A stretch of DNA of 64,000 nt, taken from assembly GCF_025457605.1 (NCBI RefSeq), contig NZ_JAMZFY010000001.1, positions 1,426,001-1,490,000 on the forward strand. The letters are read 5' to 3'. This document shows positions 1-64,000 of this stretch, one piece after another (position 1 is the stretch's first letter; each line of letters begins with the position of its first letter). Source of the DNA: Haloarcula laminariae. GTDB taxonomy: Archaea > Halobacteriota > Halobacteria > Halobacteriales > Haloarculaceae. The notes under the pieces were generated by a model. It did no database searches and was not told the DNA's origin. It was given only the letters and a program-made list of their open reading frames with translations. The position numbers and the translations under genes were made by a program.

Positions 1-135
1 GTATGGGGTGCCCACTCTCGTCATGACACCCTGCTCGGTGTCGTCGGTGTCGCGACGTTGTGCGAACCCAGCGCCGAGAGTTCGTCCTGCCCATCCAAAT
101 CTATATCCGAATACTGTCTGAACAATCATGTAGGT

Positions 136-1251
136 ATGTCGATGGACATCCAAGCCGCGATCGTGCGAGAGGAAGGCGGATCGTTCGAGATTGAGAACGT
201 GGAACTCGAAGAGCCACAGCCCGACGAAGTCCTCGTTCGCGTCGTCGGTGCCGGCGTCTGCCACACCGATATGATCGTCCGCGATCAGTTGTATCCGACG
301 CCACTTCCGGCGGTACTCGGACACGAAGGCTCCGGCGTCGTCGAAAAGGTCGGAGCAAACGTCACACAAGTCGAACCCGGCGATAACGTCGTCATGAGCT
401 TCGACTACGACGACACCTGTCCGAGCTGTCGGGACGGACACCCCGCGTTCTGCGCCTCGTTCTTTGAACACAATTTCAGCGGCGCCCGGCCATCCGACGA
501 GACCTCACCGATCTCACAGGACGGCGACCGCATCAGCGGTCGCTTCTTCGGCCAGTCCTCGTTCGCGACGCATGCGATCGCAACCGAGCGAAACGTCGTC
601 CCCGTCGAAGATGACGTCCCGCTAGAGCTACTCGGTCCGCTCGGCTGTGGCATCCAGACCGGCGCCGGCGGCGTGATCAACTCACTCAATCCGCAGGCTG
701 GCTCTTCGATTGCCATCTTCGGCGCAGGCTCGGTCGGCCTATCAGCCGTCATGGCCGCCGACATCAAAGGCTGCACCGACATTATCTCCGTCGACCTCAA
801 AGAAAACCGACTCGCGAAGGCCGACGACCTCGGCGCAACACGAACCCTGAACCCCGAGGACGTCGATGACATCGTCGAGACGCTACAGGACGAGTATGGC
901 GGCGTCGACTACGCCCTCGAAACCACGGGTGTACCGGCCGTTGCCCAGCAAGCCACCGACGCACTCACACAGCGCGGCACAGTCGGTATCATCGGCGCGC
1001 CAGCCCTCGGCACCGAGGCCAGCTACGACGTCAACGACCTCATCCTGAACGGACGAAGCATCACCGGCATCGTCGAGGGAGACTCTGACCCCCAGCAGTT
1101 CATCCCCGACCTCATCGAACTCTACCGACAGGGGAAATTCCCCTTCGACGACCTCATCACCTACTACGACTTTGACGAGATTGAACAGGCAATCGCAGAC
1201 TCCGAGAGCGGGGAAACAATCAAACCCGTCCTCCGCGTGAGCGACAAATAG
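136..1251 (+). CDS. Zinc-dependent alcohol dehydrogenase, aryl-alcohol type
   Basis: Medium-chain NAD(P)-dependent alcohol dehydrogenase, 371 residues, normal family length. The catalytic zinc motifs GVCHTD and GHEGSG are near the N-terminus, and LGPLGCGIQTG supplies the third zinc ligand, as in benzyl-alcohol dehydrogenases. The Rossmann motif FGAGSVG follows. The structural zinc loop reads DDTCPSC then PAFC, so the first of the four usual cysteines is an aspartate. ATG codons at 136 and 142 are both possible; an upstream in-frame start at 58 adds an unconserved-looking tail. Aryl-alcohol oxidation is inferred from sequence type and from the aldehyde dehydrogenase and gentisate-type genes further on; other alcohols are possible. 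Confidence 0.85.
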   Translation: MSMDIQAAIVREEGGSFEIENVELEEPQPDEVLVRVVGAGVCHTDMIVRDQLYPTPLPAVLGHEGSGVVEKVGANVTQVEPGDNVVMSFDYDDTCPSCRDGHPAFCASFFEHNFSGARPSDETSPISQDGDRISGRFFGQSSFATHAIATERNVVPVEDDVPLELLGPLGCGIQTGAGGVINSLNPQAGSSIAIFGAGSVGLSAVMAADIKGCTDIISVDLKENRLAKADDLGATRTLNPEDVDDIVETLQDEYGGVDYALETTGVPAVAQQATDALTQRGTVGIIGAPALGTEASYDVNDLILNGRSITGIVEGDSDPQQFIPDLIELYRQGKFPFDDLITYYDFDEIEQAIADSESGETIKPVLRVSDK

Positions 1252-1369
1252 CCCGGGTTCACCGAGGCACTCTGTAGTTCTGACCGCTGGTCCGCGTTTT
1301 TCACTGCGAAAGCGCGGGAACGGTGGGTCAGTATGTGTGCGTATCGACCACCGTGGTCAGTGCCCCCAC

Positions 1370-1777
1370 TTAGGAATCGGTCTGATAAAGATAGAGGGCA
1401 GAGACGAGCAGCACGACTTCCACCGATTTCGCCCACACGGCGTTCCAGTTAATTCCGCCGCGCATCTGGAACGCTGCAAAGAAGCCTTCGAAGCCCCCAA
1501 AGAAGAAGAAAGCGAGGACGGTGATGAGAGCGTATGCGGCAGCGACAAGGTAGAGTTCGCGCCGCCAGTAGCGTGTGAAGTACAGAAGAACACCACCGAG
1601 GTAGCCGAGTCCGTTTAGTATGAATAGAACTCCTAACGTTTGACTGAATCCCATAAATCTCGGCCCGAGCACCAGGTGAATCACCGCAGTAACCACCGCT
1701 GCGACAACGGCGATGTATCCGACTGGACGGGAGGGCGGTCTAACGAGCGATTCGTTTTCTTCTGCAGCTGTAGCCAT
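1370..1777 (-). CDS. Small four-helix integral membrane protein
   Basis: A 135-residue hydrophobic protein with about four predicted membrane segments: IAVVAAVVTAVIHLVLG, TLGVLFILNGLGYLGG, LYLVAAAYALITVLAFFFF, and a C-terminal VEVVLLVSALYLYQ. The N-terminus is short, polar and acidic. A histidine in the first helix and an asparagine in the second resemble small haloarchaeal membrane proteins of unknown function. The start at 1777 is chosen because the TATA-like ATATCGATAAAAAT lies just upstream on this strand and the extension to 1846 has no membrane or domain character. It is convergent with the alcohol dehydrogenase. Function is unknown. Confidence 0.7.
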   Translation of the reverse strand: MATAAEENESLVRPPSRPVGYIAVVAAVVTAVIHLVLGPRFMGFSQTLGVLFILNGLGYLGGVLLYFTRYWRRELYLVAAAYALITVLAFFFFGGFEGFFAAFQMRGGINWNAVWAKSVEVVLLVSALYLYQTDS

Positions 1778-1959
1778 AGTTATCTGTACTTGTGATATCG
1801 ATAAAAATGTTAGGCCGGTTCCTGACTTTGGAAAACCAACAAGCAATACGTTCTTCCTCGGTTGAATCGTACTTCGGGCCGCTGTCAGCCATATGCAATA
1901 TTTTCTATCGGAGGGCTAATTACAATTTCTTCAGCTGCATCTGGCTGGACTACCACTTT

Positions 1960-2463
1960 CGAATACTGTTCCTATTTTTGGTATTTTCTGTGTCCAACGC
2001 GCTCGTTCGACTGTACATATTGGGTCCACGAGGCAGATTTACGACCCGAAGATGGCCGGCCACCGGACCGCGTTGCGGTCGACGAGACCGTACCTCAACT
2101 CACTGATGAGCAGTATCGGCTGTACGCCGCTGTCGAACCAGAAATGAACAAAATTCTCTATAAATGCCGAAAACGACCACTATGGCGGTTCTCACTCTTT
2201 CGTTTCGTGCCGAGCATAGCGAGAAACACGACGTCGACGGCGCCGTGTTTCCCGTTGATGGCTTACGCTCATTACAAGATGCGTGTCACCGGTATGGCTA
2301 CGATTTCGGATACGAAAAACATAGAATCGGAACGCTGCCGAACGTGTATTCAGAGAAGGAAAACGCCGAAGTATATGTTTCTCGAACTGTTTCAGTAACG
2401 CCGAAGCAGAAACAGTTGAAGTGGCCCAGATCTTTCAGCTTCGGATGGAACCAGCTTATCTGA
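1960..2463 (+). pseudogene. Decayed IS6-family transposase (remnant A)
   Basis: Degraded transposase fragment read across at least one frameshift. The first part contains YWVHEADLRPEDGR and VAVDETVPQLTDEQYRLYAA, the DDE-domain start of haloarchaeal IS6 transposases. After a shift near 2160 it continues with EKHDVDGAVFPVDG, SLQDACHRYGYDF and ends RSFSFGWNQLI, the usual C-terminus. The N-terminal helix-turn-helix part is missing or unrecognisable. It lies directly upstream of the ABC transporter operon, in the same orientation as remnant B on the other side of that operon. Confidence 0.85.
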
Positions 2464-2543
2464 ACACGATGGTTTGTAGCGACCGGCTCGGGGACTCACG
2501 TAGCGGAGTAACCAACAATCGACCCCTCTCGCCCAGTTCTGTT

Positions 2544-2638
2544 GGTTAACCGCGTCGCCTGGGACGGTGGTCTACGCGTCGGTGAGCTCGTCGACGACTT
2601 AATAATAACCAGACTGGTTAGAAACACAGATATTATTA
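2544..2638. promoter_or_regulatory. Palindrome cluster and promoter region of the ABC operon
   Basis: The stretch before the substrate-binding protein gene contains GGTTAACC (2544-2551), the perfect inverted repeat AACCAGACTGGTT (2607-2619), and longer arms TAATAATA (2600-2607) and TATTATTA (2631-2638) around it. The AT-rich arms can act as TATA-like elements, with another at 2652-2658. The shared core GGTT/AACC suggests a repressor or activator site. Operator function is inferred. Confidence 0.5.
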
Positions 2639-2665
2639 TACTTGCAGACAGATTTAATAACACAG

Positions 2666-3694
2666 ATGGTCCAATTCACGCGGCGACGAGTGCTCCGAGG
2701 TGCAGGCACAACTGCAATTGCTGCAGCGGGACTCACCGGCTGTCTCGGGCGAGAGAGTGGCTCGCTCGACTCCCTGACCGTCGCTTACGTCCCGATTTAC
2801 CCGAACATGCAACACTACGTGATGGAACAGGAGGGCTACTACGAGAACGTCCCCGCGGGCGTCACCGTCGAGCGATTCAGCTCGGGGCCGAGCGTCGTCA
2901 AGGCCTTCGCGAGCGGCGACGTCGACGTCGCGCACTTCGGCATTACCCCGGCGATGGTCCTCGTCGACAGGGGCACGGACGCAGGCGTCCTTGCGGCGAA
3001 TTCGAGAGACAGCTTCAAGATTATCGGGACGACCGAACTCGCCGACCGCTACGAACAGGAGGGGGCGGCCACGTTCGAACACTTCAAGGAAGCGCATGGT
3101 CGGAAGGTACGGTTCGGTGCACCACCGGACGGGAGCGTTCCCGATATCGTCCTCCGGTACTGGATTCAGGAGGAGCTCGCAGTCGGTAAGACGGAGTCCG
3201 TCATCAACAAGTCGAAGGTCCCGCCGGCGAAGGCGGTCCAGACCATTCAGTCGGGCGACATCGACGCCACGATCGTCCAGGAACCGTTCGCAACCACTAT
3301 CGGCCGAGAGGACGGCTTCAGCGAACTTGACTGGTCCGGGAACATCTTGGAGAACCACCCGGTCACAGTGCTGTTCGCGAACCAGCGGGTGCTCGACGAT
3401 AGCGAGCTCGCACAATCACTGGTCGAACAGCACGTGGCCGCGACCGAGTTCACCGAGTCCTCGCCGGACGCAGCCGCAGCCCACGCCGCGTCCGTAATCG
3501 ACTCCGGCGTGAGCGATGACCTCGCGACGGCCGCCATGGACTCGAAGGCATCCGAGTTCATCTCGAACCCACACAGAATCACCGACCAGGCCGCAACGAT
3601 GGGCGAGTTCGCCTCGAACGCCGGCAACATCGAAGAACCGATTGCGACCGAGAGCCTGTTCGCGACCGAGCCCTACGACGCCAGCCAGAGATGA
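2666..3694 (+). CDS. ABC importer substrate-binding lipoprotein, NitT/TauT (SsuA/NMT1-like) family
   Basis: A 342-residue periplasmic-type solute receptor. The N-terminus has a twin-arginine motif (TRRRVLRGAG) and a lipobox ending in TGC, so it should be exported folded by Tat and anchored to the membrane by lipid. The mature part has SsuA/THI5-type features: LTVAYVPIYPNMQHYVMEQEG, the AFASGDVDVAHFG loop and the second-lobe IVQEPFATTI. The ATG at 2666 fits the signal sequence better than the upstream in-frame codon at 2642. The stop overlaps the permease start by four bases. The ligand is unknown; family members bind sulfonates, nitrate or pyrimidine precursors. Confidence 0.87.
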   Translation: MVQFTRRRVLRGAGTTAIAAAGLTGCLGRESGSLDSLTVAYVPIYPNMQHYVMEQEGYYENVPAGVTVERFSSGPSVVKAFASGDVDVAHFGITPAMVLVDRGTDAGVLAANSRDSFKIIGTTELADRYEQEGAATFEHFKEAHGRKVRFGAPPDGSVPDIVLRYWIQEELAVGKTESVINKSKVPPAKAVQTIQSGDIDATIVQEPFATTIGREDGFSELDWSGNILENHPVTVLFANQRVLDDSELAQSLVEQHVAATEFTESSPDAAAAHAASVIDSGVSDDLATAAMDSKASEFISNPHRITDQAATMGEFASNAGNIEEPIATESLFATEPYDASQR

Positions 3695-4533
3695 GCACGC
3701 GTACTAACTCCAGTTCCGACACCGTCTTTACCGGAAGCTTCGAGGGAGACCTTCGCCGGTATCTGCGCGGCCTGGGTGGACTCTTGGCGTTCCTCCTCGT
3801 GTGGTGGGTCGGCGCAGTGACGACCCAGCCCACGTATCTGGTCCCGGGGCCCCTCGAGTCGGCGTACGCCTTCGTCGACCTGTTCGCAACTTCGACTGCG
3901 ATTGTCGTCCCCATCTTGGGGGCAACTCTTGTACTGCCGACAGGCATCGCACACCTCGCACAGACGCTGTTCCACTACGTGCCGGGGCTCCTCCTCGGCG
4001 CACTCTGTGGCATCAGTTTCGGCCTTGCGATGGGCTGGAACGGTACGTTCGACGACTGGTTGCGGCCGCTCGTCCGGGTACTACGGCCGATTCCGCCGCT
4101 CGCGTGGGTCGTCTTCGCCATCGTCTGGTTCGGCATCCATCACACCGGCGCGGCGTTCATCGTCTTCGTCGGCGCGTTCTGGATCAACTTCTACGGCGCC
4201 TACGGTGGCGTGGAAGGGGTTTCGAGCGAGCTGACCGACGCCGCGTCGACGCTCGGTGTGGAACGCGATCTCTCAATGCTGAAACTCGTCGCGCTCCCCA
4301 GCGCCGCGCCCCAGGTGCTGACGGGATTCCGAACGAGCATCGGCCGGTGCTGGATGATCGTCGTAGGCGCTGAGCTGTTCGGCGCACCGGGCGTCGGCTA
4401 CGAGATTATCAACGCCTCGAACAACCTCGCGATGGCCACCAGTGTCGCGTACATGTTCGTAATCAGCCTCGCGTTCCTCTGTATGGATGTCGGATTTCGA
4501 CTCGTCGAACGGAGGGTGCTCGCGTGGCGATGA
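3691..4533 (+). CDS. ABC importer permease, NitT/TauT (SsuC-like) family
   Basis: Inner-membrane permease of 280 residues with about six hydrophobic segments. The cytoplasmic coupling loop is recognisable as ELTDAASTLGVERDLSMLKL followed by LPSAAPQVLTGFR, the EAA loop that docks on the ATPase. The segment PLVRVLRPIPPLAWVVFAIVWFG is typical of SsuC/TauC proteins. Its start overlaps the receptor stop (ATGA) and its stop overlaps the ATPase start, so the three genes are translationally coupled. Confidence 0.87.
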   Translation: MSTRTNSSSDTVFTGSFEGDLRRYLRGLGGLLAFLLVWWVGAVTTQPTYLVPGPLESAYAFVDLFATSTAIVVPILGATLVLPTGIAHLAQTLFHYVPGLLLGALCGISFGLAMGWNGTFDDWLRPLVRVLRPIPPLAWVVFAIVWFGIHHTGAAFIVFVGAFWINFYGAYGGVEGVSSELTDAASTLGVERDLSMLKLVALPSAAPQVLTGFRTSIGRCWMIVVGAELFGAPGVGYEIINASNNLAMATSVAYMFVISLAFLCMDVGFRLVERRVLAWR

Positions 4534-5318
4534 GCGAGCAATCATCTACGGAGTCCGAGGAGGTGCCCAGCGAGAAGATTACTGTTCGGAACGTCAGCAA
4601 GGCGTACGGGTCGACGCAAGCGCTCGCTGACGTCTCGTTTTCGGTGTCGGAGGGCGAGTTCTGCTGTGTCGTCGGACCGTCCGGCTGTGGAAAGACCACA
4701 CTGTTGCGAGCGATTGCGGGACTCGACGACCCGGACAGTGGATCGGTCCTTGTCGGCCAAGAACCGGTCACTGAACCCGGTCTCGACCGGGGCATGGTCT
4801 TCCAGGAGTACGCCCTGTTCCCGTGGCGGACCGTCCGGGGGAACGTCCGGTTCGGCCTCGACCGGCCCGCGTGTGAGTGTGCGGACTGCGAGGCGCGAGT
4901 TCGGGAGCTTGTCGACCTCGTCGGGCTCGAGGAGTTCGAGGACGCGTATCCGAAGGAGCTGTCCGGCGGCATGAAACAGCGCGTCGGCATCGCTCGCGCA
5001 CTCGCTCCGGACCCGGAGATTCTCCTGCTGGACGAGCCGTTCGGGAGCGTGGACGCGCGGACCCGCGACCGCTTGCACGCCGAACTACTGGATATCTGGG
5101 CCCAGACCGAACAGACGGTCGTGTTCGTCACGCACGACATCGACGAGGCGGTGACGCTGGCCGACCGGGTCGTCGTGATGGACGCAGACCCGGGAGCCGT
5201 ACAGTCGACCGTCTCCATCGACATAGAGCGGCCGCGCGAGCGAACAGCCCACGAGTTCGTCGACTACGTGGCCCGCATCAGGGACGAACTCGGGAGCCCG
5301 GTCGATGGGAGCGTCTGA
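4530..5318 (+). CDS. ABC importer ATP-binding protein, NitT/TauT (SsuB-like) family
   Basis: ATPase of 262 residues. Walker A is GPSGCGKTT, the Q-loop region reads MVFQEYALFPWRTV, the signature is LSGGMKQRVGIARAL, and Walker B is ILLLDEPFGSVD followed by VTHDIDEA. The ATG at 4530 overlaps the permease stop and is preferred to the GTG at 4524. An unusual short cysteine cluster, ACECADCEAR, occurs in the helical subdomain between the Q-loop and the signature; most SsuB/TauB proteins have no cysteines there. It completes the importer with the two preceding genes. Confidence 0.88.
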   Translation: MSEQSSTESEEVPSEKITVRNVSKAYGSTQALADVSFSVSEGEFCCVVGPSGCGKTTLLRAIAGLDDPDSGSVLVGQEPVTEPGLDRGMVFQEYALFPWRTVRGNVRFGLDRPACECADCEARVRELVDLVGLEEFEDAYPKELSGGMKQRVGIARALAPDPEILLLDEPFGSVDARTRDRLHAELLDIWAQTEQTVVFVTHDIDEAVTLADRVVVMDADPGAVQSTVSIDIERPRERTAHEFVDYVARIRDELGSPVDGSV

Positions 5319-5339
5319 CGAGGTCGACCGAGAATGTTG

Positions 5340-5925
5340 AGTACAGCGGCTTCTCTCAGTGTATCGGGCTACACCTGACCGTGCGCGATGATGCTCAGCA
5401 TTCGGATATACAGGGCAGAAATATCACTTTTGGATATTACTTCTCTTCCTGATAATCTAGGCGACTACTGCACTCGAAAACCCATCCACGATTGGGCCGG
5501 GAAAACTAACCCATAGCTAGATAGCGGCAAATCACCGAATCATCTCGCGGGTAACGAAACCGAGATTCGAATCACTTACGAGCAGTTCTGGCTGTACGCT
5601 GCCGCGAATCCGAAAGCGACCGAAACGCACCATATTCGGCTGTCTTCGACCACTCCAACTGCCCGCATGGAGATATCTCTTGCAGAACTTCGGCAAAGGA
5701 CGATGTCGAAACCGCCGTGTCTCTCGCCGATGGAGTGAACTACCTCCGATGGGAACTCCAGCGAACCGGACTCCGATTTCAGACAGAAACCGGAACGCCG
5801 CCGATATATCGTTTCTAAGGTAAAACGTGGAATCCTCATGTTTCCATACAGTTACAGCCACGTCGAACAGACACAGATGATAAGCGGCGACAGAGATTCG
5901 CTCACTAACACAACACTCCAAACGA
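5340..5925 (+). pseudogene. Decayed IS6-family transposase (remnant B)
   Basis: Nearly full-length but destroyed transposase, read through several stops and shifts. Recognisable pieces in order are KPIHDWAGKTNP, DSGKSPNH, EQFWLYAAANPKATETHHIRL, ISLAELRQR, QRTGLRFQT-like residues near 5760, MFPYSYSHVEQ near 5838, and QRFAH followed by a stop and HNTPN near 5900. No usable frame remains. It is in the same direction as remnant A, and together they bracket the ABC importer. The rest of the sequence up to about 6180 shows nothing I recognise. Confidence 0.8.
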
Positions 5926-6210
5926 ACCACCGTCCTGCGTGTAGCTATACAGAGAGACGGACGCCACCACAGCGTATCGAGGTCGTGTGGCCCCGATACC
6001 GGGCCATTACCGGTAGCCAACGCGGTTCGGTTCCACTTACAGGCGAGGAGCGAAGGTCGGCGATGGTACTCGATGCGTCGAAGCCGTGAGGCGGATGTGG
6101 TCGAGCTGTCGATATATGCTGTCACGATTCCGAGACAGGCGCTCTCGGCGGCGGTACGGATGGACTGACAACGGGGGGATTAAGTGACTGGTTCACACAG
6201 GTCAACCCAC

Positions 6211-9200
6211 ATGAGCGACGACGAAAGCCCTACCGCCACAGACGGTGGCACCCAGCTCGCCCCCACCGCCAGCGACGCCAGAGCGGACTACGACTACGTC
6301 GGGGGGTCGGTAGCGCGTCCGGGCCTCGTCTCCGACCTCGAGTCGAGGGTCGACGGCGAGGTGCGGTTTGACACCTACACCCGCCAGCTGTACGCGACGG
6401 ACGCCAGCGCCTACGAGGTGACGCCTATCGGCGTGGTCTTCCCCACCTCGACGGCCGACGTTGCGAGCGTCGTCTCGTACTGTTCCGCGCGGGAGATTCC
6501 GGTCCTCCCGCGGGGTGGCGGGACGAGTCTCGCGGGTCAGACCGTCAACGAGGCGGTCGTACTGGATTTCACCCGACACATGGACGCCGTATTGTCGCTG
6601 GATGCCGAAAGTCGGGAAGCCCGAGTCCAGGGCGGGACGGTGCTCGCGGACCTGAACGACCGGGCCGCCGAACACGGCCTCACCTTCGGCCCGGACCCTG
6701 CGGCCGGCAACCGGAGCGCCATCGGCGGTGCCATCGGGAACAACTCGACGGGGGCGCACTCGCTCGTCTACGAGAAGACCGACCACTACGTCGAAGAGTG
6801 CGAGGTCGTCCTCGCCGACGGCACTGTCACAACCTTCGGCGAGGTGTCGGTCGAGACGCTCAGGGACCGCGCTGACCCCGCGAGCGACGACCTCGAAGCC
6901 CGCATCGCGGCGGGCGTCCTCTCGCTGCTCGACGAGCACGCCGAGGAGATAGACGACCGCTACCCCGAACTCAAGCGGAACGTCTCCGGGTACAACCTCG
7001 ACCGGCTGGTCGCCGAGTACGAGGGCGAGTACGGAGAGGAAGGGACGATAAACCTCGCTCGGCTGCTCGCCGGAAGCGAAGGCACGCTGGCCGTCGTCAC
7101 CGAGGCGACGGTCTCGCTCGAACCCCTCCCCGAGACCAAATCGGTCGCCTTGCTGACCTACGACAGCGTCGTGGAAGCGGTCAGCGACGTGCAACACGTC
7201 CTCGACCACGACCCGGCGGCGGTCGAACTCATCGACGACGTGCTCATCGACCTCGCGTCCGACACGACGGAGTTTGCCGACATAGCTGGGCGGCTCCCGA
7301 ACCGGACGCGGGCCGCGCTGCTGGTGGAGTTCTACGCCGAGGACGACGACCACGGCCGCGAGCAAGTGGCGGGGCTGCTGGCCGACCGCCTGCCCGACGA
7401 CGGGGACGAGGCAGCGACGGACAGTGACCGCTACGCGTTCGACGCGCTGGAGGCCTACGACGCCGCCGAGCGCGAGGAGATATGGAAGCTCCGCAAGTCT
7501 GGGCTCCCCATTTTGCTCGGCCGGACGAGCGACGAGAAACACATCAGCTTCCTCGAGGACTGCGCTATCCCGCCGGAACACCTGCCGGAGTTCGTCAGCG
7601 AGTTCCAGGACATACTCGAAGCGAACGACACGTTCGCCGCGTTCTACGCGCACGCGGGGCCGGGCGTCCTCCACGTTCGTCCGCTCGTGAACACGAAGTC
7701 ACAGACGGACCTCGATGCGATGGAGAACATCGGCGAGGCCGTCACCGACCTCGTCGTGGAGTTCGGCGGCTCGGTGTCGGGCGAACACGGCGACGGCCGC
7801 GCCCGCACCCAGTGGAACCGGAAACTGTACGGTGAGCGGCTCTGGGAGGCCTTCCGGGACCTGAAGACGGCCTTCGACCCCGACTGGCTCCTCAACCCGG
7901 GGCAGGTCTGCGGGGACGTCTCGATGACGGAGAACCTGCGTTTCGACCCCGACTACGAGTTCGACGCCGGCTTCGACTCGGCGCTTTCCTGGGACAACGA
8001 GAACGGCATGCAGGGGATGGTCGAGCTCTGCCACGGCTGTGGCGGCTGTCGCACCCAGCAGTCCGAGGGGGGCGTGATGTGCCCGACGTTCCGGGCGGCG
8101 GACGAGGAGGTCACGTCGACCCGGGGCCGCGCGAACATGCTCCGCCAGGCGATGAGCGGTGACCTGCCCGACGACCCGACCGACGACGAGTTCATCAGCG
8201 AGGTGATGGACCTCTGTATCGGCTGTAAGGGGTGCGCCCACGACTGCCCGAGCGAGGTTGACATGGCGAAGCTCAAAGTCGAAGTCGAACACGCCCACCA
8301 CCAGGAACACGGTTCCAGTCTCCGCGAACGGGTGTTTGCCAACGTCGACACGCTCGCCCGCGTCGGGAGCGCGCTGGCGCCGCTCTCGAACCTCGGCCCG
8401 AAGCTCCCGGGCGCACGGACAGTGATGGAGAAGACGCTCGGCATCGCCAGCGAGCGCTCGCTCCCGACCTTCGAGCGCGAGAGCTTGCAGGACTGGTTCG
8501 CGGACCGGGGCCCGAAAGTTCCGGAGCGTGACGCCGACCGGAAGGCAGTCCTGTTCCCCGACACGTACACCAACTTCAGCCACCCCGAAGTCGGGAAGGC
8601 CGCGGTCCGGGTCCTCGAAGCGGCGAACGTCCACGTCGAGCTGGCCGAAGTGACCGACAGCGGGCGCCCGTCGTACTCGAAGGGGTTCGTCGACGCCACA
8701 CGTGAGACGGCCACAGAGGCTGTCGAGGAACTCGCCCCGCGCGTCGCGGACGGGTGGGACGTCGTGGTCGTGGAACCCAGCGACGCGGTGATGCTCCAGT
8801 CGGACTATCTGGACTTGCTCGACGGCGACGAGGCGTCGTCGGTCGCGGCCAACAGCTACGGGGTCTGTGAGTATCTGGACACGTTCCGCTTGGACGACGG
8901 GCTGACGGTCGACGCCCCCGGCCGCTCCCTGGCCTACCACGGTCACTGTCACCAGAAGGCGACCAAGAAGGACCACCACGCCGTCGGTGTCCTGCGGCGG
9001 GCCGGCTACGAGGTCGACCCGCTCGACTCGGGCTGCTGTGGCATGGCCGGCAGTTTCGGCTACGAGAGCGAGCACCACGCGATGAGTATGGCTATCGGTG
9101 ACACCCTCGAAGGGCAGGTGGACGGGAGCGAGGCGGAGGCCGTCGTCGCGCCCGGCGCCTCCTGTCGGACCCAACTTTCCGACCTCGACGTCGACACCGA

Positions 9201-9285
9201 GGGGGCTTTCGCCGGCGTCGACCGCGACGGACCGCCGACGCCGATAGAGGCGCTCGAGGCGGCCGTCGTCGGACCCGACCGCTGA
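6211..9285 (+). CDS. Fused FAD-linked and Fe-S 2-hydroxyacid dehydrogenase (D-lactate/glycolate type)
   Basis: A 1024-residue single-chain enzyme. Residues about 30-240 form the FAD-binding domain (VLPRGGGTSLAGQ, GPDPAAGNRSAIGGAIGNNSTG) and about 280-560 the FAD-oxidase C-terminal domain (GSVSGEHGDGRARTQWN). These are followed by two Fe-S cluster motifs, CHGCGGC with a downstream MCPTFR, and CIGCKGCAHDCPSEVD. The last part is a cysteine-rich GlpC/LutA-like domain with GHCHQKA and SGCCGMAGSFGYE. Such fusions oxidise D-lactate, glycolate or related 2-hydroxyacids and pass electrons to the quinone pool. ATG 6211 is preferred to the GTG at 6184. It stands as its own unit before the aldehyde dehydrogenase; the exact substrate is not evident. 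Confidence 0.88.
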   Translation: MSDDESPTATDGGTQLAPTASDARADYDYVGGSVARPGLVSDLESRVDGEVRFDTYTRQLYATDASAYEVTPIGVVFPTSTADVASVVSYCSAREIPVLPRGGGTSLAGQTVNEAVVLDFTRHMDAVLSLDAESREARVQGGTVLADLNDRAAEHGLTFGPDPAAGNRSAIGGAIGNNSTGAHSLVYEKTDHYVEECEVVLADGTVTTFGEVSVETLRDRADPASDDLEARIAAGVLSLLDEHAEEIDDRYPELKRNVSGYNLDRLVAEYEGEYGEEGTINLARLLAGSEGTLAVVTEATVSLEPLPETKSVALLTYDSVVEAVSDVQHVLDHDPAAVELIDDVLIDLASDTTEFADIAGRLPNRTRAALLVEFYAEDDDHGREQVAGLLADRLPDDGDEAATDSDRYAFDALEAYDAAEREEIWKLRKSGLPILLGRTSDEKHISFLEDCAIPPEHLPEFVSEFQDILEANDTFAAFYAHAGPGVLHVRPLVNTKSQTDLDAMENIGEAVTDLVVEFGGSVSGEHGDGRARTQWNRKLYGERLWEAFRDLKTAFDPDWLLNPGQVCGDVSMTENLRFDPDYEFDAGFDSALSWDNENGMQGMVELCHGCGGCRTQQSEGGVMCPTFRAADEEVTSTRGRANMLRQAMSGDLPDDPTDDEFISEVMDLCIGCKGCAHDCPSEVDMAKLKVEVEHAHHQEHGSSLRERVFANVDTLARVGSALAPLSNLGPKLPGARTVMEKTLGIASERSLPTFERESLQDWFADRGPKVPERDADRKAVLFPDTYTNFSHPEVGKAAVRVLEAANVHVELAEVTDSGRPSYSKGFVDATRETATEAVEELAPRVADGWDVVVVEPSDAVMLQSDYLDLLDGDEASSVAANSYGVCEYLDTFRLDDGLTVDAPGRSLAYHGHCHQKATKKDHHAVGVLRRAGYEVDPLDSGCCGMAGSFGYESEHHAMSMAIGDTLEGQVDGSEAEAVVAPGASCRTQLSDLDVDTEGAFAGVDRDGPPTPIEALEAAVVGPDR

Positions 9286-9385
9286 CTGCACTGCCGGCGG
9301 CGTTCGTTTCCCTGGGGGCCGACGGGCCGCGCCGATAACACCGGTGTCACCAAACCTTCATAGTCTTTTCACGGCATGTTTTGGT

Positions 9386-10885
9386 ATGGCACAAGATAGC
9401 CTGTCCCGGTACAGTATCGACGCCGACTGGAGCGACCACTACATCGGCGGCGAGTGGCGCGGCAGCGACAGCGGGGAGACCATGGCGGTAATGGACCCTT
9501 CGACCCGTGAGACGGTGACCGAAGTGCCCCGTGGTACCGAAGCGGACGTGGACGCGGCGTACGAAGCGGCGGCCGCCGCACAGACGGAGTGGGGACAGAC
9601 ACCGCCGGCCCGCCGGGAGGAGCTCGTCCGGAACCTCCTGGGGACGATGGACGAACACAGCGAGGAGATTGTCGAGCTACTGGCCACGGAAGCCGGGCAG
9701 ATCGAGGGGATGGGCGAGACGTCCGTCCACCTCGCCGAGGACCAGATAGCCGAGGCCGCGACCCTGCCACGGCGGATGAAAGGGGAACACGCCGCCTCGA
9801 ACATCCCCGGGAAGGAGAACATCGTCCAGCGTGAGCCCCAGGGCGTCGTGACGGTCATCTCGCCGTGGAACTTCCCGCTGAACCTCTCGGCGCGGGCCAT
9901 CGCCCCGGCCGTCGCCGCGGGCAACACCGTGGTCGTAAAGCCCGCGAGCAACACGCCGGTCGTGGGCGGGCTGCTGTTCGCCCGGCTGTTCGAGGACGCG
10001 GGCTTCCCCGACGGCGTCATCAACGTCGTCACCGGCCAGGGCTCGGAAATCGGCGACGCCGTCGCCAGCCACGACGAGAGCGACGTGGTCGCCTTTACCG
10101 GGTCGACCGAGGTCGGCCGGCGCGTCGCCGCCGCGGCCGGCGAGAACCTCGCCGAGGCCGCGATGGAGCTGGGCGGGAACAACGCCCACATCGTCACGGC
10201 CGACGCGGACCTCGACCAGGCAGTCGACGCGGGCGTGTTCGGCTCGTTCGCCCACCAGGGACAGGTCTGTATCTCCATCAACCGCCACCTCGTCCACGAG
10301 GACGTCTACGACGAGTACGTCGAGCAGGTGCGCGAGCGAGCCGAGAACCTCCCGGCCGGGAGCGCCCACGACCACGTCGTCGTCGGCCCCATCATCAACG
10401 AGTCACAGCGCGACCAGATTCTGGACTACGTCGAACGGACCGTCGAGGCCGGCGCGACGCTGGAGACCGGCGGCGACACTGTCGACGTGGACGGGGTCGA
10501 GGATTCCCTGGTCGTCGAACCGACCGTCCTCTCGGACGTGACAAACGACATGGCGGCGGCGTGCAACGAGCACTTCGGCCCGGTCGTCCCGGTCATCCCG
10601 TTCTCGGACGTCGACGAGGCCGTCGAGCTGGCGAACGACACCGAGTTCGGCCTGTCGGGCTCGGTCCACGCGGGCGACGTGGGCGCGGGCAAACGCATCG
10701 CCCAGCGGCTGGAGACGGGGATGGTCCACGTCAACGACCAGCCGATAAACGACGAGGCACACGTCCCGTTCAGCGGGACGGGCGCGTCGGGGGTCGGCGG
10801 CTACAACACCGACGACTTCCTCGACGAGGTCACCGAGAACAAGTGGATATCGCTCCAGCACGACGACCGCGAGTTCCCGTTCTGA
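9386..10885 (+). CDS. NAD(P)-dependent aldehyde dehydrogenase
   Basis: ALDH superfamily enzyme of 499 residues. It shows SPWNFPLNL, the cofactor segment FTGSTEVGRRVA, the general base in MELGGNNAHIV, and the catalytic cysteine in HQGQVCISINRH. The C-terminal half has the usual HFGPVVPVIPF. The start at 9386 places a TATA-like CTTCATAGTC about 30 bases upstream, consistent with a leaderless message. The SDR gene starts four bases after the stop, so they are co-transcribed. A benzaldehyde-type activity would fit the aryl-alcohol dehydrogenase and gentisate genes nearby, but sequence alone does not settle the aldehyde. Confidence 0.9.
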   Translation: MAQDSLSRYSIDADWSDHYIGGEWRGSDSGETMAVMDPSTRETVTEVPRGTEADVDAAYEAAAAAQTEWGQTPPARREELVRNLLGTMDEHSEEIVELLATEAGQIEGMGETSVHLAEDQIAEAATLPRRMKGEHAASNIPGKENIVQREPQGVVTVISPWNFPLNLSARAIAPAVAAGNTVVVKPASNTPVVGGLLFARLFEDAGFPDGVINVVTGQGSEIGDAVASHDESDVVAFTGSTEVGRRVAAAAGENLAEAAMELGGNNAHIVTADADLDQAVDAGVFGSFAHQGQVCISINRHLVHEDVYDEYVEQVRERAENLPAGSAHDHVVVGPIINESQRDQILDYVERTVEAGATLETGGDTVDVDGVEDSLVVEPTVLSDVTNDMAAACNEHFGPVVPVIPFSDVDEAVELANDTEFGLSGSVHAGDVGAGKRIAQRLETGMVHVNDQPINDEAHVPFSGTGASGVGGYNTDDFLDEVTENKWISLQHDDREFPF

Positions 10886-10889
10886 GAGG

Positions 10890-11777
10890 ATGGACGGCAC
10901 TGTCTGTGTCGTCGCCGGCGGCGGGAACGGCCTCGGGGAAGCGGCGGCACGCGGGCTGGCCGACCGGGGCGCGACGGTCGTGGTGGCCGACCGCGGCACG
11001 TCCGTCGCCGGCGAGGGGAGCGACCCGTCGGTCCCCGAGCGAGTCGCGTCGGACATCCGCGAGGCCGGCGGCGAGGCGACGGCCCATCACTGCGACGTGA
11101 GCGACTTCGACGACGCCGACGGACTCGTCGAGGAGACCGTCGCGGAACATGGCCGTCTCGACTTCGTCGCGAACTTCGCGGGCATCCTCCGGGACGGCAT
11201 GAGCTACAAGCTCGACCCGGAGGACTGGGAAGCCGTCGTCGAGACGAACCTCACCGGCCAGTTCGCCCCCCTCCGAGCGGCGTGTGCACACTGGCGGGAC
11301 GCGAGCGAAGACGGGGGGTTCGACCGCCAGCGCTCCTACCTCGCGGTCAGCGCGGGGGCCGCTCGCGGGAACCTCGGCCAGGCGAACTACGCCGCCGCGA
11401 AGGCCGGCGTCCTCGGGATGGTCCGGTCGGTGTCGACGGAGATGTACCGGTCCGACGTTCGGGTCAACGCGCTGGTCCCGAACGGGTACACGCGGATGAC
11501 CGAGACGGTCCCCGAGGAACACCGCCCGTACACGCGCGAGGAGATGCCCCCGGAGAAGGTGGCGCCGATGGTGGCCTACCTCGCGAGCGAGGCGGCCGAG
11601 GACGTGACCGGCTGTACGCTCTACGCCGGCGGCGACCGCGTGGGCGTCCTCTCGGACCCGTCGATGGCCGCCGTCGGCGTCGAACCCGACGGCTGGAGCC
11701 TCGAGTCGCTGACCGAGCACTTCGCGGAGGACGTGGCCGCCGACGTCGAGCTGACGCGGACGGAGACGCATTTCTGA
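10890..11777 (+). CDS. Short-chain dehydrogenase/reductase
   Basis: SDR of 295 residues with the nucleotide-binding motif GGGNGLG at the N-terminus, NFAG in the middle, an active-site serine in LAVSAGAARGN and the catalytic pair in ANYAAAKAG (YxxxK). It is longer at the C-terminus than classical 250-residue SDRs and lacks their usual final GG(F/Y/W) motif. It follows the aldehyde dehydrogenase by four bases. The substrate is unknown; a hydroxyacyl or diol intermediate of the same pathway is plausible. Confidence 0.82.
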   Translation: MDGTVCVVAGGGNGLGEAAARGLADRGATVVVADRGTSVAGEGSDPSVPERVASDIREAGGEATAHHCDVSDFDDADGLVEETVAEHGRLDFVANFAGILRDGMSYKLDPEDWEAVVETNLTGQFAPLRAACAHWRDASEDGGFDRQRSYLAVSAGAARGNLGQANYAAAKAGVLGMVRSVSTEMYRSDVRVNALVPNGYTRMTETVPEEHRPYTREEMPPEKVAPMVAYLASEAAEDVTGCTLYAGGDRVGVLSDPSMAAVGVEPDGWSLESLTEHFAEDVAADVELTRTETHF

Positions 11778-11783
11778 CACCGG

Positions 11784-11804
11784 TGGCTGTAGGTGGTACA
11801 GCCA
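11784..11804. terminator. Inverted repeat after the ALDH-SDR operon
   Basis: TGGCTGTA (11784-11791) and TACAGCCA (11797-11804) form an eight-base stem with a five-base loop, seven bases after the SDR stop. It may be a transcript 3' hairpin. There is no strong T run directly after it, so an operator is an alternative. The downstream arm belongs to a 19-base sequence repeated near 13662. Confidence 0.4.
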
Positions 11805-11870
11805 TCAGTACGAGTGCGGGCCGCGGCGGACCGCTCCCGCCGCAGTCGCTCCGACCGGACAGAAGGGCAT

Positions 11871-11902
11871 CTTTTATCATGGTCTCGGACGATGATTCGT
11901 CT
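11871..11902 (+). promoter_or_regulatory. TATA-type promoter deciding the hydrolase start
   Basis: The sequence CTTTTATC at 11871-11878 resembles a haloarchaeal TATA box. Its centre is about 29 bases before the ATG at 11903 but overlaps the ATG at 11879. It therefore supports a leaderless transcript beginning at or near 11903 rather than translation from 11879. Confidence 0.5.
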
Positions 11903-12781
11903 ATGAGATTCGTCCGCTACGACGACGACCAGCTCGGTTTGCTCACAGACGACGGTTCCGGTATCATCGCGCTGAACGACCGGCTCGGCATCGAGGCCGA
12001 CGAGCCGCTCGTCGAGTACATCGACGGGGAGTACGACGCGAGCGAGTACGCGGACGCCGACGCCGACGTCGACGTAGCCGACGTGGAGATCGGCTCGCCC
12101 GTGGGCCGACCCGGGAAGGTCATCGCCGCGCCGCTGAACTACGAGAACCACATCGAGGAGGCGCTGTCGGACCGCGATATCACCACCGAAGAGTGGTTCT
12201 CCATCAAGGACAAGGGCTACTTCCTGAAGGCCCCCTCCAGCGTCGTCGGCCCTGACCACGGTATCGAGCTCCCCTTCACCGACCGACGGACCGACCACGA
12301 GGTCGAACTCGCGTTCGTCATGGAGGGCGACATCAAGGACGTCCCCGCCGAGGAGGCGTGGGACCACATCTTCGGCTACACCATCCTGCTGGATATCTCG
12401 CTTCGCGGGGACCAGGACCGCTCGAACCGGAAGTCCTACGACACCTTCACCGTCATCGGCCCGTGCGTGACGACGGCCGACGAGATCGACGACCCCCAGG
12501 ACCTCCAGATGGAGCTGGAGCTCAACGGCGACCGCCGCCAGTACGAGAACACCGGCGACATGGTGTACACGTGTGCCGATATCGTTCAGTACGCCTCGCT
12601 CGGGGCCACGCTGGAGACGGGCGACGTCATCACCACCGGGACGCCCGAGGGCGTCAGCGAGCTCTCGGACGGCGACACCATCGACGCGGAGATCGAGTCC
12701 GTCGGGTCGATGACCGTCGACGTCACGGGGCGCGACGTGAGCTACGCCGAAGCCGACGTGCAGAAGGGCGGTCAGGAGTAA
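11903..12781 (+). CDS. Fumarylacetoacetate hydrolase-family protein, likely fumaryl/maleylpyruvate hydrolase
   Basis: A 292-residue member of the FAH family. The short N-terminal domain (MRFVRYDDDQLGLL) precedes the catalytic domain, which has GRPGKVIAAPLNYENHIEEA and DHEVELAFVM with the metal-binding glutamates, and ends with ETGDVITTGTPEGV and the GDTIDAEIESVG segment. In the gentisate pathway this family cleaves fumarylpyruvate, or maleylpyruvate directly, to pyruvate and a C4 acid. That role is inferred from the gentisate-dioxygenase-like gene 5 kb away; related members open other C-C bonds. The start at 11903 is chosen from promoter spacing. Confidence 0.83.
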   Translation: MRFVRYDDDQLGLLTDDGSGIIALNDRLGIEADEPLVEYIDGEYDASEYADADADVDVADVEIGSPVGRPGKVIAAPLNYENHIEEALSDRDITTEEWFSIKDKGYFLKAPSSVVGPDHGIELPFTDRRTDHEVELAFVMEGDIKDVPAEEAWDHIFGYTILLDISLRGDQDRSNRKSYDTFTVIGPCVTTADEIDDPQDLQMELELNGDRRQYENTGDMVYTCADIVQYASLGATLETGDVITTGTPEGVSELSDGDTIDAEIESVGSMTVDVTGRDVSYAEADVQKGGQE

Positions 12782-12900
12782 CGCAGTCCGGCCGCGGTCA
12801 CTCGTTCACTTCTCTGCGGTTCGAACGTTCGAAAGTGGCGACGCCGCTTACTGAGGAGGGGTAGGCTTAAGAAAACCGCCCACAAACCACATGATAATCG

Positions 12901-13605
12901 ATGGCACTCCTCGAAGTCGACTCGATAGACGTGTCGTACGGGAACGTACAGGTGCTGTGGGACGTCAGCCTCTCCGTCGAACGCGGCGAGACGGTCGCGC
13001 TCCTGGGCGCGAACGGGGCGGGCAAGACGACCACGCTCAAGAGCATCTGTGGCGATCTGACGCCGACCGCCGGGGAAATCCGGTACAAGGGCGAGAACAT
13101 CGGCGGGATGCCCTTCGAGGACGTCGTCGAGAAGGGCATCGCGCACGTCCCGGAGGGCCGGGAGATATTCACGGACAGCAGTATCCGTGAGAACCTCGAA
13201 CTCGGTGCGTACATCGACCGTAGCAAGATGGAGGAACAACTGGCAGAGGTGTACGAGATCTTCCCCCGACTGGAGGAGCGGTCCGACCAGCGTGCGGGGA
13301 CGCTCTCGGGCGGCGAACAGCAGATGCTCGCCATCGGTCGCGGCCTGATGAGCGACCCCGACCTGCTGTTGCTCGACGAGGCGAGCCTCGGCCTCGCGCC
13401 CGTCCTGGTCGACGACGTGTTCGAGGCCATCGAGCGCATCAACGAGCAGGGGACGACGGTGCTCCTGGTCGAACAGGACATCTACAACGCCTTGCGGGTG
13501 GCCGACCGCGGCTACGTCATCAAGACGGGGAAGATGACGCTCTCGGGAACGGCCGCGGAACTCGCCGAGGACGAACGCGTCGCGGAGTCGTACCTCGGGG
13601 CCTGA
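12901..13605 (+). CDS. livF: Liv-type ABC importer ATP-binding protein LivF
   Basis: ATPase of 234 residues, the short LivF form. It has Walker A GANGAGKTT, IAHVPEGREIF, the signature LSGGEQQMLAIGRGLM, and Walker B LLLLDEASLGLAP, which is diagnostic for LivF rather than LivG. A TATA-like GGCTTAAGAAAA lies about 35 bases upstream. It is convergent with livM, and its partner livG lies 7.6 kb away, so the importer is encoded in separate units. Liv-type importers carry branched-chain amino acids, amides, urea or aromatic acids; the surrounding catabolic genes favour an organic-acid ligand. Confidence 0.9.
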   Translation: MALLEVDSIDVSYGNVQVLWDVSLSVERGETVALLGANGAGKTTTLKSICGDLTPTAGEIRYKGENIGGMPFEDVVEKGIAHVPEGREIFTDSSIRENLELGAYIDRSKMEEQLAEVYEIFPRLEERSDQRAGTLSGGEQQMLAIGRGLMSDPDLLLLDEASLGLAPVLVDDVFEAIERINEQGTTVLLVEQDIYNALRVADRGYVIKTGKMTLSGTAAELAEDERVAESYLGA

Positions 13606-13627
13606 TACCTGTAACGAACTGACGGAC

Positions 13628-13649
13628 TTCGCCACCAGCGGGTGGCGAA
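13628..13649. terminator. Perfect nine-base inverted repeat between livF and livM
   Basis: TTCGCCACC and GGTGGCGAA are separated by AGCG, forming a perfect 22-base palindrome in the convergent gap between livF and livM. The following bases TACTTT are only modestly T-rich. A shared terminator hairpin is the simplest reading, since both genes end here. A protein-binding site is possible. Confidence 0.5.
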
Positions 13650-13816
13650 TACTTTCGGAACGTACAGCCACCAGTACGAGGCGAGTTATTGTCGCTATCT
13701 CCGGCCTGAGGCCGACCAAAACCGGCAGGTCGCTACACGAACCTGTCCGAGTCCGAGAACGACAGTGCCGAAGTTCGTTTTGCGAACGCTGCGAAGTGAC
13801 CCGACCGGGGGACCGG

Positions 13817-14890
13817 TCAGTCCTCGTCGGTGACTACGTCGGGGTCCCCGTCCGGTGTCGCGTCAGCGGCGTGGGGGTCCGCTCCGCCCGCGTCGACGTC
13901 GGTGACGAGGTAGTCCTGTGCGAGGCCGTACAGGCCCTGCGGGAGGTAGATGATGAAGAGGATGATGAGCGCCCCCTCGACGGTCGTCGCGACGCTCCCG
14001 ACGATAGCGGCCAGTCCGGTATCGAGCAGGAGGAACAGCCCCGCGCCGAGGACCGGCCCGGCGAACGTCCCCATCCCGCCCAGGATGACGATGACCAGCG
14101 AATCGATGGTCCACGTCACCGCGAGCGTCGACTGCGGGTTGATGTACAGCGTGTAGTGGCCGTACAGGCCGCCCGCCAGCCCCGCGAAGAACGAGGAGAC
14201 GACGAAGGCGTACATCTTGTACTTCAGCGGGTTGACGCCGAGACTGGACGCGGCCTCCTCGTCGTCGTGGATGGCCTTCATCCCGAGCCCGCCCGCGCCG
14301 CTGACGATGCGGTAGGTCACGGCGATGGTGAGAATCGTCGCGACCAGCGTCAGGAGGAACATTACGTCCCCGTGGGTGACGAACTCGTTGAGGCCGAGGT
14401 CGCCCTGCACGTAGTACCCCGTCGAGCCGCCGGTCAGCGACCGCTGGTCCAGCATCACCAGTTCGATGACCGCCGCCAGCGCGAGGGTCCCGATGGCGAA
14501 GTAGTGGCCGCTGAGCCGGAAGAGAATCGGCCCGAGCACCAGTGAGATCAGCGCGGCCGCCACGCCGCCGAGGACGACAGCGACCAGTATCGGCAGCTGA
14601 ATCGACGCCGGGAAGCCCGCTGCAGTGGGCGTGGTCAACCACGCGGCGATGAACGCGCCCATGCCGAAGAAGGCGGCATGTCCCAGCGATATCTGTCCGG
14701 CGTACCCCGCGAGCAGGTTCCACGAGACGCCGAGCATCACGAACACGAGCCCCGTGAGTATGAGCCCGGTCAGCGAGTCGGTCGTCACGAACGGTACCGA
14801 CAGGAGCGCCAGCAAGACTACGCCGAGTATGCCCTGGAGGCGCCGGTTTGCGAGCAGCGACTCCTCGGGGTGGCGTTCGAGCAAGCTCAT
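13817..14890 (-). CDS. livM: Liv-type ABC importer permease LivM
   Basis: A 357-residue polytopic membrane protein with about eight to ten hydrophobic segments. Family features include LLAGYAGQISLGHAAFFGMGA and the cytoplasmic coupling loop around SGAGGLGMKAIHDDEEAASSLGV. A polar, acidic C-terminal tail of about 25 residues is a haloarchaeal addition. Its start overlaps the livH stop by four bases, so the two permeases are coupled. Confidence 0.9.
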   Translation of the reverse strand: MSLLERHPEESLLANRRLQGILGVVLLALLSVPFVTTDSLTGLILTGLVFVMLGVSWNLLAGYAGQISLGHAAFFGMGAFIAAWLTTPTAAGFPASIQLPILVAVVLGGVAAALISLVLGPILFRLSGHYFAIGTLALAAVIELVMLDQRSLTGGSTGYYVQGDLGLNEFVTHGDVMFLLTLVATILTIAVTYRIVSGAGGLGMKAIHDDEEAASSLGVNPLKYKMYAFVVSSFFAGLAGGLYGHYTLYINPQSTLAVTWTIDSLVIVILGGMGTFAGPVLGAGLFLLLDTGLAAIVGSVATTVEGALIILFIIYLPQGLYGLAQDYLVTDVDAGGADPHAADATPDGDPDVVTDED

Positions 14891-15771
14891 TCGCCACCAC
14901 CACCACCGCTACCGAACAGCCCCTCGGGCTTGAGCAGCAACACACCGAGGAAGATGAGCAGGCTCACGACGTTTCGGTAGCCGCCACCGAGGTACAGCGC
15001 ACCGAGGTTCTCGGAGACCCCGAGGACGACGCCGCCGACGAGGGTCCCGAGGATGCTCCCGACGCCGCCCAGCACCACGACGGCGAACGCCTTCAGCAGA
15101 TACGACCAGCCGACGAAGGGGTCGATCGGGAACAGCATCGAGAGCAGCGCGCCGGCCGCACCGGCCAGTGCCGTCCCGATGCCGAGCGTGAGGACGTAGA
15201 TCCGGTCGGTGTCGATACCCATGTACCGGGCTGCCGTCCTGTTCTGGGCGGTCGCACGGATGGCCTGTCCCGTCCTGGTGTACTGGAGGAACGCCCACGT
15301 CGCAGCGATGAGGACGACCGCGACGACGAACGTCACTGTCCGGGGCAGGGACAGAAAGGCAAACCCGAGGTCGATACCGCTGCCGGGGATGCCGAGGTCC
15401 GCCGTCCGGGCGTCACCGCCCAGCACCAGTTGCCCGATGTTCTGGAGGATCAGCGCGAGCCCGAACAGCACGATGATCGGCTGTTCGATGCCCTCGCCGA
15501 CGACGTGTTTCAACAGCACCTTCTGGAGGACGACACCGAGGGCAAACAGCAGCCCCATCGCGATGAACATCCCGACCAGCGGCGTGATGCCCGTCGCCGC
15601 GAACACGAGTATCGCGACGTACGCGCCGACCATCAGCATATGGCCGTGAGCGAGGTTCACGATATCCATGATACCGAACACGAGCGACAGTCCCAGCGCT
15701 GCGACGGCGTAGATGCCGCCCAGGAGTATCCCGTTGACAATCGACTGTGAGATGAGCTCGCCTGCTACCAT
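14887..15771 (-). CDS. livH: Liv-type ABC importer permease LivH
   Basis: A 294-residue membrane protein with the LivH hallmarks SIVNGILLGGIYAVAALGLS at the N-terminus, GIMDIVNLAHGHMLM in the second helix, and the coupling loop TRTGQAIRATAQNRTAARYMG. It lies six bases after the receptor gene livK and overlaps livM by four bases, so livK-livH-livM form one operon reading leftwards. Confidence 0.9.
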   Translation of the reverse strand: MVAGELISQSIVNGILLGGIYAVAALGLSLVFGIMDIVNLAHGHMLMVGAYVAILVFAATGITPLVGMFIAMGLLFALGVVLQKVLLKHVVGEGIEQPIIVLFGLALILQNIGQLVLGGDARTADLGIPGSGIDLGFAFLSLPRTVTFVVAVVLIAATWAFLQYTRTGQAIRATAQNRTAARYMGIDTDRIYVLTLGIGTALAGAAGALLSMLFPIDPFVGWSYLLKAFAVVVLGGVGSILGTLVGGVVLGVSENLGALYLGGGYRNVVSLLIFLGVLLLKPEGLFGSGGGGGE

Positions 15772-15777
15772 GGGTAT

Positions 15778-17016
15778 CTAGCGCTCACTCCACGGTGGGA
15801 TCGGGTACCGGAAGTCGAGGGAGCGCTCGGAGTCGGTGTTGGGGTAGGCCAGTCGCTGCGCGCCGTCCCACCACTGCCCGGTCGGTGCCGTCAGCTCGCC
15901 TTCGGCGGGGAGGCCGTTGTCCTCGAAGCCGAACTCGCCGATGACCGTCTGGAACGTCTCGCTGCGGAGCGCGCTCTGTATGTCGCCGGCCTCGATGGAC
16001 CCGGCGGCTTGGACGGACTGCAGGGCGACCTGCGTGAGGTTGTACGAGCCGCCGACGTTGACCGGCATGTACTCGCCTTCCGTGTCGTACTCGCTCGTGT
16101 AGGACTCACGGAGGCGCTGGTTGCCGTTGCCCGTCAGACCGGGGACCCATCCGGGACACATCAGCGCGTACGCGCCCGCGTCCTCAAGCGCCGACCACCA
16201 CGCGGACGGGTCCGCCCCGCGGACGAACTTGAGCATCTTGGGCGACCAGTTGTTCGACTGCATCTGGTTGACCGCCGTGATGCCGCCGCCGGGCGTCGGG
16301 TTCGACAGCAGCACCTCCACGTCGGCGCTCTGTGACTGGCTGATAAGCGTCGAGAAGTCCTGTGAGCCGATTTCGAACGTCTCGCGCAGGACGATGTTGT
16401 ACCCTTCCTCGCCCAGGCGGTTCTCCCAGTAGTCGGCCTGCTCCTTGCCCCACCCGGAGTTGGGCTCCCAGATACCGATGCGGCTCGGTCGCTCCTCCTC
16501 GGGGATGAGGTCCAGTGTCCCGAGCGTCGACCGGGCGACGTCGCGGGACTTCGGGAACGGCGAGTATGTCCACTCGTAGTTGTCGTTCCGGTGTGGCTCC
16601 TCGTAAGCGAACGCGATGCCGAGGAACGGGAGGTTCTGGTTCTCGGCGAAGGCGCTCCCGGCGGTGACCAGCAGACTGGAGAAGCTCCCCCAGATCATGT
16701 TGACGTCGTTGTTGCTGGTCATCTGCTGGAGGTTCTGCCGAAGCGTCTGCGCGTCGCTCTCGTCGTCCTGGAGGATGAGCTCGACGTCGCGGTCGAGTTG
16801 CTCGTTCATCCTGGACTGTCCGAGCTCGTAGCCGCGTCGGAGGTCCTCTCCGAGAGAGGAGAACTGTCCCGTCTCAGGGACCGTTCCCGCTATGGTCAGT
16901 GTGTCGTCGCTGCTCTCGCCACCGAACGCACAGCCGGCGAGGCTGGCGACCGCGGCAGTTCCGGCGGTTGCTTTGAGATACGACCGACGCGTGACTGGGC
17001 TGTCGTCGCTTACCAT
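15778..17016 (-). CDS. livK: Liv-type ABC importer substrate-binding lipoprotein
   Basis: A 412-residue type I periplasmic-binding protein. The N-terminus has the twin-arginine motif TRRSYLKATAG and a lipobox SLAGC. The mature domain begins TLTIAGTVPETGQFSSLG and contains the two-lobe ligand fold with INQ-like NAVNQMQS and GGSYNLTQVALQS. It is the first gene of the leftward livKHM operon. TTTATAATC about 30 bases upstream is a good TATA box. Ligand identity is not evident; members of this family bind amino acids, amides or aromatic carboxylates. Confidence 0.88.
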   Translation of the reverse strand: MVSDDSPVTRRSYLKATAGTAAVASLAGCAFGGESSDDTLTIAGTVPETGQFSSLGEDLRRGYELGQSRMNEQLDRDVELILQDDESDAQTLRQNLQQMTSNNDVNMIWGSFSSLLVTAGSAFAENQNLPFLGIAFAYEEPHRNDNYEWTYSPFPKSRDVARSTLGTLDLIPEEERPSRIGIWEPNSGWGKEQADYWENRLGEEGYNIVLRETFEIGSQDFSTLISQSQSADVEVLLSNPTPGGGITAVNQMQSNNWSPKMLKFVRGADPSAWWSALEDAGAYALMCPGWVPGLTGNGNQRLRESYTSEYDTEGEYMPVNVGGSYNLTQVALQSVQAAGSIEAGDIQSALRSETFQTVIGEFGFEDNGLPAEGELTAPTGQWWDGAQRLAYPNTDSERSLDFRYPIPPWSER

Positions 17017-17042
17017 GCTGTATATATCGATATAGATGATAG

Positions 17043-17080
17043 ATTATAAAGATTCCCGTTAGTACAGCGATATCGCTACA
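17043..17080 (-). promoter_or_regulatory. livK promoter with upstream palindrome
   Basis: On the reverse strand TTTATAATC (17043-17051) stands about 30 bases before the livK start and fits a TATA box. Just upstream is the perfect 12-base palindrome AGCGATATCGCT (17066-17077), nearly symmetric for a few more bases on each side. Its position next to the box suggests an activator or repressor site. Confidence 0.5.
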
Positions 17081-17205
17081 CCAGGGAAGTACACTGCCGG
17101 CTAGACGCTCACAAAAAATCTGCCAACCCGGGGGTAACAGGTTCCCTCAGCTTGGTACAGCCGACGGCAAAACGTGCAGGTGAGCCCCAAATCGGGTTGT
17201 CGACG

Positions 17206-18306
17206 TTACGACGAGGGGCTGGCTTCGGCGTAGAAGTTCATCGCTTCGAACACCGGCCGGTCGGTCATCCCGAGCAAAATCGCCTCGTCGTTGTCGGGCT
17301 CGTGGTGGTGGGTCGCGTCCGGCGGGACGACGAAGATGTCCCGTTCGCCCCACTCCAGCGCCTCGCCGTTGACGTGGGTCGCGCCCTCGCCCTCGACGAC
17401 GAAGTACACTTCCGTCGTGTTGTGGAAGTGCGCGTCCGTCGCTTCCTGCAACAGCTGTGCGCGGAACGACATCGTCGGGAACAGCGGCGGCGAGCCGGTC
17501 GCGGGGTTGACGTACGAGAGGCTGTAGCCGTCGTAGGGGTCCGGGTTGTCGTTTTCCGCCCGCTGGCGAAGCGACTGGAGCATCTCGGACCACTTGAACC
17601 GGTGGGGCGGCGTCGCCTCCCGGATGCCCTCGAACGGGCCGGGGATGCCCTTGTCTTTCTTGTCCGCTTCCGGGCGCCCCTGACCGTACTGGGACTCCCA
17701 GTACCCCTGGGTCTTCGTGACCGGCTGGCGTTCGAGCTCGTGGTTCTCGAACGTGTTCCGGGCGTTCAGGGAGTCGAGCACGAGCGGCAGGTCGAGCACG
17801 TCGAGCCAAGCCGCCGTCTCGTCGGAGTCGTTGACGTGGTCGTGCCACTCCCACTGGGGCGTCGTGATGAGGTCGTTGTCCTTCATCGGGAACTCCTCAC
17901 CCGCGACGATCGTCTTCATGTCCTCGTTGCCGTCGATGGAGAACCGCAGCGCGTTCGCACCGTGGCGGTGGGACGGTGCCGTCTCGCCGGGCGAGACGGT
18001 CTGGACACCGACGTAGATGGTGTTCGAGATCGCGTTCCCGAACGAGGCGTTGATCGGAACCGCCACTCGGCGCTGGAAGCCGGGCGGCAGGTCGTTGATC
18101 GGGACGTCGTCCTCGACGCCGTCGATGGCGGCCTGGATGTCTTCCCACTTCCAGATGTCCGCCTCCAGGTCGTCGAGCGTGTTTCCGAAGTCGTCCTCGA
18201 CCTCCCACAGCGGGCGGAGGTTGTGCCGCTCGAGCAGACCCCGTGTGTCGGAACTCAATTCGAGCTGTTCCTCAAGCTCCTGTTCGTCTGGCTCTGTCTG
18301 GGCCAT
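17206..18306 (-). CDS. Gentisate 1,2-dioxygenase-like bicupin oxygenase
   Basis: A 366-residue protein with two cupin domains, the normal length for gentisate dioxygenases. The N-terminal cupin contains PSHRHGANALRFSIDG (His113 and His115 as iron ligands) and WEWHDH (His155). The second cupin has DAHFHNTTEVYFVVEGEG and a late histidine cluster ATHHHEP. Gentisate dioxygenases use Fe(II) and O2 to open 2,5-dihydroxybenzoate to maleylpyruvate in the cytosol. Salicylate or hydroxynaphthoate dioxygenases have the same fold and remain possible. A TATA-like ACTTATCATG lies about 30 bases before the start. It reads towards livKHM, which suggests that importer may bring in an aromatic acid. Confidence 0.85.
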   Translation of the reverse strand: MAQTEPDEQELEEQLELSSDTRGLLERHNLRPLWEVEDDFGNTLDDLEADIWKWEDIQAAIDGVEDDVPINDLPPGFQRRVAVPINASFGNAISNTIYVGVQTVSPGETAPSHRHGANALRFSIDGNEDMKTIVAGEEFPMKDNDLITTPQWEWHDHVNDSDETAAWLDVLDLPLVLDSLNARNTFENHELERQPVTKTQGYWESQYGQGRPEADKKDKGIPGPFEGIREATPPHRFKWSEMLQSLRQRAENDNPDPYDGYSLSYVNPATGSPPLFPTMSFRAQLLQEATDAHFHNTTEVYFVVEGEGATHVNGEALEWGERDIFVVPPDATHHHEPDNDEAILLGMTDRPVFEAMNFYAEASPSS

Positions 18307-18461
18307 GATCTAGGAAGACATTAACACACCAGCATGATAAGTGTATTGGACAGAACCCGCCCAGAGCGCCTGAAAACGGCGACAACGGCGGTTTCGGCGC
18401 ACAGATATCCCTCTGAGTCGGGGTCTTACACTACGTTCCTTCGCGTCGGTCGGCGCGGGCG

Positions 18462-18632
18462 CTATACCTGGACCTCGAAGACGTCGGCAGAGGCAAACAG
18501 CGACCGACAGTCCTCACACACCATCTGTCGTTGAATGGCGTACTCCCAGAGTTTCCCGCCACAGTCCAGACAGTCGAAGTGTGCTTCTACGAACGGGTCT
18601 TCCGCTGCGTATGGGTTTTCGAACTCCGCCAT
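18462..18632 (-). CDS. Zinc-ribbon microprotein
   Basis: A 56-residue acidic protein not large enough for routine gene calling. It carries two CxxC knuckles, DCLDCGGKLWEY and MVCEDCRSLF, spaced as in a single zinc ribbon, and ends ADVFEVQV. The N-terminus EFENPYAAEDPFVEAHF is plausible coding sequence. ATG 18632 is used; an in-frame ATG at 18638 would add two residues. It lies on the same strand as the dioxygenase and the thioesterase. Small haloarchaeal zinc-finger proteins often act in regulation or complex assembly; the role here is unknown. Confidence 0.75.
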   Translation of the reverse strand: MAEFENPYAAEDPFVEAHFDCLDCGGKLWEYAIQRQMVCEDCRSLFASADVFEVQV

Positions 18633-18701
18633 ACCCATACAATATTGTGGAATCGATAAAAACGCTTCGCTACCCCGAAAGCACAGTTTCGGCCGTACCA
18701 G

Positions 18702-19106
18702 TCATCCCTCAGTGTATGGGGCTAACGCGTCGCGCAGGTCCTCCGGCACCTCGATTGCCCCGCCGCCGCCGTGTTCGGCACACACCCGCTGTTCGTACCC
18801 CTCGAAGGCGACTTCCCCGTCACACGTCGCGGTGTACTCGAACCGGACGCTCCTGTCGCCCACATCCGGCGTCAGCGCGATTGTCACCTTGTCGCCGGCT
18901 TCTACGGGGGAGCTGAACTCGAAGTCTATCTCGACGAGCGGGAGGCCGAAACCGCGGTCCTGGGAGAGCTCCCAGAACGGGAACCCCACCTCCTCCATGA
19001 ATATGTCCGACGTCTCGTGGAGGGCGTCGACGATACGCGGGTAGTGAGCGATACCGAACGGGTCGGAATCTGAGAACCGCACGGTCCACGTCCGTTCGAA
19101 GCTCAT
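18702..19106 (-). CDS. Hotdog-fold acyl-CoA thioesterase (4HBT-like)
   Basis: A 134-residue hotdog protein. The N-terminal motif RFSDSDPFGIAHYPRIVDAL matches the 4-hydroxybenzoyl-CoA thioesterase pattern with the catalytic aspartate in DPFGIAHY. Later comes EIDFEFSSPVEAGDKVTI, typical of the fold. Its start overlaps the stop of the acyl-CoA synthetase beta gene by four bases, so it is co-expressed with it. Removal of CoA from an aromatic or short acyl thioester is the likely role. Confidence 0.85.
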   Translation of the reverse strand: MSFERTWTVRFSDSDPFGIAHYPRIVDALHETSDIFMEEVGFPFWELSQDRGFGLPLVEIDFEFSSPVEAGDKVTIALTPDVGDRSVRFEYTATCDGEVAFEGYEQRVCAEHGGGGAIEVPEDLRDALAPYTEG

Positions 19107-19816
19107 CGGCCCGCCTCCGTCTCCGCTTCGAGAACGACGAGCGCGTCCAGCGCCACCGCGCCGTCGGCGGACGCGAGTATCGGGTTGAGGTCGAGCTCCG
19201 CGATGGGGCGGTCGGCCACGAGGTCGCCAACAGTCACGACCACGTCAGCGAGCGCGTCCAGGTCGGCCGCGTCGCTCCCGCGATAGCCTTTGAGGAGGTC
19301 CGCGACCTGTAGTTCCTCGATGGCCGCCCGCGCCTCGGCGTGGGTGACGGGCGCGATGCGGTGGCTCGTGTCCGCGAACACCTCGGAGAACACGCCGCCA
19401 AGCCCCGTGACCACGACCGGGCCGAAGGACGGGTCGCGCAACCCGCCGACGAGTATCTCGGTGCCGGCGTCGACGTCCAGCGCCGCTTCCACGAGGACCT
19501 CCGCGTCGATGTCCCGTTCGGCGGCCGCGTCGAAGATCCGCTCGGCGGCGGCACGCACCTCCTCGCTTGACTCCATGCCGACCGCGACTCCCGCCCCGTC
19601 GGCCCACTCGCTCTTGTGAGTGACCGACGGCGAGGAGACCTTCACGACGACGGGATAGCCGATATCCGCGCCGGCTTCGACGGCCTCCTCGGCGGTCCCA
19701 CACACGGCAAACGGCGGCGTGTCCAGGCCCGCGTCAGAGAGCAGTCGCTTCCCCTCGGCTTCGGTCAGCGTGTGCCGACCGTCCGCACGGGCGGCCGCGA
19801 TGACGTCGTCAGTCAT
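19103..19816 (-). CDS. ADP-forming acyl-CoA synthetase, beta subunit
   Basis: A 237-residue ATP-grasp domain protein, the usual size for a separate beta subunit. It starts with TLTEAEGKRLLSDAGLDTPP and contains GYPVVVKVSSPSVTHKSEWADGAG and ILVGGLRDPSFGPVVVTGLGG, which are characteristic. Its start overlaps the end of the alpha gene by eight bases. Together the subunits interconvert acyl-CoA, ADP and phosphate with acid, ATP and CoA. The acyl group is unknown; the neighbouring thioesterase and ligase suggest an aromatic or branched acid. Confidence 0.88.
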   Translation of the reverse strand: MTDDVIAAARADGRHTLTEAEGKRLLSDAGLDTPPFAVCGTAEEAVEAGADIGYPVVVKVSSPSVTHKSEWADGAGVAVGMESSEEVRAAAERIFDAAAERDIDAEVLVEAALDVDAGTEILVGGLRDPSFGPVVVTGLGGVFSEVFADTSHRIAPVTHAEARAAIEELQVADLLKGYRGSDAADLDALADVVVTVGDLVADRPIAELDLNPILASADGAVALDALVVLEAETEAGR

Positions 19817-21185
19817 CGGCAACCCCCTCCGTGCCCGCAGCGTGCCCTTGCAGCTCGGCGTAGCGAGCGAGGACCGCCGCGGCGTCGCCGGCCCGCTCCG
19901 GCGTCTCGAACACCGGAACGCCCGCGTCCGCCAGCGCGGTCGCGTCATCGGCCATGTCCTCCTCGATGCCGTCGGTGGCGAACAGAATCGGCTTGTCGAC
20001 GCGCTCGGCGAGCCCGTCCAGCGCGTCCGCGGGGAACCCCATCGCCTGCTCGAACAGCTCGTAGACCAGCACGATGTCGACGTTGTCGTCCTCGGCGACG
20101 GCCGTGACGACGTCGCCGAACGCCGGCATCGGCCGACCGGTGTCGACCGGGTTGCCGGTGTAGGTGACGCCCGGGAGGAGCTCGTCGACCCGGCTCCGCG
20201 TTTCGGCGGTGAGCTCGGGGAGCTGCCCGCCGGCGCGCTGGATGCGGTCGGTGATGATGATACCCGGGCCCGCCTGTGCGGTGACGACCCCGACGTTCGG
20301 GCCGTCCGGCTCGGGCGAGTCACCGAGCGCCGCGGCGGCGTCGAGCAGGTCGTCCGTCGCGTCCACCGTGGGGACGCCGTACTGCGCGAACCCGGCGATG
20401 TACAGCTCGTGGTCGCCGGTGAGCGCACCGGTGTGTGACTCCGCGAAGTCACCGACGTCGGACTGTCCGACCTTGTAGGCGATGACGGGCGTCTCGCTCT
20501 CGCGACAGGCCTCCAGCAGGGCGCGTCCGTCGTCCGTTCCCTCGACGTGGAGCACGATGGCGTCGGTCTCCTCGTCGCCGTCGAAGTGTTCGATGACCTC
20601 GGTGAAACCGACGTTCGCACGGTTTCCGAGGCCGACCATGGCGGAGACCCCTCGTCCCTGCCTGCGGGACTGGAACGCGAGCGCGTGTGCGACGCCGCCG
20701 CTCTGGGCGACGACGGCGGTGTTCCCCGCCGGAAGCTTCTCGGCCCCGCTGGCAAAGGAACACAGGAGGTTCGTTCGGGGGACGACGAAGCCGCTCGTGT
20801 TCGGGCCGAGTACCGAGATATCGTACTCGTCGGCCGTCTCGACCACGGCCTGCTGGAGCCGCTCGCCGTCCTCGTCGGCCTCTGCGAAGCCCCCGGCGTA
20901 GATTACTGCCGCGCCGATGCCGGCCTCGCCACACTCCTCGATGACGTCCGGCGTCGCCGGGCCGGGGACACAACAGAGCGCGAGGTCGACATCGTCGTCG
21001 ATATCGCCCACTGACGGGACGAACGCCTCTCCGAACAGCGTCCCTTCCCCGGTCGGGTTGACTGGATACACCGGTCTGTCGAACATGGTCGCGTTCGCCA
21101 TCGCCTCGTAGCCGATCTTCCCCTCTGTCGACGAGGCGCCGACGACGGCTACAGCCGATGGATCGAACATCTGCTTGAGCGTCAT
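19809..21185 (-). CDS. ADP-forming acyl-CoA synthetase, alpha subunit
   Basis: A 458-residue alpha subunit: a CoA-binding Rossmann domain (VAVVGASSTEGKIG) followed by succinyl-CoA-ligase-like domains. The motif ESHTGALTGDHELY places the phosphohistidine at residue 251. QSGGVAHALA and LGPNTSGF are further family marks. The start at 21185 is chosen because the first residues then match the paralogue at 30776; an extension to 21230 is possible. First gene of the alpha-beta-thioesterase operon reading leftwards. Confidence 0.87.
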   Translation of the reverse strand: MTLKQMFDPSAVAVVGASSTEGKIGYEAMANATMFDRPVYPVNPTGEGTLFGEAFVPSVGDIDDDVDLALCCVPGPATPDVIEECGEAGIGAAVIYAGGFAEADEDGERLQQAVVETADEYDISVLGPNTSGFVVPRTNLLCSFASGAEKLPAGNTAVVAQSGGVAHALAFQSRRQGRGVSAMVGLGNRANVGFTEVIEHFDGDEETDAIVLHVEGTDDGRALLEACRESETPVIAYKVGQSDVGDFAESHTGALTGDHELYIAGFAQYGVPTVDATDDLLDAAAALGDSPEPDGPNVGVVTAQAGPGIIITDRIQRAGGQLPELTAETRSRVDELLPGVTYTGNPVDTGRPMPAFGDVVTAVAEDDNVDIVLVYELFEQAMGFPADALDGLAERVDKPILFATDGIEEDMADDATALADAGVPVFETPERAGDAAAVLARYAELQGHAAGTEGVADD

Positions 21186-21278
21186 AGCCACTCTTTCACG
21201 GAACTGGCCCAAATCGTTTTCCCCCGTCACGAAGTGACAGGGGCAAGTTTATTTGAGTGGATAAGGTATCACTTCTCA

Positions 21279-22028
21279 ATGACGCTACTCGAAGGGCAGA
21301 ACCTGACCAAAAAGTTCGGCGGTGTAGTAGCCATCGACGATGTCTCGTTTTCGGTCGAACGCGGGGAAGCCATCGGCCTCATCGGCCCGAACGGGGCCGG
21401 CAAGTCGACGCTGTTTCGGACCATCACCGGGGTCCACGAACCGACGGAGGGACGCGTCTTCTTCGACGACGAGGAGATAACCGGTGAGGCCCCACACGAG
21501 ATCTGTCACCGCGGCCTCGCGAAGACACATCAGATCGTCCGACCGTTCGAGAGCATGACGCTGCTCGAGAACGTCGCCGTCGGCGCGGAGTTCGGCGGGC
21601 GGGAGTTCGACGACGTTCGCGAGCGCGCCAGGGAGATGCTGGAGTTCGTCGACCTCGCGGAGTTCCAGTACAGCGATCCCGGCGAACTGAGCGTCGGCCA
21701 GCTCAAACGCCTCGAAATCGCTCGGGTGCTGGCCACCGACCCCGAGCTCGTTCTCTTCGACGAGGTCGCCGGCGGCCTCGACCCCGAGGAGACCGAGGAC
21801 ATCGTCGACCTCATCGGCGACATCAAAGACGAGGGCAAGACCGTCTTCCTCATCGACCACGTGATGCGTGCGCTAATGACCGTCAGCGAACGGGTCATGG
21901 TGTTGAACAATGGCCGGCTCATCGCGGAGGGGACGCCCGACGAGATACAGAACGACGAGGGGGTCATCGAGGCGTACCTCGGTGAACACGCAAACAAGGA
22001 CCTCTCGAACGCGGTCACCGGCGACTGA
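21279..22028 (+). CDS. livG: Liv-type ABC importer ATP-binding protein LivG
   Basis: ATPase of 249 residues with Walker A GPNGAGKSTLFRTI, the LivG-type segment GLAKTHQIVRPF, a signature LSVGQLKRLEIARVL (a variant of LSGGQ), and Walker B LVLFDEVAGGLDPEE, the LivG form. The C-terminus has IQNDEGVIEAYLG. A TATA-like AGTTTATTTG lies about 27 bases before the start, so the message is probably leaderless. It is divergent from the acyl-CoA synthetase operon and completes the Liv importer whose other parts lie at 12.9-17.0 kb. Confidence 0.9.
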   Translation: MTLLEGQNLTKKFGGVVAIDDVSFSVERGEAIGLIGPNGAGKSTLFRTITGVHEPTEGRVFFDDEEITGEAPHEICHRGLAKTHQIVRPFESMTLLENVAVGAEFGGREFDDVRERAREMLEFVDLAEFQYSDPGELSVGQLKRLEIARVLATDPELVLFDEVAGGLDPEETEDIVDLIGDIKDEGKTVFLIDHVMRALMTVSERVMVLNNGRLIAEGTPDEIQNDEGVIEAYLGEHANKDLSNAVTGD

Positions 22029-22106
22029 CGACACCGACTGCCGCCCGTCACGTTCCCGGGACCGATACGCTGATACTCTTTCACACTGTGTCATCCGGTA
22101 TTCAGA

Positions 22107-23516
22107 ATGTCGGACGAATCTGGGCGTCGCGCGGCCGATATCCGCGATGTTGATCCGGCGTGGTTCTCCGTTCCGGTCGGGGTGCTCGCCGCCGGAGCTG
22201 TCCTCCGATTCGCACCGCTCGCTACCGGGGCCGCCCGGATGCTCGCTATCGCGCTCTTCTGTATCGCGCTGTGGGTAGGAGCGCCGGTCAAACCGTGGTT
22301 TACGGCTCTGGTCGGTATCGGCCTCATCGGTGTCACTTTCTCCCCCGACCTCGCGCTGACGGGGTTCCAGTCCCCGGCGACCTGGCTGGTCGTCGTGGGC
22401 ATCCTCATCGGCGAGGCCGCCAGACAGAGCGGCCTCGCGGACCTCATCGAGCGAATCGCGTTACACCGGATGCCGGCGGCCGTGGCGACCGACGCCGTCG
22501 CGGCCTACCGGTATCTGCTGGTGGCCCTCTCCTTTGGCAGCCTCGCACTGGCGGTGTTGGTCCCGTCGTCGCTCGTCCGGGTCCTCATCCTCGCGCCCAT
22601 CCTGCAGTCGCTCGGCGACCTGTTCGAGGAGCGGCGGGCGAAAGTCGGCATCTTCCTCGGCCCGCTGTTTGCGACGTTTTACGGGTCGTCGGGGATTCTC
22701 ACGGGCTCGCTCGCCAACATCATCGTCACCGGCCTCGTCGAGTCGAGTGGCGGTCCGACTATCACGTGGACGGAGTGGACGCTGTGGCTGGGGCCCGTGA
22801 TGGCCGTCGGCCGCGTCGCGCTCATCGTGGGCGTCGCGTACTTCCTGTATCGCCCGCGGGACCGGGACGGCGTGCACACTCCGGACCGGGACGGACCGCT
22901 CTCGACGACGGCGCGGGAGCGCCGGATGCTGGTCTTCCTGTTGCTCGGCGTCGCCATCTGGGCGACGGACTTCGTCCACGGCCTGCACCCGCTGTTCGGG
23001 GCCATCGTCGTGGCGCTGTTGGCGTTTGCGCCCACGGTCGGCGTGGTCGGCCCCGACGCCGTCGGCGAGGCAGACTTCTCGATTCTCTTCTTCCTCGGGG
23101 CGATATTCGCCATCGCCGAGGGGCTGCGACAGACGGCGTTTACCGATTTAGCTGCGAACCGGCTGCTGTCGACGCTCCCGGCGGACCCCTCTCTCCCGCT
23201 GGTGCTCGCCGTCGTCGTCGTGGCGTCACTGGCGCTGACGCTCGTGATGGAGGGACTTGCGGTCGCCAGCGTACTGACGCCGGTGCTGGTGTCGTTCGCC
23301 ACCAGTGCCGGCATCCCCCTCGTCCCCGTGGCGATGATCGAAGCCGTCGCGTTGAACACCTACTTCTTCCCGTATCAGTCGGCGGTACTGGTGGCTATTC
23401 TGGGCCTCGACGTCGTCGACTCGATGGAGCTGACGAAGATGGCGAGCCTCTGTTCGCTCGCGACGCTTCTCCTGCTCGTCCCGATTCAGATAGGGCTGTT
23501 CGCGCTGCTGTTCTGA
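22107..23516 (+). CDS. SLC13/DASS-type anion transporter
   Basis: A 469-residue membrane protein with about 11-12 hydrophobic segments. The pattern is that of divalent-anion:sodium symporters: two inverted repeats, with LALTGFQSPATWLVVVGILIGEA in the first half and FSILFFLGAIFAIAEGL in the second. The C-terminal end VALNTYFFPYQSAVLVAI fits the family's second substrate hairpin. Likely substrates are dicarboxylates, sulfate or aromatic carboxylates. It follows livG by 78 bases on the same strand and may be co-transcribed. Confidence 0.8.
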   Translation: MSDESGRRAADIRDVDPAWFSVPVGVLAAGAVLRFAPLATGAARMLAIALFCIALWVGAPVKPWFTALVGIGLIGVTFSPDLALTGFQSPATWLVVVGILIGEAARQSGLADLIERIALHRMPAAVATDAVAAYRYLLVALSFGSLALAVLVPSSLVRVLILAPILQSLGDLFEERRAKVGIFLGPLFATFYGSSGILTGSLANIIVTGLVESSGGPTITWTEWTLWLGPVMAVGRVALIVGVAYFLYRPRDRDGVHTPDRDGPLSTTARERRMLVFLLLGVAIWATDFVHGLHPLFGAIVVALLAFAPTVGVVGPDAVGEADFSILFFLGAIFAIAEGLRQTAFTDLAANRLLSTLPADPSLPLVLAVVVVASLALTLVMEGLAVASVLTPVLVSFATSAGIPLVPVAMIEAVALNTYFFPYQSAVLVAILGLDVVDSMELTKMASLCSLATLLLLVPIQIGLFALLF

Positions 23517-23581
23517 CGGCCTAACGAACGCAGATACCCCGTCACCGCGAATAACTTCCGAACGACAGCCGGCGGCGTGGG

Positions 23582-25123
23582 CTATCGGTCCGGGAAGTAC
23601 TTCTCGACGAGGTCGCTCCGAACGACGGTGCCGGTGTCGCTCCGCGCGAGTGACTCGCTGGTCACGGCGTATTCGCGGGGGCGTTTGAAATCCGCCAGCG
23701 ACTCCGTTTCGAGGCAGTACTCGTCCAGTTGCTCGGCCGTGAGGTCGCTGTCCGTGACGACGACCGCGGTGACGACCTGCCCCCACGTTTCGTCGTCGAG
23801 ACCGAACACACAGACCTCCTCGACGTCCGGGTGGCCTTCGAGGGTGTTCTCCACTTCGGCGGGGTAGACGTTCTCACCGCCGCTTACGATCATATTGTCG
23901 ACTCTGTCGACGATGTAGAGGTAGCCGTCCTCGTCGACGGTCGCCACGTCTCGGGTGCGGAGCCACCCGTCGAAGTAGCTCTTCGACTCCGCTTCGGGGT
24001 TGTCGATGTACCCGTCTGACATCCCCGGCCCCCGGGCGATTATCTCGCCGCGCTCGCCGGCGTCGACTGTCGCCTCCGGGTCCGGATGCTCGTCGAGCGG
24101 CGCCGTCTCGACGACCCGGATTTCCCACGAGAACGACTCCTTCCCGATGGTGCCGGGATGGTCCTCCTGGACGCTCGGGTGGGCGAACGTGAGGTCCGGT
24201 CCGGCCTCGGTCATCCCGTAGGTGTTGTAGACCTGGTCGGTCAGGTGTTCGGTCGCGTCCGCGACGAGGTCTTCCGTGACAATCGAGCCGCCCGTTCTGA
24301 TGTACTCCAGCGTGTCCACGTCGAACTCCCGCTCGCTCTGGACGGGAATGAGTGCCTTGAGCTGTGTCGGAACGGCGAGCAGACCGCTCACGTCGTGGGC
24401 CTCGATCAGCTCCAGCGCCTCGGTGGGGTCGAACGTCGTGTGGAGGACAATCGTCGCGCCGGCGACCAGATGCGGATACAGCCAGGCGTCCGTGGTCACC
24501 ATGTGGTACCACGGTGTCGTACACAGCGCCGTGTCCGTCTCGTCGATGCCGTGTTCCATCACGACCTGAACGGCCCCGTGCCAGAGTTGCTCCTGGTCGA
24601 ACGAGACCGCTTTGGGCATGCTGGTCGTGCCGCTCGTGTAGAGGATGCCACACTCGTTGCCGGCCGACGGGACCGGACCCGAGTCGGCGTCGGCGACGAC
24701 AGTCTCGTACGATTCCACGAAGTCCCGGTCGATGTCCCGGTCGCCGGCGTGTACCGCGACTTCGAGCCCGGTCCTGTCTAACAGCTCCAGAGCCGTCTCG
24801 GCGTTGGCGTCATCGAAGAGGAGCGCACGCGCCGAGGCCGTCTCGACCATCCGCTCCAGTTCCTTGACGGGCGCGCGGGTGGATAACTGCGCGGTCCCGA
24901 CACCGCGCTTGTTGTTTGCGAGCATCGACTCGACGGCCGGGAGCCCGTTCAGCGCCAGCACGGCGCACCGTCCGTCGCCGATTCTGTGACGGAGTGCGTT
25001 TGCCAGGCGCGTGCTCCGCTCATCGAGGGTCTCGTAGGTGTATGATCGCCCGGAATCCGTGATTACGGCTGTCTTATCCGGGTAGCACCGGACTGTCCGT
25101 GCGAAAGCCTCTCTGAGTTCCAT
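23582..25123 (-). CDS. AMP-forming acyl-CoA synthetase/ligase
   Basis: ANL-superfamily ligase of 513 residues. The P-loop region reads GILYTSGTTSMPKAV (A3 motif), with YNTYGMTEAGPDL (A5), DGWLRTRDVATVDEDGYLYIVDR (A7-A8) and a C-terminal lysine in DFKRPREY (A10). It activates a carboxylic acid with ATP to acyl-AMP and transfers it to CoA. The ATG at 25123 matches the normal family start MELREAF; the codon at 25147 adds a non-conserved tail. The acid substrate is unknown; aromatic or medium-chain acids fit the neighbourhood. Confidence 0.88.
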   Translation of the reverse strand: MELREAFARTVRCYPDKTAVITDSGRSYTYETLDERSTRLANALRHRIGDGRCAVLALNGLPAVESMLANNKRGVGTAQLSTRAPVKELERMVETASARALLFDDANAETALELLDRTGLEVAVHAGDRDIDRDFVESYETVVADADSGPVPSAGNECGILYTSGTTSMPKAVSFDQEQLWHGAVQVVMEHGIDETDTALCTTPWYHMVTTDAWLYPHLVAGATIVLHTTFDPTEALELIEAHDVSGLLAVPTQLKALIPVQSEREFDVDTLEYIRTGGSIVTEDLVADATEHLTDQVYNTYGMTEAGPDLTFAHPSVQEDHPGTIGKESFSWEIRVVETAPLDEHPDPEATVDAGERGEIIARGPGMSDGYIDNPEAESKSYFDGWLRTRDVATVDEDGYLYIVDRVDNMIVSGGENVYPAEVENTLEGHPDVEEVCVFGLDDETWGQVVTAVVVTDSDLTAEQLDEYCLETESLADFKRPREYAVTSESLARSDTGTVVRSDLVEKYFPDR

Positions 25124-25229
25124 GGTAGTTCTGCTATCGCCTACCAAACTTACTGCAGTATTAATAGTTCTGGTTACCCCGCTGTAACCGGACGGCGTTG
25201 CTTAAGTCGGTCTGCCCAATAGGTGGCCC

Positions 25230-26165
25230 ATGGACGGACGCCTCGCCGGACTGGCTGCACACGTCCGGCCCGTTTTCATGCTGCCGGTCGTCGCGATATC
25301 GGTCTGTGGGGCGCTGCTGGCGCCGAGCGTGGACGGCTGGCTCCTGGCCGGGCACGCGGTAGCGGCCGGGGCCGCGCTGTTCGTTGCCCACCTGCGTGAC
25401 GGGCTTGTCGACGGTCACGTCCGCGGTGAGGAACGCCCCCTGCTTTCCGCAGCCACGTACCGCCGGGCGACGGCGGCGGCGACCGTCGTCGTGCTCCTCC
25501 TTGCGGCCTCGCTGGCCGTGACGGCGAACGCGCTCGCCTCGGGGTCTATCGTCGTACTGCTCTGTCTCGCGTTGTTACACGCCCCGTATCTCGATAGGCA
25601 CCCCGTCTCGGTGACCGTCGATTACCCGGTCGGGATCGCGACCGCACTCGCCGGAGGGTTCGCCACACAGACCGGGACGCTCCCCGTCGAGACCGTCGCG
25701 GCAGCAGTGAGCGTTGCCTCGCTGTTGGCCGGCATAAAGGTCGGTATCGACCGGCTCGACGCCGCGTTCGACCGTACCATCGGGAAACGCACTGTCCCCG
25801 TTATCGCGGGGGCGAGAGGCGCACAGCGGGTCGCTATCGGGAGTTTCGCAGTTACGGCGCTGGCCGTCCTGGGGTCGGTCGGGGCAGGGGTCTTCCCGCC
25901 GCTCGCTGTCGTCGCGGCCGTCGCAGCCGCCGGCTGTGCCGCGACGACGCTGTCGCTGCCACCGGGCACGGCTGTCAGGGTACAGATGGCGCTGAGCTAC
26001 GTGTTCGTCAGCGCGTTGTTTCTCGGACTCTGCGGGCGGGGCTGTGCTGGGTGGACCGTAGCGAGCCAGTGGTCCCCGCTCTCAGCGATAGGCCAGGTTC
26101 AGCTCGATCTCGTCCGTGGCGGCCTGCAGCTGGTCGAAGACTCTCCCCTCACAGCGCTCCTGTGA
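25230..26165 (+). CDS. UbiA-like prenyltransferase-family membrane protein
   Basis: A 311-residue protein with about eight hydrophobic segments. Two aspartate-rich loops resemble UbiA: LRDGLVDGHVRGEERPLLS after the second helix and GIDRLDAAFDRTIGKRTVPV in the second half. UbiA enzymes attach prenyl groups to aromatic acceptors or make related lipids in the membrane. The acceptor cannot be deduced. The final 84 bases overlap the end of the convergent IclR gene, so the C-terminus (after about residue 283) may be non-functional read-through. A TATA-like GCTTAAGTC stands about 30 bases upstream. Confidence 0.7.
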   Translation: MDGRLAGLAAHVRPVFMLPVVAISVCGALLAPSVDGWLLAGHAVAAGAALFVAHLRDGLVDGHVRGEERPLLSAATYRRATAAATVVVLLLAASLAVTANALASGSIVVLLCLALLHAPYLDRHPVSVTVDYPVGIATALAGGFATQTGTLPVETVAAAVSVASLLAGIKVGIDRLDAAFDRTIGKRTVPVIAGARGAQRVAIGSFAVTALAVLGSVGAGVFPPLAVVAAVAAAGCAATTLSLPPGTAVRVQMALSYVFVSALFLGLCGRGCAGWTVASQWSPLSAIGQVQLDLVRGGLQLVEDSPLTALL

Positions 26166-26849
26166 GAGCCTGTGGGCGGGTCCGGCGATGCTCAGTGCCC
26201 CCTGTATCTCGCCCTCGAACGTCAGCGGGATGCCGATAGCGTGGATGCCTTTGAGGTCTTCACTGAGATTCAGTGCATACCCGCGCTCGCGAACCCGCTC
26301 GAGTTCGTCGAACAGGGCGTCGCGGGACGTAATCGTGTTCTCGGTCTGGGCCGGCAGCCCGTGTTCGTCGACTATCTCGTGTACCTCTCTCTCGGGCAGG
26401 TGCGCGAGGATGGCCTTCCCCCCGGAGTTGCAGTGCATGTACGCCCACTGCCCGAGGATGGTGTTGATGTCGATGTTGTTCTGCCCGCCCCGGCCGTAGA
26501 CGTACATCACTCTCCCGTTCTCGTGGGTGATGAGCCACACCATCTCACCGGTCGCCCGCTCTAGCTCGTCGACCGCCTCCATCCCCGAGCGAAACATGCT
26601 CAGCTGTCCCCTGACGTACTGGCCGTAGTCGAAAAAGCCCAGCCCGAGATGGTACTTCGCACCGCGTTTCACGACGAAACCGTGCTCGCGCATGCTGGTC
26701 AGGTGGCCGTGGATGGTACTCTTCGCGACGCCGAGGTGCTCCGCCAGTTCGGTCACGCCCGCCCCATCTAGCTCCCGAAGTGTTTCGATGAGAGCGAACA
26801 GCGTCTCGTCCGATTTAATCCCCTTCCCGGTTTTCGAGGGCTGTTTCAT
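26082..26849 (-). CDS. IclR-family transcriptional regulator (first)
   Basis: A 255-residue regulator with an N-terminal winged helix (LRELDGAGVTELAEHLGVAKSTIHGHLTSMREHGFV, residues about 22-65) and the IclR effector domain with HCNSGGKAILAHLPEREV and GYALNLSEDLKGIHAIGIPL. It senses small organic acids in characterised relatives. The ATG at 26849 is used; an extension to 26906 would cross the promoter region. A perfect 17-base palindrome lies 76 bases upstream of the start and recurs before the next gene, which suggests autoregulation and control of that gene. Confidence 0.88.
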   Translation of the reverse strand: MKQPSKTGKGIKSDETLFALIETLRELDGAGVTELAEHLGVAKSTIHGHLTSMREHGFVVKRGAKYHLGLGFFDYGQYVRGQLSMFRSGMEAVDELERATGEMVWLITHENGRVMYVYGRGGQNNIDINTILGQWAYMHCNSGGKAILAHLPEREVHEIVDEHGLPAQTENTITSRDALFDELERVRERGYALNLSEDLKGIHAIGIPLTFEGEIQGALSIAGPAHRLSQERCEGRVFDQLQAATDEIELNLAYR

Positions 26850-26924
26850 ACTACGAACAACGTATACATCATAATTAAGCATTGCTGAGTCGGTGGCAGA
26901 TTGCATTCGGCTGTTCGCAGTTTT

Positions 26925-26941
26925 GTTCGATGATATCGAAC
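26925..26941. promoter_or_regulatory. Candidate IclR operator GTTCGA-N5-TCGAAC
   Basis: GTTCGATGATATCGAAC is a perfect palindrome with seven-base arms, upstream of the first IclR gene. The same half-sites at the same spacing occur at 27627-27643. No other such site was noticed in the window. IclR proteins bind palindromes of this general size, so these are good candidate sites for the adjacent regulator. Confidence 0.6.
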
Positions 26942-27043
26942 GCTATACTGCCGTCGCTACGGGTGGAAGTCACATCCCGTCTCGTTAACTGGTGGCCCGG
27001 TTCTACCTCCCCTCTCGCCCATTAATTTACAGGTGTATGCCTG

Positions 27044-27571
27044 TTAATCCACTCGACCATCCTCACCGGATTTCTCTTCGGCCGGTGTCCCGCGGTACTT
27101 GGCTGCCAGCTCGACGTAGTTCCGATGTGTCTTGCCGATCTGTGCCACCTGTTCGTCACTGAGCGGACGTGTCTCGGCGGGCACTCCATAGGCCATATGG
27201 CCCGCTGGAATCCGCTGTCCCTGCCGCACGACGGCGTTTGCGGCGACGATGCAGTTCGACTCGACAGTCGCGCCGCCCATGACGGCACTGCCCATGCCGA
27301 CCAGTGCGTGGTCGTGGACGTCGGCGTAGTCGACGACGGCCCCGTGGCCGACTGTCACTTCGTCACCCAGCGTCGCGCCGTGTAACATCGTAAACTCCTG
27401 CACGTTGGTCTCCGCGCCCACTGTGACCGAGCCGCCGTCGCCGCGCAGACACACGAACGGCCAGATGCTAGACCGGGGGCCGACTTCGACGTCGCCTACT
27501 GCGTACGCCATCTCCGAGACGAACGCCTCGTCCGCTATGCTGGGTGCCGCGCCGTCAAAGGCTCGTTCCAT
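27044..27571 (-). CDS. Gamma-carbonic-anhydrase/PaaY-like hexapeptide-repeat protein
   Basis: A 175-residue left-handed beta-helix protein. The repeats are visible from about residue 20 to 130 (IWPFVCLRGDGGSVTVGAETNVQEFTM, TVGHGAVVDYADVHDHALVGMG). Zinc-binding histidines appear in GHGAVV and DVHDHALVG. Relatives such as PaaY hydrolyse CoA thioesters in phenylacetate catabolism; others are carbonic anhydrases or acyltransferase-like. The catabolic context favours a housekeeping thioesterase role, but this is an inference. ATG 27571 is preferred to the GTG at 27577. A palindrome shared with the IclR promoter lies 54 bases upstream. Confidence 0.8.
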   Translation of the reverse strand: MERAFDGAAPSIADEAFVSEMAYAVGDVEVGPRSSIWPFVCLRGDGGSVTVGAETNVQEFTMLHGATLGDEVTVGHGAVVDYADVHDHALVGMGSAVMGGATVESNCIVAANAVVRQGQRIPAGHMAYGVPAETRPLSDEQVAQIGKTHRNYVELAAKYRGTPAEEKSGEDGRVD

Positions 27572-27626
27572 ACACACCTGACGACGGTGCAGTGACTAAA
27601 ATGTGACTCGCGAGTATTGCCACATT

Positions 27627-27643
27627 GTTCGATACCGTCGAAC
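27627..27643. promoter_or_regulatory. Second candidate IclR operator GTTCGA-N5-TCGAAC
   Basis: GTTCGATACCGTCGAAC has the same half-sites and spacing as the site at 26925, and the symmetry extends two more bases each side. It lies between the acetyltransferase stop and the hexapeptide-repeat gene start, where it could control the latter. Confidence 0.6.
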
Positions 27644-27675
27644 AAATTGGCGTGGCGTCGACGCCATCAACGCTC

Positions 27676-28275
27676 TCAGCGTTCCTGCTCCGCCGGCGGC
27701 AGCCGGACCTGATCCGCGACCGGGTCGTCCAGTGAGAGCTGCATCTCGAGCTCACCGGTGAGCCGTTCGATGATGTCGAACCCGATGTTACCGTACACCG
27801 TGACCGCGGCGTCGTTGCTCGCCTCCACAGTCAGCGTCAGCGATTCGTGGCCGCGGTCGGCCGCGTACGCGACGAGCTGTCGTATCAGTTCCGACCCGAT
27901 GCCCCGGCCCTGTGCCTCGTCGGCGACGAAGACGATAAGGTGTGGCGCCGCCGCATCTTCCGGCGTCACACCCGTGTGACCCACAACTGTATCGCCCGTT
28001 TTGGCGACCAGACTCCACCCGTCGTCGGTGAACCGACCGAGCCACTGCCGAAGTCCGTCTTCGGTCACCGGTGGTAGCCCCATCGTCCTGTCCCCGGGGT
28101 CGAGTTCGAGGTACATCTCCACCAACGCATCCAGGTCCGCGCGCTGGTAGGGCCGAACGAGCCTCATGGTCGACTCGCGGTCGGTAAACCGCGGACACCG
28201 CGGGGGACAGTACGGGGTCCCCTCGCACTCGCTGTTGTCCCAGCCGTCACAGGACAACTCGTTTTCGTGGGCCAT
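27676..28275 (-). CDS. GNAT-family acetyltransferase with cysteine-rich N-terminus
   Basis: A 199-residue protein. Residues about 37 onwards form a GNAT domain: MRLVRPYQRADLDALVEMY, and the acetyl-CoA loop VADEAQGRGIGSELIRQLV. Before it lies a short cysteine-rich segment (LSCDGWDNSECEGTPYCPPRCPRF) with four cysteines that could bind a metal. The start at 28275 includes this segment; a start at the GNAT domain itself is possible. The acetyl acceptor is unknown. It lies upstream of the hexapeptide-repeat gene on the same strand. Confidence 0.78.
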   Translation of the reverse strand: MAHENELSCDGWDNSECEGTPYCPPRCPRFTDRESTMRLVRPYQRADLDALVEMYLELDPGDRTMGLPPVTEDGLRQWLGRFTDDGWSLVAKTGDTVVGHTGVTPEDAAAPHLIVFVADEAQGRGIGSELIRQLVAYAADRGHESLTLTVEASNDAAVTVYGNIGFDIIERLTGELEMQLSLDDPVADQVRLPPAEQER

Positions 28276-28374
28276 GTGAACACACATGAACTCTAGACAG
28301 TTAACAGGTGCCGGTAGCGCCGAACGGTGAGAACACGCAGTAATTATAAGGAGATATGGGGCGAACGTAACTTC

Positions 28375-28773
28375 ATGGTACAACTGTTGCTGGCACTCGA
28401 CGACGACTTATCACAGGCAGAGGCGCAGATTGCGGCCATCGAGGACATGGTCGAGACAGCGGAGGGCGCGGAGGCGTACATTCTACACGTCTTCGACGAG
28501 AACCCCGAGGGAGCGTCTGTCCACCAGATAGAGGCGATCAGAGAGACGAAAGACCGTCTCGAAGCCGCGGGCGTCACCGTCGAGCTCCTCGAGTCCAGCG
28601 GGGACCCGGCGGAAGAGATACTGAGACACGCCAAAGAGTACGACGTCGATCAAGTGTGTGTCGGTGGGCGAAAGCGGAGCCCGGCGGGGAAAGCGCTGTT
28701 CGGGAGCGTCACTCAGGACGTGATTCTCGGAACCAACCTCCCGGTGCTGGTCTGTGGTAGCTCGGGGGAGTAA
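28375..28773 (+). CDS. Universal stress protein (UspA family)
   Basis: A 132-residue UspA-fold protein starting MVQLLLALDDD, with the nucleotide-binding end VCVGGRKRSPAGKALFGSVTQDVI. The glycine pattern GxxxxxxxGxxxFGSVTQ fits ATP-binding members. An AATTATAAGGAG sequence about 35-25 bases upstream gives both a TATA-like box and a purine-rich stretch. Its stop lies three bases from the stop of the convergent chemoreceptor gene. Confidence 0.85.
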   Translation: MVQLLLALDDDLSQAEAQIAAIEDMVETAEGAEAYILHVFDENPEGASVHQIEAIRETKDRLEAAGVTVELLESSGDPAEEILRHAKEYDVDQVCVGGRKRSPAGKALFGSVTQDVILGTNLPVLVCGSSGE

Positions 28774-28776
28774 CGG

Positions 28777-30129
28777 TTAGCTCCGGTCCACCGCTTCTTC
28801 GAGGTTCCGGTCCAACGCCTCGACGTTCTCGCGGATCTGTCTGATCTGAGAGGTCTGTCGCTGGTTCGCCGTGGCGAGCTCGGCGACCTCGTCCGCCACC
28901 CGCTTTACGCCTTCGACGGTACTGTCCAGTGTGGCAGTTATCTCCTCCGCACTGGTCGCCTGATCGTCGGTCGCGTCGGCTATCTGGTCTAACTGCGTCG
29001 AGATGTCCGCGATTGCGTCCTGTATCTGCTGTTGGTTCTCGTTCACCGCCCGTATCTCCGTCTCGATTTCCCCGACCCGCTGTGTCGTCTCTTCGACGCT
29101 GGTGACGGTCTCGGTCGCTATCGTCGAGATGGCGTCTATCATCCCCTCGATACGGTCGGCCTCTACCTGGGATTCAGCCGCTAAACTCTTGACTTCGTCC
29201 GCGACCACGGCGAAACCCTCGCCGGCCTCGCCGGCACGAGCCGCTTCGATGGAGGCGTTCAGCGCGAGCATGTTTATCTGCTCGGCCAAGTCGTCGATAG
29301 TCGCCACCACGTCGTCTATCTCGGCTATCTGGTCGGCCAGCTCCGTCGCATCGGTCGCCATCTGTTCGCTCGCTTCCGTGACGGTTTCGACCGTCTCCAG
29401 CAAGTCCTGCGTGGCGGCCTCGGAGTCTTCGGCCAGCGTCTCGGTCGCGTCACTCTGTGTACTGATGGTATCGACGCTCGACGCGACTTCCTCGGTCGTC
29501 GCGCTCAGCGTCTGTATCTCCCCGTCGATGCGTTCGATGCTGTCGGCCTCTTTCTCCGCGATGTCCGCTATCTCCTCCGCGTTCTCGGTCACCTGAGTGG
29601 CCGCGGACTCGAGGTCGCCGACGGACGCGTCTATGTCTTTCTGGACTCGTTCCTGTACCGCCTGCATCGACTCGCGCTGTTCGACCAGGTCAGTGACCCG
29701 ACTGACGTACTCGAAACAGCCGACGATGTCCCCATCGGGGGACACCAGCGGGACGCCGGTCGCGCGGACGTGCCAGTCGGTTCCGTCGTCGTGAGAGCCC
29801 GACCTGACTGCCGTCTCCCTGATGGCCTCACCCGTCCGGACCACTTCTTCGGCGAGCGTCTCAGTCACGTCTTCGGTCCCCACTACCTCGTGTGCCGGTC
29901 GGTTCAGCGCGTCCTCGGCGGGGGTGCCGATGAACTCCTCTTGCTCTTCGTTCCAGTGTGTCAGGCGCCCGTCGCCGTCGACGACGATGACCGGCTCGGG
30001 GAACAACGCGACCATCTGGTCGAAGAGGCTCCGCCAGTGGTCGCGCTGGGCGCGCAGGCGTTCGGTCTCCTCGGAGTCCTCCGACACGTCGGCCGCTACT
30101 GTCGCGTCATCCGGGCGAGATGTGGACAT
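28777..30129 (-). CDS. Cytosolic PAS-domain methyl-accepting chemotaxis transducer
   Basis: A 450-residue chemoreceptor without membrane segments, so it should be a soluble transducer. Residues about 30-150 form a PAS domain ([45 protein letters not shown]). A long coiled-coil signalling domain follows, with the conserved hairpin tip [19 protein letters not shown] and [13 protein letters not shown] that contacts CheA/CheW. The PAS domain could bind a small aromatic, haem or flavin ligand. No che genes are in the window. Chemotaxis towards substrates of the nearby pathway is plausible. Confidence 0.9.
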
Positions 30130-30187
30130 GTACCAGACAATTCTGCTTCCGCATGATAAGATATTCCATACCGGAAGCTGTTACACC

Positions 30188-30637
30188 TCACTCGCTGCTG
30201 TCCGCTCGTCGCTGGACCAGCGCGGTCGCCTCGTAGGAGACGACCAGGTCGTCGTCCTGGTTCAGTCCCTCGTGGCCAGTCGTCACGATGCCCCGGTTCG
30301 GGTTACTTTCGGAGGGGCGTTTGTCGAGTATCTCGGTGCGGAGCCGTAGCTCGTCGCCCGGGCGGAGCGGGCGGTGCCACCGGAGCTCGTCGACGCCGAG
30401 ACCGGCCTGCGTCGCCGTGTCTTCGTTACTCTGGACGTGGAGGCGCATACAGATGGCGGCTGTCTGCCACCCCGACGCGACCAGTCCGCCGAAGACGGAG
30501 CTCTTGGCCGCTTCCTCGTCCGTATGGAACGGTTGTGGGTCGTACTTTTCGCCGAACTCGGTAATCTCCTCCTTGGAGATGCGATACCCGTCCGAAGTCT
30601 GCCTATCCCCGACCGAGATGTCCTCGTAGAAGCGCAT
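30188..30637 (-). CDS. MaoC-like (R)-enoyl-CoA hydratase/dehydratase
   Basis: A 149-residue hotdog protein of the MaoC type. The hydratase motif is seen in ITEFGEKYDPQPFHTDEEAA with the Asp/His pair and ASGWQTAAICMRL. The sequence LRWHRPLRPGDELRL is the usual following segment. It adds or removes water on enoyl-CoA or related acyl-CoA intermediates. It is divergent from the orphan synthetase alpha gene, with 138 bases between. Confidence 0.85.
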   Translation of the reverse strand: MRFYEDISVGDRQTSDGYRISKEEITEFGEKYDPQPFHTDEEAAKSSVFGGLVASGWQTAAICMRLHVQSNEDTATQAGLGVDELRWHRPLRPGDELRLRTEILDKRPSESNPNRGIVTTGHEGLNQDDDLVVSYEATALVQRRADSSE

Positions 30638-30775
30638 GCGTACCCGGATGCGACGAGTGAATAAAAAACCGACGCGAACGCCGCCGACGCTGGCCGAGCA
30701 TCCGCTGAGCGGGCGTCTCGCTGCCCGATAGCTAACAGTCGAAAATTATATTCAAGCATCGGGGAAAGTGAGTGT

Positions 30776-32101
30776 ATGAGTCTCACAGACCTGTTCGATC
30801 CTGACAGCATCGCTGTCATCGGCGCGTCGAAGACATCGGGCAAGCTCGGCAACGACGCGATGGCGAACGCGAAGGAGTTCGACGGCCCCGTATACCCGGT
30901 GAACCCGTCAGGGGAGGGGGCGGTGTACGGCTACGATTTCGTCGCCTCCGTCGGTGACACCGACGCCGACCTCGCGCTCTGCTGTGTGCCCGGCCCGGCG
31001 ACCCCGGACGTCATCGAGGAGTGCGGTGAGGCCGGCGTCGGGGCCGCCGTCGTCTTCGCTGGCGGGTTCGCCGAAGCCGGCGAGCGTGGCAGCGAGCTGC
31101 AAGGCGAGATACGCTCTCTCGCTGACGACTACGATATGTCCATCCTCGGCCCGAACACGGCCGGGCACATCATCCCGCACCGGGACCTGTTCAGTTCCTT
31201 CGTTCCGGGCTTCGACGAAATCGAGTCCGGCGATGTCGCGATAGCGGCACAGAGCGGCGGGGTCGGGGTGACGGCCACGTTCCAGCTGGACCGCGAGGGG
31301 TACGGAACCGCCGGGATGTACGGCCTCGGGAACCGCGTGAACACGGATTTCGACGACGTGGTGCCGATGCTCGACGACGACCCCGAGACGGACGCCATAG
31401 CGCTCCATATCGAGGGGACCGATGAAATCGACGGTGCTATCGAAGCGGTCGACGAAGCGAGTACGCCCGTCGTCGCCCTCAAATCGGGCAACCAGATGGC
31501 GGAGTTCGTCCAGGCCCACACGGCGGCACCGATACAGGAGTACGAGCGGTACGAGGAGGCGTTCACGGACGCGGGCGCCGTCATGGCGGACTCGATGACC
31601 GAACTCCTAGACGGGGGCCGTGTCCTCGCACAGTGTCCGCAGGCGGACGGCCCGAACGTCGGACTCGTCACCGCACAGGCCGGGCCGGGAATCATGATGG
31701 CCGACTATCTCGACGAACGCGGCGTGAACTTCCCCGAACTGACCGCGGAGACCCGGGAGCGTCTCGACGATATCCTGCTCGGGTTCACCTACGACCGCAA
31801 CCCCGTCGATACGGGCCGGCCGATGCCGGAGTTCGGTGACGTCATCGACGCGGTTGGGCGCGACGACAACGTGGATATCGTCCTCGTCTACGAGATATTC
31901 GAGCACTCCCTTGGGTATCCCGTCGAGGAGCTCGAACGGCTCGTGGCCGACATCGACAAACCCGTCGTCTTCACCGTCGCCGGGCCGGACGAGGCCCTGG
32001 CCGACGACCGGGAACGGATGGAAGACCTCGGCGTGGCGACGTTCGACACCCCCGAACGCGGCGCCTACGCCGCGTCCGTTCTCGCCGAAACGTCGCGGTG
32101 A
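30776..32101 (+). CDS. Orphan ADP-forming acyl-CoA synthetase alpha-type subunit
   Basis: A 441-residue paralogue of the alpha subunit at 19.8-21.2 kb, colinear from the start (IAVIGASKTSGKLGNDAMANA, LCCVPGPATPDVIEECGEAG, QAGPGIMMADYL). No beta subunit follows. The phosphohistidine position is kept at residue 248, but the surroundings read QAHTAAPIQEYER instead of the glycine-rich SHTGALTG, so the active-site loop has diverged. A TATA-like AAATTATATT lies about 27 bases upstream. It may share the beta subunit encoded at 19.1 kb or act in another reaction. Confidence 0.82.
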   Translation: MSLTDLFDPDSIAVIGASKTSGKLGNDAMANAKEFDGPVYPVNPSGEGAVYGYDFVASVGDTDADLALCCVPGPATPDVIEECGEAGVGAAVVFAGGFAEAGERGSELQGEIRSLADDYDMSILGPNTAGHIIPHRDLFSSFVPGFDEIESGDVAIAAQSGGVGVTATFQLDREGYGTAGMYGLGNRVNTDFDDVVPMLDDDPETDAIALHIEGTDEIDGAIEAVDEASTPVVALKSGNQMAEFVQAHTAAPIQEYERYEEAFTDAGAVMADSMTELLDGGRVLAQCPQADGPNVGLVTAQAGPGIMMADYLDERGVNFPELTAETRERLDDILLGFTYDRNPVDTGRPMPEFGDVIDAVGRDDNVDIVLVYEIFEHSLGYPVEELERLVADIDKPVVFTVAGPDEALADDRERMEDLGVATFDTPERGAYAASVLAETSR

Positions 32102-32233
32102 GCGCCTGACTGGTCACGAGCGTAGCTACTGTCGCTTTTCGAACCGCCGTCAGGTCCGCTTCCCTGGCGCTGTCGCCGAATGGTGAAGCCAACTATCAGA
32201 AAAGTTTAGGTAGTATCAGTCGAGACATATTGT

Positions 32234-32554
32234 ATGGTACGAGCAAGCAACCTGGCAGAAGCGGCTGCCGAAGCCGAAGACCTTCCGGAGCCACGTGACA
32301 TCGTCGGCGAAAACGAGGAGATTCCCATCGAGGAGATATTCGACGAGGCGTTCATGCAGGCTAACACCGACTTCGAGACCTTCGACGAGATGGTCGCGGC
32401 CAGCCCGTCGGAGGCCGAGTCGGCCGCAACTCTCGAACTAGTGCCTGATGGCAGCTGGGACAGCTTCGTCGAGGAGACCACGACGTTCGCAGACGAAGAG
32501 GAGATGGTGTTTGCCGCCCGCGACCACTGGGTCGAGACCCAGCTTGGGCTGTAA
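32234..32554 (+). CDS. Small acidic protein of unknown function
   Basis: A 106-residue, strongly acidic, soluble protein with no recognisable motif. The composition (many Glu and Asp, few basic residues) is typical of expressed haloarchaeal proteins, and TTTAGGTAGTATC about 30 bases upstream resembles a promoter box. It lies between the synthetase alpha gene and the flavin monooxygenase on the same strand. I do not recognise the family. Confidence 0.6.
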   Translation: MVRASNLAEAAAEAEDLPEPRDIVGENEEIPIEEIFDEAFMQANTDFETFDEMVAASPSEAESAATLELVPDGSWDSFVEETTTFADEEEMVFAARDHWVETQLGL

Positions 32555-32688
32555 GCACGACGCTGGTGTTGCTCGCACCCTGTCGAACAGCGACGCAGAT
32601 ATTCGGACTTAGAGCTTCTTAGCGGCAGGAATTCGCGTCTTAACCACAATAATTATGACGGTCCTGTCGTAAGGGACATGTGAACACG

Positions 32689-33924
32689 ATGAGTACCACT
32701 GATACAGAGCAACCAGTGTTGATCGCTGGCGCGGGGCCGGTCGGGATGACCACGGCTCTCGCACTGCACGCACGTGGTGTGCCCGCGACAATCCTCGAAG
32801 CGGAGTCCGAAGACCGGGACCGCTCCGGCAGCCGAGCTATCTACGTCCACGGCACCACGCTCCACACACTCGAACGGGTCCATCCGGGCCTCGGTGAGAA
32901 CCTCGTCGAGGAGGGCCTCGTCTGGCCGACCCGACGGACCTGCTGGCGGGGCAAGGAAGTGTTCAAGCGGACGTACGACAACCCCGGCGGCGACGGGAAG
33001 TTCCCGCACTTCACCAGCGTCCCGCAGGTCCGCACCGAGGACTTCATGCACGAGGCCATCGACGAGGCTGGCATCGACATCCACTGGGACTGCGCTGTCG
33101 AGTCGGTCGAGTCCAGCGCAGACGGCGTCCACGTCGAGACATCCGACGGCCGTGAGTGGGAGACGCCCTATCTCGTCGGCGCGGACGGCGGCGGTTCGAC
33201 GGTCCGAAAGGAGATCGGTGCCGAGTTCGAGGGCGACCAATCCGAGAACTCGTTTATCATCGCCGACGTCGAGGAGCTCGAAGACGAGGACGAGCAGTGG
33301 CCCCTCGAACGGCTGTTCCACTACGACGCCCCGGAAGTCGGCGGCCGAAACGTCATGCTGGTCCCGTTTACCGGCGGCTGGCGGCTCGACATCCAGTGCC
33401 TCGAGGACGACGACCCCGAGGAGCTGGTCACCGACGAGAAGATGCGCGAATTCGTCGCCGCAGTGATGGGCGAGGAGTACGTCGACGGGCTCCACTGGGT
33501 GTCCAGTTACAAGTTCCTGCAGGTCATGGCGGACACGTTTATCGACGACGAGAGGCGGGTTCTCCTCGCCGGCGAAGCCGCACACCTGCTGGCGCCCTTC
33601 GGCGCTCGTGGGATGAACTCCGGGGTCGCCGACGCCGACGAAGCCGCCTCCGCAGTCGCCACGGCGTACAACTCCCAGAACGACGCTGTCGCCCGCGACG
33701 AGGTCGAACTGTACGCGGCACGGCGGGAGAAGGCCGCCGAATACAACCTGAACGCGGCCGGACAGGCCCTGGAGTACCTCCAGGGAGACAACCCGGCGAC
33801 GGTGCTCCGGAAGGAAGCCGCGGCGTCCCTGGCCGACTACTTCGAGCCGGCCGGCGAGTACCTCGACGACGCGCCGTACGGCCCCCACGACGCCCCGCCG
33901 ATCGTCTCGACCGGGAACTACTGA
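32689..33924 (+). CDS. FAD-dependent aromatic-ring monooxygenase
   Basis: A 411-residue group A flavin hydroxylase. The FAD-binding motif is VLIAGAGPVGMTTALALHARG, the DG motif is VGADGGGSTVRKEIG, and the GD motif is LLAGEAAHLLAPFGARGMNSGVADA, close to MhpA- and hydroxybenzoate-hydroxylase-type enzymes. It would hydroxylate an aromatic acid with NAD(P)H and O2. A 3- or 4-hydroxybenzoate or salicylate hydroxylase producing gentisate would link to the dioxygenase 14 kb away; this is inference. ATG 32689 is preferred to the GTG at 32680. Confidence 0.86.
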   Translation: MSTTDTEQPVLIAGAGPVGMTTALALHARGVPATILEAESEDRDRSGSRAIYVHGTTLHTLERVHPGLGENLVEEGLVWPTRRTCWRGKEVFKRTYDNPGGDGKFPHFTSVPQVRTEDFMHEAIDEAGIDIHWDCAVESVESSADGVHVETSDGREWETPYLVGADGGGSTVRKEIGAEFEGDQSENSFIIADVEELEDEDEQWPLERLFHYDAPEVGGRNVMLVPFTGGWRLDIQCLEDDDPEELVTDEKMREFVAAVMGEEYVDGLHWVSSYKFLQVMADTFIDDERRVLLAGEAAHLLAPFGARGMNSGVADADEAASAVATAYNSQNDAVARDEVELYAARREKAAEYNLNAAGQALEYLQGDNPATVLRKEAAASLADYFEPAGEYLDDAPYGPHDAPPIVSTGNY

Positions 33925-34533
33925 ACGGTGACTGTCACCGGCGACAGGTAGCGCAACGCCATGCGCTTCCGGACCAATTTCGTGAACGCGACCCGATAGC
34001 TGCGCTGTATTTTTCGTGTTCCCGGCCGGCCCGGAGCCAGTGATATCGGAACCCGGCCTAACTACCGGAGTCGTTCAACGGGCGCATCCCGGTATTCGTT
34101 TGGACAATCCCGGCCGCCACTTCCAGATACTCGTCGTTAGGATATTTGTTCCCACAATCATATCAGAACACAGTTATACTGACGAACACCTCGAACTCCA
34201 GAGGTGAAATCAGACTCGGTGAAGTCAACTTCACGGCCCGGTCTGTCGCTATGGACGGGGACCGGGCCAGGAGTCGGTCTTTGGTTTGCGTGGCCGTGTC
34301 TATTTTCCCTTCTCAGACATTTTCTCGTCCTCGATGTTCTGATATTTCGCCTCTAGCGGCCCCAGAAACACGAACAGCGCCGTTTCGAGGGCGTACCAGA
34401 TATTCCGATAGGGCTAAACCGGACCGGTTACCTCCCGCTCGTTCTCGCAGAGTCAGGTATACTTTCGTGGCGGTGCTAGCTGGCGATGCAAGGTGAGGTA
34501 AACGTGATTTCAGCTGTCCACAGTCGGAATCAC
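33925..34533. other. Gene-free stretch
   Basis: About 600 bases between the monooxygenase and IS6 remnant C hold no supported gene. A short protein-like reverse-strand fragment near 34060-34150 (EYLEVAAGIVQTNTG) ends in a stop, but has no start or family that I can identify. The base composition becomes more AT-rich towards the right. Confidence 0.4.
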
Positions 34534-34720
34534 ATGCCTCAGCGGTATCGCGACCGGACAGGCCTGGATTTTGTGGAGCACGAGCGGACACCCAAGTGGC
34601 GAAGCTTGATATTCAGAAGTGCGTGTCGTATTTTCACTTTCACAGACTATCTGGAGTCTTGATAACTTTGCTGTCAAAAATCCTCTCTGGCATTACTTCG
34701 GGTACGGACAGGAGCGCGGG
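34534..34720 (+). pseudogene. IS6-family transposase N-terminal remnant (remnant C)
   Basis: Reading from 34534 gives TGLDFVEHERTPKW, the N-terminal signature of haloarchaeal IS6 transposases. After a frameshift it continues with AKLDIQKC, and later SLDNFAVKN-like residues match the helix-turn-helix region. The catalytic domain is absent. The bases from 34720 to 34924 show nothing further. Remnant D on the opposite strand lies beyond azlCD. Confidence 0.65.
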
Positions 34721-34924
34721 ACTGTGCTGGCGTGGGCCAGTCTGGCCGGTCATGTGCCAGCTGTACGGTGATTGTGGGCCAGCCGGACGGCTTGTCGCAG
34801 GTCAGTGTCGTGGGCGAAGTCAATGGAAGTAGGACACTCGAAGTCGTAGTGAACCGCTAATACACGGCTCAATTCAATCTGATATCCGGGGTGCCGTGGC
34901 TGTTACGTAGTGAGGCCTGAGCGA

Positions 34925-35272
34925 TCAGATTAGCGGCAGCAGGACAAAGCGAACAGCCCAGAGGGTCCCCATGCCCGCCCCAATCGTCATGAAGACGTTC
35001 TCTGTTCGCCAGGCGACACCGCCTGCGATGCCTCCCGCGATGAGTTTATCGACAGCGATGCCACCAGTCCCCGGCTCTAGCGTGATGAACGATGGCAGAA
35101 CGAGCGCGGCTAACACAGCGGCTGGAACAAATCGGAGTGTGCGCGTAATCTCGGGCGGGATCTCGTCGAGATATCCAAAGAGCCCGATGAACGATACCCT
35201 GATCAGGAAGGTGAGTACACCGATGACAACGATGAGGCCCCAGATGGCGGGGGCAGCATAACTAGTTGCCAT
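34925..35272 (-). CDS. azlD: Branched-chain amino acid export protein AzlD
   Basis: A 115-residue membrane protein with about four helices and the AzlD pattern: GVLTFLIRVSFIGLFG, LRFVPAAVLAALVLPSF, and a final GTLWAVRFVLLPLI. AzlD is the small partner of AzlC in export of branched-chain amino acids or analogues. Its start overlaps the azlC end by 11 bases, so the pair is coupled. Confidence 0.87.
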   Translation of the reverse strand: MATSYAAPAIWGLIVVIGVLTFLIRVSFIGLFGYLDEIPPEITRTLRFVPAAVLAALVLPSFITLEPGTGGIAVDKLIAGGIAGGVAWRTENVFMTIGAGMGTLWAVRFVLLPLI

Positions 35273-35957
35273 TCGACGCCCCCTCCATGGCGACCTCTGT
35301 GAGACGCCCCGCCACAATACCGGCTGTGGCACCGACGAGCAAGCCCAGGTCGAGCGGCAACCCGGCAGTCCCAACGGCGGTGATACCACCGAGTATGCCG
35401 GCGACGGTCGTGGGGCTGTCCTCCATCGCCGGGACCAACAGGGCCAGAAAGACCAACGGGACAGCGAACTCGAGGCCGAGTGATTCGGGAACATTCGTCC
35501 CGAGGACGACGCCGGCAACAGTGGTCAGCTGCCAGACGGCCCACAGCGTGGCTGCCACACCGAAATAATAGGCGACAGAGTGGGCCGAATCCTCACTCCG
35601 GTAGCGGGCAATAGTGAGCGCGTACGCTTGATCCGTTAGAAGGTATGCGACTGTCGCCTTCAGTCGATTCGATATATCCTGGAAATAGGGCGCAACAGAC
35701 GCCGAGTACATCAGCATGCGGAGGTTGATGACGACAGCGGTGACGACAACAATCGCAAGCGGAGCGTCGCGACCGATGAGATCCAGCGCAGCGAGCTGTG
35801 CCGCCCCGGCAAACACGATAGTAGACAGTCCCACGGCCTCCGCAAGTCCGAGGCCCGCGTTCACAGTGGCGAGGCCAGCGACGAACCCGAACGGGATGAC
35901 TCCCAGTAGCAGAGGGAGGACATCTCTGACCCCCTGACGGAACTCTGAACGGTCCAT
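35262..35957 (-). CDS. azlC: Branched-chain amino acid exporter AzlC
   Basis: A 231-residue membrane protein, normal AzlC length. It begins FRQGVRDVLPLLLGVIPFG and contains VGLSTIVFAGAAQLAALDLIG and INLRMLMYSASVAPYF, both conserved in the family. It forms a two-gene operon with azlD. The pair is isolated between IS6 remnants C and D, suggesting it arrived as cargo. Confidence 0.9.
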   Translation of the reverse strand: MDRSEFRQGVRDVLPLLLGVIPFGFVAGLATVNAGLGLAEAVGLSTIVFAGAAQLAALDLIGRDAPLAIVVVTAVVINLRMLMYSASVAPYFQDISNRLKATVAYLLTDQAYALTIARYRSEDSAHSVAYYFGVAATLWAVWQLTTVAGVVLGTNVPESLGLEFAVPLVFLALLVPAMEDSPTTVAGILGGITAVGTAGLPLDLGLLVGATAGIVAGRLTEVAMEGASNGN

Positions 35958-36189
35958 ATATTGTCGTTGTCGTCCCCCCGTTTACGCGTAATCATCCGGA
36001 CCGCCACACACCCCGATGCCACAGCAGGGGCGTACGAGAGCAGGCATCCATTGTTGCTAAGCTATCCAAATCGGTGTTGCTCACAGTCGGTGTTTGATTC
36101 GGATTTGTCACGGTACAGTGTGGTAGGTGTCTGTATTAGGTATGTTATATTACATACTATAATTCTAACTTTTCTCAGTTAGTATTTCT

Positions 36190-36740
36190 AACCTAATACT
36201 ATTGAGGTGACTTGAATTCTGATCATATTGAAGTTTAATTTCCCAAGACGCTGTTCAATACGTACCGATTTCCGCGCCGGACTATCCGAAATCTGAGCTC
36301 AGGTCGGTACAGGGGAGCTTGGAGGTGTTTACGCCCTCAACGAGAAAGACAGCGTCTCGATATCATATTTTGGCCGCAGTTCTTTGAGGAATATTTATGA
36401 GAACGAGTTTTTGTTCGAAACCAGCCGTATAAGGATTCTATCCACCCTCAGATTCACGGGAGCGTCCAGACGGAATAGCTGGTCTTGGTTCGACTCCCGG
36501 TTCCCTGAACCCTAATCTAATTCGAAGTTTCGGCGCTAATCGACTGTCAACCGGCCCTCTCAACCTAATCAAGGACAGCTTTTCGGAAGCGTTGTACAGA
36601 CTAATTATCGAAAAAACATATTATACTCAATATTGATAAATCTGCCATGTGTATCTGAACGCCGAGCTTCATCGTTCTCGTGGGTGGCCGCGCGCTCCAC
36701 AAAATGAAATCTGCGTCGTATCTCACTCCGAGAGATTTCT
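36190..36740 (-). pseudogene. Decayed IS6-family transposase, nearly complete (remnant D)
   Basis: Reading the reverse strand from about 36740 gives TMKLGVQIHMADLS, then VQRFRKAVLD followed by a stop, VERAG, SISAETSN, DQLFRLDAPVN, IFLKELRPKYDIETLSF, and after a frameshift KHLQAPLYRPELRFR and RRGNRYVLNSV. These line up in order with haloarchaeal IS6 transposases. Many stops and shifts show long decay. It abuts the 3' end of the uronate-dehydrogenase-like gene (stop at 36745). The AT-rich sequence from 35958 to 36190 shows no gene. Confidence 0.8.
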
Positions 36741-36744
36741 TGGA

Positions 36745-37629
36745 TTAGATGTCACGCCAACTGTGCTCGGGGGTCCAGTCGAGCATCGTCTCGGCTTTCG
36801 AGATATCGAACAGCGTCTCGTATTCGTCGGCGTCGTCTCGAACTTCCACGCCCGGGAAGAACTCCGCGGTTACATCGTGCGTCGGAACTGCGGCGGTCGT
36901 ATCCCCGGCGACCGCCCAAAACGATTCGTGTCCATCGTAGGTGGCTTCGATTGCCTTCCGTGCGATAGTGCAAGCGTCGTCGATGTGGATGTACGAGAAC
37001 AGGACGTCCCGACCCGTCCATGGGTCGTCGTTCCGAAGTGTCTCCATGGACCGGTCGGATTCTACGAAGCTCGCAACGATTTCCTCCTCGTTGGGAACCC
37101 ACGGGTACCGCAGAGTCGAAATCGTCAGCTCGCTTTCCGGTCGCCGACCGAACCCGTCAGCGGTGACTTCCATCGCGTGCTTCGCGATGCCGTAAATGTC
37201 GTCAGGCGTCCGCGGATGGTCCTCGTCGACTGGGAGATACGCTACCTGCGGCGGGCGTGTCTGATGTTCCGCCCCCATGACGTTGATACTCGAAGCGAGG
37301 CAACACGACTCCAGACCGAGCGACTCACTCGCCTCCAGCACGTGAGCTGCTGACATGGTATTGCTCTGGTACGTCCGGTAGCGCGGATTACTGTACGGGT
37401 CGGGAATCGTTCCCATGTGGATGATCGCGTCGGCGTTCGCCTTCGACAACGCGCCATACGTCTCACCGGCGTCAAGGAGGTCGGTCGTGATGTACGTGTC
37501 CGAGATGTCCTCACGACGTTTTCCCCGAGCGATGTTTGCTGTTTCGTACCCGGATTCTTTCAGATGGGCGAGGATTTCTTGCCCGATTTTGCCGTTACCG
37601 CCGGTTACCGCGACTGTCGAAATCGACAT
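36745..37629 (-). CDS. NAD-dependent sugar-acid dehydrogenase/epimerase, uronate-dehydrogenase-like
   Basis: An extended-SDR protein of 294 residues. The nucleotide motif is VTGGNGKIGQEI, the active serine is in LASSINVMG, and the YxxxK pair is in YGIAKHAME. The overall layout, including IIHMGTIPDPYSNPRY and TISTLRYPWV, matches uronate dehydrogenases, which oxidise glucuronate or galacturonate to the aldarolactone. Epimerases are the alternative. It is divergent from uxuA1, with a shared 154-base promoter region. Confidence 0.75.
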   Translation of the reverse strand: MSISTVAVTGGNGKIGQEILAHLKESGYETANIARGKRREDISDTYITTDLLDAGETYGALSKANADAIIHMGTIPDPYSNPRYRTYQSNTMSAAHVLEASESLGLESCCLASSINVMGAEHQTRPPQVAYLPVDEDHPRTPDDIYGIAKHAMEVTADGFGRRPESELTISTLRYPWVPNEEEIVASFVESDRSMETLRNDDPWTGRDVLFSYIHIDDACTIARKAIEATYDGHESFWAVAGDTTAAVPTHDVTAEFFPGVEVRDDADEYETLFDISKAETMLDWTPEHSWRDI

Positions 37630-37639
37630 CGTACACAGT

Positions 37640-37656
37640 TTACCAAACCAGGGTAA
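37640..37656. promoter_or_regulatory. Inverted repeat TTACC-N7-GGTAA before the uronate dehydrogenase gene
   Basis: TTACCAAACCAGGGTAA lies 11-27 bases upstream of the reverse-strand start at 37629. Its position, close to the expected transcription start, would suit a repressor site. Only one copy was noticed. Confidence 0.35.
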
Positions 37657-37747
37657 TAAAGCCTATCTCCCAGAGCGGTTCGCAGAAATATACAGGGCGA
37701 CAAACACTTGATAGATGCCGAGTTGAGCTAGAGTTATCACCCGAGTC

Positions 37748-37761
37748 GACAAACTATATAA
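37748..37761 (+). promoter_or_regulatory. TATA box of uxuA1
   Basis: AAACTATATAAGCC has its centre about 29 bases before the ATG at 37784. This is the classic spacing for a leaderless haloarchaeal message and supports that start. Confidence 0.6.
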
Positions 37762-37783
37762 GCCAGTCACATGAGAGTCGACT

Positions 37784-38743
37784 ATGGTAGAACTATCACT
37801 AGTGTTGCCTCCGGAGCCGGACAATCGATGGCAACTCGCCAAACAGATGGGGGTAACCAGTGCAGTCGTCCACCCACTGGAAATCGGCGATGGCACACAG
37901 TTCTGGACGTACGACGAGCTGCTCGGACTCCACCAGTGGTTTACCGACGCCGGAATCGACATCGCTGTCATGGAGGGGAGCGTTCCGCTCACGGACAAGA
38001 CGAGGCTCGGGCTCGACGGCCGTGACGAGGAGATAGAGTCGTTCCAGCAGTTCCTCCGCGACTGTGGTGAACTCGATATCCCCGTCGTCTGTTACGACTG
38101 GATGGCGGGCATTCGATGGGCACGAACGAAGGCACACGTCGATTCTCGCGGCGGATCATACGCTACCGCGTTCGACAACGAACAGATGGGTGGTGGTCCG
38201 ACTCACCCAGCCACGTCGGTTTCGGCGGACGAGCTCTGGGAGAACCTCGAATACTTCCTCGAACGAGTCGTTCCCGTCGCCGAAGAGGCGGGCGTCAAAC
38301 TCGGACTCCACCCCGACGACCCGCCCCGAGCGGACGTTCGCGGAGTCCCGCGCATCATCAACAGCGTGGAAGCGTACGACCGAGTGCTCGACATCTACGA
38401 CAGTGTCCACAACGGCGTCACGTTCTGCCAGGGGAACTTTGCGGCGATGGGCGTCGATATTCCCGAAACAATCCACCACTTCGGCGACCGAATCAACTTC
38501 GTCCACTTCCGCGATGTCGATGGGGACGCGGACGCGTTCGTCGAGACGTGGCACGACGACGGCCCGACGGATATGTTGGCTGCGATGCAGGCGTATCGGG
38601 ATATCGGCTTCGACGGTCCGATGCGACCGGACCACGTCCCGACGATGGCCGGCGAGTCGAACGATAACCCCGGCTACCACACCAAGGGGCGGCTGTTCGC
38701 CATCGGCTACATGAAGGGGCTCCTCGAACAGACGGATGAGTGA
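37784..38743 (+). CDS. uxuA: Mannonate dehydratase-family protein (UxuA paralogue 1)
   Basis: A 319-residue TIM-barrel protein of the UxuA family, about 75 residues shorter than the E. coli enzyme. All four likely metal ligands are present: His176 in GLHPDDPP, Cys215 in VTFCQGNFAAM, His241 in FVHFRDVDG and Asp283 in RPDHVP, plus the catalytic His284. UxuA dehydrates D-mannonate to 2-keto-3-deoxygluconate. No uronate isomerase or mannonate oxidoreductase of the classical pathway is adjacent, so the true substrate may differ. The SMP-30 gene overlaps its end by eight bases. Confidence 0.83.
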   Translation: MVELSLVLPPEPDNRWQLAKQMGVTSAVVHPLEIGDGTQFWTYDELLGLHQWFTDAGIDIAVMEGSVPLTDKTRLGLDGRDEEIESFQQFLRDCGELDIPVVCYDWMAGIRWARTKAHVDSRGGSYATAFDNEQMGGGPTHPATSVSADELWENLEYFLERVVPVAEEAGVKLGLHPDDPPRADVRGVPRIINSVEAYDRVLDIYDSVHNGVTFCQGNFAAMGVDIPETIHHFGDRINFVHFRDVDGDADAFVETWHDDGPTDMLAAMQAYRDIGFDGPMRPDHVPTMAGESNDNPGYHTKGRLFAIGYMKGLLEQTDE

Positions 38744-39620
38744 GGCACCAGTAACGCGGCTCGTCGATTGTCACTGTCACACCGGCGAGGGACCGCTGTG
38801 GCATCCGGACGAAGCGCGACTCTACTGGGTCGACATTCCGCGAGGAATCCTCCATCGGTACGACCCGGCGACCGACGAACACGAGCAGTGTTACGAGACT
38901 GCAGTGATTGGGGGGTTTACCATCCAAGCCGACGGCTCACTGCTCCTCTTCGAGGGGTCTGGACGCGTCGAACGGTGGCGAGACGGCCGAACGGAGGTCG
39001 TCGTCGACGACATCCCCGAGGAGCGTGACTCACGGTTCAACGACGTCGTAGCAGACCCCCAGGGGCGAGTCTTCTGCGGCACGATGCCGACCGAAAACCG
39101 ACTCGGACGACTGTACCGTCTCGACCCGGACGGGACTCTCACGCAGGTACTGAGGGGCCTCGACATCCCGAACGGGATGGGATTCAGCCCCGGGCGCGAG
39201 CGGTTCTACGTGACAGAGTCCGTTCCGGGGAAAATCTACGTCTTCGATTACGACGAGTCGACCGGGCGGATATCGAACAGAGAGGTGTTTCTCGATCTTT
39301 CCGAGGAGGAGGGCGTTCCCGACGGGCTTACGGTCGACGCGGACGGCTACGTCTGGTCCGCCAGGTGGGACGGGGGTAGCCTCGTCAGATACGGACACAG
39401 TGGAGTCGAAGACCGGCGCGTCGAGTTCCCGGCTCGGAAAGTATCGAGTGTCACGTTCGGCGGTCGAGATTTCTCACGTGGGTTCGTCACGACTGCACTG
39501 GGTCCAGGCGACCAGCCGGCCGGCGCCAGGGAGTCAGAGGGCGACGGTGCGGGAGCGGTCTTCGAGTTTCAGCCGGAGGTCGGCGGCCTTTCGCCGTATC
39601 GCTCACAGATACTCCTGTAA
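38736..39620 (+). CDS. SMP-30/gluconolactonase-family lactonase
   Basis: A 294-residue six-bladed beta-propeller enzyme. The metal-binding positions are seen in TGEGPLWHPDEARLYWVDI (Glu18), SRFNDVVADPQGRVFCG, IPNGMGFSPG and VPDGLTVDADGYVWSARW. SMP-30 enzymes hydrolyse aldono- and aldarolactones. With the divergent uronate-dehydrogenase-like gene it gives the first two steps of oxidative uronate breakdown. Coupled to uxuA1 by an eight-base overlap. Confidence 0.88.
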   Translation: MSEAPVTRLVDCHCHTGEGPLWHPDEARLYWVDIPRGILHRYDPATDEHEQCYETAVIGGFTIQADGSLLLFEGSGRVERWRDGRTEVVVDDIPEERDSRFNDVVADPQGRVFCGTMPTENRLGRLYRLDPDGTLTQVLRGLDIPNGMGFSPGRERFYVTESVPGKIYVFDYDESTGRISNREVFLDLSEEEGVPDGLTVDADGYVWSARWDGGSLVRYGHSGVEDRRVEFPARKVSSVTFGGRDFSRGFVTTALGPGDQPAGARESEGDGAGAVFEFQPEVGGLSPYRSQILL

Positions 39621-39870
39621 CGGCTTCAGGCGGTAAAATCGGGTTAGAAACCTAGCTGACGCGGAAAACAGGTGACGGGGAGTAGAAATACGACAGCTCG
39701 AAGAGACTCAGATTGGCCGCGTCTCACACTTGAACTCGTCTATTGTCAATTCGGTGTATCCTGATATACAGCTCAGTCTGTGATACCGTTCGAAAGGAAA
39801 TAGCTCGGATATCTACGTGAAGTCGCCGGTGATGGGGCAATCCCCAGCGAGATTAGGGCCCCGATAGCCG
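39621..39870. other. Gene-free stretch before the sulfatase control region
   Basis: About 250 bases after the lactonase gene show no gene on either strand and no repeat that I could identify. The control elements begin at 39874. Confidence 0.4.
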
Positions 39871-39873
39871 CTA

Positions 39874-39961
39874 TTCCGTTATACGGAACGAATTTTTCCA
39901 CGAGCCATAGGATTACAGTCGTATGGCTGTAATCCAGAGATTTCCGTTCCATATTACGGAA
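39874..39961. promoter_or_regulatory. Operator array upstream of the sulfatase gene
   Basis: TTCCGTTATACGGAA (39874-39888) is a perfect inverted repeat with six-base arms. TTCCATATTACGGAA (39947-39961) has the same layout with one mismatch. Between them a longer inverted repeat has arms GGATTACAG (39910-39918) and CTGTAATCC (39927-39935). The same two element types recur at 48868-49095. The sulfatase starts 125 bases downstream. Confidence 0.6.
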
Positions 39962-40086
39962 TATTGTGTGATAATACCTACCACGAGCCTGGCCCCGTCA
40001 TTGCTCTCGGGTTACTGTGACATTCGGCGGACCCGATGTCACTCAGTTGTATACTTATTTATGTTATGACCCGAAAAGTGTGACCA

Positions 40087-41538
40087 ATGCCATCCCGCCC
40101 CAATGTCTTGCTCGTCATGGCCGACCAGCACCGCGGTGACGCAATCGGCGCGGACCCGCACTGTCCGACGGATAGCGCTGGCTATCCGTTCGTTCACACG
40201 CCGGAACTGAACAGTCTCGTCGACCGGGGTGCGCTGTTCTCACGCGCGTACGTTCCCGCACCGATTTGCGTGCCTGCCCGCCAATCGCTCTGGTCCGGAC
40301 AGACTCCCGCTAGTACCGGGGCAACAAACTGGTATGGGCACCCGTGGGAGTTCGAACACACGCTCGCTGGGGAGTTGACCGACGCCGGGTACCAGACGCA
40401 GTTAATCGGAAAGACGCATTCCCATCCCCGCGGGAACCACGTGGGCTTCGAACGGATGGGGCCGACACACGTCGGTGCATCACTCAGAGACGACGACTAC
40501 GCGGAGTGGTTACGGGACCGGAGCGGCGGACGGTACGACAAGCACACCGGCGGGCTGGAGTCGAACACGTGGACGGCACGCCCCTCCCACGTCCCGGAGC
40601 ACGAACACGCCACCACGTGGACGACGACGAAGGCGCTGGAGTTTCTTGAAGAACGGGACGAGGACCGGCCGTTCTTCCTGACAGTCTCGTATCAGCGGCC
40701 ACATCCCCCGTTCGACCCTCCGCAGGCGTTCTGGGATATGTACATCGACCGGGACCTGCCGGCGCCGTCCGTCGGCGACTGGCCGCTGGAGACGTTCGGG
40801 GACGAGATGTCCGACTATCCGCCGACGGACGCGTGGATTGCGGACCTGTCTTCCGACGAGATAGACCGCGCGAGGGCCGCGTATTACGGGCTCGTGACGC
40901 AAATCGACTTCCAGCTGACTCGCCTATTCGAAGCCATGTGGCGTGAACACGGCGTCCTCGACGACACCCTAATCATCTACACCTCGGACCACGGCGAGAT
41001 GCTCGGTGACCAGTACCTCTGGCGGAAGGGGTTCCCGTTCGAGGGGTCGGCCCGCGTGCCCCTCGTCATGCAGTTCCCGGCGGGAACGGAGTATCCGACG
41101 GCACAAACTATCGACCGGCCGGTCGGGCTCGAGGACCTGATGCCGACGATTCTCGAGTTCGCAGGTGTCGACATCCCGGCGACAGTCGACGGCCGGAGCC
41201 TGCTGTCGCTCGTCGAGGACCCCGATTCGGACTGGCGGCCGTTTTACCACGGCGAGCTGGGGCCGTCTTGGTCGGTCAGCGACGCGACCCAGTATATCGT
41301 CGATGAACAGTACAAGTACGCCTGGAACCCGGTCACCGACGACGAGTTCCTCTTCGACGTAGAGTCCGACAGGCGAGAGCTACAGAATCTGGCAACGGAC
41401 CCTTCCGAGGAGACCCTACGACAGGAGTACCGGAGTACACTCGCCGACCATCTGGCACAGCGTGACGAAGGATTCAGCGACGGGGACGCGCTCACCACAG
41501 TCGGTCTCGACGCGTGGGAGGGCATGGAGACACCGTAG
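40087..41538 (+). CDS. Sulfatase (arylsulfatase A-like)
   Basis: A 483-residue type I sulfatase. The N-terminal metal site is PNVLLVMADQHRGD, and the modified cysteine lies in ICVPARQSLWSG (Cys61-x-Pro-x-Arg), which should be converted to formylglycine. The second metal site is YTSDHGEMLGD. No signal peptide is visible, so it probably acts in the cytosol on an imported sulfate ester. The sugar-acid genes around it suggest a sulfated uronate or related sugar. No formylglycine-generating enzyme is in the window. Confidence 0.88.
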   Translation: MPSRPNVLLVMADQHRGDAIGADPHCPTDSAGYPFVHTPELNSLVDRGALFSRAYVPAPICVPARQSLWSGQTPASTGATNWYGHPWEFEHTLAGELTDAGYQTQLIGKTHSHPRGNHVGFERMGPTHVGASLRDDDYAEWLRDRSGGRYDKHTGGLESNTWTARPSHVPEHEHATTWTTTKALEFLEERDEDRPFFLTVSYQRPHPPFDPPQAFWDMYIDRDLPAPSVGDWPLETFGDEMSDYPPTDAWIADLSSDEIDRARAAYYGLVTQIDFQLTRLFEAMWREHGVLDDTLIIYTSDHGEMLGDQYLWRKGFPFEGSARVPLVMQFPAGTEYPTAQTIDRPVGLEDLMPTILEFAGVDIPATVDGRSLLSLVEDPDSDWRPFYHGELGPSWSVSDATQYIVDEQYKYAWNPVTDDEFLFDVESDRRELQNLATDPSEETLRQEYRSTLADHLAQRDEGFSDGDALTTVGLDAWEGMETP

Positions 41539-41549
41539 GGAAATCGCCC

Positions 41550-42329
41550 TCAGTCCCGCCGCCAATACTGGACGTTGACCTCGATTTCGTCGGCGGCCCG
41601 CCGGACCAGGTTCGGTATCTCCGAGTCGAACGCCTCGCCGTCGAGCCGAGTTGATGGGCCTGCGACGTCCAGCGCTCCGATGACCTCGTCCGTCTCTTTG
41701 TTGAGTATGGGCGCAGCGACCCCACGGACGCCAGTCAGGCGCTCCTGGTCGTCCCAACTCACTCGCTCTTCCCGTATCTTTTCGAGTTCTGTCCGCAGCG
41801 CTTTCTCGCTCGTGATCGTGTTATCGGTCATCTCGTCCAGCCCCATCTCCCGAATAACCGCCTCTCGTTGCTCCTCGTCCATATGTGCCAGTATCGCTTT
41901 ACCGCCCGACGTACAGTGCATGTGCATCGCAAGCCCCAGATGCGCGTCAGTTCGAACCGAGCGGTCGCTCTCGGCCATGTAGCACTTGACCACCCGATGC
42001 TGTTCCGGGACAACGAGTGAGACCCGCTCCTCCACCTCGTCGGCCACGTCGTCAGCTATCGGGCGACCGATACGGAACAGCGGGTTCCGTTCCCGATTGT
42101 ACGACGCCAGATCGAACAGATGCAGGCTGATATGATAGACATCCCCCTCACGAATGATGTACCCCTCCTGACGAAGGGTCGACAGATGGCGGTGAATCGT
42201 CGACTTTGCGATGTCGAGTTCGCCGGCCAGTTCCACGAGCGTCGCCCCCTCCCGCTCTTTCATCAGTTCGAGAATCTCCACCGTGGTGCCGACGGCGGAG
42301 ACCGGGTTCGCGGCGTTGTGCGTGCCCAT
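41550..42329 (-). CDS. IclR-family transcriptional regulator (second)
   Basis: A 259-residue IclR protein resembling the regulator at 26.1 kb. The winged helix includes GATLVELAGELDIAKSTIHRHLS, and the effector domain has MHCTSGGKAILAHMDEEQ and DQERLTGVRGVAAPILNKE. It is convergent with the sulfatase gene with an 11-base gap. On its promoter, ATCTGATTGGCTCTCAGAT sits between a TATA-like box and the start, a good place for autoregulation. Confidence 0.88.
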   Translation of the reverse strand: MGTHNAANPVSAVGTTVEILELMKEREGATLVELAGELDIAKSTIHRHLSTLRQEGYIIREGDVYHISLHLFDLASYNRERNPLFRIGRPIADDVADEVEERVSLVVPEQHRVVKCYMAESDRSVRTDAHLGLAMHMHCTSGGKAILAHMDEEQREAVIREMGLDEMTDNTITSEKALRTELEKIREERVSWDDQERLTGVRGVAAPILNKETDEVIGALDVAGPSTRLDGEAFDSEIPNLVRRAADEIEVNVQYWRRD

Positions 42330-42334
42330 ACGCT

Positions 42335-42353
42335 ATCTGATTGGCTCTCAGAT
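42335..42353. promoter_or_regulatory. Inverted repeat at the second IclR promoter
   Basis: ATCTGATTGGCTCTCAGAT has six-base arms with a seven-base spacer. On the reverse strand a TATA-like GGTTATAAT lies just upstream, so the repeat covers the region between box and transcription start. Autorepression is a reasonable inference. Confidence 0.45.
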
Positions 42354-42389
42354 TATAACCGTTCCGGCGGCGCCACCGATACCAGTCAA

Positions 42390-42944
42390 TCAGTGATGGG
42401 ATTCCGGCGAAGACGCCGAATCGACGGCCGTCATCCCCGGGTTCGTCAGGACTCTGGGCCGCTCGACGAGCGGCGTCTCCGGATACTCGCTTCGAAGGAC
42501 GGCGAAAGCGAACCCGTTGGCCGCCGCTTCCGCTATCGGCTTCGCGTGCGACGAGATACCGAACAGGTCGCCGATCCGTCGGCGCCAGCTCCCCGGGTGA
42601 ATCGATGCGAGTTTGTCATCGGGGACGACTGCGTGTCCGAGCTCGTGAGCGAGGACGCCGGCGGTCAGGTGCGCTGTGGGGATATCGTGTCTCTCGGCGA
42701 GCGCCCGGATTTGCTCGCGGTACAGCGAGATGACGTCCCCGTCATAGCTACCGAGCATCACCAGTGTCCCGGTCCCGTCCCAGTCCTCCGTCTCGACGCG
42801 GATGTTCAGCCGGGCTGTCAGCGTCGTCGGGTCGCTCGTCCCTCGTCGTTCCAGCAGCTCCGTTGCAGTGTCGGCCCCCAACATCCACGCCTCTCGTTCC
42901 ACAGCGGTATCGAGCAACGCGTCGGAGGGGACCGTGCAGTTCAT
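42390..42944 (-). CDS. ImmA/IrrE-like zinc metallopeptidase
   Basis: A 184-residue soluble zincin. The motif LAHELGHAVV (His100, Glu101, His104) is followed by AEAAANGFAFAVL, in which Glu139 is the likely third zinc ligand, matching the E-x3-N-x-F pattern of ImmA/IrrE (DUF955) proteins. No helix-turn-helix is attached. Its start overlaps the stop of the hydantoinase-A gene by four bases (ATGA), so the two are translationally coupled, which is an unusual partnership. Cleavage of a regulator or processing of its partner are possible roles; neither is shown. Confidence 0.7.
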   Translation of the reverse strand: MNCTVPSDALLDTAVEREAWMLGADTATELLERRGTSDPTTLTARLNIRVETEDWDGTGTLVMLGSYDGDVISLYREQIRALAERHDIPTAHLTAGVLAHELGHAVVPDDKLASIHPGSWRRRIGDLFGISSHAKPIAEAAANGFAFAVLRSEYPETPLVERPRVLTNPGMTAVDSASSPESHH

Positions 42945-45085
42945 GGCTGCTGTCCGACGATTAGCAGCTCCGTTTCGTCGGCGAGCCCTTCGAGTTCGAT
43001 GTCCACCAGCGAGTGAATCTGGTCCCGGGCGGACAACCCGCTGGCGTCGATAATCTGGTTTCCGTGGCAGATGTAGATGTTCGGCAGTCTCGTCGCGGAG
43101 CCGCTGTACACCGACTCCTGGTCGAGTACGCGTTTCAGCGACCGTTCGAGGCTCCCCTTGTCCGTTCGATACACCGTTGCGTTCTGGAGTTTGAGCTTGA
43201 CCACACCAGTCTCGTCGACGATGGAGACGTGGGTCTGCTCGTCGGAAAGCAGTCCGAATAGTTTCTGCGTTTTCTGACTCGTCTCGTAGACGTACAGGCC
43301 ACCCGTCGTTTCTTCGAGGGCGATGTTTTCGTCCGCGACGTCGAGACTCGCCGCGGCCTTCTCTTTTCGTTCTGTGTCACTGACCGTCTCCTGTCCCATC
43401 TCGCGCGTTTGCAGTTCGGTCGACCCCTCGGCCTCGACGCGCAGGAGGTTCTCGGAATCGTCGTACTTGATGTTCGCCTCGACTGTCTCCTGATTTGCCC
43501 CCATACCGACGACGGAGTCGATGGCCTCCTGTCTGATTTGGTCGATTTGGTCCTCCGACGGGTTCATCACGTTCCGTTCGACGACGTCCCGGACCATCGC
43601 CAGCCCGACGCCGACCGTACTGACGATCTCGTGGTTCTCGGCCAGACGCGTGTCGAAATCGGTCGCTTCGCCGAGATACGGAACCAGGGCGCCACAGCCA
43701 CCGCCGCCGCCGACGACTTCGAGCAGCGCGGGGTCCAGGTCGTACTCCTCGATGACCTCCTCGATGACCGGGATAATCTTGTGGACGCTCTCGTCTAGCA
43801 CTTCGCGTGCGGCCCCCTCCACGTCGGTCCCGAGCTCTGCAGCCAGTGGTCCAAACGCCTTCCGGGCGGCCTCCGGATTCCCGGCGGCGTAGACATCGTC
43901 GTCCAGCAGCCCGAGCAGGTTCGACGCACAGCTGGGGGTCAGCGCGAACATCTCCCCATTGGCGATCTCGATAGCCGCATACTCCGGGTCGCCCTCTTTC
44001 GGCGTTATCCAGGTGAGCTCCGGGTCGACGATATCCTCCGGGTCGGCGAACGTCGAGTAGGGGAGGTCCGCGATGTGGGCGCTCCTCGGGCCCGACTGGA
44101 CGACCTCACCGTCTTCGACCCGAATCATCGAGCCCCCTGCGACGCCCTCGGTTCGGATGTCGAGCGTCCGCAGGAACGTCGAGTGACCGCCGATCTCTGC
44201 AGCCTTCCATTTGGGCTGGCCCTTCTCGATGACGCTGATGTCGCTGCTGGTCCCGCCGACGTCAATGAAGATGCCGTCCGTGACGTTCTCGTACATCAAC
44301 GCCCCGGCAACGCCGGCGGCGGGTCCCGAAAGGATGGTCTGAATGGGCCGCCTCTGCATCTCGTCGATGCCCATCACGCCGCCATCGGAGCGCATTATCA
44401 TCAACGGCGAGTCGATGCCGAAGTCCTCGATGCTCTCACTGGTCGCTTTCGACGTTTCGATCATCCGGGGGAGGATGCTCGCGTTGACGACCGCCGTCCG
44501 GGTCCGGATTTTGAGCCCGTATCGTTTCGAGACTACGTTTGCCCCGATACCCGGGAGTCCGAAGTCCTGGGCCAAGCTCTGGACCTTCTCCTCCATCTCG
44601 GCGTTGTCTACTCCGAACGCTTGGCTCGCGACGATAGCGCCGACTCCTTCGGATTTGAACCGCTCAAACGTCGCATCCAGCTCCGACTCGTCGAGACCCT
44701 TTTTTATATTGAGGTAGTCGTGCGTCGTCTCGATTGCTTGGTCGTCGTCGAGTTCGATGTCGCCGATATCGGTCTCGGACTTTGCTCGGCGGCCCTGAAT
44801 CCCTTTCCCGAGACCGACGATTCCGACTTTCGATACGTCCCCTTCGAGCAGGGCGTTCGTCGCTTGCGTGGTCCCGTGAGCGATGAATACGACGTCTTCG
44901 GGGGAGGCCGACAGCCACTCCAGAAGGTTCGATGTCGCTTCGACGATTCCGGCTGCAACTCCGATATCCGCGTCGTGAGTCGTTGGGACTTTGGTTTGGG
45001 CCACTACCTCGAACGACTCGGTATCGATGGCCACGGCATCGGTAAAGGTGCCACCAACGTCAATTCCTATCCTCACTGTTGGCAT
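42941..45085 (-). CDS. Hydantoinase/oxoprolinase A-type ATPase (HyuA family), stand-alone
   Basis: A 714-residue HyuA-family protein. The actin-like ATPase starts IGIDVGGTFTDAVAID and has the second phosphate loop IFIDVGGTSSDISVI; the C-terminal half contains VVGGGGGCGALVPYLG. HyuA normally works with HyuB in ATP-dependent opening of hydantoins or oxoproline, or in acetone and acetophenone carboxylation. No HyuB-like gene is in the window. It is the first gene of a unit with the zincin and lies 120 bases from the permease gene. The substrate is unknown. Confidence 0.85.
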   Translation of the reverse strand: MPTVRIGIDVGGTFTDAVAIDTESFEVVAQTKVPTTHDADIGVAAGIVEATSNLLEWLSASPEDVVFIAHGTTQATNALLEGDVSKVGIVGLGKGIQGRRAKSETDIGDIELDDDQAIETTHDYLNIKKGLDESELDATFERFKSEGVGAIVASQAFGVDNAEMEEKVQSLAQDFGLPGIGANVVSKRYGLKIRTRTAVVNASILPRMIETSKATSESIEDFGIDSPLMIMRSDGGVMGIDEMQRRPIQTILSGPAAGVAGALMYENVTDGIFIDVGGTSSDISVIEKGQPKWKAAEIGGHSTFLRTLDIRTEGVAGGSMIRVEDGEVVQSGPRSAHIADLPYSTFADPEDIVDPELTWITPKEGDPEYAAIEIANGEMFALTPSCASNLLGLLDDDVYAAGNPEAARKAFGPLAAELGTDVEGAAREVLDESVHKIIPVIEEVIEEYDLDPALLEVVGGGGGCGALVPYLGEATDFDTRLAENHEIVSTVGVGLAMVRDVVERNVMNPSEDQIDQIRQEAIDSVVGMGANQETVEANIKYDDSENLLRVEAEGSTELQTREMGQETVSDTERKEKAAASLDVADENIALEETTGGLYVYETSQKTQKLFGLLSDEQTHVSIVDETGVVKLKLQNATVYRTDKGSLERSLKRVLDQESVYSGSATRLPNIYICHGNQIIDASGLSARDQIHSLVDIELEGLADETELLIVGQQP

Positions 45086-45091
45086 ATCTCT

Positions 45092-45107
45092 ACCTCACGA
45101 AAGAGGT
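45092..45107. promoter_or_regulatory. Inverted repeat at the HyuA promoter
   Basis: ACCTCACGAAAGAGGT has five-base arms around a six-base spacer. It lies 7-22 bases upstream of the reverse-strand start codon, with a TATA-like TATTTATCC immediately further upstream. A regulator bound here would cover the transcription start. Confidence 0.4.
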
Positions 45108-45205
45108 GGATAAATAGATACTGGTCTTTCCCTTTGATAAAATATGTAGAATAGCCGCTCTTCGGCCGCTGCTACGGACGTGCCACAGTGTGAAGGCGTC
45201 GTACG

Positions 45206-46513
45206 CTACAGTCCGAACAGATACACCGAGGTCACCACGCCCCCCGCGGCGATTACCCAGATGAACGGGAGGATTTCCTTGGTGATGCTGTTGACGCTGA
45301 CCTCCAACTCCTCTGCGGCCCACGCGTTGTGGGTGTTCGTCGGGTCACCGGGCGCCTGCACCCGCAGGGCGCTGATTGCGGTCGTCGTGATGAGCTGTGG
45401 GTTGATACCGATAGCTGCCAGGACTCCGATGATTCCGCTCCCGAGCCCCCAGATGTTCATCGGGCCACGATACAGCGCGAGCGGTGCCAGAACCGAGAAC
45501 ATTATCGCGTAAAGCACCATGCTCTCGGGGATAATCTGCATCAGCAGCGGTTCCATCGTCGAGGAGATCGGGTCCGCGAACACCGCCTTCAGCAACCACC
45601 CGATCGCCACCATCAGCGCGATGGCGGGCGCAACCTGTTTGATTCCATCGTGGAAGCTCTGCGTTATCAGATTCAGCGTACCGCCCAGGTTCTTGATTCC
45701 CTCCAGTCCGGGCTGACTGAACACCGCGGCGTAGACGATACCGACGATGAACGCGGCGTAGACGTTCATAATGTCGAACACGACGAGGCCGACGGGAATG
45801 ACCGGGGCGATGAGCGCGTATTTCGGAACCGACGTCGACATCCCGCTCGTGTCCGTTTCCGCCAGTGTCGCCTGTATTTCCGTGTTTCTGACCTTCAAGA
45901 ACACGTAAATGATTCCGACAACATACGCGAGGCCGGCGACCGGAAGCGCCCAGTTGATGACCGAATCGAGCGCGATACCCGTAACCTCCTGATAGAATAC
46001 CCAGTTGCTGGGGTTGAGCATCACACCGTTACCGTATGCGAGTAGTGTGATGGCACCGGCAATCTTCTGCGTGAATCCGACGCTGACCAGTATCGGGAAC
46101 ACGATTGTCGCCATGAGGATGAACGCCCCGAGTCCACTGATACTCGTCGAGGCGATGACGACTGCGGTGTACAGGGCTGCAGCCATCACGAGGGGGCTGT
46201 CACCGCCCAGCTCGGCGGCCGATTTGACGATATCCTCCAAGATACCCTGCTTCTCCGCGAGGACCCCCAATGTCCCACCGAACGCCGCGGCAATCATCGC
46301 CGATGCGAGCCGTGTCGAACCGCCCGCGACGATGTCCTGGAGTATTGTCTGTGGCCCCAATCCGCCCGCAAAGCCGATTGCTATGGCCATCCCACCCAGC
46401 GCGATGAAGGTTGGAACAACCTCGAACATCATCATACTTCCAAATATGATGAACGCTACTATGATACCGACTGCTGCTAGTTCGACCATGCTAATGCTCT
46501 CCAATGCCACCAT
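45206..46513 (-). CDS. Ion-transporter-superfamily-type permease
   Basis: A 435-residue membrane protein with about 11-12 hydrophobic segments, including AVGIIVAFIIFGSMMMFEVVP at the start and FIWVIAAGGVVTSVYLFGL at the end. Loops such as ASTSISGLGAFIL and RVQAPGDPTNTHNAW fall where IT-superfamily carriers (CitM, GntP or DctM type) have substrate loops. Close placement to the HyuA-zincin unit suggests it imports that system's substrate, but it could also act with the divergent FAD oxidoreductase gene. Confidence 0.7.
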   Translation of the reverse strand: MVALESISMVELAAVGIIVAFIIFGSMMMFEVVPTFIALGGMAIAIGFAGGLGPQTILQDIVAGGSTRLASAMIAAAFGGTLGVLAEKQGILEDIVKSAAELGGDSPLVMAAALYTAVVIASTSISGLGAFILMATIVFPILVSVGFTQKIAGAITLLAYGNGVMLNPSNWVFYQEVTGIALDSVINWALPVAGLAYVVGIIYVFLKVRNTEIQATLAETDTSGMSTSVPKYALIAPVIPVGLVVFDIMNVYAAFIVGIVYAAVFSQPGLEGIKNLGGTLNLITQSFHDGIKQVAPAIALMVAIGWLLKAVFADPISSTMEPLLMQIIPESMVLYAIMFSVLAPLALYRGPMNIWGLGSGIIGVLAAIGINPQLITTTAISALRVQAPGDPTNTHNAWAAEELEVSVNSITKEILPFIWVIAAGGVVTSVYLFGL

Positions 46514-46607
46514 TAATTCACTACTTTAAAAATCTTTTCTTGAACCCCTTGTCACGTGTTTTGTGGCACCCGAGCCAGCCACGAATCGACCGGTGGAGGG
46601 GCAAAGG

Positions 46608-46618
46608 TATAAATATAA
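46608..46618 (+). promoter_or_regulatory. TATA box before the FAD oxidoreductase gene
   Basis: TATAAATATAA lies about 90 bases before the ATG at 46703. If used, it gives a leader of about 60 bases, unlike the leaderless pattern of most genes here. A start at the TTG of 46619 is too close to the box to be transcribed with it. Confidence 0.45.
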
Positions 46619-46702
46619 TTGACCAGATTGACAACCAAGGCCCGATCGCCAGCTAGGTCGCGTAGTGTTGGCCGGGTCGAGAAAACTCACAGAGATTCCA
46701 GC

Positions 46703-48673
46703 ATGCAAACCGAATACGACACCGTCGTTCTCGGCGGAACACCCGGCGGGATAGCTACCGCCGTGAGGGCGGCACGGGAAGGCGCAGAGACACTCTTGGT
46801 CACGTACAACGACCATCTCGGCGGGATGATGACTGGGGGGTTAAGTTACACAGACACCCTCATGATGAAACCGCGTGCAAAGATATTCGCGGAGTTCCGG
46901 GCGGCAGTCCGTGAACATTACCGCGATACCTTCGGCCCCGACTCCGAGGACTATGCTGCCTGCGAAGCGGGGTACATTTTCGAGCCACACGTCGCCGAGT
47001 CTGTCTTAGACGGCCTCGTCGAAGGCGAAACGTCACTGGACCTCCGTTGGGGATACTCCCTGCAGTCGGTCGAGCGGGAGAACAGGGAGATAACGTCGCT
47101 CACTCTGCAAGCCTTCGATAGCGACGAGACGGTCACGATTGCCGCTTCGGTGTTCGCCGACGCGACGTACGAAGGTGACCTCCTCGCCACGGCCGGAGCG
47201 GAGTTCAGAGTCGGGAGGGAATCTCGCTCTGAGTTCAACGAGCAGTTTGCCGGCAAACTCTACACACGTACGCGTGGTGACCGGTATTACCCACAGGAGG
47301 CCGTCGGCGAGGGCGTAAACCCCGATGCACCGGCCGACCGGCGCGGGCCGCTCGACACACCGCCGGAAAAGCGGCAGGGCCCGTTAGACCTGGTCCCCCA
47401 CCCGGCGGGCATCTCGGAGATATATCCCCGAAGCACCGGCCAAGGCGACGACCGCATTCAGGCCTACAGCTATCGGCTCTGTCTCACCGACGACCCAGAG
47501 AACCGGGTCAAGCCGTCGATGCCGGACGATTACGACCCCGCTGAATACACCGACAGCCTGGAGGAAATCGAGCGGGTCGGGTTCAGGGCGTTCATGCGGC
47601 TCCGCTATCTTCCGAACGACAAAGCCGACATGAACACCGCCGATCTGCCCGGAGAAAACTACGACTACCCGGATGCGGACTGGGAGGGCCGCGAAGAGAT
47701 AGCCCAACGCCACAAATCGCACATACTGGGGCTGCTCTATTTCCTCCAGAACGACGATGCGGTCCCGGACAAGGTACAGTCCGAAGCGAACCAGTGGGGC
47801 CTTGCGGCCGATGAGTTCGAAGACAACGACAACTTCCCGTTCCAGCTCTACGTGCGGGAGGCCCGGCGCCTCGATGGCCGGTATATGTTCACGGAGAACG
47901 ACGCTCGATACGCTGACGGACTCGACCGGACGCCGGTTCATCGGGATAGCATCGCGGTGGCCGAGTATCCACTCGACTCACACGCCTGTCAGCCCGACCG
48001 CCAATTCGGGAGCCATCCGGAGGGCCATTTCTACGCGTCTCAGGTCACACGCCCCGCACACGTACCGTATCGGGCACTGCTGCCACAGAGCATCGACAAC
48101 CTCCTCGTTCCGGTGCCGCTCTCCGCGTCACACGTCGGCTACGGCTCGCTACGTCTGGAGCCGACTTGGTTGCACATCGGGGAATCGGCGGGCTATGCAG
48201 CCGCGATAGCCGTCGAGTCCGACCAGGACCCGGCAGACATCTCTGTCGCTCGCCTCCAGCGTCGTCTGGCGGAAAACGAGATGATGCTCTCGTTCTTCAA
48301 CGACGTCGATGTCACAGACGAGGAGCCTTGGGTCCCTGCGGTTCAGTATCTCGGCACCCGCGGGTTTTTCGGGTCGTACGACGCCGAGCCAGAGGAACCC
48401 CTGTCGAGAGGTGTCGCCGAGGAGTGGGCTGCGACGACCGCCGACCTGCTCGGTGACGCCCCCGATGAGCTAACGGACCACGCGAGGGCCCTCCAAACCG
48501 GTGATGAGTCTGGTTCGGTTACCGCCGAGGAGTTCGTAGCGATGCTTGAGCACGAACTGTCCGTCAATGTGCCCTCCACAGTCGATACCGTCCTCGAGGA
48601 AACGGACTCGGTAATCGACCGTGGCACGGCCTGCCGATTAGTCTATCGCCTACTTCGGGACAGAGACAGTTAG
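46703..48673 (+). CDS. FAD-dependent oxidoreductase (FAD_oxidored type)
   Basis: A 656-residue flavoprotein. The FAD-binding motif VVLGGTPGGIATAVRAAREG opens the protein, followed by NDHLGGMMTGGLSYTD and the family segment FADATYEGDLLATAGAEFRVGRES. The C-terminal half has LRLEPTWLHIGESAGYAAAIA, typical of these proteins, and a long unassigned tail. Members occur in polysaccharide and sugar-acid loci, but their reactions are largely unknown. It is divergent from the permease at 45.2-46.5 kb. Confidence 0.83.
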   Translation: MQTEYDTVVLGGTPGGIATAVRAAREGAETLLVTYNDHLGGMMTGGLSYTDTLMMKPRAKIFAEFRAAVREHYRDTFGPDSEDYAACEAGYIFEPHVAESVLDGLVEGETSLDLRWGYSLQSVERENREITSLTLQAFDSDETVTIAASVFADATYEGDLLATAGAEFRVGRESRSEFNEQFAGKLYTRTRGDRYYPQEAVGEGVNPDAPADRRGPLDTPPEKRQGPLDLVPHPAGISEIYPRSTGQGDDRIQAYSYRLCLTDDPENRVKPSMPDDYDPAEYTDSLEEIERVGFRAFMRLRYLPNDKADMNTADLPGENYDYPDADWEGREEIAQRHKSHILGLLYFLQNDDAVPDKVQSEANQWGLAADEFEDNDNFPFQLYVREARRLDGRYMFTENDARYADGLDRTPVHRDSIAVAEYPLDSHACQPDRQFGSHPEGHFYASQVTRPAHVPYRALLPQSIDNLLVPVPLSASHVGYGSLRLEPTWLHIGESAGYAAAIAVESDQDPADISVARLQRRLAENEMMLSFFNDVDVTDEEPWVPAVQYLGTRGFFGSYDAEPEEPLSRGVAEEWAATTADLLGDAPDELTDHARALQTGDESGSVTAEEFVAMLEHELSVNVPSTVDTVLEETDSVIDRGTACRLVYRLLRDRDS

Positions 48674-48867
48674 CGGTCATCAGAGAGCGGCGCTCGATTG
48701 CACGTGCCGGTCTACGGGCGGTGTTTCTATTTTGCTGAGCGGTGACGGGACGCGTAAGTCGATTCGGGACATATTGCTCTGAGTCGGCCTGCCATTGCGG
48801 AGTACTACGGAGGTTACGCCACGCAATCGCTGGTCGAAACAGGCGGGATTGTATTTCGCTATTCGAT

Positions 48868-49095
48868 TCCACAATACGGAACATCCTATCGGCGCTGAAT
48901 ACTCGCCGAGTGAGTTGATACCACGAATTATCCTGCTGTATTAAGTTTGTGAGCGTTATATCGTGGGATTCAGCAGAGGAATCGACCATATCCAGGACAT
49001 TCACTCCTTCGTGGCGATGCAACAGTTGATTCCGAATGACGGAATATTCTCTTCCGCAGGGTAGGACGATAGATTACAGTTGTATAGCTGTAATT
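48868..49095. promoter_or_regulatory. Second copy of the sulfatase-type operator array
   Basis: TTCCACAATACGGAA (48868-48882) and TTCCGAATGACGGAA (49030-49044) match the 15-base palindromes found before the sulfatase. The long inverted repeat with arms ATTACAG (49073-49079) and CTGTAAT (49088-49094) and the loop TTGTATAG is almost the same as the one at 39910 (loop TCGTATGG). Which gene this copy controls is unclear; the IclR gene starts 476 bases away. Confidence 0.55.
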
Positions 49096-49421
49096 GTACT
49101 CGCTGATTTCGAATTCGGAGTCCGGGTTCGTTTTCGGTCTTCCACTCGAGAACAGATCAGTTCCGTCACGCTCGGTCGGACTCTTATTACAAGCATATGT
49201 GTGTAAACATGCTCCGTATCCTGTTTCAAAGCCCGCTCCCGCTGTCGATATCAGATTGTTTGGGAGCTGACGGTGGAGAGACACACCAAGGGTCTACCAC
49301 TGCTGCTGTTCTATCCAGTTTACCGCCGCTACCCACGAAACGATGTCCCCTACGGGTCGAAGAAGCTGGTATTGGGTACTATTACGGCAGTTCACAGCGC
49401 CATGAGCGGTTTATCGAGGGG

Positions 49422-49540
49422 TTCCACGTATAGTGGAAGTTTCCCAGCTACAGTTTATTCTACGGACCATTGGGCACTCATAAGGGCGATAATTGTAACA
49501 GAGTATGACTGAAATCTATATCTTTCCACGCATAGTAGAA
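49422..49540. promoter_or_regulatory. Two candidate operators TTCCAC-N5-GTGGAA before the third IclR gene
   Basis: TTCCACGTATAGTGGAA (49422-49438) is perfect, and TTCCACGCATAGTAGAA (49524-49540) has one mismatch. They share most spacer bases too. A third copy lies at 50400. The set brackets the IclR gene and precedes uxuA2, as expected for an autoregulated local regulator. Confidence 0.65.
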
Positions 49541-49570
49541 TTTATCTGTGTTGTGGGAGTGATAACCAAC

Positions 49571-50344
49571 ATGGATCTCAACACCGCGGACGACGGCGGC
49601 AAACGGGTCAGCGCTGTCCAGCAGGGGTTCGAGGTTATCGAGGTACTTCGGGAGTCCGGGAGTGTCCACATCAGCGACGTGTCGGAGGCACTCGATATCC
49701 CCATGAGCACGGCGCATGTTCACCTCAAGACGCTGGAATCGGTCGGATACGTCGTCCAAGACGACAGCGGTTATCGGCTGTCGCTCCGGTTTCTCAGGGA
49801 CGGCGCCATAGCGAGGAGTAATCTGCAGGTGTACTCGGCCGCAAAATCCGAGATAGACGACCTCGCCGATACGACGGGTGAAGTCGCCAATCTCGGCGTC
49901 GAGGAGAACGGCCAGCGGGTAATCGTCTACCAGTCGGAAGGGAGCGAAGCAGTCTACGACAACGCGCCCGTCGGTGAGTACACCAATATGCATTGGACCG
50001 CCCTGGGCAAAGCCATCCTCGCCGAGTTGCCGTCCGAGTACGTACGCGAGATTATCGATCACTACGGACTGCCAGCGGCCACGGGGAGTACTATCGACGA
50101 TGCGGAGCAGCTGTTCGAGGAGCTGGAGACCATCGAGGAGCGCGGGTTCGCGCTCGAAGACGAGGAACGCCGGTCCGGCATCCGGTCGATAGCCACGCCC
50201 CTCAACGTGGATGACCGCGTCGTCGGCGCAGTCTCGCTTTCGGGGCCGAAAGAACGCTTCAACGACGACCGGATAGAGAACGAGCTGCTGCCGGCACTCA
50301 AGGACTCGAACAACGTCATCGAAGTGAAAGTCGCGTACGAATAA
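49571..50344 (+). CDS. IclR-family transcriptional regulator (third)
   Basis: A 257-residue IclR protein of a different subgroup from the other two. The winged helix contains GSVHISDVSEALDIPMSTAHVHLK, and the effector domain has NMHWTALGKAILAELPSE and DEERRSGIRSIATPLNVDD. The ATG at 49571 is used; the reading frame extends back to 49505 but that segment is hydrophobic and covers an operator-like site. It probably controls itself and uxuA2 through the TTCCAC palindromes. Confidence 0.88.
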   Translation: MDLNTADDGGKRVSAVQQGFEVIEVLRESGSVHISDVSEALDIPMSTAHVHLKTLESVGYVVQDDSGYRLSLRFLRDGAIARSNLQVYSAAKSEIDDLADTTGEVANLGVEENGQRVIVYQSEGSEAVYDNAPVGEYTNMHWTALGKAILAELPSEYVREIIDHYGLPAATGSTIDDAEQLFEELETIEERGFALEDEERRSGIRSIATPLNVDDRVVGAVSLSGPKERFNDDRIENELLPALKDSNNVIEVKVAYE

Positions 50345-50399
50345 ACGCGTCAGTGGCTGACAGTCCGTCCACGGAGACCGACTGTAGGGGTTCTTTTGG

Positions 50400-50416
50400 T
50401 TCCACTATTAGTGGAT
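50400..50416. promoter_or_regulatory. Third TTCCAC-type operator, before uxuA2
   Basis: TTCCACTATTAGTGGAT matches the 49422 palindrome with one mismatch in the last base. It lies between the IclR gene and uxuA2, 104 bases before the uxuA2 start. Confidence 0.55.
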
Positions 50417-50519
50417 GGTGTGAGGTACCACACCTGAAGACGTGCCGGTGGATGTCTGCGCCGTCACTCGTCCGGGTATGAGCAAAGCTTACATATGAGG
50501 CCTTACTCTCCCAGGTTAC

Positions 50520-51473
50520 ATGCAGACAGCACTCATGCTGCCGCCGTCACCGGACAGGCGGTGGGCACTGGCCAAACAGCTCGGCGTAGGTTGTGGTGTC
50601 GTCCGCTTTTGGGGCGTCGACGACTGGTGGGAGTACGACACCCTCCTCCGCGTGCGAAACCGGTTCGAGGACCACGACGTCCCGCTTCGGGTTGTCGAGG
50701 ACAGACCACCGATGACCAAGACGGTACTCGGCGAGGACGGCCGCGACGAGGAGATAGCGAGGGTGAAACAGCTCCTCAGGAACATGGGGAAGCTGGGAAT
50801 AGAGACGTACTGCTGGGTGTGGACGGAAAACCCGGTCGGCGTCCTCCGAACGTCCGATTCGATTCCTGACCGCGGCGGGTCACTGCTAACTGGGTACGAC
50901 CACGCGCTGAGCGAGCGCGCTGGTGACCACCCCGCGGCAGGTATCACCGAGGACGAACTCTGGGAAAACCTCGAGTACTTCCTCGATGAGGTGGTGCCGG
51001 TCGCCGAGCAGGCGGGTGTGAAGATGGCACTACATCCGGACGACCCGCCGCTCTCGCCGGTTCGGGGCGTCCCGCGGCTCGCGACCTCCGTCGACAACTA
51101 CGAGCGCATTCTCGACCTCTACGATAGTCCGAACCACGGTGTCACTTTCTGTCAGGGGAACTTCGCCGCGATGGCGACTGACGTATCGGACGCGATTCGC
51201 CGCCTCGGTGACCGCATCCACTTCGTTCACTTCCGTGATGTCGAGGGTACACCGGAGTCGTTCGTCGAGACCTGGCACGACGACGGACCGACGGATATGC
51301 GGTCGACTATCGAAGCCTACCGTGATGTCGGGTTCGACGGCCCGATACGCCCCGACCACGTACCGAAGATGGACGGAGAGGAGGACCGAGAGGGCGTCCA
51401 CGCGGGCTACACTGACATGGGCCGGCTCTTCGCTATCGGATACATCCGGGGACTGCTCGAACAGACGGAGTAG
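50520..51473 (+). CDS. uxuA: Mannonate dehydratase-family protein (UxuA paralogue 2)
   Basis: A 317-residue protein colinear with the paralogue at 37.8 kb. Metal and catalytic positions are conserved: His172 in LHPDDPP, Cys211 in VTFCQGNFAAM, His237 in FVHFRDVEG, Asp279 and His280 in RPDHVP. The region between residues 25 and 130, which lines the substrate side, differs most between the two. It follows the third IclR gene and precedes the TRAP transporter, so its substrate is probably what that transporter imports. Confidence 0.83.
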   Translation: MQTALMLPPSPDRRWALAKQLGVGCGVVRFWGVDDWWEYDTLLRVRNRFEDHDVPLRVVEDRPPMTKTVLGEDGRDEEIARVKQLLRNMGKLGIETYCWVWTENPVGVLRTSDSIPDRGGSLLTGYDHALSERAGDHPAAGITEDELWENLEYFLDEVVPVAEQAGVKMALHPDDPPLSPVRGVPRLATSVDNYERILDLYDSPNHGVTFCQGNFAAMATDVSDAIRRLGDRIHFVHFRDVEGTPESFVETWHDDGPTDMRSTIEAYRDVGFDGPIRPDHVPKMDGEEDREGVHAGYTDMGRLFAIGYIRGLLEQTE

Positions 51474-51519
51474 CGATATCCACGATGTTTAGCGACTGAC
51501 GGACAGGTTCTGTATGCTG

Positions 51520-51535
51520 CCTCCATCAGAGGAGG
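51520..51535. terminator. Hairpin after uxuA2
   Basis: CCTCC and GGAGG flank the loop ATCAGA, 46 bases after the uxuA2 stop. It may end that transcript before the TRAP operon, whose AT-rich promoter (ATATACATATTTTATT) follows directly. Confidence 0.35.
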
Positions 51536-51604
51536 TATCCCAGCTCTAATATACATATTTTATTGGGAAAGACATAAGTGGTATCGTGGTGAGACTGAGT
51601 ATGT

Positions 51605-52606
51605 ATGCCACAGCAAAGCCGAAGGAGCTTCGTCGGGAAGCTCGGCGTAATCGGTGGTGCCGGTGCATTGACATCCCTCGCGGGTTGCTCCGGTGACGGA
51701 TCGGACAGCGGGACCGACATAGTCATCGGGAGCGTCTTCCCGAGCGGCCACGTCATCAACGAGATGGCGACATCCTGGTCCGAGACCGTCGCGGAGGAGA
51801 CCAGCGACCGCGTGTCGATAACAATCGAGCCCGCTTTCGGCGGCGAGGCCGAGGTGATGGAGCAGACGCGCATCGGCTCTATCGGCGGGACCATCATCGG
51901 GACCAGGTGGGTAATCGACTACGACCCGGAGAACTTCTGGGTCGAATCGCCGTTCATCTTCGACGGGTGGGAGCAACAGCGGCGGGCGTTCGAAACCGAC
52001 TACCTCGACGACGGCCGCCAGCGCCTCAAGGAGGACGGCAACCAGGAGCTCGTCGGCCCGCCGGTCTACCGGGGGTACCGCCACACGTCGGGGAACAAGG
52101 CTTTCAACACGCCCGAAGACATCCAGGGCGTAAATATCCGCGTTCCCGACCTCTCGCCGTGGGTGAACATCTGGGAGGGGCTCGGTGCCAGCCCGACGAC
52201 CGTCGCCTTCGACGAGCTGTACAGCTCGCTGCAGCAGGGCGTGGTCGACGCACAGGAGAACCCGGCCGAAACGGTCCTCTCCGCGTCGCTTAACGAGGTG
52301 CAGAGCCACTACACGATGACCCGGCATCTCGCCTCGACTGGCTGGTTCACCATCAACAACGATATCCTCTCCGGGCTCTCGGAGGACGACCGCTCGGTCG
52401 TCAGGGACACGCTTTCGAGCAACATCGAGGAGCTCAGTACGAGTATCTCCGAGTCGGAGTCCGACGCGATCGACGAACTGGAGAGCAACGGGATGAACAT
52501 CGTCGAGCCGGACCGCGACGCGTGGCTCTCCGCGGCCGAGGAGCCGCTCAAGGCGCAGTTCGAGGAGACCTGGGAGCCGTCCCTCGAAGAAGTCCGAAAC
52601 ATCTGA
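51605..52606 (+). CDS. dctP: TRAP transporter substrate-binding lipoprotein DctP
   Basis: A 333-residue DctP-family receptor. A twin-arginine signal (SRRSFVGKLG) and lipobox SLAGC export and anchor it. The mature protein has IVIGSVFPSGHVINEMATSW and the family segment ALT-like FDELYSSLQQGVVDAQENP, in which the conserved arginine-binding site for a ligand carboxylate is expected (KGVNIRVPD-like VNIRVPDLSP). Sugar acids are common ligands in this family, in agreement with the uxuA genes. Confidence 0.9.
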   Translation: MPQQSRRSFVGKLGVIGGAGALTSLAGCSGDGSDSGTDIVIGSVFPSGHVINEMATSWSETVAEETSDRVSITIEPAFGGEAEVMEQTRIGSIGGTIIGTRWVIDYDPENFWVESPFIFDGWEQQRRAFETDYLDDGRQRLKEDGNQELVGPPVYRGYRHTSGNKAFNTPEDIQGVNIRVPDLSPWVNIWEGLGASPTTVAFDELYSSLQQGVVDAQENPAETVLSASLNEVQSHYTMTRHLASTGWFTINNDILSGLSEDDRSVVRDTLSSNIEELSTSISESESDAIDELESNGMNIVEPDRDAWLSAAEEPLKAQFEETWEPSLEEVRNI

Positions 52607-52630
52607 AAACCCCCCGGGACACATTGAACT

Positions 52631-53185
52631 ATGACTGAGAACAGTGCCGTATCAGCCATCACCCGCAACTTCGACCGGGGGGTCAGGGTGCTCGCTCTGG
52701 CTTTGTACGCGTTGATGATACTCGTCGTCGGGTTACAGATACTGACTCGGTGGGTGTTGGCGCCAGTTATCGGCAGCCTCCCGTGGACGGTCAACCTCTC
52801 GCAGATGCTGCTCGTCTACGTCACGTTCATCGGTGCGGCGGTCGCGAGCGGCAAGCACGAGCACATCTCACTCGACCTCCTGTCGTCCCGGCTGTCAGAC
52901 GAGAAGGTTCGGTATCTCGCCGGGCTTCGGTCCGTGATGACAATCGGGTTCGTCAGCGTGTTGATTGCCGGCGCGTATCCGCTGTACCAACAGAACAAGG
53001 GTTCAGTCATCGGCGCGTTACCGGCCCACCCACCGTTCACGCAGGCGTGGCTGTACGTCCCTGCGGTCGTCGGCGGCGCTATTATCGTCATATACGCCAT
53101 CCGTGACCTCTGGGAAGTCATCACAGACCCAGCAACTGTCGTTGCCGAGCTTCGAGGGGATGAAACGTATGATACAGACTCATAA
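52631..53185 (+). CDS. dctQ: TRAP transporter small membrane subunit DctQ
   Basis: A 184-residue membrane protein with four hydrophobic segments and the DctQ signature FIGAAVASGKHEHISLDLL. It lies 24 bases after dctP and 36 bases before dctM, in one operon. Confidence 0.9.
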   Translation: MTENSAVSAITRNFDRGVRVLALALYALMILVVGLQILTRWVLAPVIGSLPWTVNLSQMLLVYVTFIGAAVASGKHEHISLDLLSSRLSDEKVRYLAGLRSVMTIGFVSVLIAGAYPLYQQNKGSVIGALPAHPPFTQAWLYVPAVVGGAIIVIYAIRDLWEVITDPATVVAELRGDETYDTDS

Positions 53186-53221
53186 CACAGCAAGAATCAA
53201 GTCGCGGGGGGAGGGACGCTA

Positions 53222-54520
53222 ATGTCAGACATCGTCCTCCTTACTCTGTTCATCGTGGTACTGCTCGGGCTGTATCTACTGGAGGTCCCGGTCGTCTACG
53301 CGCTCGGACTGACGAGTCTCATACTGATGTTGTTCACGTCGATACCGTTCGAGCCGCTGCTCGTCGCACAGACGATGGTCAGCGGGAGCAACTCGTTTGT
53401 CCTCCTGGCGATTCCGCTCTTCCTCCAGACCGGCCTGTTGATGAACGCGCTGGGCCTCACCGACGTCATATTCGACTTCGCGAAGGCTATCGTTGGGCCG
53501 ATTCGTGGCGGCCTCGCCCACGTAAACATCGTCGCGAGCATCATCTTCTCGGGCATGACTGGCACCGCCGCGGCGGACGCCGCCGGCCTCGGTGCTATCG
53601 AGTACCGGGCGATGCGCGAAGAGGGCTACGAGGAGGGGTTCAGCGTCGCCGTCACCGGCTCGTCGTCGATTATCGGTCCCATCATCCCTCCGAGTGTCCC
53701 GCTCATCATCTACGGCGTCATCGCGCAGGTGTCCATCGGGACGCTGTTCATCGCCGGCCTCGTCCCCGGTTTCATCATGGGTCTGGGCCTGATGATTCTG
53801 TGTACCATCTACGCACACCGTAACGGGTACGAGCGCGGTGACTGGTGGTCGCTCAGTGAGATCGGGCGAACCGGATTCCGCGCGCTCCCGGCCCTCGGAA
53901 CGCCGATCCTCATTATCGGCGGTATCTTGGGCGGCCTGTTCACTGCGACAGAAGCGGGCGCGATAGCGCTGTTCTACACCATCTTCATCGGCACGGTCTT
54001 CTACGATGCCCTCAGTTGGCAGGAACTCATAGCGAGCTTCGAGGACGGGATGACGCGGACGTCGTCGCTGACGTTCATCGTCGCAGCCGCCGCGCTCTAT
54101 GGCTTTCTCATCCGGCGCGCACAGCTCCCGGAGGTGCTGGCCAACGCCGTGACGACGGTCTCGACCGACCCGCTCATCGTCCTGTTGCTGATAGCGGCCG
54201 TGCTGTTCATCGTCGGTCTCATGCTGGAGACGATAGCGGCGATTACGATTCTCACGCCCGTCTTCCTGCCCATCATCGAGCAGACGGCTATCAGTCCGAT
54301 TCACTTCGGTGTAGTGATGATTATCACGTTGATGATCGGCCTGTTGACGCCTCCCTTCGGCGTTATCCTGTTCGTTCTCAACGCCGTGACCGGCGTCTCG
54401 CTCGAACGCATCACGAGGAACATGCTGCCGTTCTACGTGCCGCTTGTCATCGCGCTCCTGCTCACAATCATCTTCCCCGAAGTCGTCCTGTGGCTCCCGC
54501 GGACGATGGGGCTCGCCTGA
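53222..54520 (+). CDS. dctM: TRAP transporter large membrane subunit DctM
   Basis: A 432-residue membrane protein with about 12 hydrophobic segments. Diagnostic parts are SIIFSGMTGTAAADAAGLG, VTGSSSIIGPIIPPSVPLIIYG and the C-terminal LTPPFGVILFVLNAVTG. It is the sodium-driven transport subunit of the importer, which takes the ligand from DctP. Last of the three TRAP genes. Confidence 0.92.
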   Translation: MSDIVLLTLFIVVLLGLYLLEVPVVYALGLTSLILMLFTSIPFEPLLVAQTMVSGSNSFVLLAIPLFLQTGLLMNALGLTDVIFDFAKAIVGPIRGGLAHVNIVASIIFSGMTGTAAADAAGLGAIEYRAMREEGYEEGFSVAVTGSSSIIGPIIPPSVPLIIYGVIAQVSIGTLFIAGLVPGFIMGLGLMILCTIYAHRNGYERGDWWSLSEIGRTGFRALPALGTPILIIGGILGGLFTATEAGAIALFYTIFIGTVFYDALSWQELIASFEDGMTRTSSLTFIVAAAALYGFLIRRAQLPEVLANAVTTVSTDPLIVLLLIAAVLFIVGLMLETIAAITILTPVFLPIIEQTAISPIHFGVVMIITLMIGLLTPPFGVILFVLNAVTGVSLERITRNMLPFYVPLVIALLLTIIFPEVVLWLPRTMGLA

Positions 54521-54592
54521 CCCCTCGTCTGTCTTCGCACGCGGGCTGTAGCAATCGTAAGAATAAGGACGTGTGGACTGTTTTCAACGCAC

Positions 54593-55363
54593 ATGGCTGA
54601 CACAGCCGTCCCGACAGTTAGCGTCGCGGATAAAAACGCCGTCGTCATCGGCGGGACCAGCGGTATCGGCCGCGCAATCGCCCTCGCGTTCGCAGATGAC
54701 GGGGCGGACGTCGTCGCAACGAGTCGGAGCGAGGACGCCGTTGAATCGACCGCCAACGAGCTCCGCGAGCGCGGCGCGTCGACGGTGGAGGTCACCTGTG
54801 ACGTCACCGAGATGAGCTCCATTGAACACCTGTACGACGCGGCTGCCGCCGAGCTGGGCGGGGTCGACATACTCGTCAACTCCGCGGGCTCCGTCGGCAG
54901 GGCACCGGTAACGGAGATGGAGATGGCCGACTGGGAGCTCGACATCGACACCAACCTCACTGGCGTCTTCCGCGCCTGCCAGGTGTTCGGCCGGGAGATG
55001 GACTCGGGCAGCATCGTCAACATCTCCTCGATGTCGGCCGGGCAAGCCCGGGAACAGCGCCCGGCCTACTGCGCCGCAAAGAGCGGCGTCAACGGACTCA
55101 CCCGGGCGGCAGCCGCGGACCTCGGGCCGGAGATACGCGTCAACGCCATCGAACCCGGGTTCGTCGAGACGCCACTCGCGGGTGACGCCTTCGAAGAGGG
55201 GACCGAACTCCGGGCAAAGATAGACGAACGGACGCCGCTGGAGCGGGTCGCCCAACCGGACGAAATCGCCGGTGCGGCCGTCTACCTCGCCAGCGATGCG
55301 GCCTCGTTCACGACCGGAGAAATGATTACCGTCGACGGCGGATTCGACGACAGCTCATTCTGA
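54593..55363 (+). CDS. Short-chain dehydrogenase, sugar-acid type
   Basis: A 256-residue classical SDR. It has GGTSGIGRAIAL, NSAGSVG, the active serine in NISSMSAGQ, YCAAKSGVNG (YxxxK) and the ending TGEMITVDGGF. Sequence type and location beside the TRAP operon suggest oxidation or reduction of a sugar acid such as gluconate or a keto-deoxy acid. Its last nine bases overlap the convergent alcohol dehydrogenase gene. Confidence 0.85.
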   Translation: MADTAVPTVSVADKNAVVIGGTSGIGRAIALAFADDGADVVATSRSEDAVESTANELRERGASTVEVTCDVTEMSSIEHLYDAAAAELGGVDILVNSAGSVGRAPVTEMEMADWELDIDTNLTGVFRACQVFGREMDSGSIVNISSMSAGQAREQRPAYCAAKSGVNGLTRAAAADLGPEIRVNAIEPGFVETPLAGDAFEEGTELRAKIDERTPLERVAQPDEIAGAAVYLASDAASFTTGEMITVDGGFDDSSF

Positions 55364-56395
55364 GTCGTCGCTGACGCGAACGACGCCTTTCACGCTGTCC
55401 GGTTCCATCGCCCGGTCGAACGCGGCCTCTGTCTCCGAGAGCGACTGCTCAAAGCTCACGATACTGTCGACGTCGAACCGACCCGTCCGGATGCCCTCGA
55501 TGGCCGACAGATACGTGCCGCTGAACCGGAACGACCCTCTCAGGTCGTACTCCCCATCGATGAGCCCGACGACATCCGTCGGGAGGCCCGAATCGATCGG
55601 GATGCCGACGAAGGTGACCGTCCCGCCGCGTTTTACGGCTTCCGTCGTCGACTCGATGGCGCTTTCCGCACCGGAGCTTTCGAGGACGATGTCGACGCCC
55701 TCAGGGTCTACCTGCTCGTGAATCACGTCGGTCAGGTCCGCCGACGAGACGTCTACCGTGTAATCCACGCCGCGGCGCTCGGCCAGTGCGAGTTTTTCCT
55801 CGACAACGTCCGTCAGGACGACAGTTGCGCCGTGGGCCAGCGCGACTTCCGAAACGAGTTGCCCGATGGGACCGCCGCCGGTCACCAGCACGCTATCGCC
55901 CTCTTCGACGCCGGCTCGGTCACAGGCGTGGATGGCGACACTGAGCGGTTCCGCGAGCGCGCCCTCACGCAGGGAAACCTCCGGCGGGAGCTGATAGACC
56001 AACTCCGCCGGCCAGGCGACATACTCGGTGAGCGCGCCATCGACCGGCGGCGAGGACATGTACTCCATCCGCTCACAGAGGTGGTATTTCCCCTCCGTGG
56101 TGCAGTACTGACACTCACCGCACGGGACGCCCGGTTCGATGGCGACTCGGTCCGACGGGGAGACGTTCGTGACATCCCGCCCGACCTCGACGACCGTCCC
56201 GGCCGACTCGTGTCCGAGCACGAGCGGGAAGTCGACGGTGTTGCCGCTGTTTTCTCCGTGTTGGTAGTAGTGGAGGTCGGAGCCACAGATACCGACGCGG
56301 TCAATCCGGACTAGAACCTCGTCGGCGCCGGGTGTCGGACGCTCCCGTTCGATCAGGCTAAGCTCTTCGATTCCGGAGAGAACACACGTTCGCAT
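55355..56395 (-). CDS. Zinc-dependent polyol/sugar-acid dehydrogenase
   Basis: A 346-residue medium-chain dehydrogenase of the sorbitol/L-idonate/threonine type. Catalytic zinc residues are in GICGSDLHYYQHG and LGHESAGTV; the structural zinc loop PCGECQYCTTEGKYHLC has all four cysteines. The cofactor motif is VTGGGPIGQL. It would interconvert a secondary alcohol of a polyol or aldonic acid and its keto form with NAD(P). The last gene of the sugar-acid module on this side. Confidence 0.88.
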   Translation of the reverse strand: MRTCVLSGIEELSLIERERPTPGADEVLVRIDRVGICGSDLHYYQHGENSGNTVDFPLVLGHESAGTVVEVGRDVTNVSPSDRVAIEPGVPCGECQYCTTEGKYHLCERMEYMSSPPVDGALTEYVAWPAELVYQLPPEVSLREGALAEPLSVAIHACDRAGVEEGDSVLVTGGGPIGQLVSEVALAHGATVVLTDVVEEKLALAERRGVDYTVDVSSADLTDVIHEQVDPEGVDIVLESSGAESAIESTTEAVKRGGTVTFVGIPIDSGLPTDVVGLIDGEYDLRGSFRFSGTYLSAIEGIRTGRFDVDSIVSFEQSLSETEAAFDRAMEPDSVKGVVRVSDDSE

Positions 56396-56668
56396 AGGGT
56401 AAAATCGGCAAAGAAATATTTAGTGGTTGTGGTATTCGTACCCCCGGCTCTGGTTTCGAACGTCCGCTAGCCGGCGAACGGCTCGTACTCGCGTTCGGAT
56501 TTTTCCCGCTCGATACGACCAGCGCAGTCTGCTATCGAAGAGTCTTGGTTCCCTGAGCCGGCGTTTTACAGGACCTCGGTTTCCGTCTTCTCCGTCAGAT
56601 GTCGAACTGGGATTCCGAGTTCGGTAGCGAGACCGCACATCCGACGCCGGCGGTGCAGGTGCGGCCGT
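56396..56668. other. Intergenic stretch with a short protein-like fragment
   Basis: On the reverse strand from about 56640 the reading MCGLATELGIPVRHLTEKTE looks protein-like but stops after 24 codons. It may be the remains of a lost gene. Nothing else is seen. Confidence 0.3.
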
Positions 56669-57115
56669 TCACTCGTCAGATACCGTGAGTATCGTTACGG
56701 GGCCTTCGAAATTAAGCGCGAGTTTTTGCGCCTGGTCACCGAAAATCATCTTTCCGGTCGGGGACCGGTTTTTGCCAGTCGCAAAGAGATGCTCGCTGTC
56801 CCACTCCTCGGCGACATCGAGGACGTCGTCGGGTATTTTGCCGATAACGCCGAGCGGTGTGTACGAGATCTCATCGCCGAAGTACTCCACACCGATTTCG
56901 GCAGCCTCAGCCTCTGCCTCGGACTCTATCTCATCGATACTGTCTGCGCGCTCTCTCGCTTCTGCTTTCGTCAGGACTTCGTCCTCGTATTGGTCCCGGT
57001 CGACGATGCGACATAGCAGAACCTCCGTATCAGTGCCTGTTGCATACGTTTTTGCTGCGCTGAGTAACTGTTCGTTTGGGTTAGCACTGTCTAATACGAC
57101 TAGAATCGTACCCAT
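56669..57115 (-). CDS. Universal stress protein (UspA family)
   Basis: A 148-residue UspA-fold protein beginning MGTILVVLDSANPNEQLL. The C-terminal nucleotide loop reads ATGKNRSPTGKMIFGDQAQKL, with the G-x2-G-x-9-G pattern of ATP-binding members. It is related to, but clearly different from, the protein at 28.4 kb. It stands alone between the polyol dehydrogenase and IS6 remnant E. Confidence 0.83.
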   Translation of the reverse strand: MGTILVVLDSANPNEQLLSAAKTYATGTDTEVLLCRIVDRDQYEDEVLTKAEARERADSIDEIESEAEAEAAEIGVEYFGDEISYTPLGVIGKIPDDVLDVAEEWDSEHLFATGKNRSPTGKMIFGDQAQKLALNFEGPVTILTVSDE

Positions 57116-57239
57116 GTTTCTCGCTGTGTGTTCCAGAATACATAATATATGCGGTTACACCGGTGTTGATTACACGTCGGTATAAGTGGAATCGTACTTG
57201 GTCAAGTGTGAGTGGTGAACCGAGTGTGTTTGCTGCTGC

Positions 57240-57840
57240 CCGTAGCTAAACCCACATGCTTCACCAGTGGTAGCGAATAGATTAGGCTGGAGGTGTGGAG
57301 CACGAACGGACCCAAGGCCGAGGCTTGGTATTCAGAGGACGAGATAAAATATCAATTTTAGATATAACTTTCAGCTTTGGTATGTTCGGGTCAAGTGCCC
57401 TCGAAAAGCGGTCCACGATTGAGTGCACACAGTCGGTCTACAGCCAGTCAGCGAGAAAGACCCAAATCAGGTCGCAGTTGACGAGACGGTGACTCGAATC
57501 CATGAAGGCAGTTCTGGCCGTATACCGGTTTGAATACACAAACATACGGGATTCACCCGTGTCTAGATATTTTGACCACGATAACCGCTCCTGCCGATAT
57601 ATTTCTCGAAGAACCGCGGCAAACACACGATGTCGAAACTACCGTGTTCCTCATCGATAGCGCAAAGTGTCTCCGGGTGGGACACCGGCGAACGCAGCTC
57701 CGATTTCAGCAGAAATCAGAACTCTGTCAGATATATCAGGAATAAAATAAAAAGCTAAATTCCTTCGCTCCCAAACGTTTCAGTCACGTCGGACCGCAGA
57801 CGGCTAAAATTGGTTCTAAAAGTTCACTTCCAGAGACAGT
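57240..57840 (+). pseudogene. Decayed IS6-family transposase, nearly complete (remnant E)
   Basis: The fragment VEHERTQ near 57293 matches the transposase N-terminus. It continues, with stops and shifts, through KCPRKAVHD, VHTVGLQPVSEKDPNQVAVDETVTRIH near 57420-57490, LTTITAPADIFLEEPRQTHDVETTVFL near 57560-57650, and RFSHVGPQTA near 57780. The order matches haloarchaeal IS6 proteins. The N-terminal bases resemble remnant C closely. Confidence 0.78.
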
Positions 57841-57931
57841 ATGCAAATACTCACCCCCAGCGTCTACAGAATGAGCCCACTGTGAGACGCCTCCATAGCT
57901 GATTTATAACCACAACAAGTATGGCCCGAGC

Positions 57932-58558
57932 GTGAGACGCCGTCGACTACTGATAGCAGCTCTCTCAGCTAGTGTGGGTGGATGTTTACGGTCCTCACAG
58001 ACGGAGACACCGAATACCGCCACAGAGACAAGTCGGCCTGTCACAACGACCCCAGCAAAAGCGGACCAGCCTGCCACAGCTACGGAGGCCCCTGCTCAAT
58101 CCTATTCAGGTGCGATATCACTCTCGTTGGATTTCAATACGACTATCGGTGAGTCGACCCTCAACGAATCGGTCACCGATGGGCGGCAGCTGGCGGTGAT
58201 GTGCTATGGATTGACGCTTTGGAACGACCGCGGTGACGCGATTCGCAAATACGATATCGGTGGGCCGGAAAACAACGTGACGCTGGCCGGCGGCTATTAT
58301 CAGTCCGAACAGGGGACGACCGACGGCGACAATACGTTTCGGTGGTTCGGTGGACCAGAAGGGGAGACCACGCTTGAGTTTGGCCCCTTCGATTCGCCGA
58401 TTACCCCGCAATATGCGGTCCTCGTCGGGGCGCCAGCGGTCGACGACGAGATTACAGCCGCTGTTTCCGTGGACGGCATTGAGACTGACACGGTTGAGTT
58501 TGGCGCTCGAGGTCCCCCAGAGCGGTTCATTCTGTCGATGCAGCCGCAGAATTCGTAA
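57932..58558 (+). CDS. Predicted secreted lipoprotein of unknown function
   Basis: A 208-residue protein from a GTG start (an ATG at 57921 is out of frame and stops at once). The N-terminus MRRRRLLIAALSASVGGC is a compact twin-arginine and lipobox signal, followed by a Thr/Pro-rich linker typical of haloarchaeal lipoproteins. The globular part (SYSGAISLSLDFNTTIGEST onward) is beta-rich and not recognised. It stands before the convergent beta-propeller lipoprotein gene. Confidence 0.72.
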   Translation: MRRRRLLIAALSASVGGCLRSSQTETPNTATETSRPVTTTPAKADQPATATEAPAQSYSGAISLSLDFNTTIGESTLNESVTDGRQLAVMCYGLTLWNDRGDAIRKYDIGGPENNVTLAGGYYQSEQGTTDGDNTFRWFGGPEGETTLEFGPFDSPITPQYAVLVGAPAVDDEITAAVSVDGIETDTVEFGARGPPERFILSMQPQNS

Positions 58559-58678
58559 CACGAAATGAAAGTCGCCGGTTCAGAAATGGCTCAATGAGGA
58601 GTGAGGGCTCACCCCAGCTGGGACCGACCACGGCTTCGCTCGTGACTCACTTTCGGGAATCTCTGTAAGTGCCGCCGG

Positions 58679-59932
58679 TTACGCCGCCTCGGTCACTATC
58701 TCGAAGCCTCTGACCTCCCCTTTTATCGAGTACACGAGATGCTGACCGGCGACCGCGAGGTCGGCTGACTCGGCGTTGAAGGGCTCGCCCACTGACTCCT
58801 TGAACGCCACCGTCCCAGAGTCCGTATCGACAGCCGTGATGGTGTTCGACGTGTCGCCACTCCAGAGATAGCCATCAGCCAGCAGGAGCGCCTTTGGCGT
58901 GCCGTCCACCTGGACTCTCCACTGCTGTGACCCCTCGGCAGCGTCGACCGCGTAGAGGGCGTTATCTGCGGCGCTGATGTAGACGGTCCCGGGCTCGTAC
59001 TGAAAGCGTAGGGACTGGTCGAACGGCTCGTATGTCCACCTGTGGGTTCCGTCGTGGATGACGGAGGCGACGTAATCCTGTGTCAGCAGATAGACACCTG
59101 TCTCGTCGGCGGCCACCCGGTTGGAGTAGTACGTTCCGTTCATGGGGTGCTGGACGTCCCACTGAACGTCGTGAACGCCGAAGCCAGCGTCCCGTTCTGT
59201 CCCGTCGGAGAGGTTGTATGTGTCCATACGGTTCGCGGTCCGGACGTAGACGACGCCGTCGTGGACCGCGGTCCCGGTGACCGGGTCCCCGTTTGCCGTC
59301 TCGACGGTCCAGACCTCGTTCCCGTCTGTGTCGAGCCCGTATACGTATGCCGAGTCGTGCTCCGAGTCGGTGTCGGCGCCATCGGCTCCGACCACTGTAC
59401 CGCTGGTCTCGCCGGCCCCGACCACGATTCGGTTCTGGTCCGGGACGGCTAGCGGGACCGTAGTCAGCCCGATGTCCGCCTCGAACGTCCAGTTGGTGCT
59501 CCCGTCGTCACGGTCGAGCGCGTAGAACGTTCCGTCACGTCCTGAGGCGTAGACGGTCGAGTCGGTCACCGTCGGTCTGGTTCCGATTAGGCCGGTCTCC
59601 TGGTCCCAGCGGCGACTCCCGTCGCCTGCGTCTATCCTGCTAACACTGTTCCTCCCGCCGACAAACACCGCGTTACTGCTCGGCGATGCCCGCAAAGCGA
59701 GCGATTCATCTTCGCGGGACCATGCCTCCGTCAGGCCCGTGGGAGCCGACTGTAACTCCGGGCTGGATTCCGCGGTCGTCGGTGTTTTGCCCGTCTCCGT
59801 GGCTGTCTCTGTCTCGGCGTCAAAGCGGAGGCAGCCGGCCGAAGCGAGGCCGAGCCCCATCCCGAGCAGCCCGCGCCGGGAAATCTGTCGTCGACTCGTT
59901 TCTGGGCCGTTGGCTTCGCTGTTTCCAGTCAT
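58679..59932 (-). CDS. PQQ-type beta-propeller lipoprotein (first)
   Basis: A 417-residue secreted protein. SRRQISRRGLLGMGLGL and the lipobox SAGC direct Tat export and lipid anchoring. A Thr-rich linker precedes repeated PQQ-like blades, each with a tryptophan-containing turn (GDGSRRWDQETG, DDGSTNWTFEADI, DTDGNEVWTVETAN, AEGSQQWRVQVDG). Such propellers bind proteins or act in outer-envelope assembly (BamB-like); enzyme activity is not indicated. It is the last gene of a leftward set and overlaps the next by four bases. Confidence 0.85.
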   Translation of the reverse strand: MTGNSEANGPETSRRQISRRGLLGMGLGLASAGCLRFDAETETATETGKTPTTAESSPELQSAPTGLTEAWSREDESLALRASPSSNAVFVGGRNSVSRIDAGDGSRRWDQETGLIGTRPTVTDSTVYASGRDGTFYALDRDDGSTNWTFEADIGLTTVPLAVPDQNRIVVGAGETSGTVVGADGADTDSEHDSAYVYGLDTDGNEVWTVETANGDPVTGTAVHDGVVYVRTANRMDTYNLSDGTERDAGFGVHDVQWDVQHPMNGTYYSNRVAADETGVYLLTQDYVASVIHDGTHRWTYEPFDQSLRFQYEPGTVYISAADNALYAVDAAEGSQQWRVQVDGTPKALLLADGYLWSGDTSNTITAVDTDSGTVAFKESVGEPFNAESADLAVAGQHLVYSIKGEVRGFEIVTEAA

Positions 59933-61134
59933 TGTCGTTCGAGTGCCCTGAGTGTCGCGTCATCGGTGGTGACAAATACCGTCTCGTCGGTCACAACGAG
60001 GTCACCGGTCAGCGACGTGTTTCCGATAGTGACCGATTGGTGCTCGTGAACCGTTCCGGAGGGGACATCAATCTCGTACAGCGACCCCTCGGAGACGAAC
60101 CAGAACGTCGACCCGTCGAACGAGGCTGGATCGGAGGGAACCGCGTCCGATTGCCAGACCGTCTCGTCGGTCTCGACATCGATGCCTTCCAGCCCGACGC
60201 CAACGGAGGCGACGACAATCCCATTGGTAGCCCCGTACATGGACAGCGCTCTGTCCGGGTTCTCGACCTCCCGCTGGACGACGCCGGAGCGGGCGTCGAT
60301 AGCCATGTAGTGGTCACCGACGGACCCGTAACAGACGCCGCCCGAGACGGCGACCTCGGCGTAAACGCTACTATCGAGGTCCAGGTCACGCTCGACGTAC
60401 CAAAGCTGCTCGCCCGTATCGGCGTCATACCCGGCGAACCCCCACGGTGGACTCCCGTTCCGACTGTTCGGGTGAACGCCGGCACAGAGGATGTCGCCGT
60501 CGAGTGCGAGGTCCCAGACGCGTTCGTTGGGCTGCTCGGCGTCGGTCGGTTTCGCGGTCCGGTCCGACCAGGCCACCTCGCCGGTAGTGGGGTCCACCGC
60601 GCGGACACCGCCGGTCACAGGGCGGGCCTGATACGCCCTCCTGTCGTCACTGGTCTGGGCGAGGACACCGAGGTCGAAGTCGACGTGCTGGTAGGTGGGT
60701 GTACCGTCTGCGGCGTCGACACCGAGTTGTTCCTCGATACCCGCCGCGACTACTGTGCCGTCGACGACCGTGAGGCCGTTGTCGAGTTCTGTCTCGGTCG
60801 ACGCGTCCCACTGTCGGGCGCCACTGGTCTCGTCAACGCCGTAGACGTGACGGTCGACGCTCGTCACGATGACTGTCCCGTCCGCGTAGACTGGGCCGCC
60901 GACGAACGGTCCGTTGGCATCGAACGTCCACCTGGTCCCGGGGGGCAGTGACTCACCGGTCGATGCAGCCCCGGACTCGTCGGCGGTCCCCATTTCGGCC
61001 GTTGCGGTCCCCATGCGGGTGCCGGAAGGGGTCGACTCCGACTCCTCCAACCCGAGACAGCCGCCAAACCCGGCAGTGGTGACGAGTGCGGCCAGATACC
61101 CGCGTCGACTCCGGCGGTACTCCTCACCGTGCAT
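59929..61134 (-). CDS. PQQ-type beta-propeller lipoprotein (second)
   Basis: A 401-residue relative of the preceding protein, with its own export signal (RRSRRGYLAALV, lipobox FGGC). The blades include ETSGARQWDASTE, TTGEVAWSDRTA, DTGEQLWYVERDL and ETDETVWQSDA. The sequence is divergent from its neighbour, so the duplication is old. Its end overlaps the neighbour's start (ATGA), and its own start lies three bases after the PH-domain gene. Confidence 0.85.
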   Translation of the reverse strand: MHGEEYRRSRRGYLAALVTTAGFGGCLGLEESESTPSGTRMGTATAEMGTADESGAASTGESLPPGTRWTFDANGPFVGGPVYADGTVIVTSVDRHVYGVDETSGARQWDASTETELDNGLTVVDGTVVAAGIEEQLGVDAADGTPTYQHVDFDLGVLAQTSDDRRAYQARPVTGGVRAVDPTTGEVAWSDRTAKPTDAEQPNERVWDLALDGDILCAGVHPNSRNGSPPWGFAGYDADTGEQLWYVERDLDLDSSVYAEVAVSGGVCYGSVGDHYMAIDARSGVVQREVENPDRALSMYGATNGIVVASVGVGLEGIDVETDETVWQSDAVPSDPASFDGSTFWFVSEGSLYEIDVPSGTVHEHQSVTIGNTSLTGDLVVTDETVFVTTDDATLRALERQ

Positions 61135-61137
61135 ATG

Positions 61138-61659
61138 TCACTCGTTCTGCCTCACGCACTGCCGTATCGTCCGATAGACAAGCTCGGGCTCCTCGACGTT
61201 CTCCAGTCGTATCGGGCCGAGACCACGGTTGAGTGACAGCGTTCCGTACCCTAGGAGCGACTGCACGCGGTTCTGGTTGAGTTCGTGACTTCGCAGTTTG
61301 TCGAATCGAACGCCCTTCGAGCGAACCCGGAATAGCAACTCGTAGCTCAACTCTACCCGGTCCGCGGTGATAACGTACGTAGTCTGTTTGAGGATTATGA
61401 TGCGCACCACGAAACGGATCACCAGTACCAGCGTGATGAGGGCGACAACCAGCGCCGCCGTCTTGCTGATACTCGGTTCACCGAGTAGCCTCGGTCTCGC
61501 CCGGAGGACACCAAACAGTGCCAGCCCGACGACCAAGACGACACCCAATCGGACGAGCGTCGGCCGGATTGTCGGTCGGGTTCTGAGAAGTTCGGTCTCG
61601 TCTGTCTCACGCTGCTCCTCCGCTTCGGATTCGGTCTCTGTGTCCGACTTCTGTGTCAT
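61138..61659 (-). CDS. Bacterial-PH-domain membrane protein
   Basis: A 173-residue protein with an acidic, disordered N-terminus, two membrane helices (TLVRLGVVLVVGLALFGVL and ALVVALITLVLVIRFVVRII) and a C-terminal bPH_2/YdbT-like domain (TTYVITADRVELSYELLFRV, NRVQSLLGYGTLSL). The helices and PH-like fold suggest membrane-lipid or protein association on the cytoplasmic side. ATG 61659 is preferred; the longer frame to 61734 overlaps the upstream gene. Part of the tight four-gene set. Confidence 0.82.
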   Translation of the reverse strand: MTQKSDTETESEAEEQRETDETELLRTRPTIRPTLVRLGVVLVVGLALFGVLRARPRLLGEPSISKTAALVVALITLVLVIRFVVRIIILKQTTYVITADRVELSYELLFRVRSKGVRFDKLRSHELNQNRVQSLLGYGTLSLNRGLGPIRLENVEEPELVYRTIRQCVRQNE

Positions 61660-61661
61660 GG

Positions 61662-62459
61662 TTATGCGACTCCAATTGTGACTGCGAGCACTGATGCGGC
61701 CACGTAGACGACGGGCGAGAGGACGACTGCACACACTGCCAGGGTGGCACTGCCTTTACTAGCGAGGTGATTGACACGGGCACCGAAATACAGCGACACG
61801 AGGTAGTAACACAGCGCGAGCGCGAGTAGCGCGAGGACCCACTGACCGGTCGGGGAAATCGACTCGACCGCGACCGTTCCGGGGCGTCCACCCGGGAGCT
61901 CCAGGTCCGCACCGAGCCGGTCGATAATCGCGTAGACGAACGCCGCCTGGAGGTTGCGAACGAGTTCCCGGGCCCCCGAAACGCCCTGCCCGGTCGTCAG
62001 ATACCAGACGCCGGAGAACACGGCCGCAAGGTACGCGCTCGTCGTGTACACGACGGTGTGGGCGCTCTGGACGATTCCCCGCGACCCCCGTGCCAGCACC
62101 AGGCCAGCGTGAAAGGTCAGTAACGTGACCGCCGCTGCGACCGTGATATACAGCGAGTTCAGGACGAAGGCCGTGAGTAACTGCCAGCTCGCGGTGGGGG
62201 CCACCCCGTACCGAGCGGCCGCGGTAGCGTACCCCGCCGGCGGTTGTCCCGATTGCTGGACGCCGATACCGGCCAAGGTCAGCGGAATGGCATACGCCAT
62301 CAGATTGACCAAGTACACGCCGAAAAGCGAGCCGGCCTGGCGGACGACTTCACCTCGCGTCGACGCGTACGTGCTCGTCTGGAACTCGACGAACCGGTGG
62401 GGACGGAAGAGCGCGTCGAACACACTCCGGACGACAGAGTCCAACCCCTTGGTGGCCAT
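61662..62459 (-). CDS. YIP1-like integral membrane protein
   Basis: A 265-residue membrane protein with about five hydrophobic segments and a polar N-terminus (RPHRFVEFQTSTYASTRGEVV). The arrangement resembles archaeal YIP1-family proteins: SLFGVYLVNLMAYAIPLTLAG, ITVAAAVTLLTFHAGLVLARG and a C-terminal LAVCAVVLSPVVYVAASVLA. It is the first gene of the set with the PH-domain protein (two bases between) and the two propeller lipoproteins. Function is unknown. Confidence 0.75.
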   Translation of the reverse strand: MATKGLDSVVRSVFDALFRPHRFVEFQTSTYASTRGEVVRQAGSLFGVYLVNLMAYAIPLTLAGIGVQQSGQPPAGYATAAARYGVAPTASWQLLTAFVLNSLYITVAAAVTLLTFHAGLVLARGSRGIVQSAHTVVYTTSAYLAAVFSGVWYLTTGQGVSGARELVRNLQAAFVYAIIDRLGADLELPGGRPGTVAVESISPTGQWVLALLALALCYYLVSLYFGARVNHLASKGSATLAVCAVVLSPVVYVAASVLAVTIGVA

Positions 62460-62650
62460 ACCATTTACTTATCTAATGCTGTGTTATAGATTATGATTCC
62501 TACAGTCAATGGTCTCATCCATAACAGTAGTTGAAAACATAATTTCTATATTCAGAATTTCCTCTGAACCTGACTGAGTTGAATCGGTAACTAGGACAGC
62601 GTACTGACTACGACTGGGGACCGCTGTGGGTTTGGGACGAGAGTCGCGTG

Positions 62651-63121
62651 TCAATTACCGAGACGGCTGCTCCATACTCCACCAACAATGAGCGCTATTC
62701 CAGCGGCCCCTCCGAGAACTCCAGTCCCCATCGACAACGGACTCATCGCAACTACGGTGTGTACCAGATAAACTGATTCATTGTGGCTAACAAAATAACT
62801 GTTCACAATGTCGTTTCGGTACTCGAAGTTGCTTCCGCTATCGGACGCCCCACGATCTGTATACGTCAATTGTGGTGATTGGCTGGCACGTGTGACGGCT
62901 GTCTGTTCTGCTGACGAGAGTGTCGAAAAAGGGACTGTATCAATGTCAGACGCAGAGTACGATTCCAAAGTGGATGCCATCGCTTCTTCGCTTGGTTCTT
63001 GTTCAATTATTGAAGTCGTGTGTGCTGGAAAGCCGAGATACAGTAATCCAACACCCGCCACCAGACTGAGGATACCGATGCTGAGAACAATCTGGGACCG
63101 CTCCAGCCGTGCTATGCCCAT
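62651..63121 (-). CDS. Two-helix membrane protein with extracytoplasmic domain
   Basis: A 156-residue protein with one membrane helix at each end (QIVLSIGILSLVAGVGLLYLG and MGTGVLGGAAGIALIVGGVW). The middle about 90 residues, including SDIDTVPFSTLSSAEQTAV, are polar and should lie outside the cell. The ATG at 63121 is used; the upstream extension to 63229 is not hydrophobic and not convincing. Similar small proteins are common in haloarchaea without known function. The 190 bases to its left show no gene. Confidence 0.65.
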   Translation of the reverse strand: MGIARLERSQIVLSIGILSLVAGVGLLYLGFPAHTTSIIEQEPSEEAMASTLESYSASDIDTVPFSTLSSAEQTAVTRASQSPQLTYTDRGASDSGSNFEYRNDIVNSYFVSHNESVYLVHTVVAMSPLSMGTGVLGGAAGIALIVGGVWSSRLGN

Positions 63122-63471
63122 AACGTAATTGTGGAATATGTGTCTACTCTGTTCACATTTGTGTTTCACGTTTCGGTCACTGCTCGCACTGAACGATGTG
63201 TGCTTCACCACATGTGGCAGCTGTCTCACTCACTACGCTGAGACCGTATTTTCACCCACTAATAACCAAGACAGGAAGTTCACCCCCAATATACTGCTCG
63301 CTGGTCTCAAGATAGGTACGAGACTGGTTGCGGGCCGGTTGCCATTCGCAGGTCTAGTACTCCTGTTGTACTGGAGACAGACGCCGTCGCGGGCATCTGC
63401 AACCTCTAGTCTGTATCGCGGTACTACCGAATTGGAAAGTGATTTAGGCTGGCCTAAATAACTACTGTCCC

Positions 63472-64000
63472 ATGACGGCCAAAGGCTCAGGGAAGCAGAT
63501 GACGGGGGAAGGGAACGACGGGCTGGCCGGGAACGCCGTCGAATCCGTGGCGTTCCTCGCCCGTTCGGAGCACCGGCTTCACGTGCTCGATTTGTTGGCT
63601 GACGGCGACCGCTCCCGTGAGAAGTTGCGCGAGCGGACGGACGCGACTCGAGTGACACTGAGCCGCGTCCTCGGCGACCTCGAAGCCCGGGGGTTCATCC
63701 AACGACGAAACGTCGATGGGAACTACGAACTGTCCACCTTCGGTGAACTGGTTCATCGAGATTTCGCTCGGTTACTGGGCACGGTGTCAGTCGGGCAGAG
63801 CTATCCGGACCTGATATCACGACTCCCGACCGACTGGTTCGACTTTGACCTTCAGTGCCTCGTTGACGGCGAACAGGTCCACGGAGAGAGCGCAGACCCG
63901 CTCGCGGGCGCCCGGACTGTTGCGAACGCCATCAGGGAGGGGTCTTCGTGTGCATCGCTCGTCGGGACGTTTACCTCGCTTCCGATGCACGCACACGAGA
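63472..64000 (+). CDS. Winged-helix transcriptional regulator, truncated by the window edge
   Basis: At least 176 residues; no stop before the end of the window. The N-terminal helix-turn-helix reads FLARSEHRLHVLDLLADGDRSREKLRERTDATRVTLSRVL, then GDLEARGFIQRRNVDGNYELS gives the wing. This layout is common in haloarchaeal regulators with a C-terminal ligand or signalling domain. ATG 63472 is used; an in-frame ATG at 63499 also fits. Target genes are unknown. Confidence 0.8.
   Translation, partial: MTAKGSGKQMTGEGNDGLAGNAVESVAFLARSEHRLHVLDLLADGDRSREKLRERTDATRVTLSRVLGDLEARGFIQRRNVDGNYELSTFGELVHRDFARLLGTVSVGQSYPDLISRLPTDWFDFDLQCLVDGEQVHGESADPLAGARTVANAIREGSSCASLVGTFTSLPMHAHE

Follow-up and report, generated by a model that had tools for sequence, protein, structure and literature searches.

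A small HELGH zincin gene overlaps a HyuA-type ATPase gene that has no adjoining hyuB in a sporadic haloarchaeal catabolic module

HyuA-type ATPases are common, and their role when they occur without HyuB is poorly understood. Among the nearest known systems are the HyuAB-type ATP-dependent amidohydrolases and carboxylases, namely 5-oxoprolinase, N-methylhydantoinase, the caprolactamase CapAB and acetophenone carboxylase. Genes that overlap are typical of subunits of one complex. Metallopeptidases of the ImmA/IrrE type (family M78) control transcription by repressor cleavage (IrrE/DdrO, ImmA/ImmR), and the regulatory members normally cut repressors of the XRE type. In caprolactamase, ATP is bound in CapA, CapB holds an essential metal, modelled as zinc, and a tunnel connects the two sites (PMC8453981).

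We analyzed a 64,000-nucleotide stretch of the Haloarcula laminariae genome (hereafter, the window) in which a gene for a HyuA-type ATPase overlaps a gene for a small protein with a HELGH motif (Table 1). Both reading frames lie where a sequence-only reading of this DNA had placed them, the four-base overlap that it described is present, and its naming of the ATPase is borne out by scores well above the respective cutoffs for PF05378 (104.7 bits) and PF01968 (220.8 bits). The IclR regulator, the permease and the FAD oxidoreductase, which had gone unmentioned, are conserved members of the same module.

Table 1. Features of the HyuA-zincin locus, with positions counted from the first letter of the window
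Feature	Position	Strand	Remarks
Sulfatase	40087..41538	+	PF00884, 1.2e-47; present at the locus only in the nearest relatives
IclR-family regulator	41550..42329	-	IclR_C, 6.5e-34; 60 bp downstream of the zincin gene
HELGH zincin gene, M78/ImmA-like	42390..42944	-	184 aa; metal ligands invariant in 10 orthologues; of these, 8 match phrog_87 and 1 exceeds the PF06114 cutoff
ATGA stop/start overlap of hyuA and zincin gene	42941..42944	-	4 bases
HyuA-type ATPase gene	42941..45085	-	714 aa; PF05378, 6e-30; PF01968, 3e-65; no adjoining hyuB
Permease, citrate/gluconate-transporter type	45206..46513	-	upstream of hyuA; orthologues in 10/10 haloarchaeal loci
FAD-dependent oxidoreductase	46703..48673	+	PF12831, 7.5e-94; divergent from the permease; orthologues in 10/10 haloarchaeal loci

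The window HyuA has both Pfam domains and the phosphate motifs in common with the HyuAB-type enzymes, and its nearest solved structures by sequence in the PDB are N-methylhydantoinase (7hk5) and 5-oxoprolinase (6yra). The phosphate motif DxGGTxTD at residues 9-16 (D9-VGGTFT-D16) is invariant across the haloarchaeal set, and in the window protein the second motif, DxGGT, reads D275-VGGT; several members have Glu at position 275. Unlike the HyuAB-type enzymes, the protein has a C-terminal region of about 215 residues without a Pfam match, and the gene coupled to it encodes a small zincin. AlphaFold models calculated from three-sequence alignments were too poor, with a mean pLDDT of 43 for the zincin and 42 for HyuA.

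The sequence-only reading had also found no hyuB within the window, and the window indeed contains none. The sole PF02538 match of the whole genome (C1:350864-352384) lies 1.12 Mb from the pair, just after the other of the genome's two PF01968 matches (C1:349398-350258), the remaining one being the window hyuA itself. A PF02538 search of the genome thus offers the window HyuA only this distant hyuB, which adjoins a different hyuA. All nine genomes that bear the pair contain at least one hyuB; its adjoining hyuA is established in the window genome only.

In the small partner protein, the HELGH motif occupies residues 100-104 and E139 is the third ligand; H100, E101, H104 and E139 are invariant in all 10 haloarchaeal orthologues. 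The sequence-only reading had placed it in the ImmA/IrrE type; an M78/ImmA-like character is supported by the motif and the downstream Glu, which M78 enzymes share, and by weak but consistent profile matches, although the window protein itself scores below the Pfam cutoff (14.3 bits against 22 for PF06114). Its best Pfam match is PF06262 (Zincin_1), also below cutoff at 19.3 bits against 22.4 and over 43 aligned residues. A single orthologue (G093) passes the PF06114 cutoff, with 26 bits. Five of the 10 orthologues have M78 matches and five have Zincin_1 matches at E values up to 1; eight have matches at E values up to 0.1 to phrog_87, a family of phage metallo-proteases. Alignment with haloarchaeal M78 proteins in hhalign gave a probability of 56%, confined to the surroundings of the HExxH motif, and a PDB sequence search with the zincin profile returned insignificant matches only (best E 0.054). 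The Halocatena orthologue is annotated as 'metallopeptidase family protein'. The M78/ImmA-type profile matches suggest a peptidase fold, and we regard the protein as M78/ImmA-like, short of a proven member, an assignment that is a weak-profile call, if a consistent one.

The protein differs from the known M78 enzymes in being coupled to a metabolic ATPase. We detected no helix-turn-helix domain in the protein. Next to its gene there was no sign of an XRE repressor gene, either among its conserved haloarchaeal neighbours (HyuA, permease, IclR and FAD enzyme) or among the annotated neighbours in named records. The link to a helix-turn-helix gene expected of ImmA proteins is nonetheless not simply absent, because such a regulator gene adjoins the zincin gene in 4 of the 10 haloarchaeal loci; it is of the IclR type, not XRE.

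The coupling of the two genes is conserved beyond this strain: it is present in nine Halobacteriales genomes, at a tenth haloarchaeal locus in Halocatena marina and on a Streptomyces plasmid. The HyuA clade is present in 9 of 392 Halobacteriales genomes, with 63-77% identity in the eight unbroken copies, leaving the window's own aside. A zincin profile search of 384 Halobacteriales genomes recovered the same nine at E < 1e-55, with the next best match at 0.004; as the profile was built from these very proteins, their strong scores are expected, and what carries information is the absence of further ones. Searching with a single sequence recovered the same nine genomes and three marginal matches (E 2e-4 to 3e-4). 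Co-occurrence of the HyuA clade and the zincin is therefore complete in both directions within the Halobacteriales set. One scan of genome contigs yielded two loci, and one of viral contigs none. The zincin gene immediately follows hyuA on its 3' side in each of the 10 haloarchaeal loci, which span five families including the window's own, while the remaining genes differ in their order; the stop and start codons overlap by 4 bp (ATGA or GTGA) in nine loci and by 1 bp in the tenth. The two genes are an overlapping, co-occurring pair within a sporadic catabolic module, and the constancy of this arrangement in a nutrient-uptake cluster suggests that their products cooperate. At one locus (L031:9562-11717, genome G156), hyuA is broken into two overlapping frames, through a frameshift or an assembly error, whose halves match at 58 and 69%; the neighbouring zincin gene is intact.

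The module as a whole, consisting of an anion permease, the FAD oxidoreductase, HyuA, the zincin and the IclR regulator, is sporadic and often plasmid-borne. The permease has no Pfam match of its own; its orthologues are annotated 'citrate transporter' in named records, and distant relatives occur in lactic acid bacteria, within clusters of sugar-acid genes. The FAD oxidoreductase gene probably starts at the ATG at 46703, the longest reading frame beginning with a TTG at 46619. This enzyme does not define the pair, since it also occurs without HyuA: a Haloarcula marina plasmid (L049:4926-8866) carries an FAD oxidoreductase of 58% identity, accompanied by genes for a mannonate dehydratase and an IclR regulator, but has neither HyuA nor zincin there. 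The IclR gene is found in all 10 haloarchaeal loci at varying positions. Full-length copies of the sulfatase, 80-83% identical, occur in Halostagnicola and Halocatena, and Haladaptatus DYF46 has a short fragment match. When the intergenic regions between the divergent FAD oxidoreductase and permease genes were aligned, no clear common operator emerged.

Related modules occur in bacteria. On a plasmid of Streptomyces sp. NBC_01237, the order is FAD oxidoreductase, HyuA (41% identity), a 200-residue protein with the motifs HEAVH and EEIAAHA, and permease, and the gene of the small protein overlaps the HyuA stop by 4 bases. Aligned with the zincin profile in hhalign, this protein shows 24% identity over 116 columns (p 0.014, probability only 3%). 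It may be a divergent zincin; the score is weak alone, and the argument leans largely on the position that the two have in common. The regulator of this locus, read by eye, appears to be of the LacI type in place of IclR. A Selenomonas ruminantium plasmid carries the FAD enzyme, the permease and a HyuA of 43% identity, next to which no zincin and no hyuB is annotated. On a Deinococcus taeanensis plasmid (L040:5782-10052), a more distant HyuA that still belongs to this broader clade comes after a gene for an iron permease of the FTR1 family; here too, neither a zincin nor a hyuB is annotated next to it.

The two proteins evolve at different rates. In two genome pairs, dN/dS was 0.30-0.33 for the zincin and 0.05-0.07 for HyuA, i.e., about five times higher for the zincin. 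The distances of HyuA and zincin are closely correlated (Mantel r 0.96), as expected of a unit inherited together, a value that is not specific to these two proteins because other module genes probably correlate too.

We tentatively favor the zincin as a dedicated accessory metallopeptidase that acts on HyuA or the module and does not form an indispensable catalytic half of the enzyme, a reading to which we give a probability of roughly 0.4. The permease would bring in an organic acid, which the FAD enzyme and HyuA may convert using ATP; the zincin would be produced together with HyuA, bind to it, and act on it or on another module protein in quality control, turnover or activation. The complete co-occurrence described above speaks for this reading, together with the fixed 3' position and overlap of the zincin gene, the small protein in the same slot in Streptomyces, the invariant metal ligands and the M78/ImmA-type profile matches, and the fast evolution of the zincin and its absence from the Selenomonas module fit an accessory, non-core role. 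The lack of an XRE-type repressor speaks against it, as does the lack of a visible HyuA pro-sequence that could be removed, since the length and ends of HyuA are about equal with or without an adjoining zincin. C-terminal processing of HyuA was considered and appears unlikely, the Selenomonas HyuA, with no zincin next to it, having similar length and ends. A simple passenger gene, carried along with no functional tie to HyuA, would also evolve fast and would suit a sporadic module frequently found on plasmids, but it is very improbable given the fixed overlapping adjacency across five haloarchaeal families and Streptomyces, the invariant metal ligands and a dN/dS clearly below 1.

The sequence-only reading had raised the possibility that the zinc protein became a HyuB substitute. 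In such a scheme, HyuA would phosphorylate a lactam-like substrate and the zincin would hydrolyze the activated intermediate with its zinc, in the role of the HyuB metal site. As caprolactamase divides ATP and an essential metal between linked sites in CapA and CapB (PMC8453981), this is a reasonable idea, and an intact HyuA without adjoining hyuB, an invariant metal site in its partner and an overlap as seen for subunits of one complex are in its favor. Chemically attractive as it is, the proposal is weakened by the Selenomonas module and the Deinococcus homologue, which have no annotated adjoining zincin or hyuB, and by the fivefold higher dN/dS of the zincin. Moreover, the zincin has about 180 residues compared with some 580 in CapB, lacks PF02538, and carries a HExxH...E site and not the Asp-His-Asp-His site of the CapB/HyuB metal subunit. 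We thus consider it doubtful that the zincin substitutes for HyuB, and likewise doubtful that HyuA and zincin represent another way of building an ATP-dependent hydrolase, with a small and unrelated fold of the zinc metallopeptidase kind replacing the metal-hydrolysis half that HyuB normally provides; a HyuA-coupled accessory metallohydrolase, acting as a peptidase, is more likely than an obligate HyuB replacement. It is unlikely that the zincin works in the manner of ImmA, cleaving the IclR regulator and so switching the operon. Repressor cleavage is what M78 peptidases are known for, and an IclR gene is present in every haloarchaeal locus and adjoins the zincin gene in some; however, the known M78 partners are of the XRE type, the IclR gene moves within the locus while the zincin-HyuA link stays fixed, and the Streptomyces locus has its apparent LacI-type regulator instead.

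We found no report of a hydantoinase paired with ImmA in the literature. The dedicated, overlapping zincin gene provides a testable partner for one HyuB-less HyuA clade. If the zincin is catalytic, the pair would represent a new way of building ATP-dependent amide hydrolases; a peptidase role would extend the ImmA-like proteins from phage-type repressors to a metabolic ATPase.

The module probably acts on a derivative of an organic or sugar acid, and the region resembles a catabolic island for sugar acids. Two mannonate-dehydratase-like (PF03786) genes, at 37784-38743 and 50520-51473, flank the module; one precedes a gluconolactonase-like gene, and close to the other are an IclR gene and a TRAP transporter, DctP-DctQ-DctM (51605-54520).
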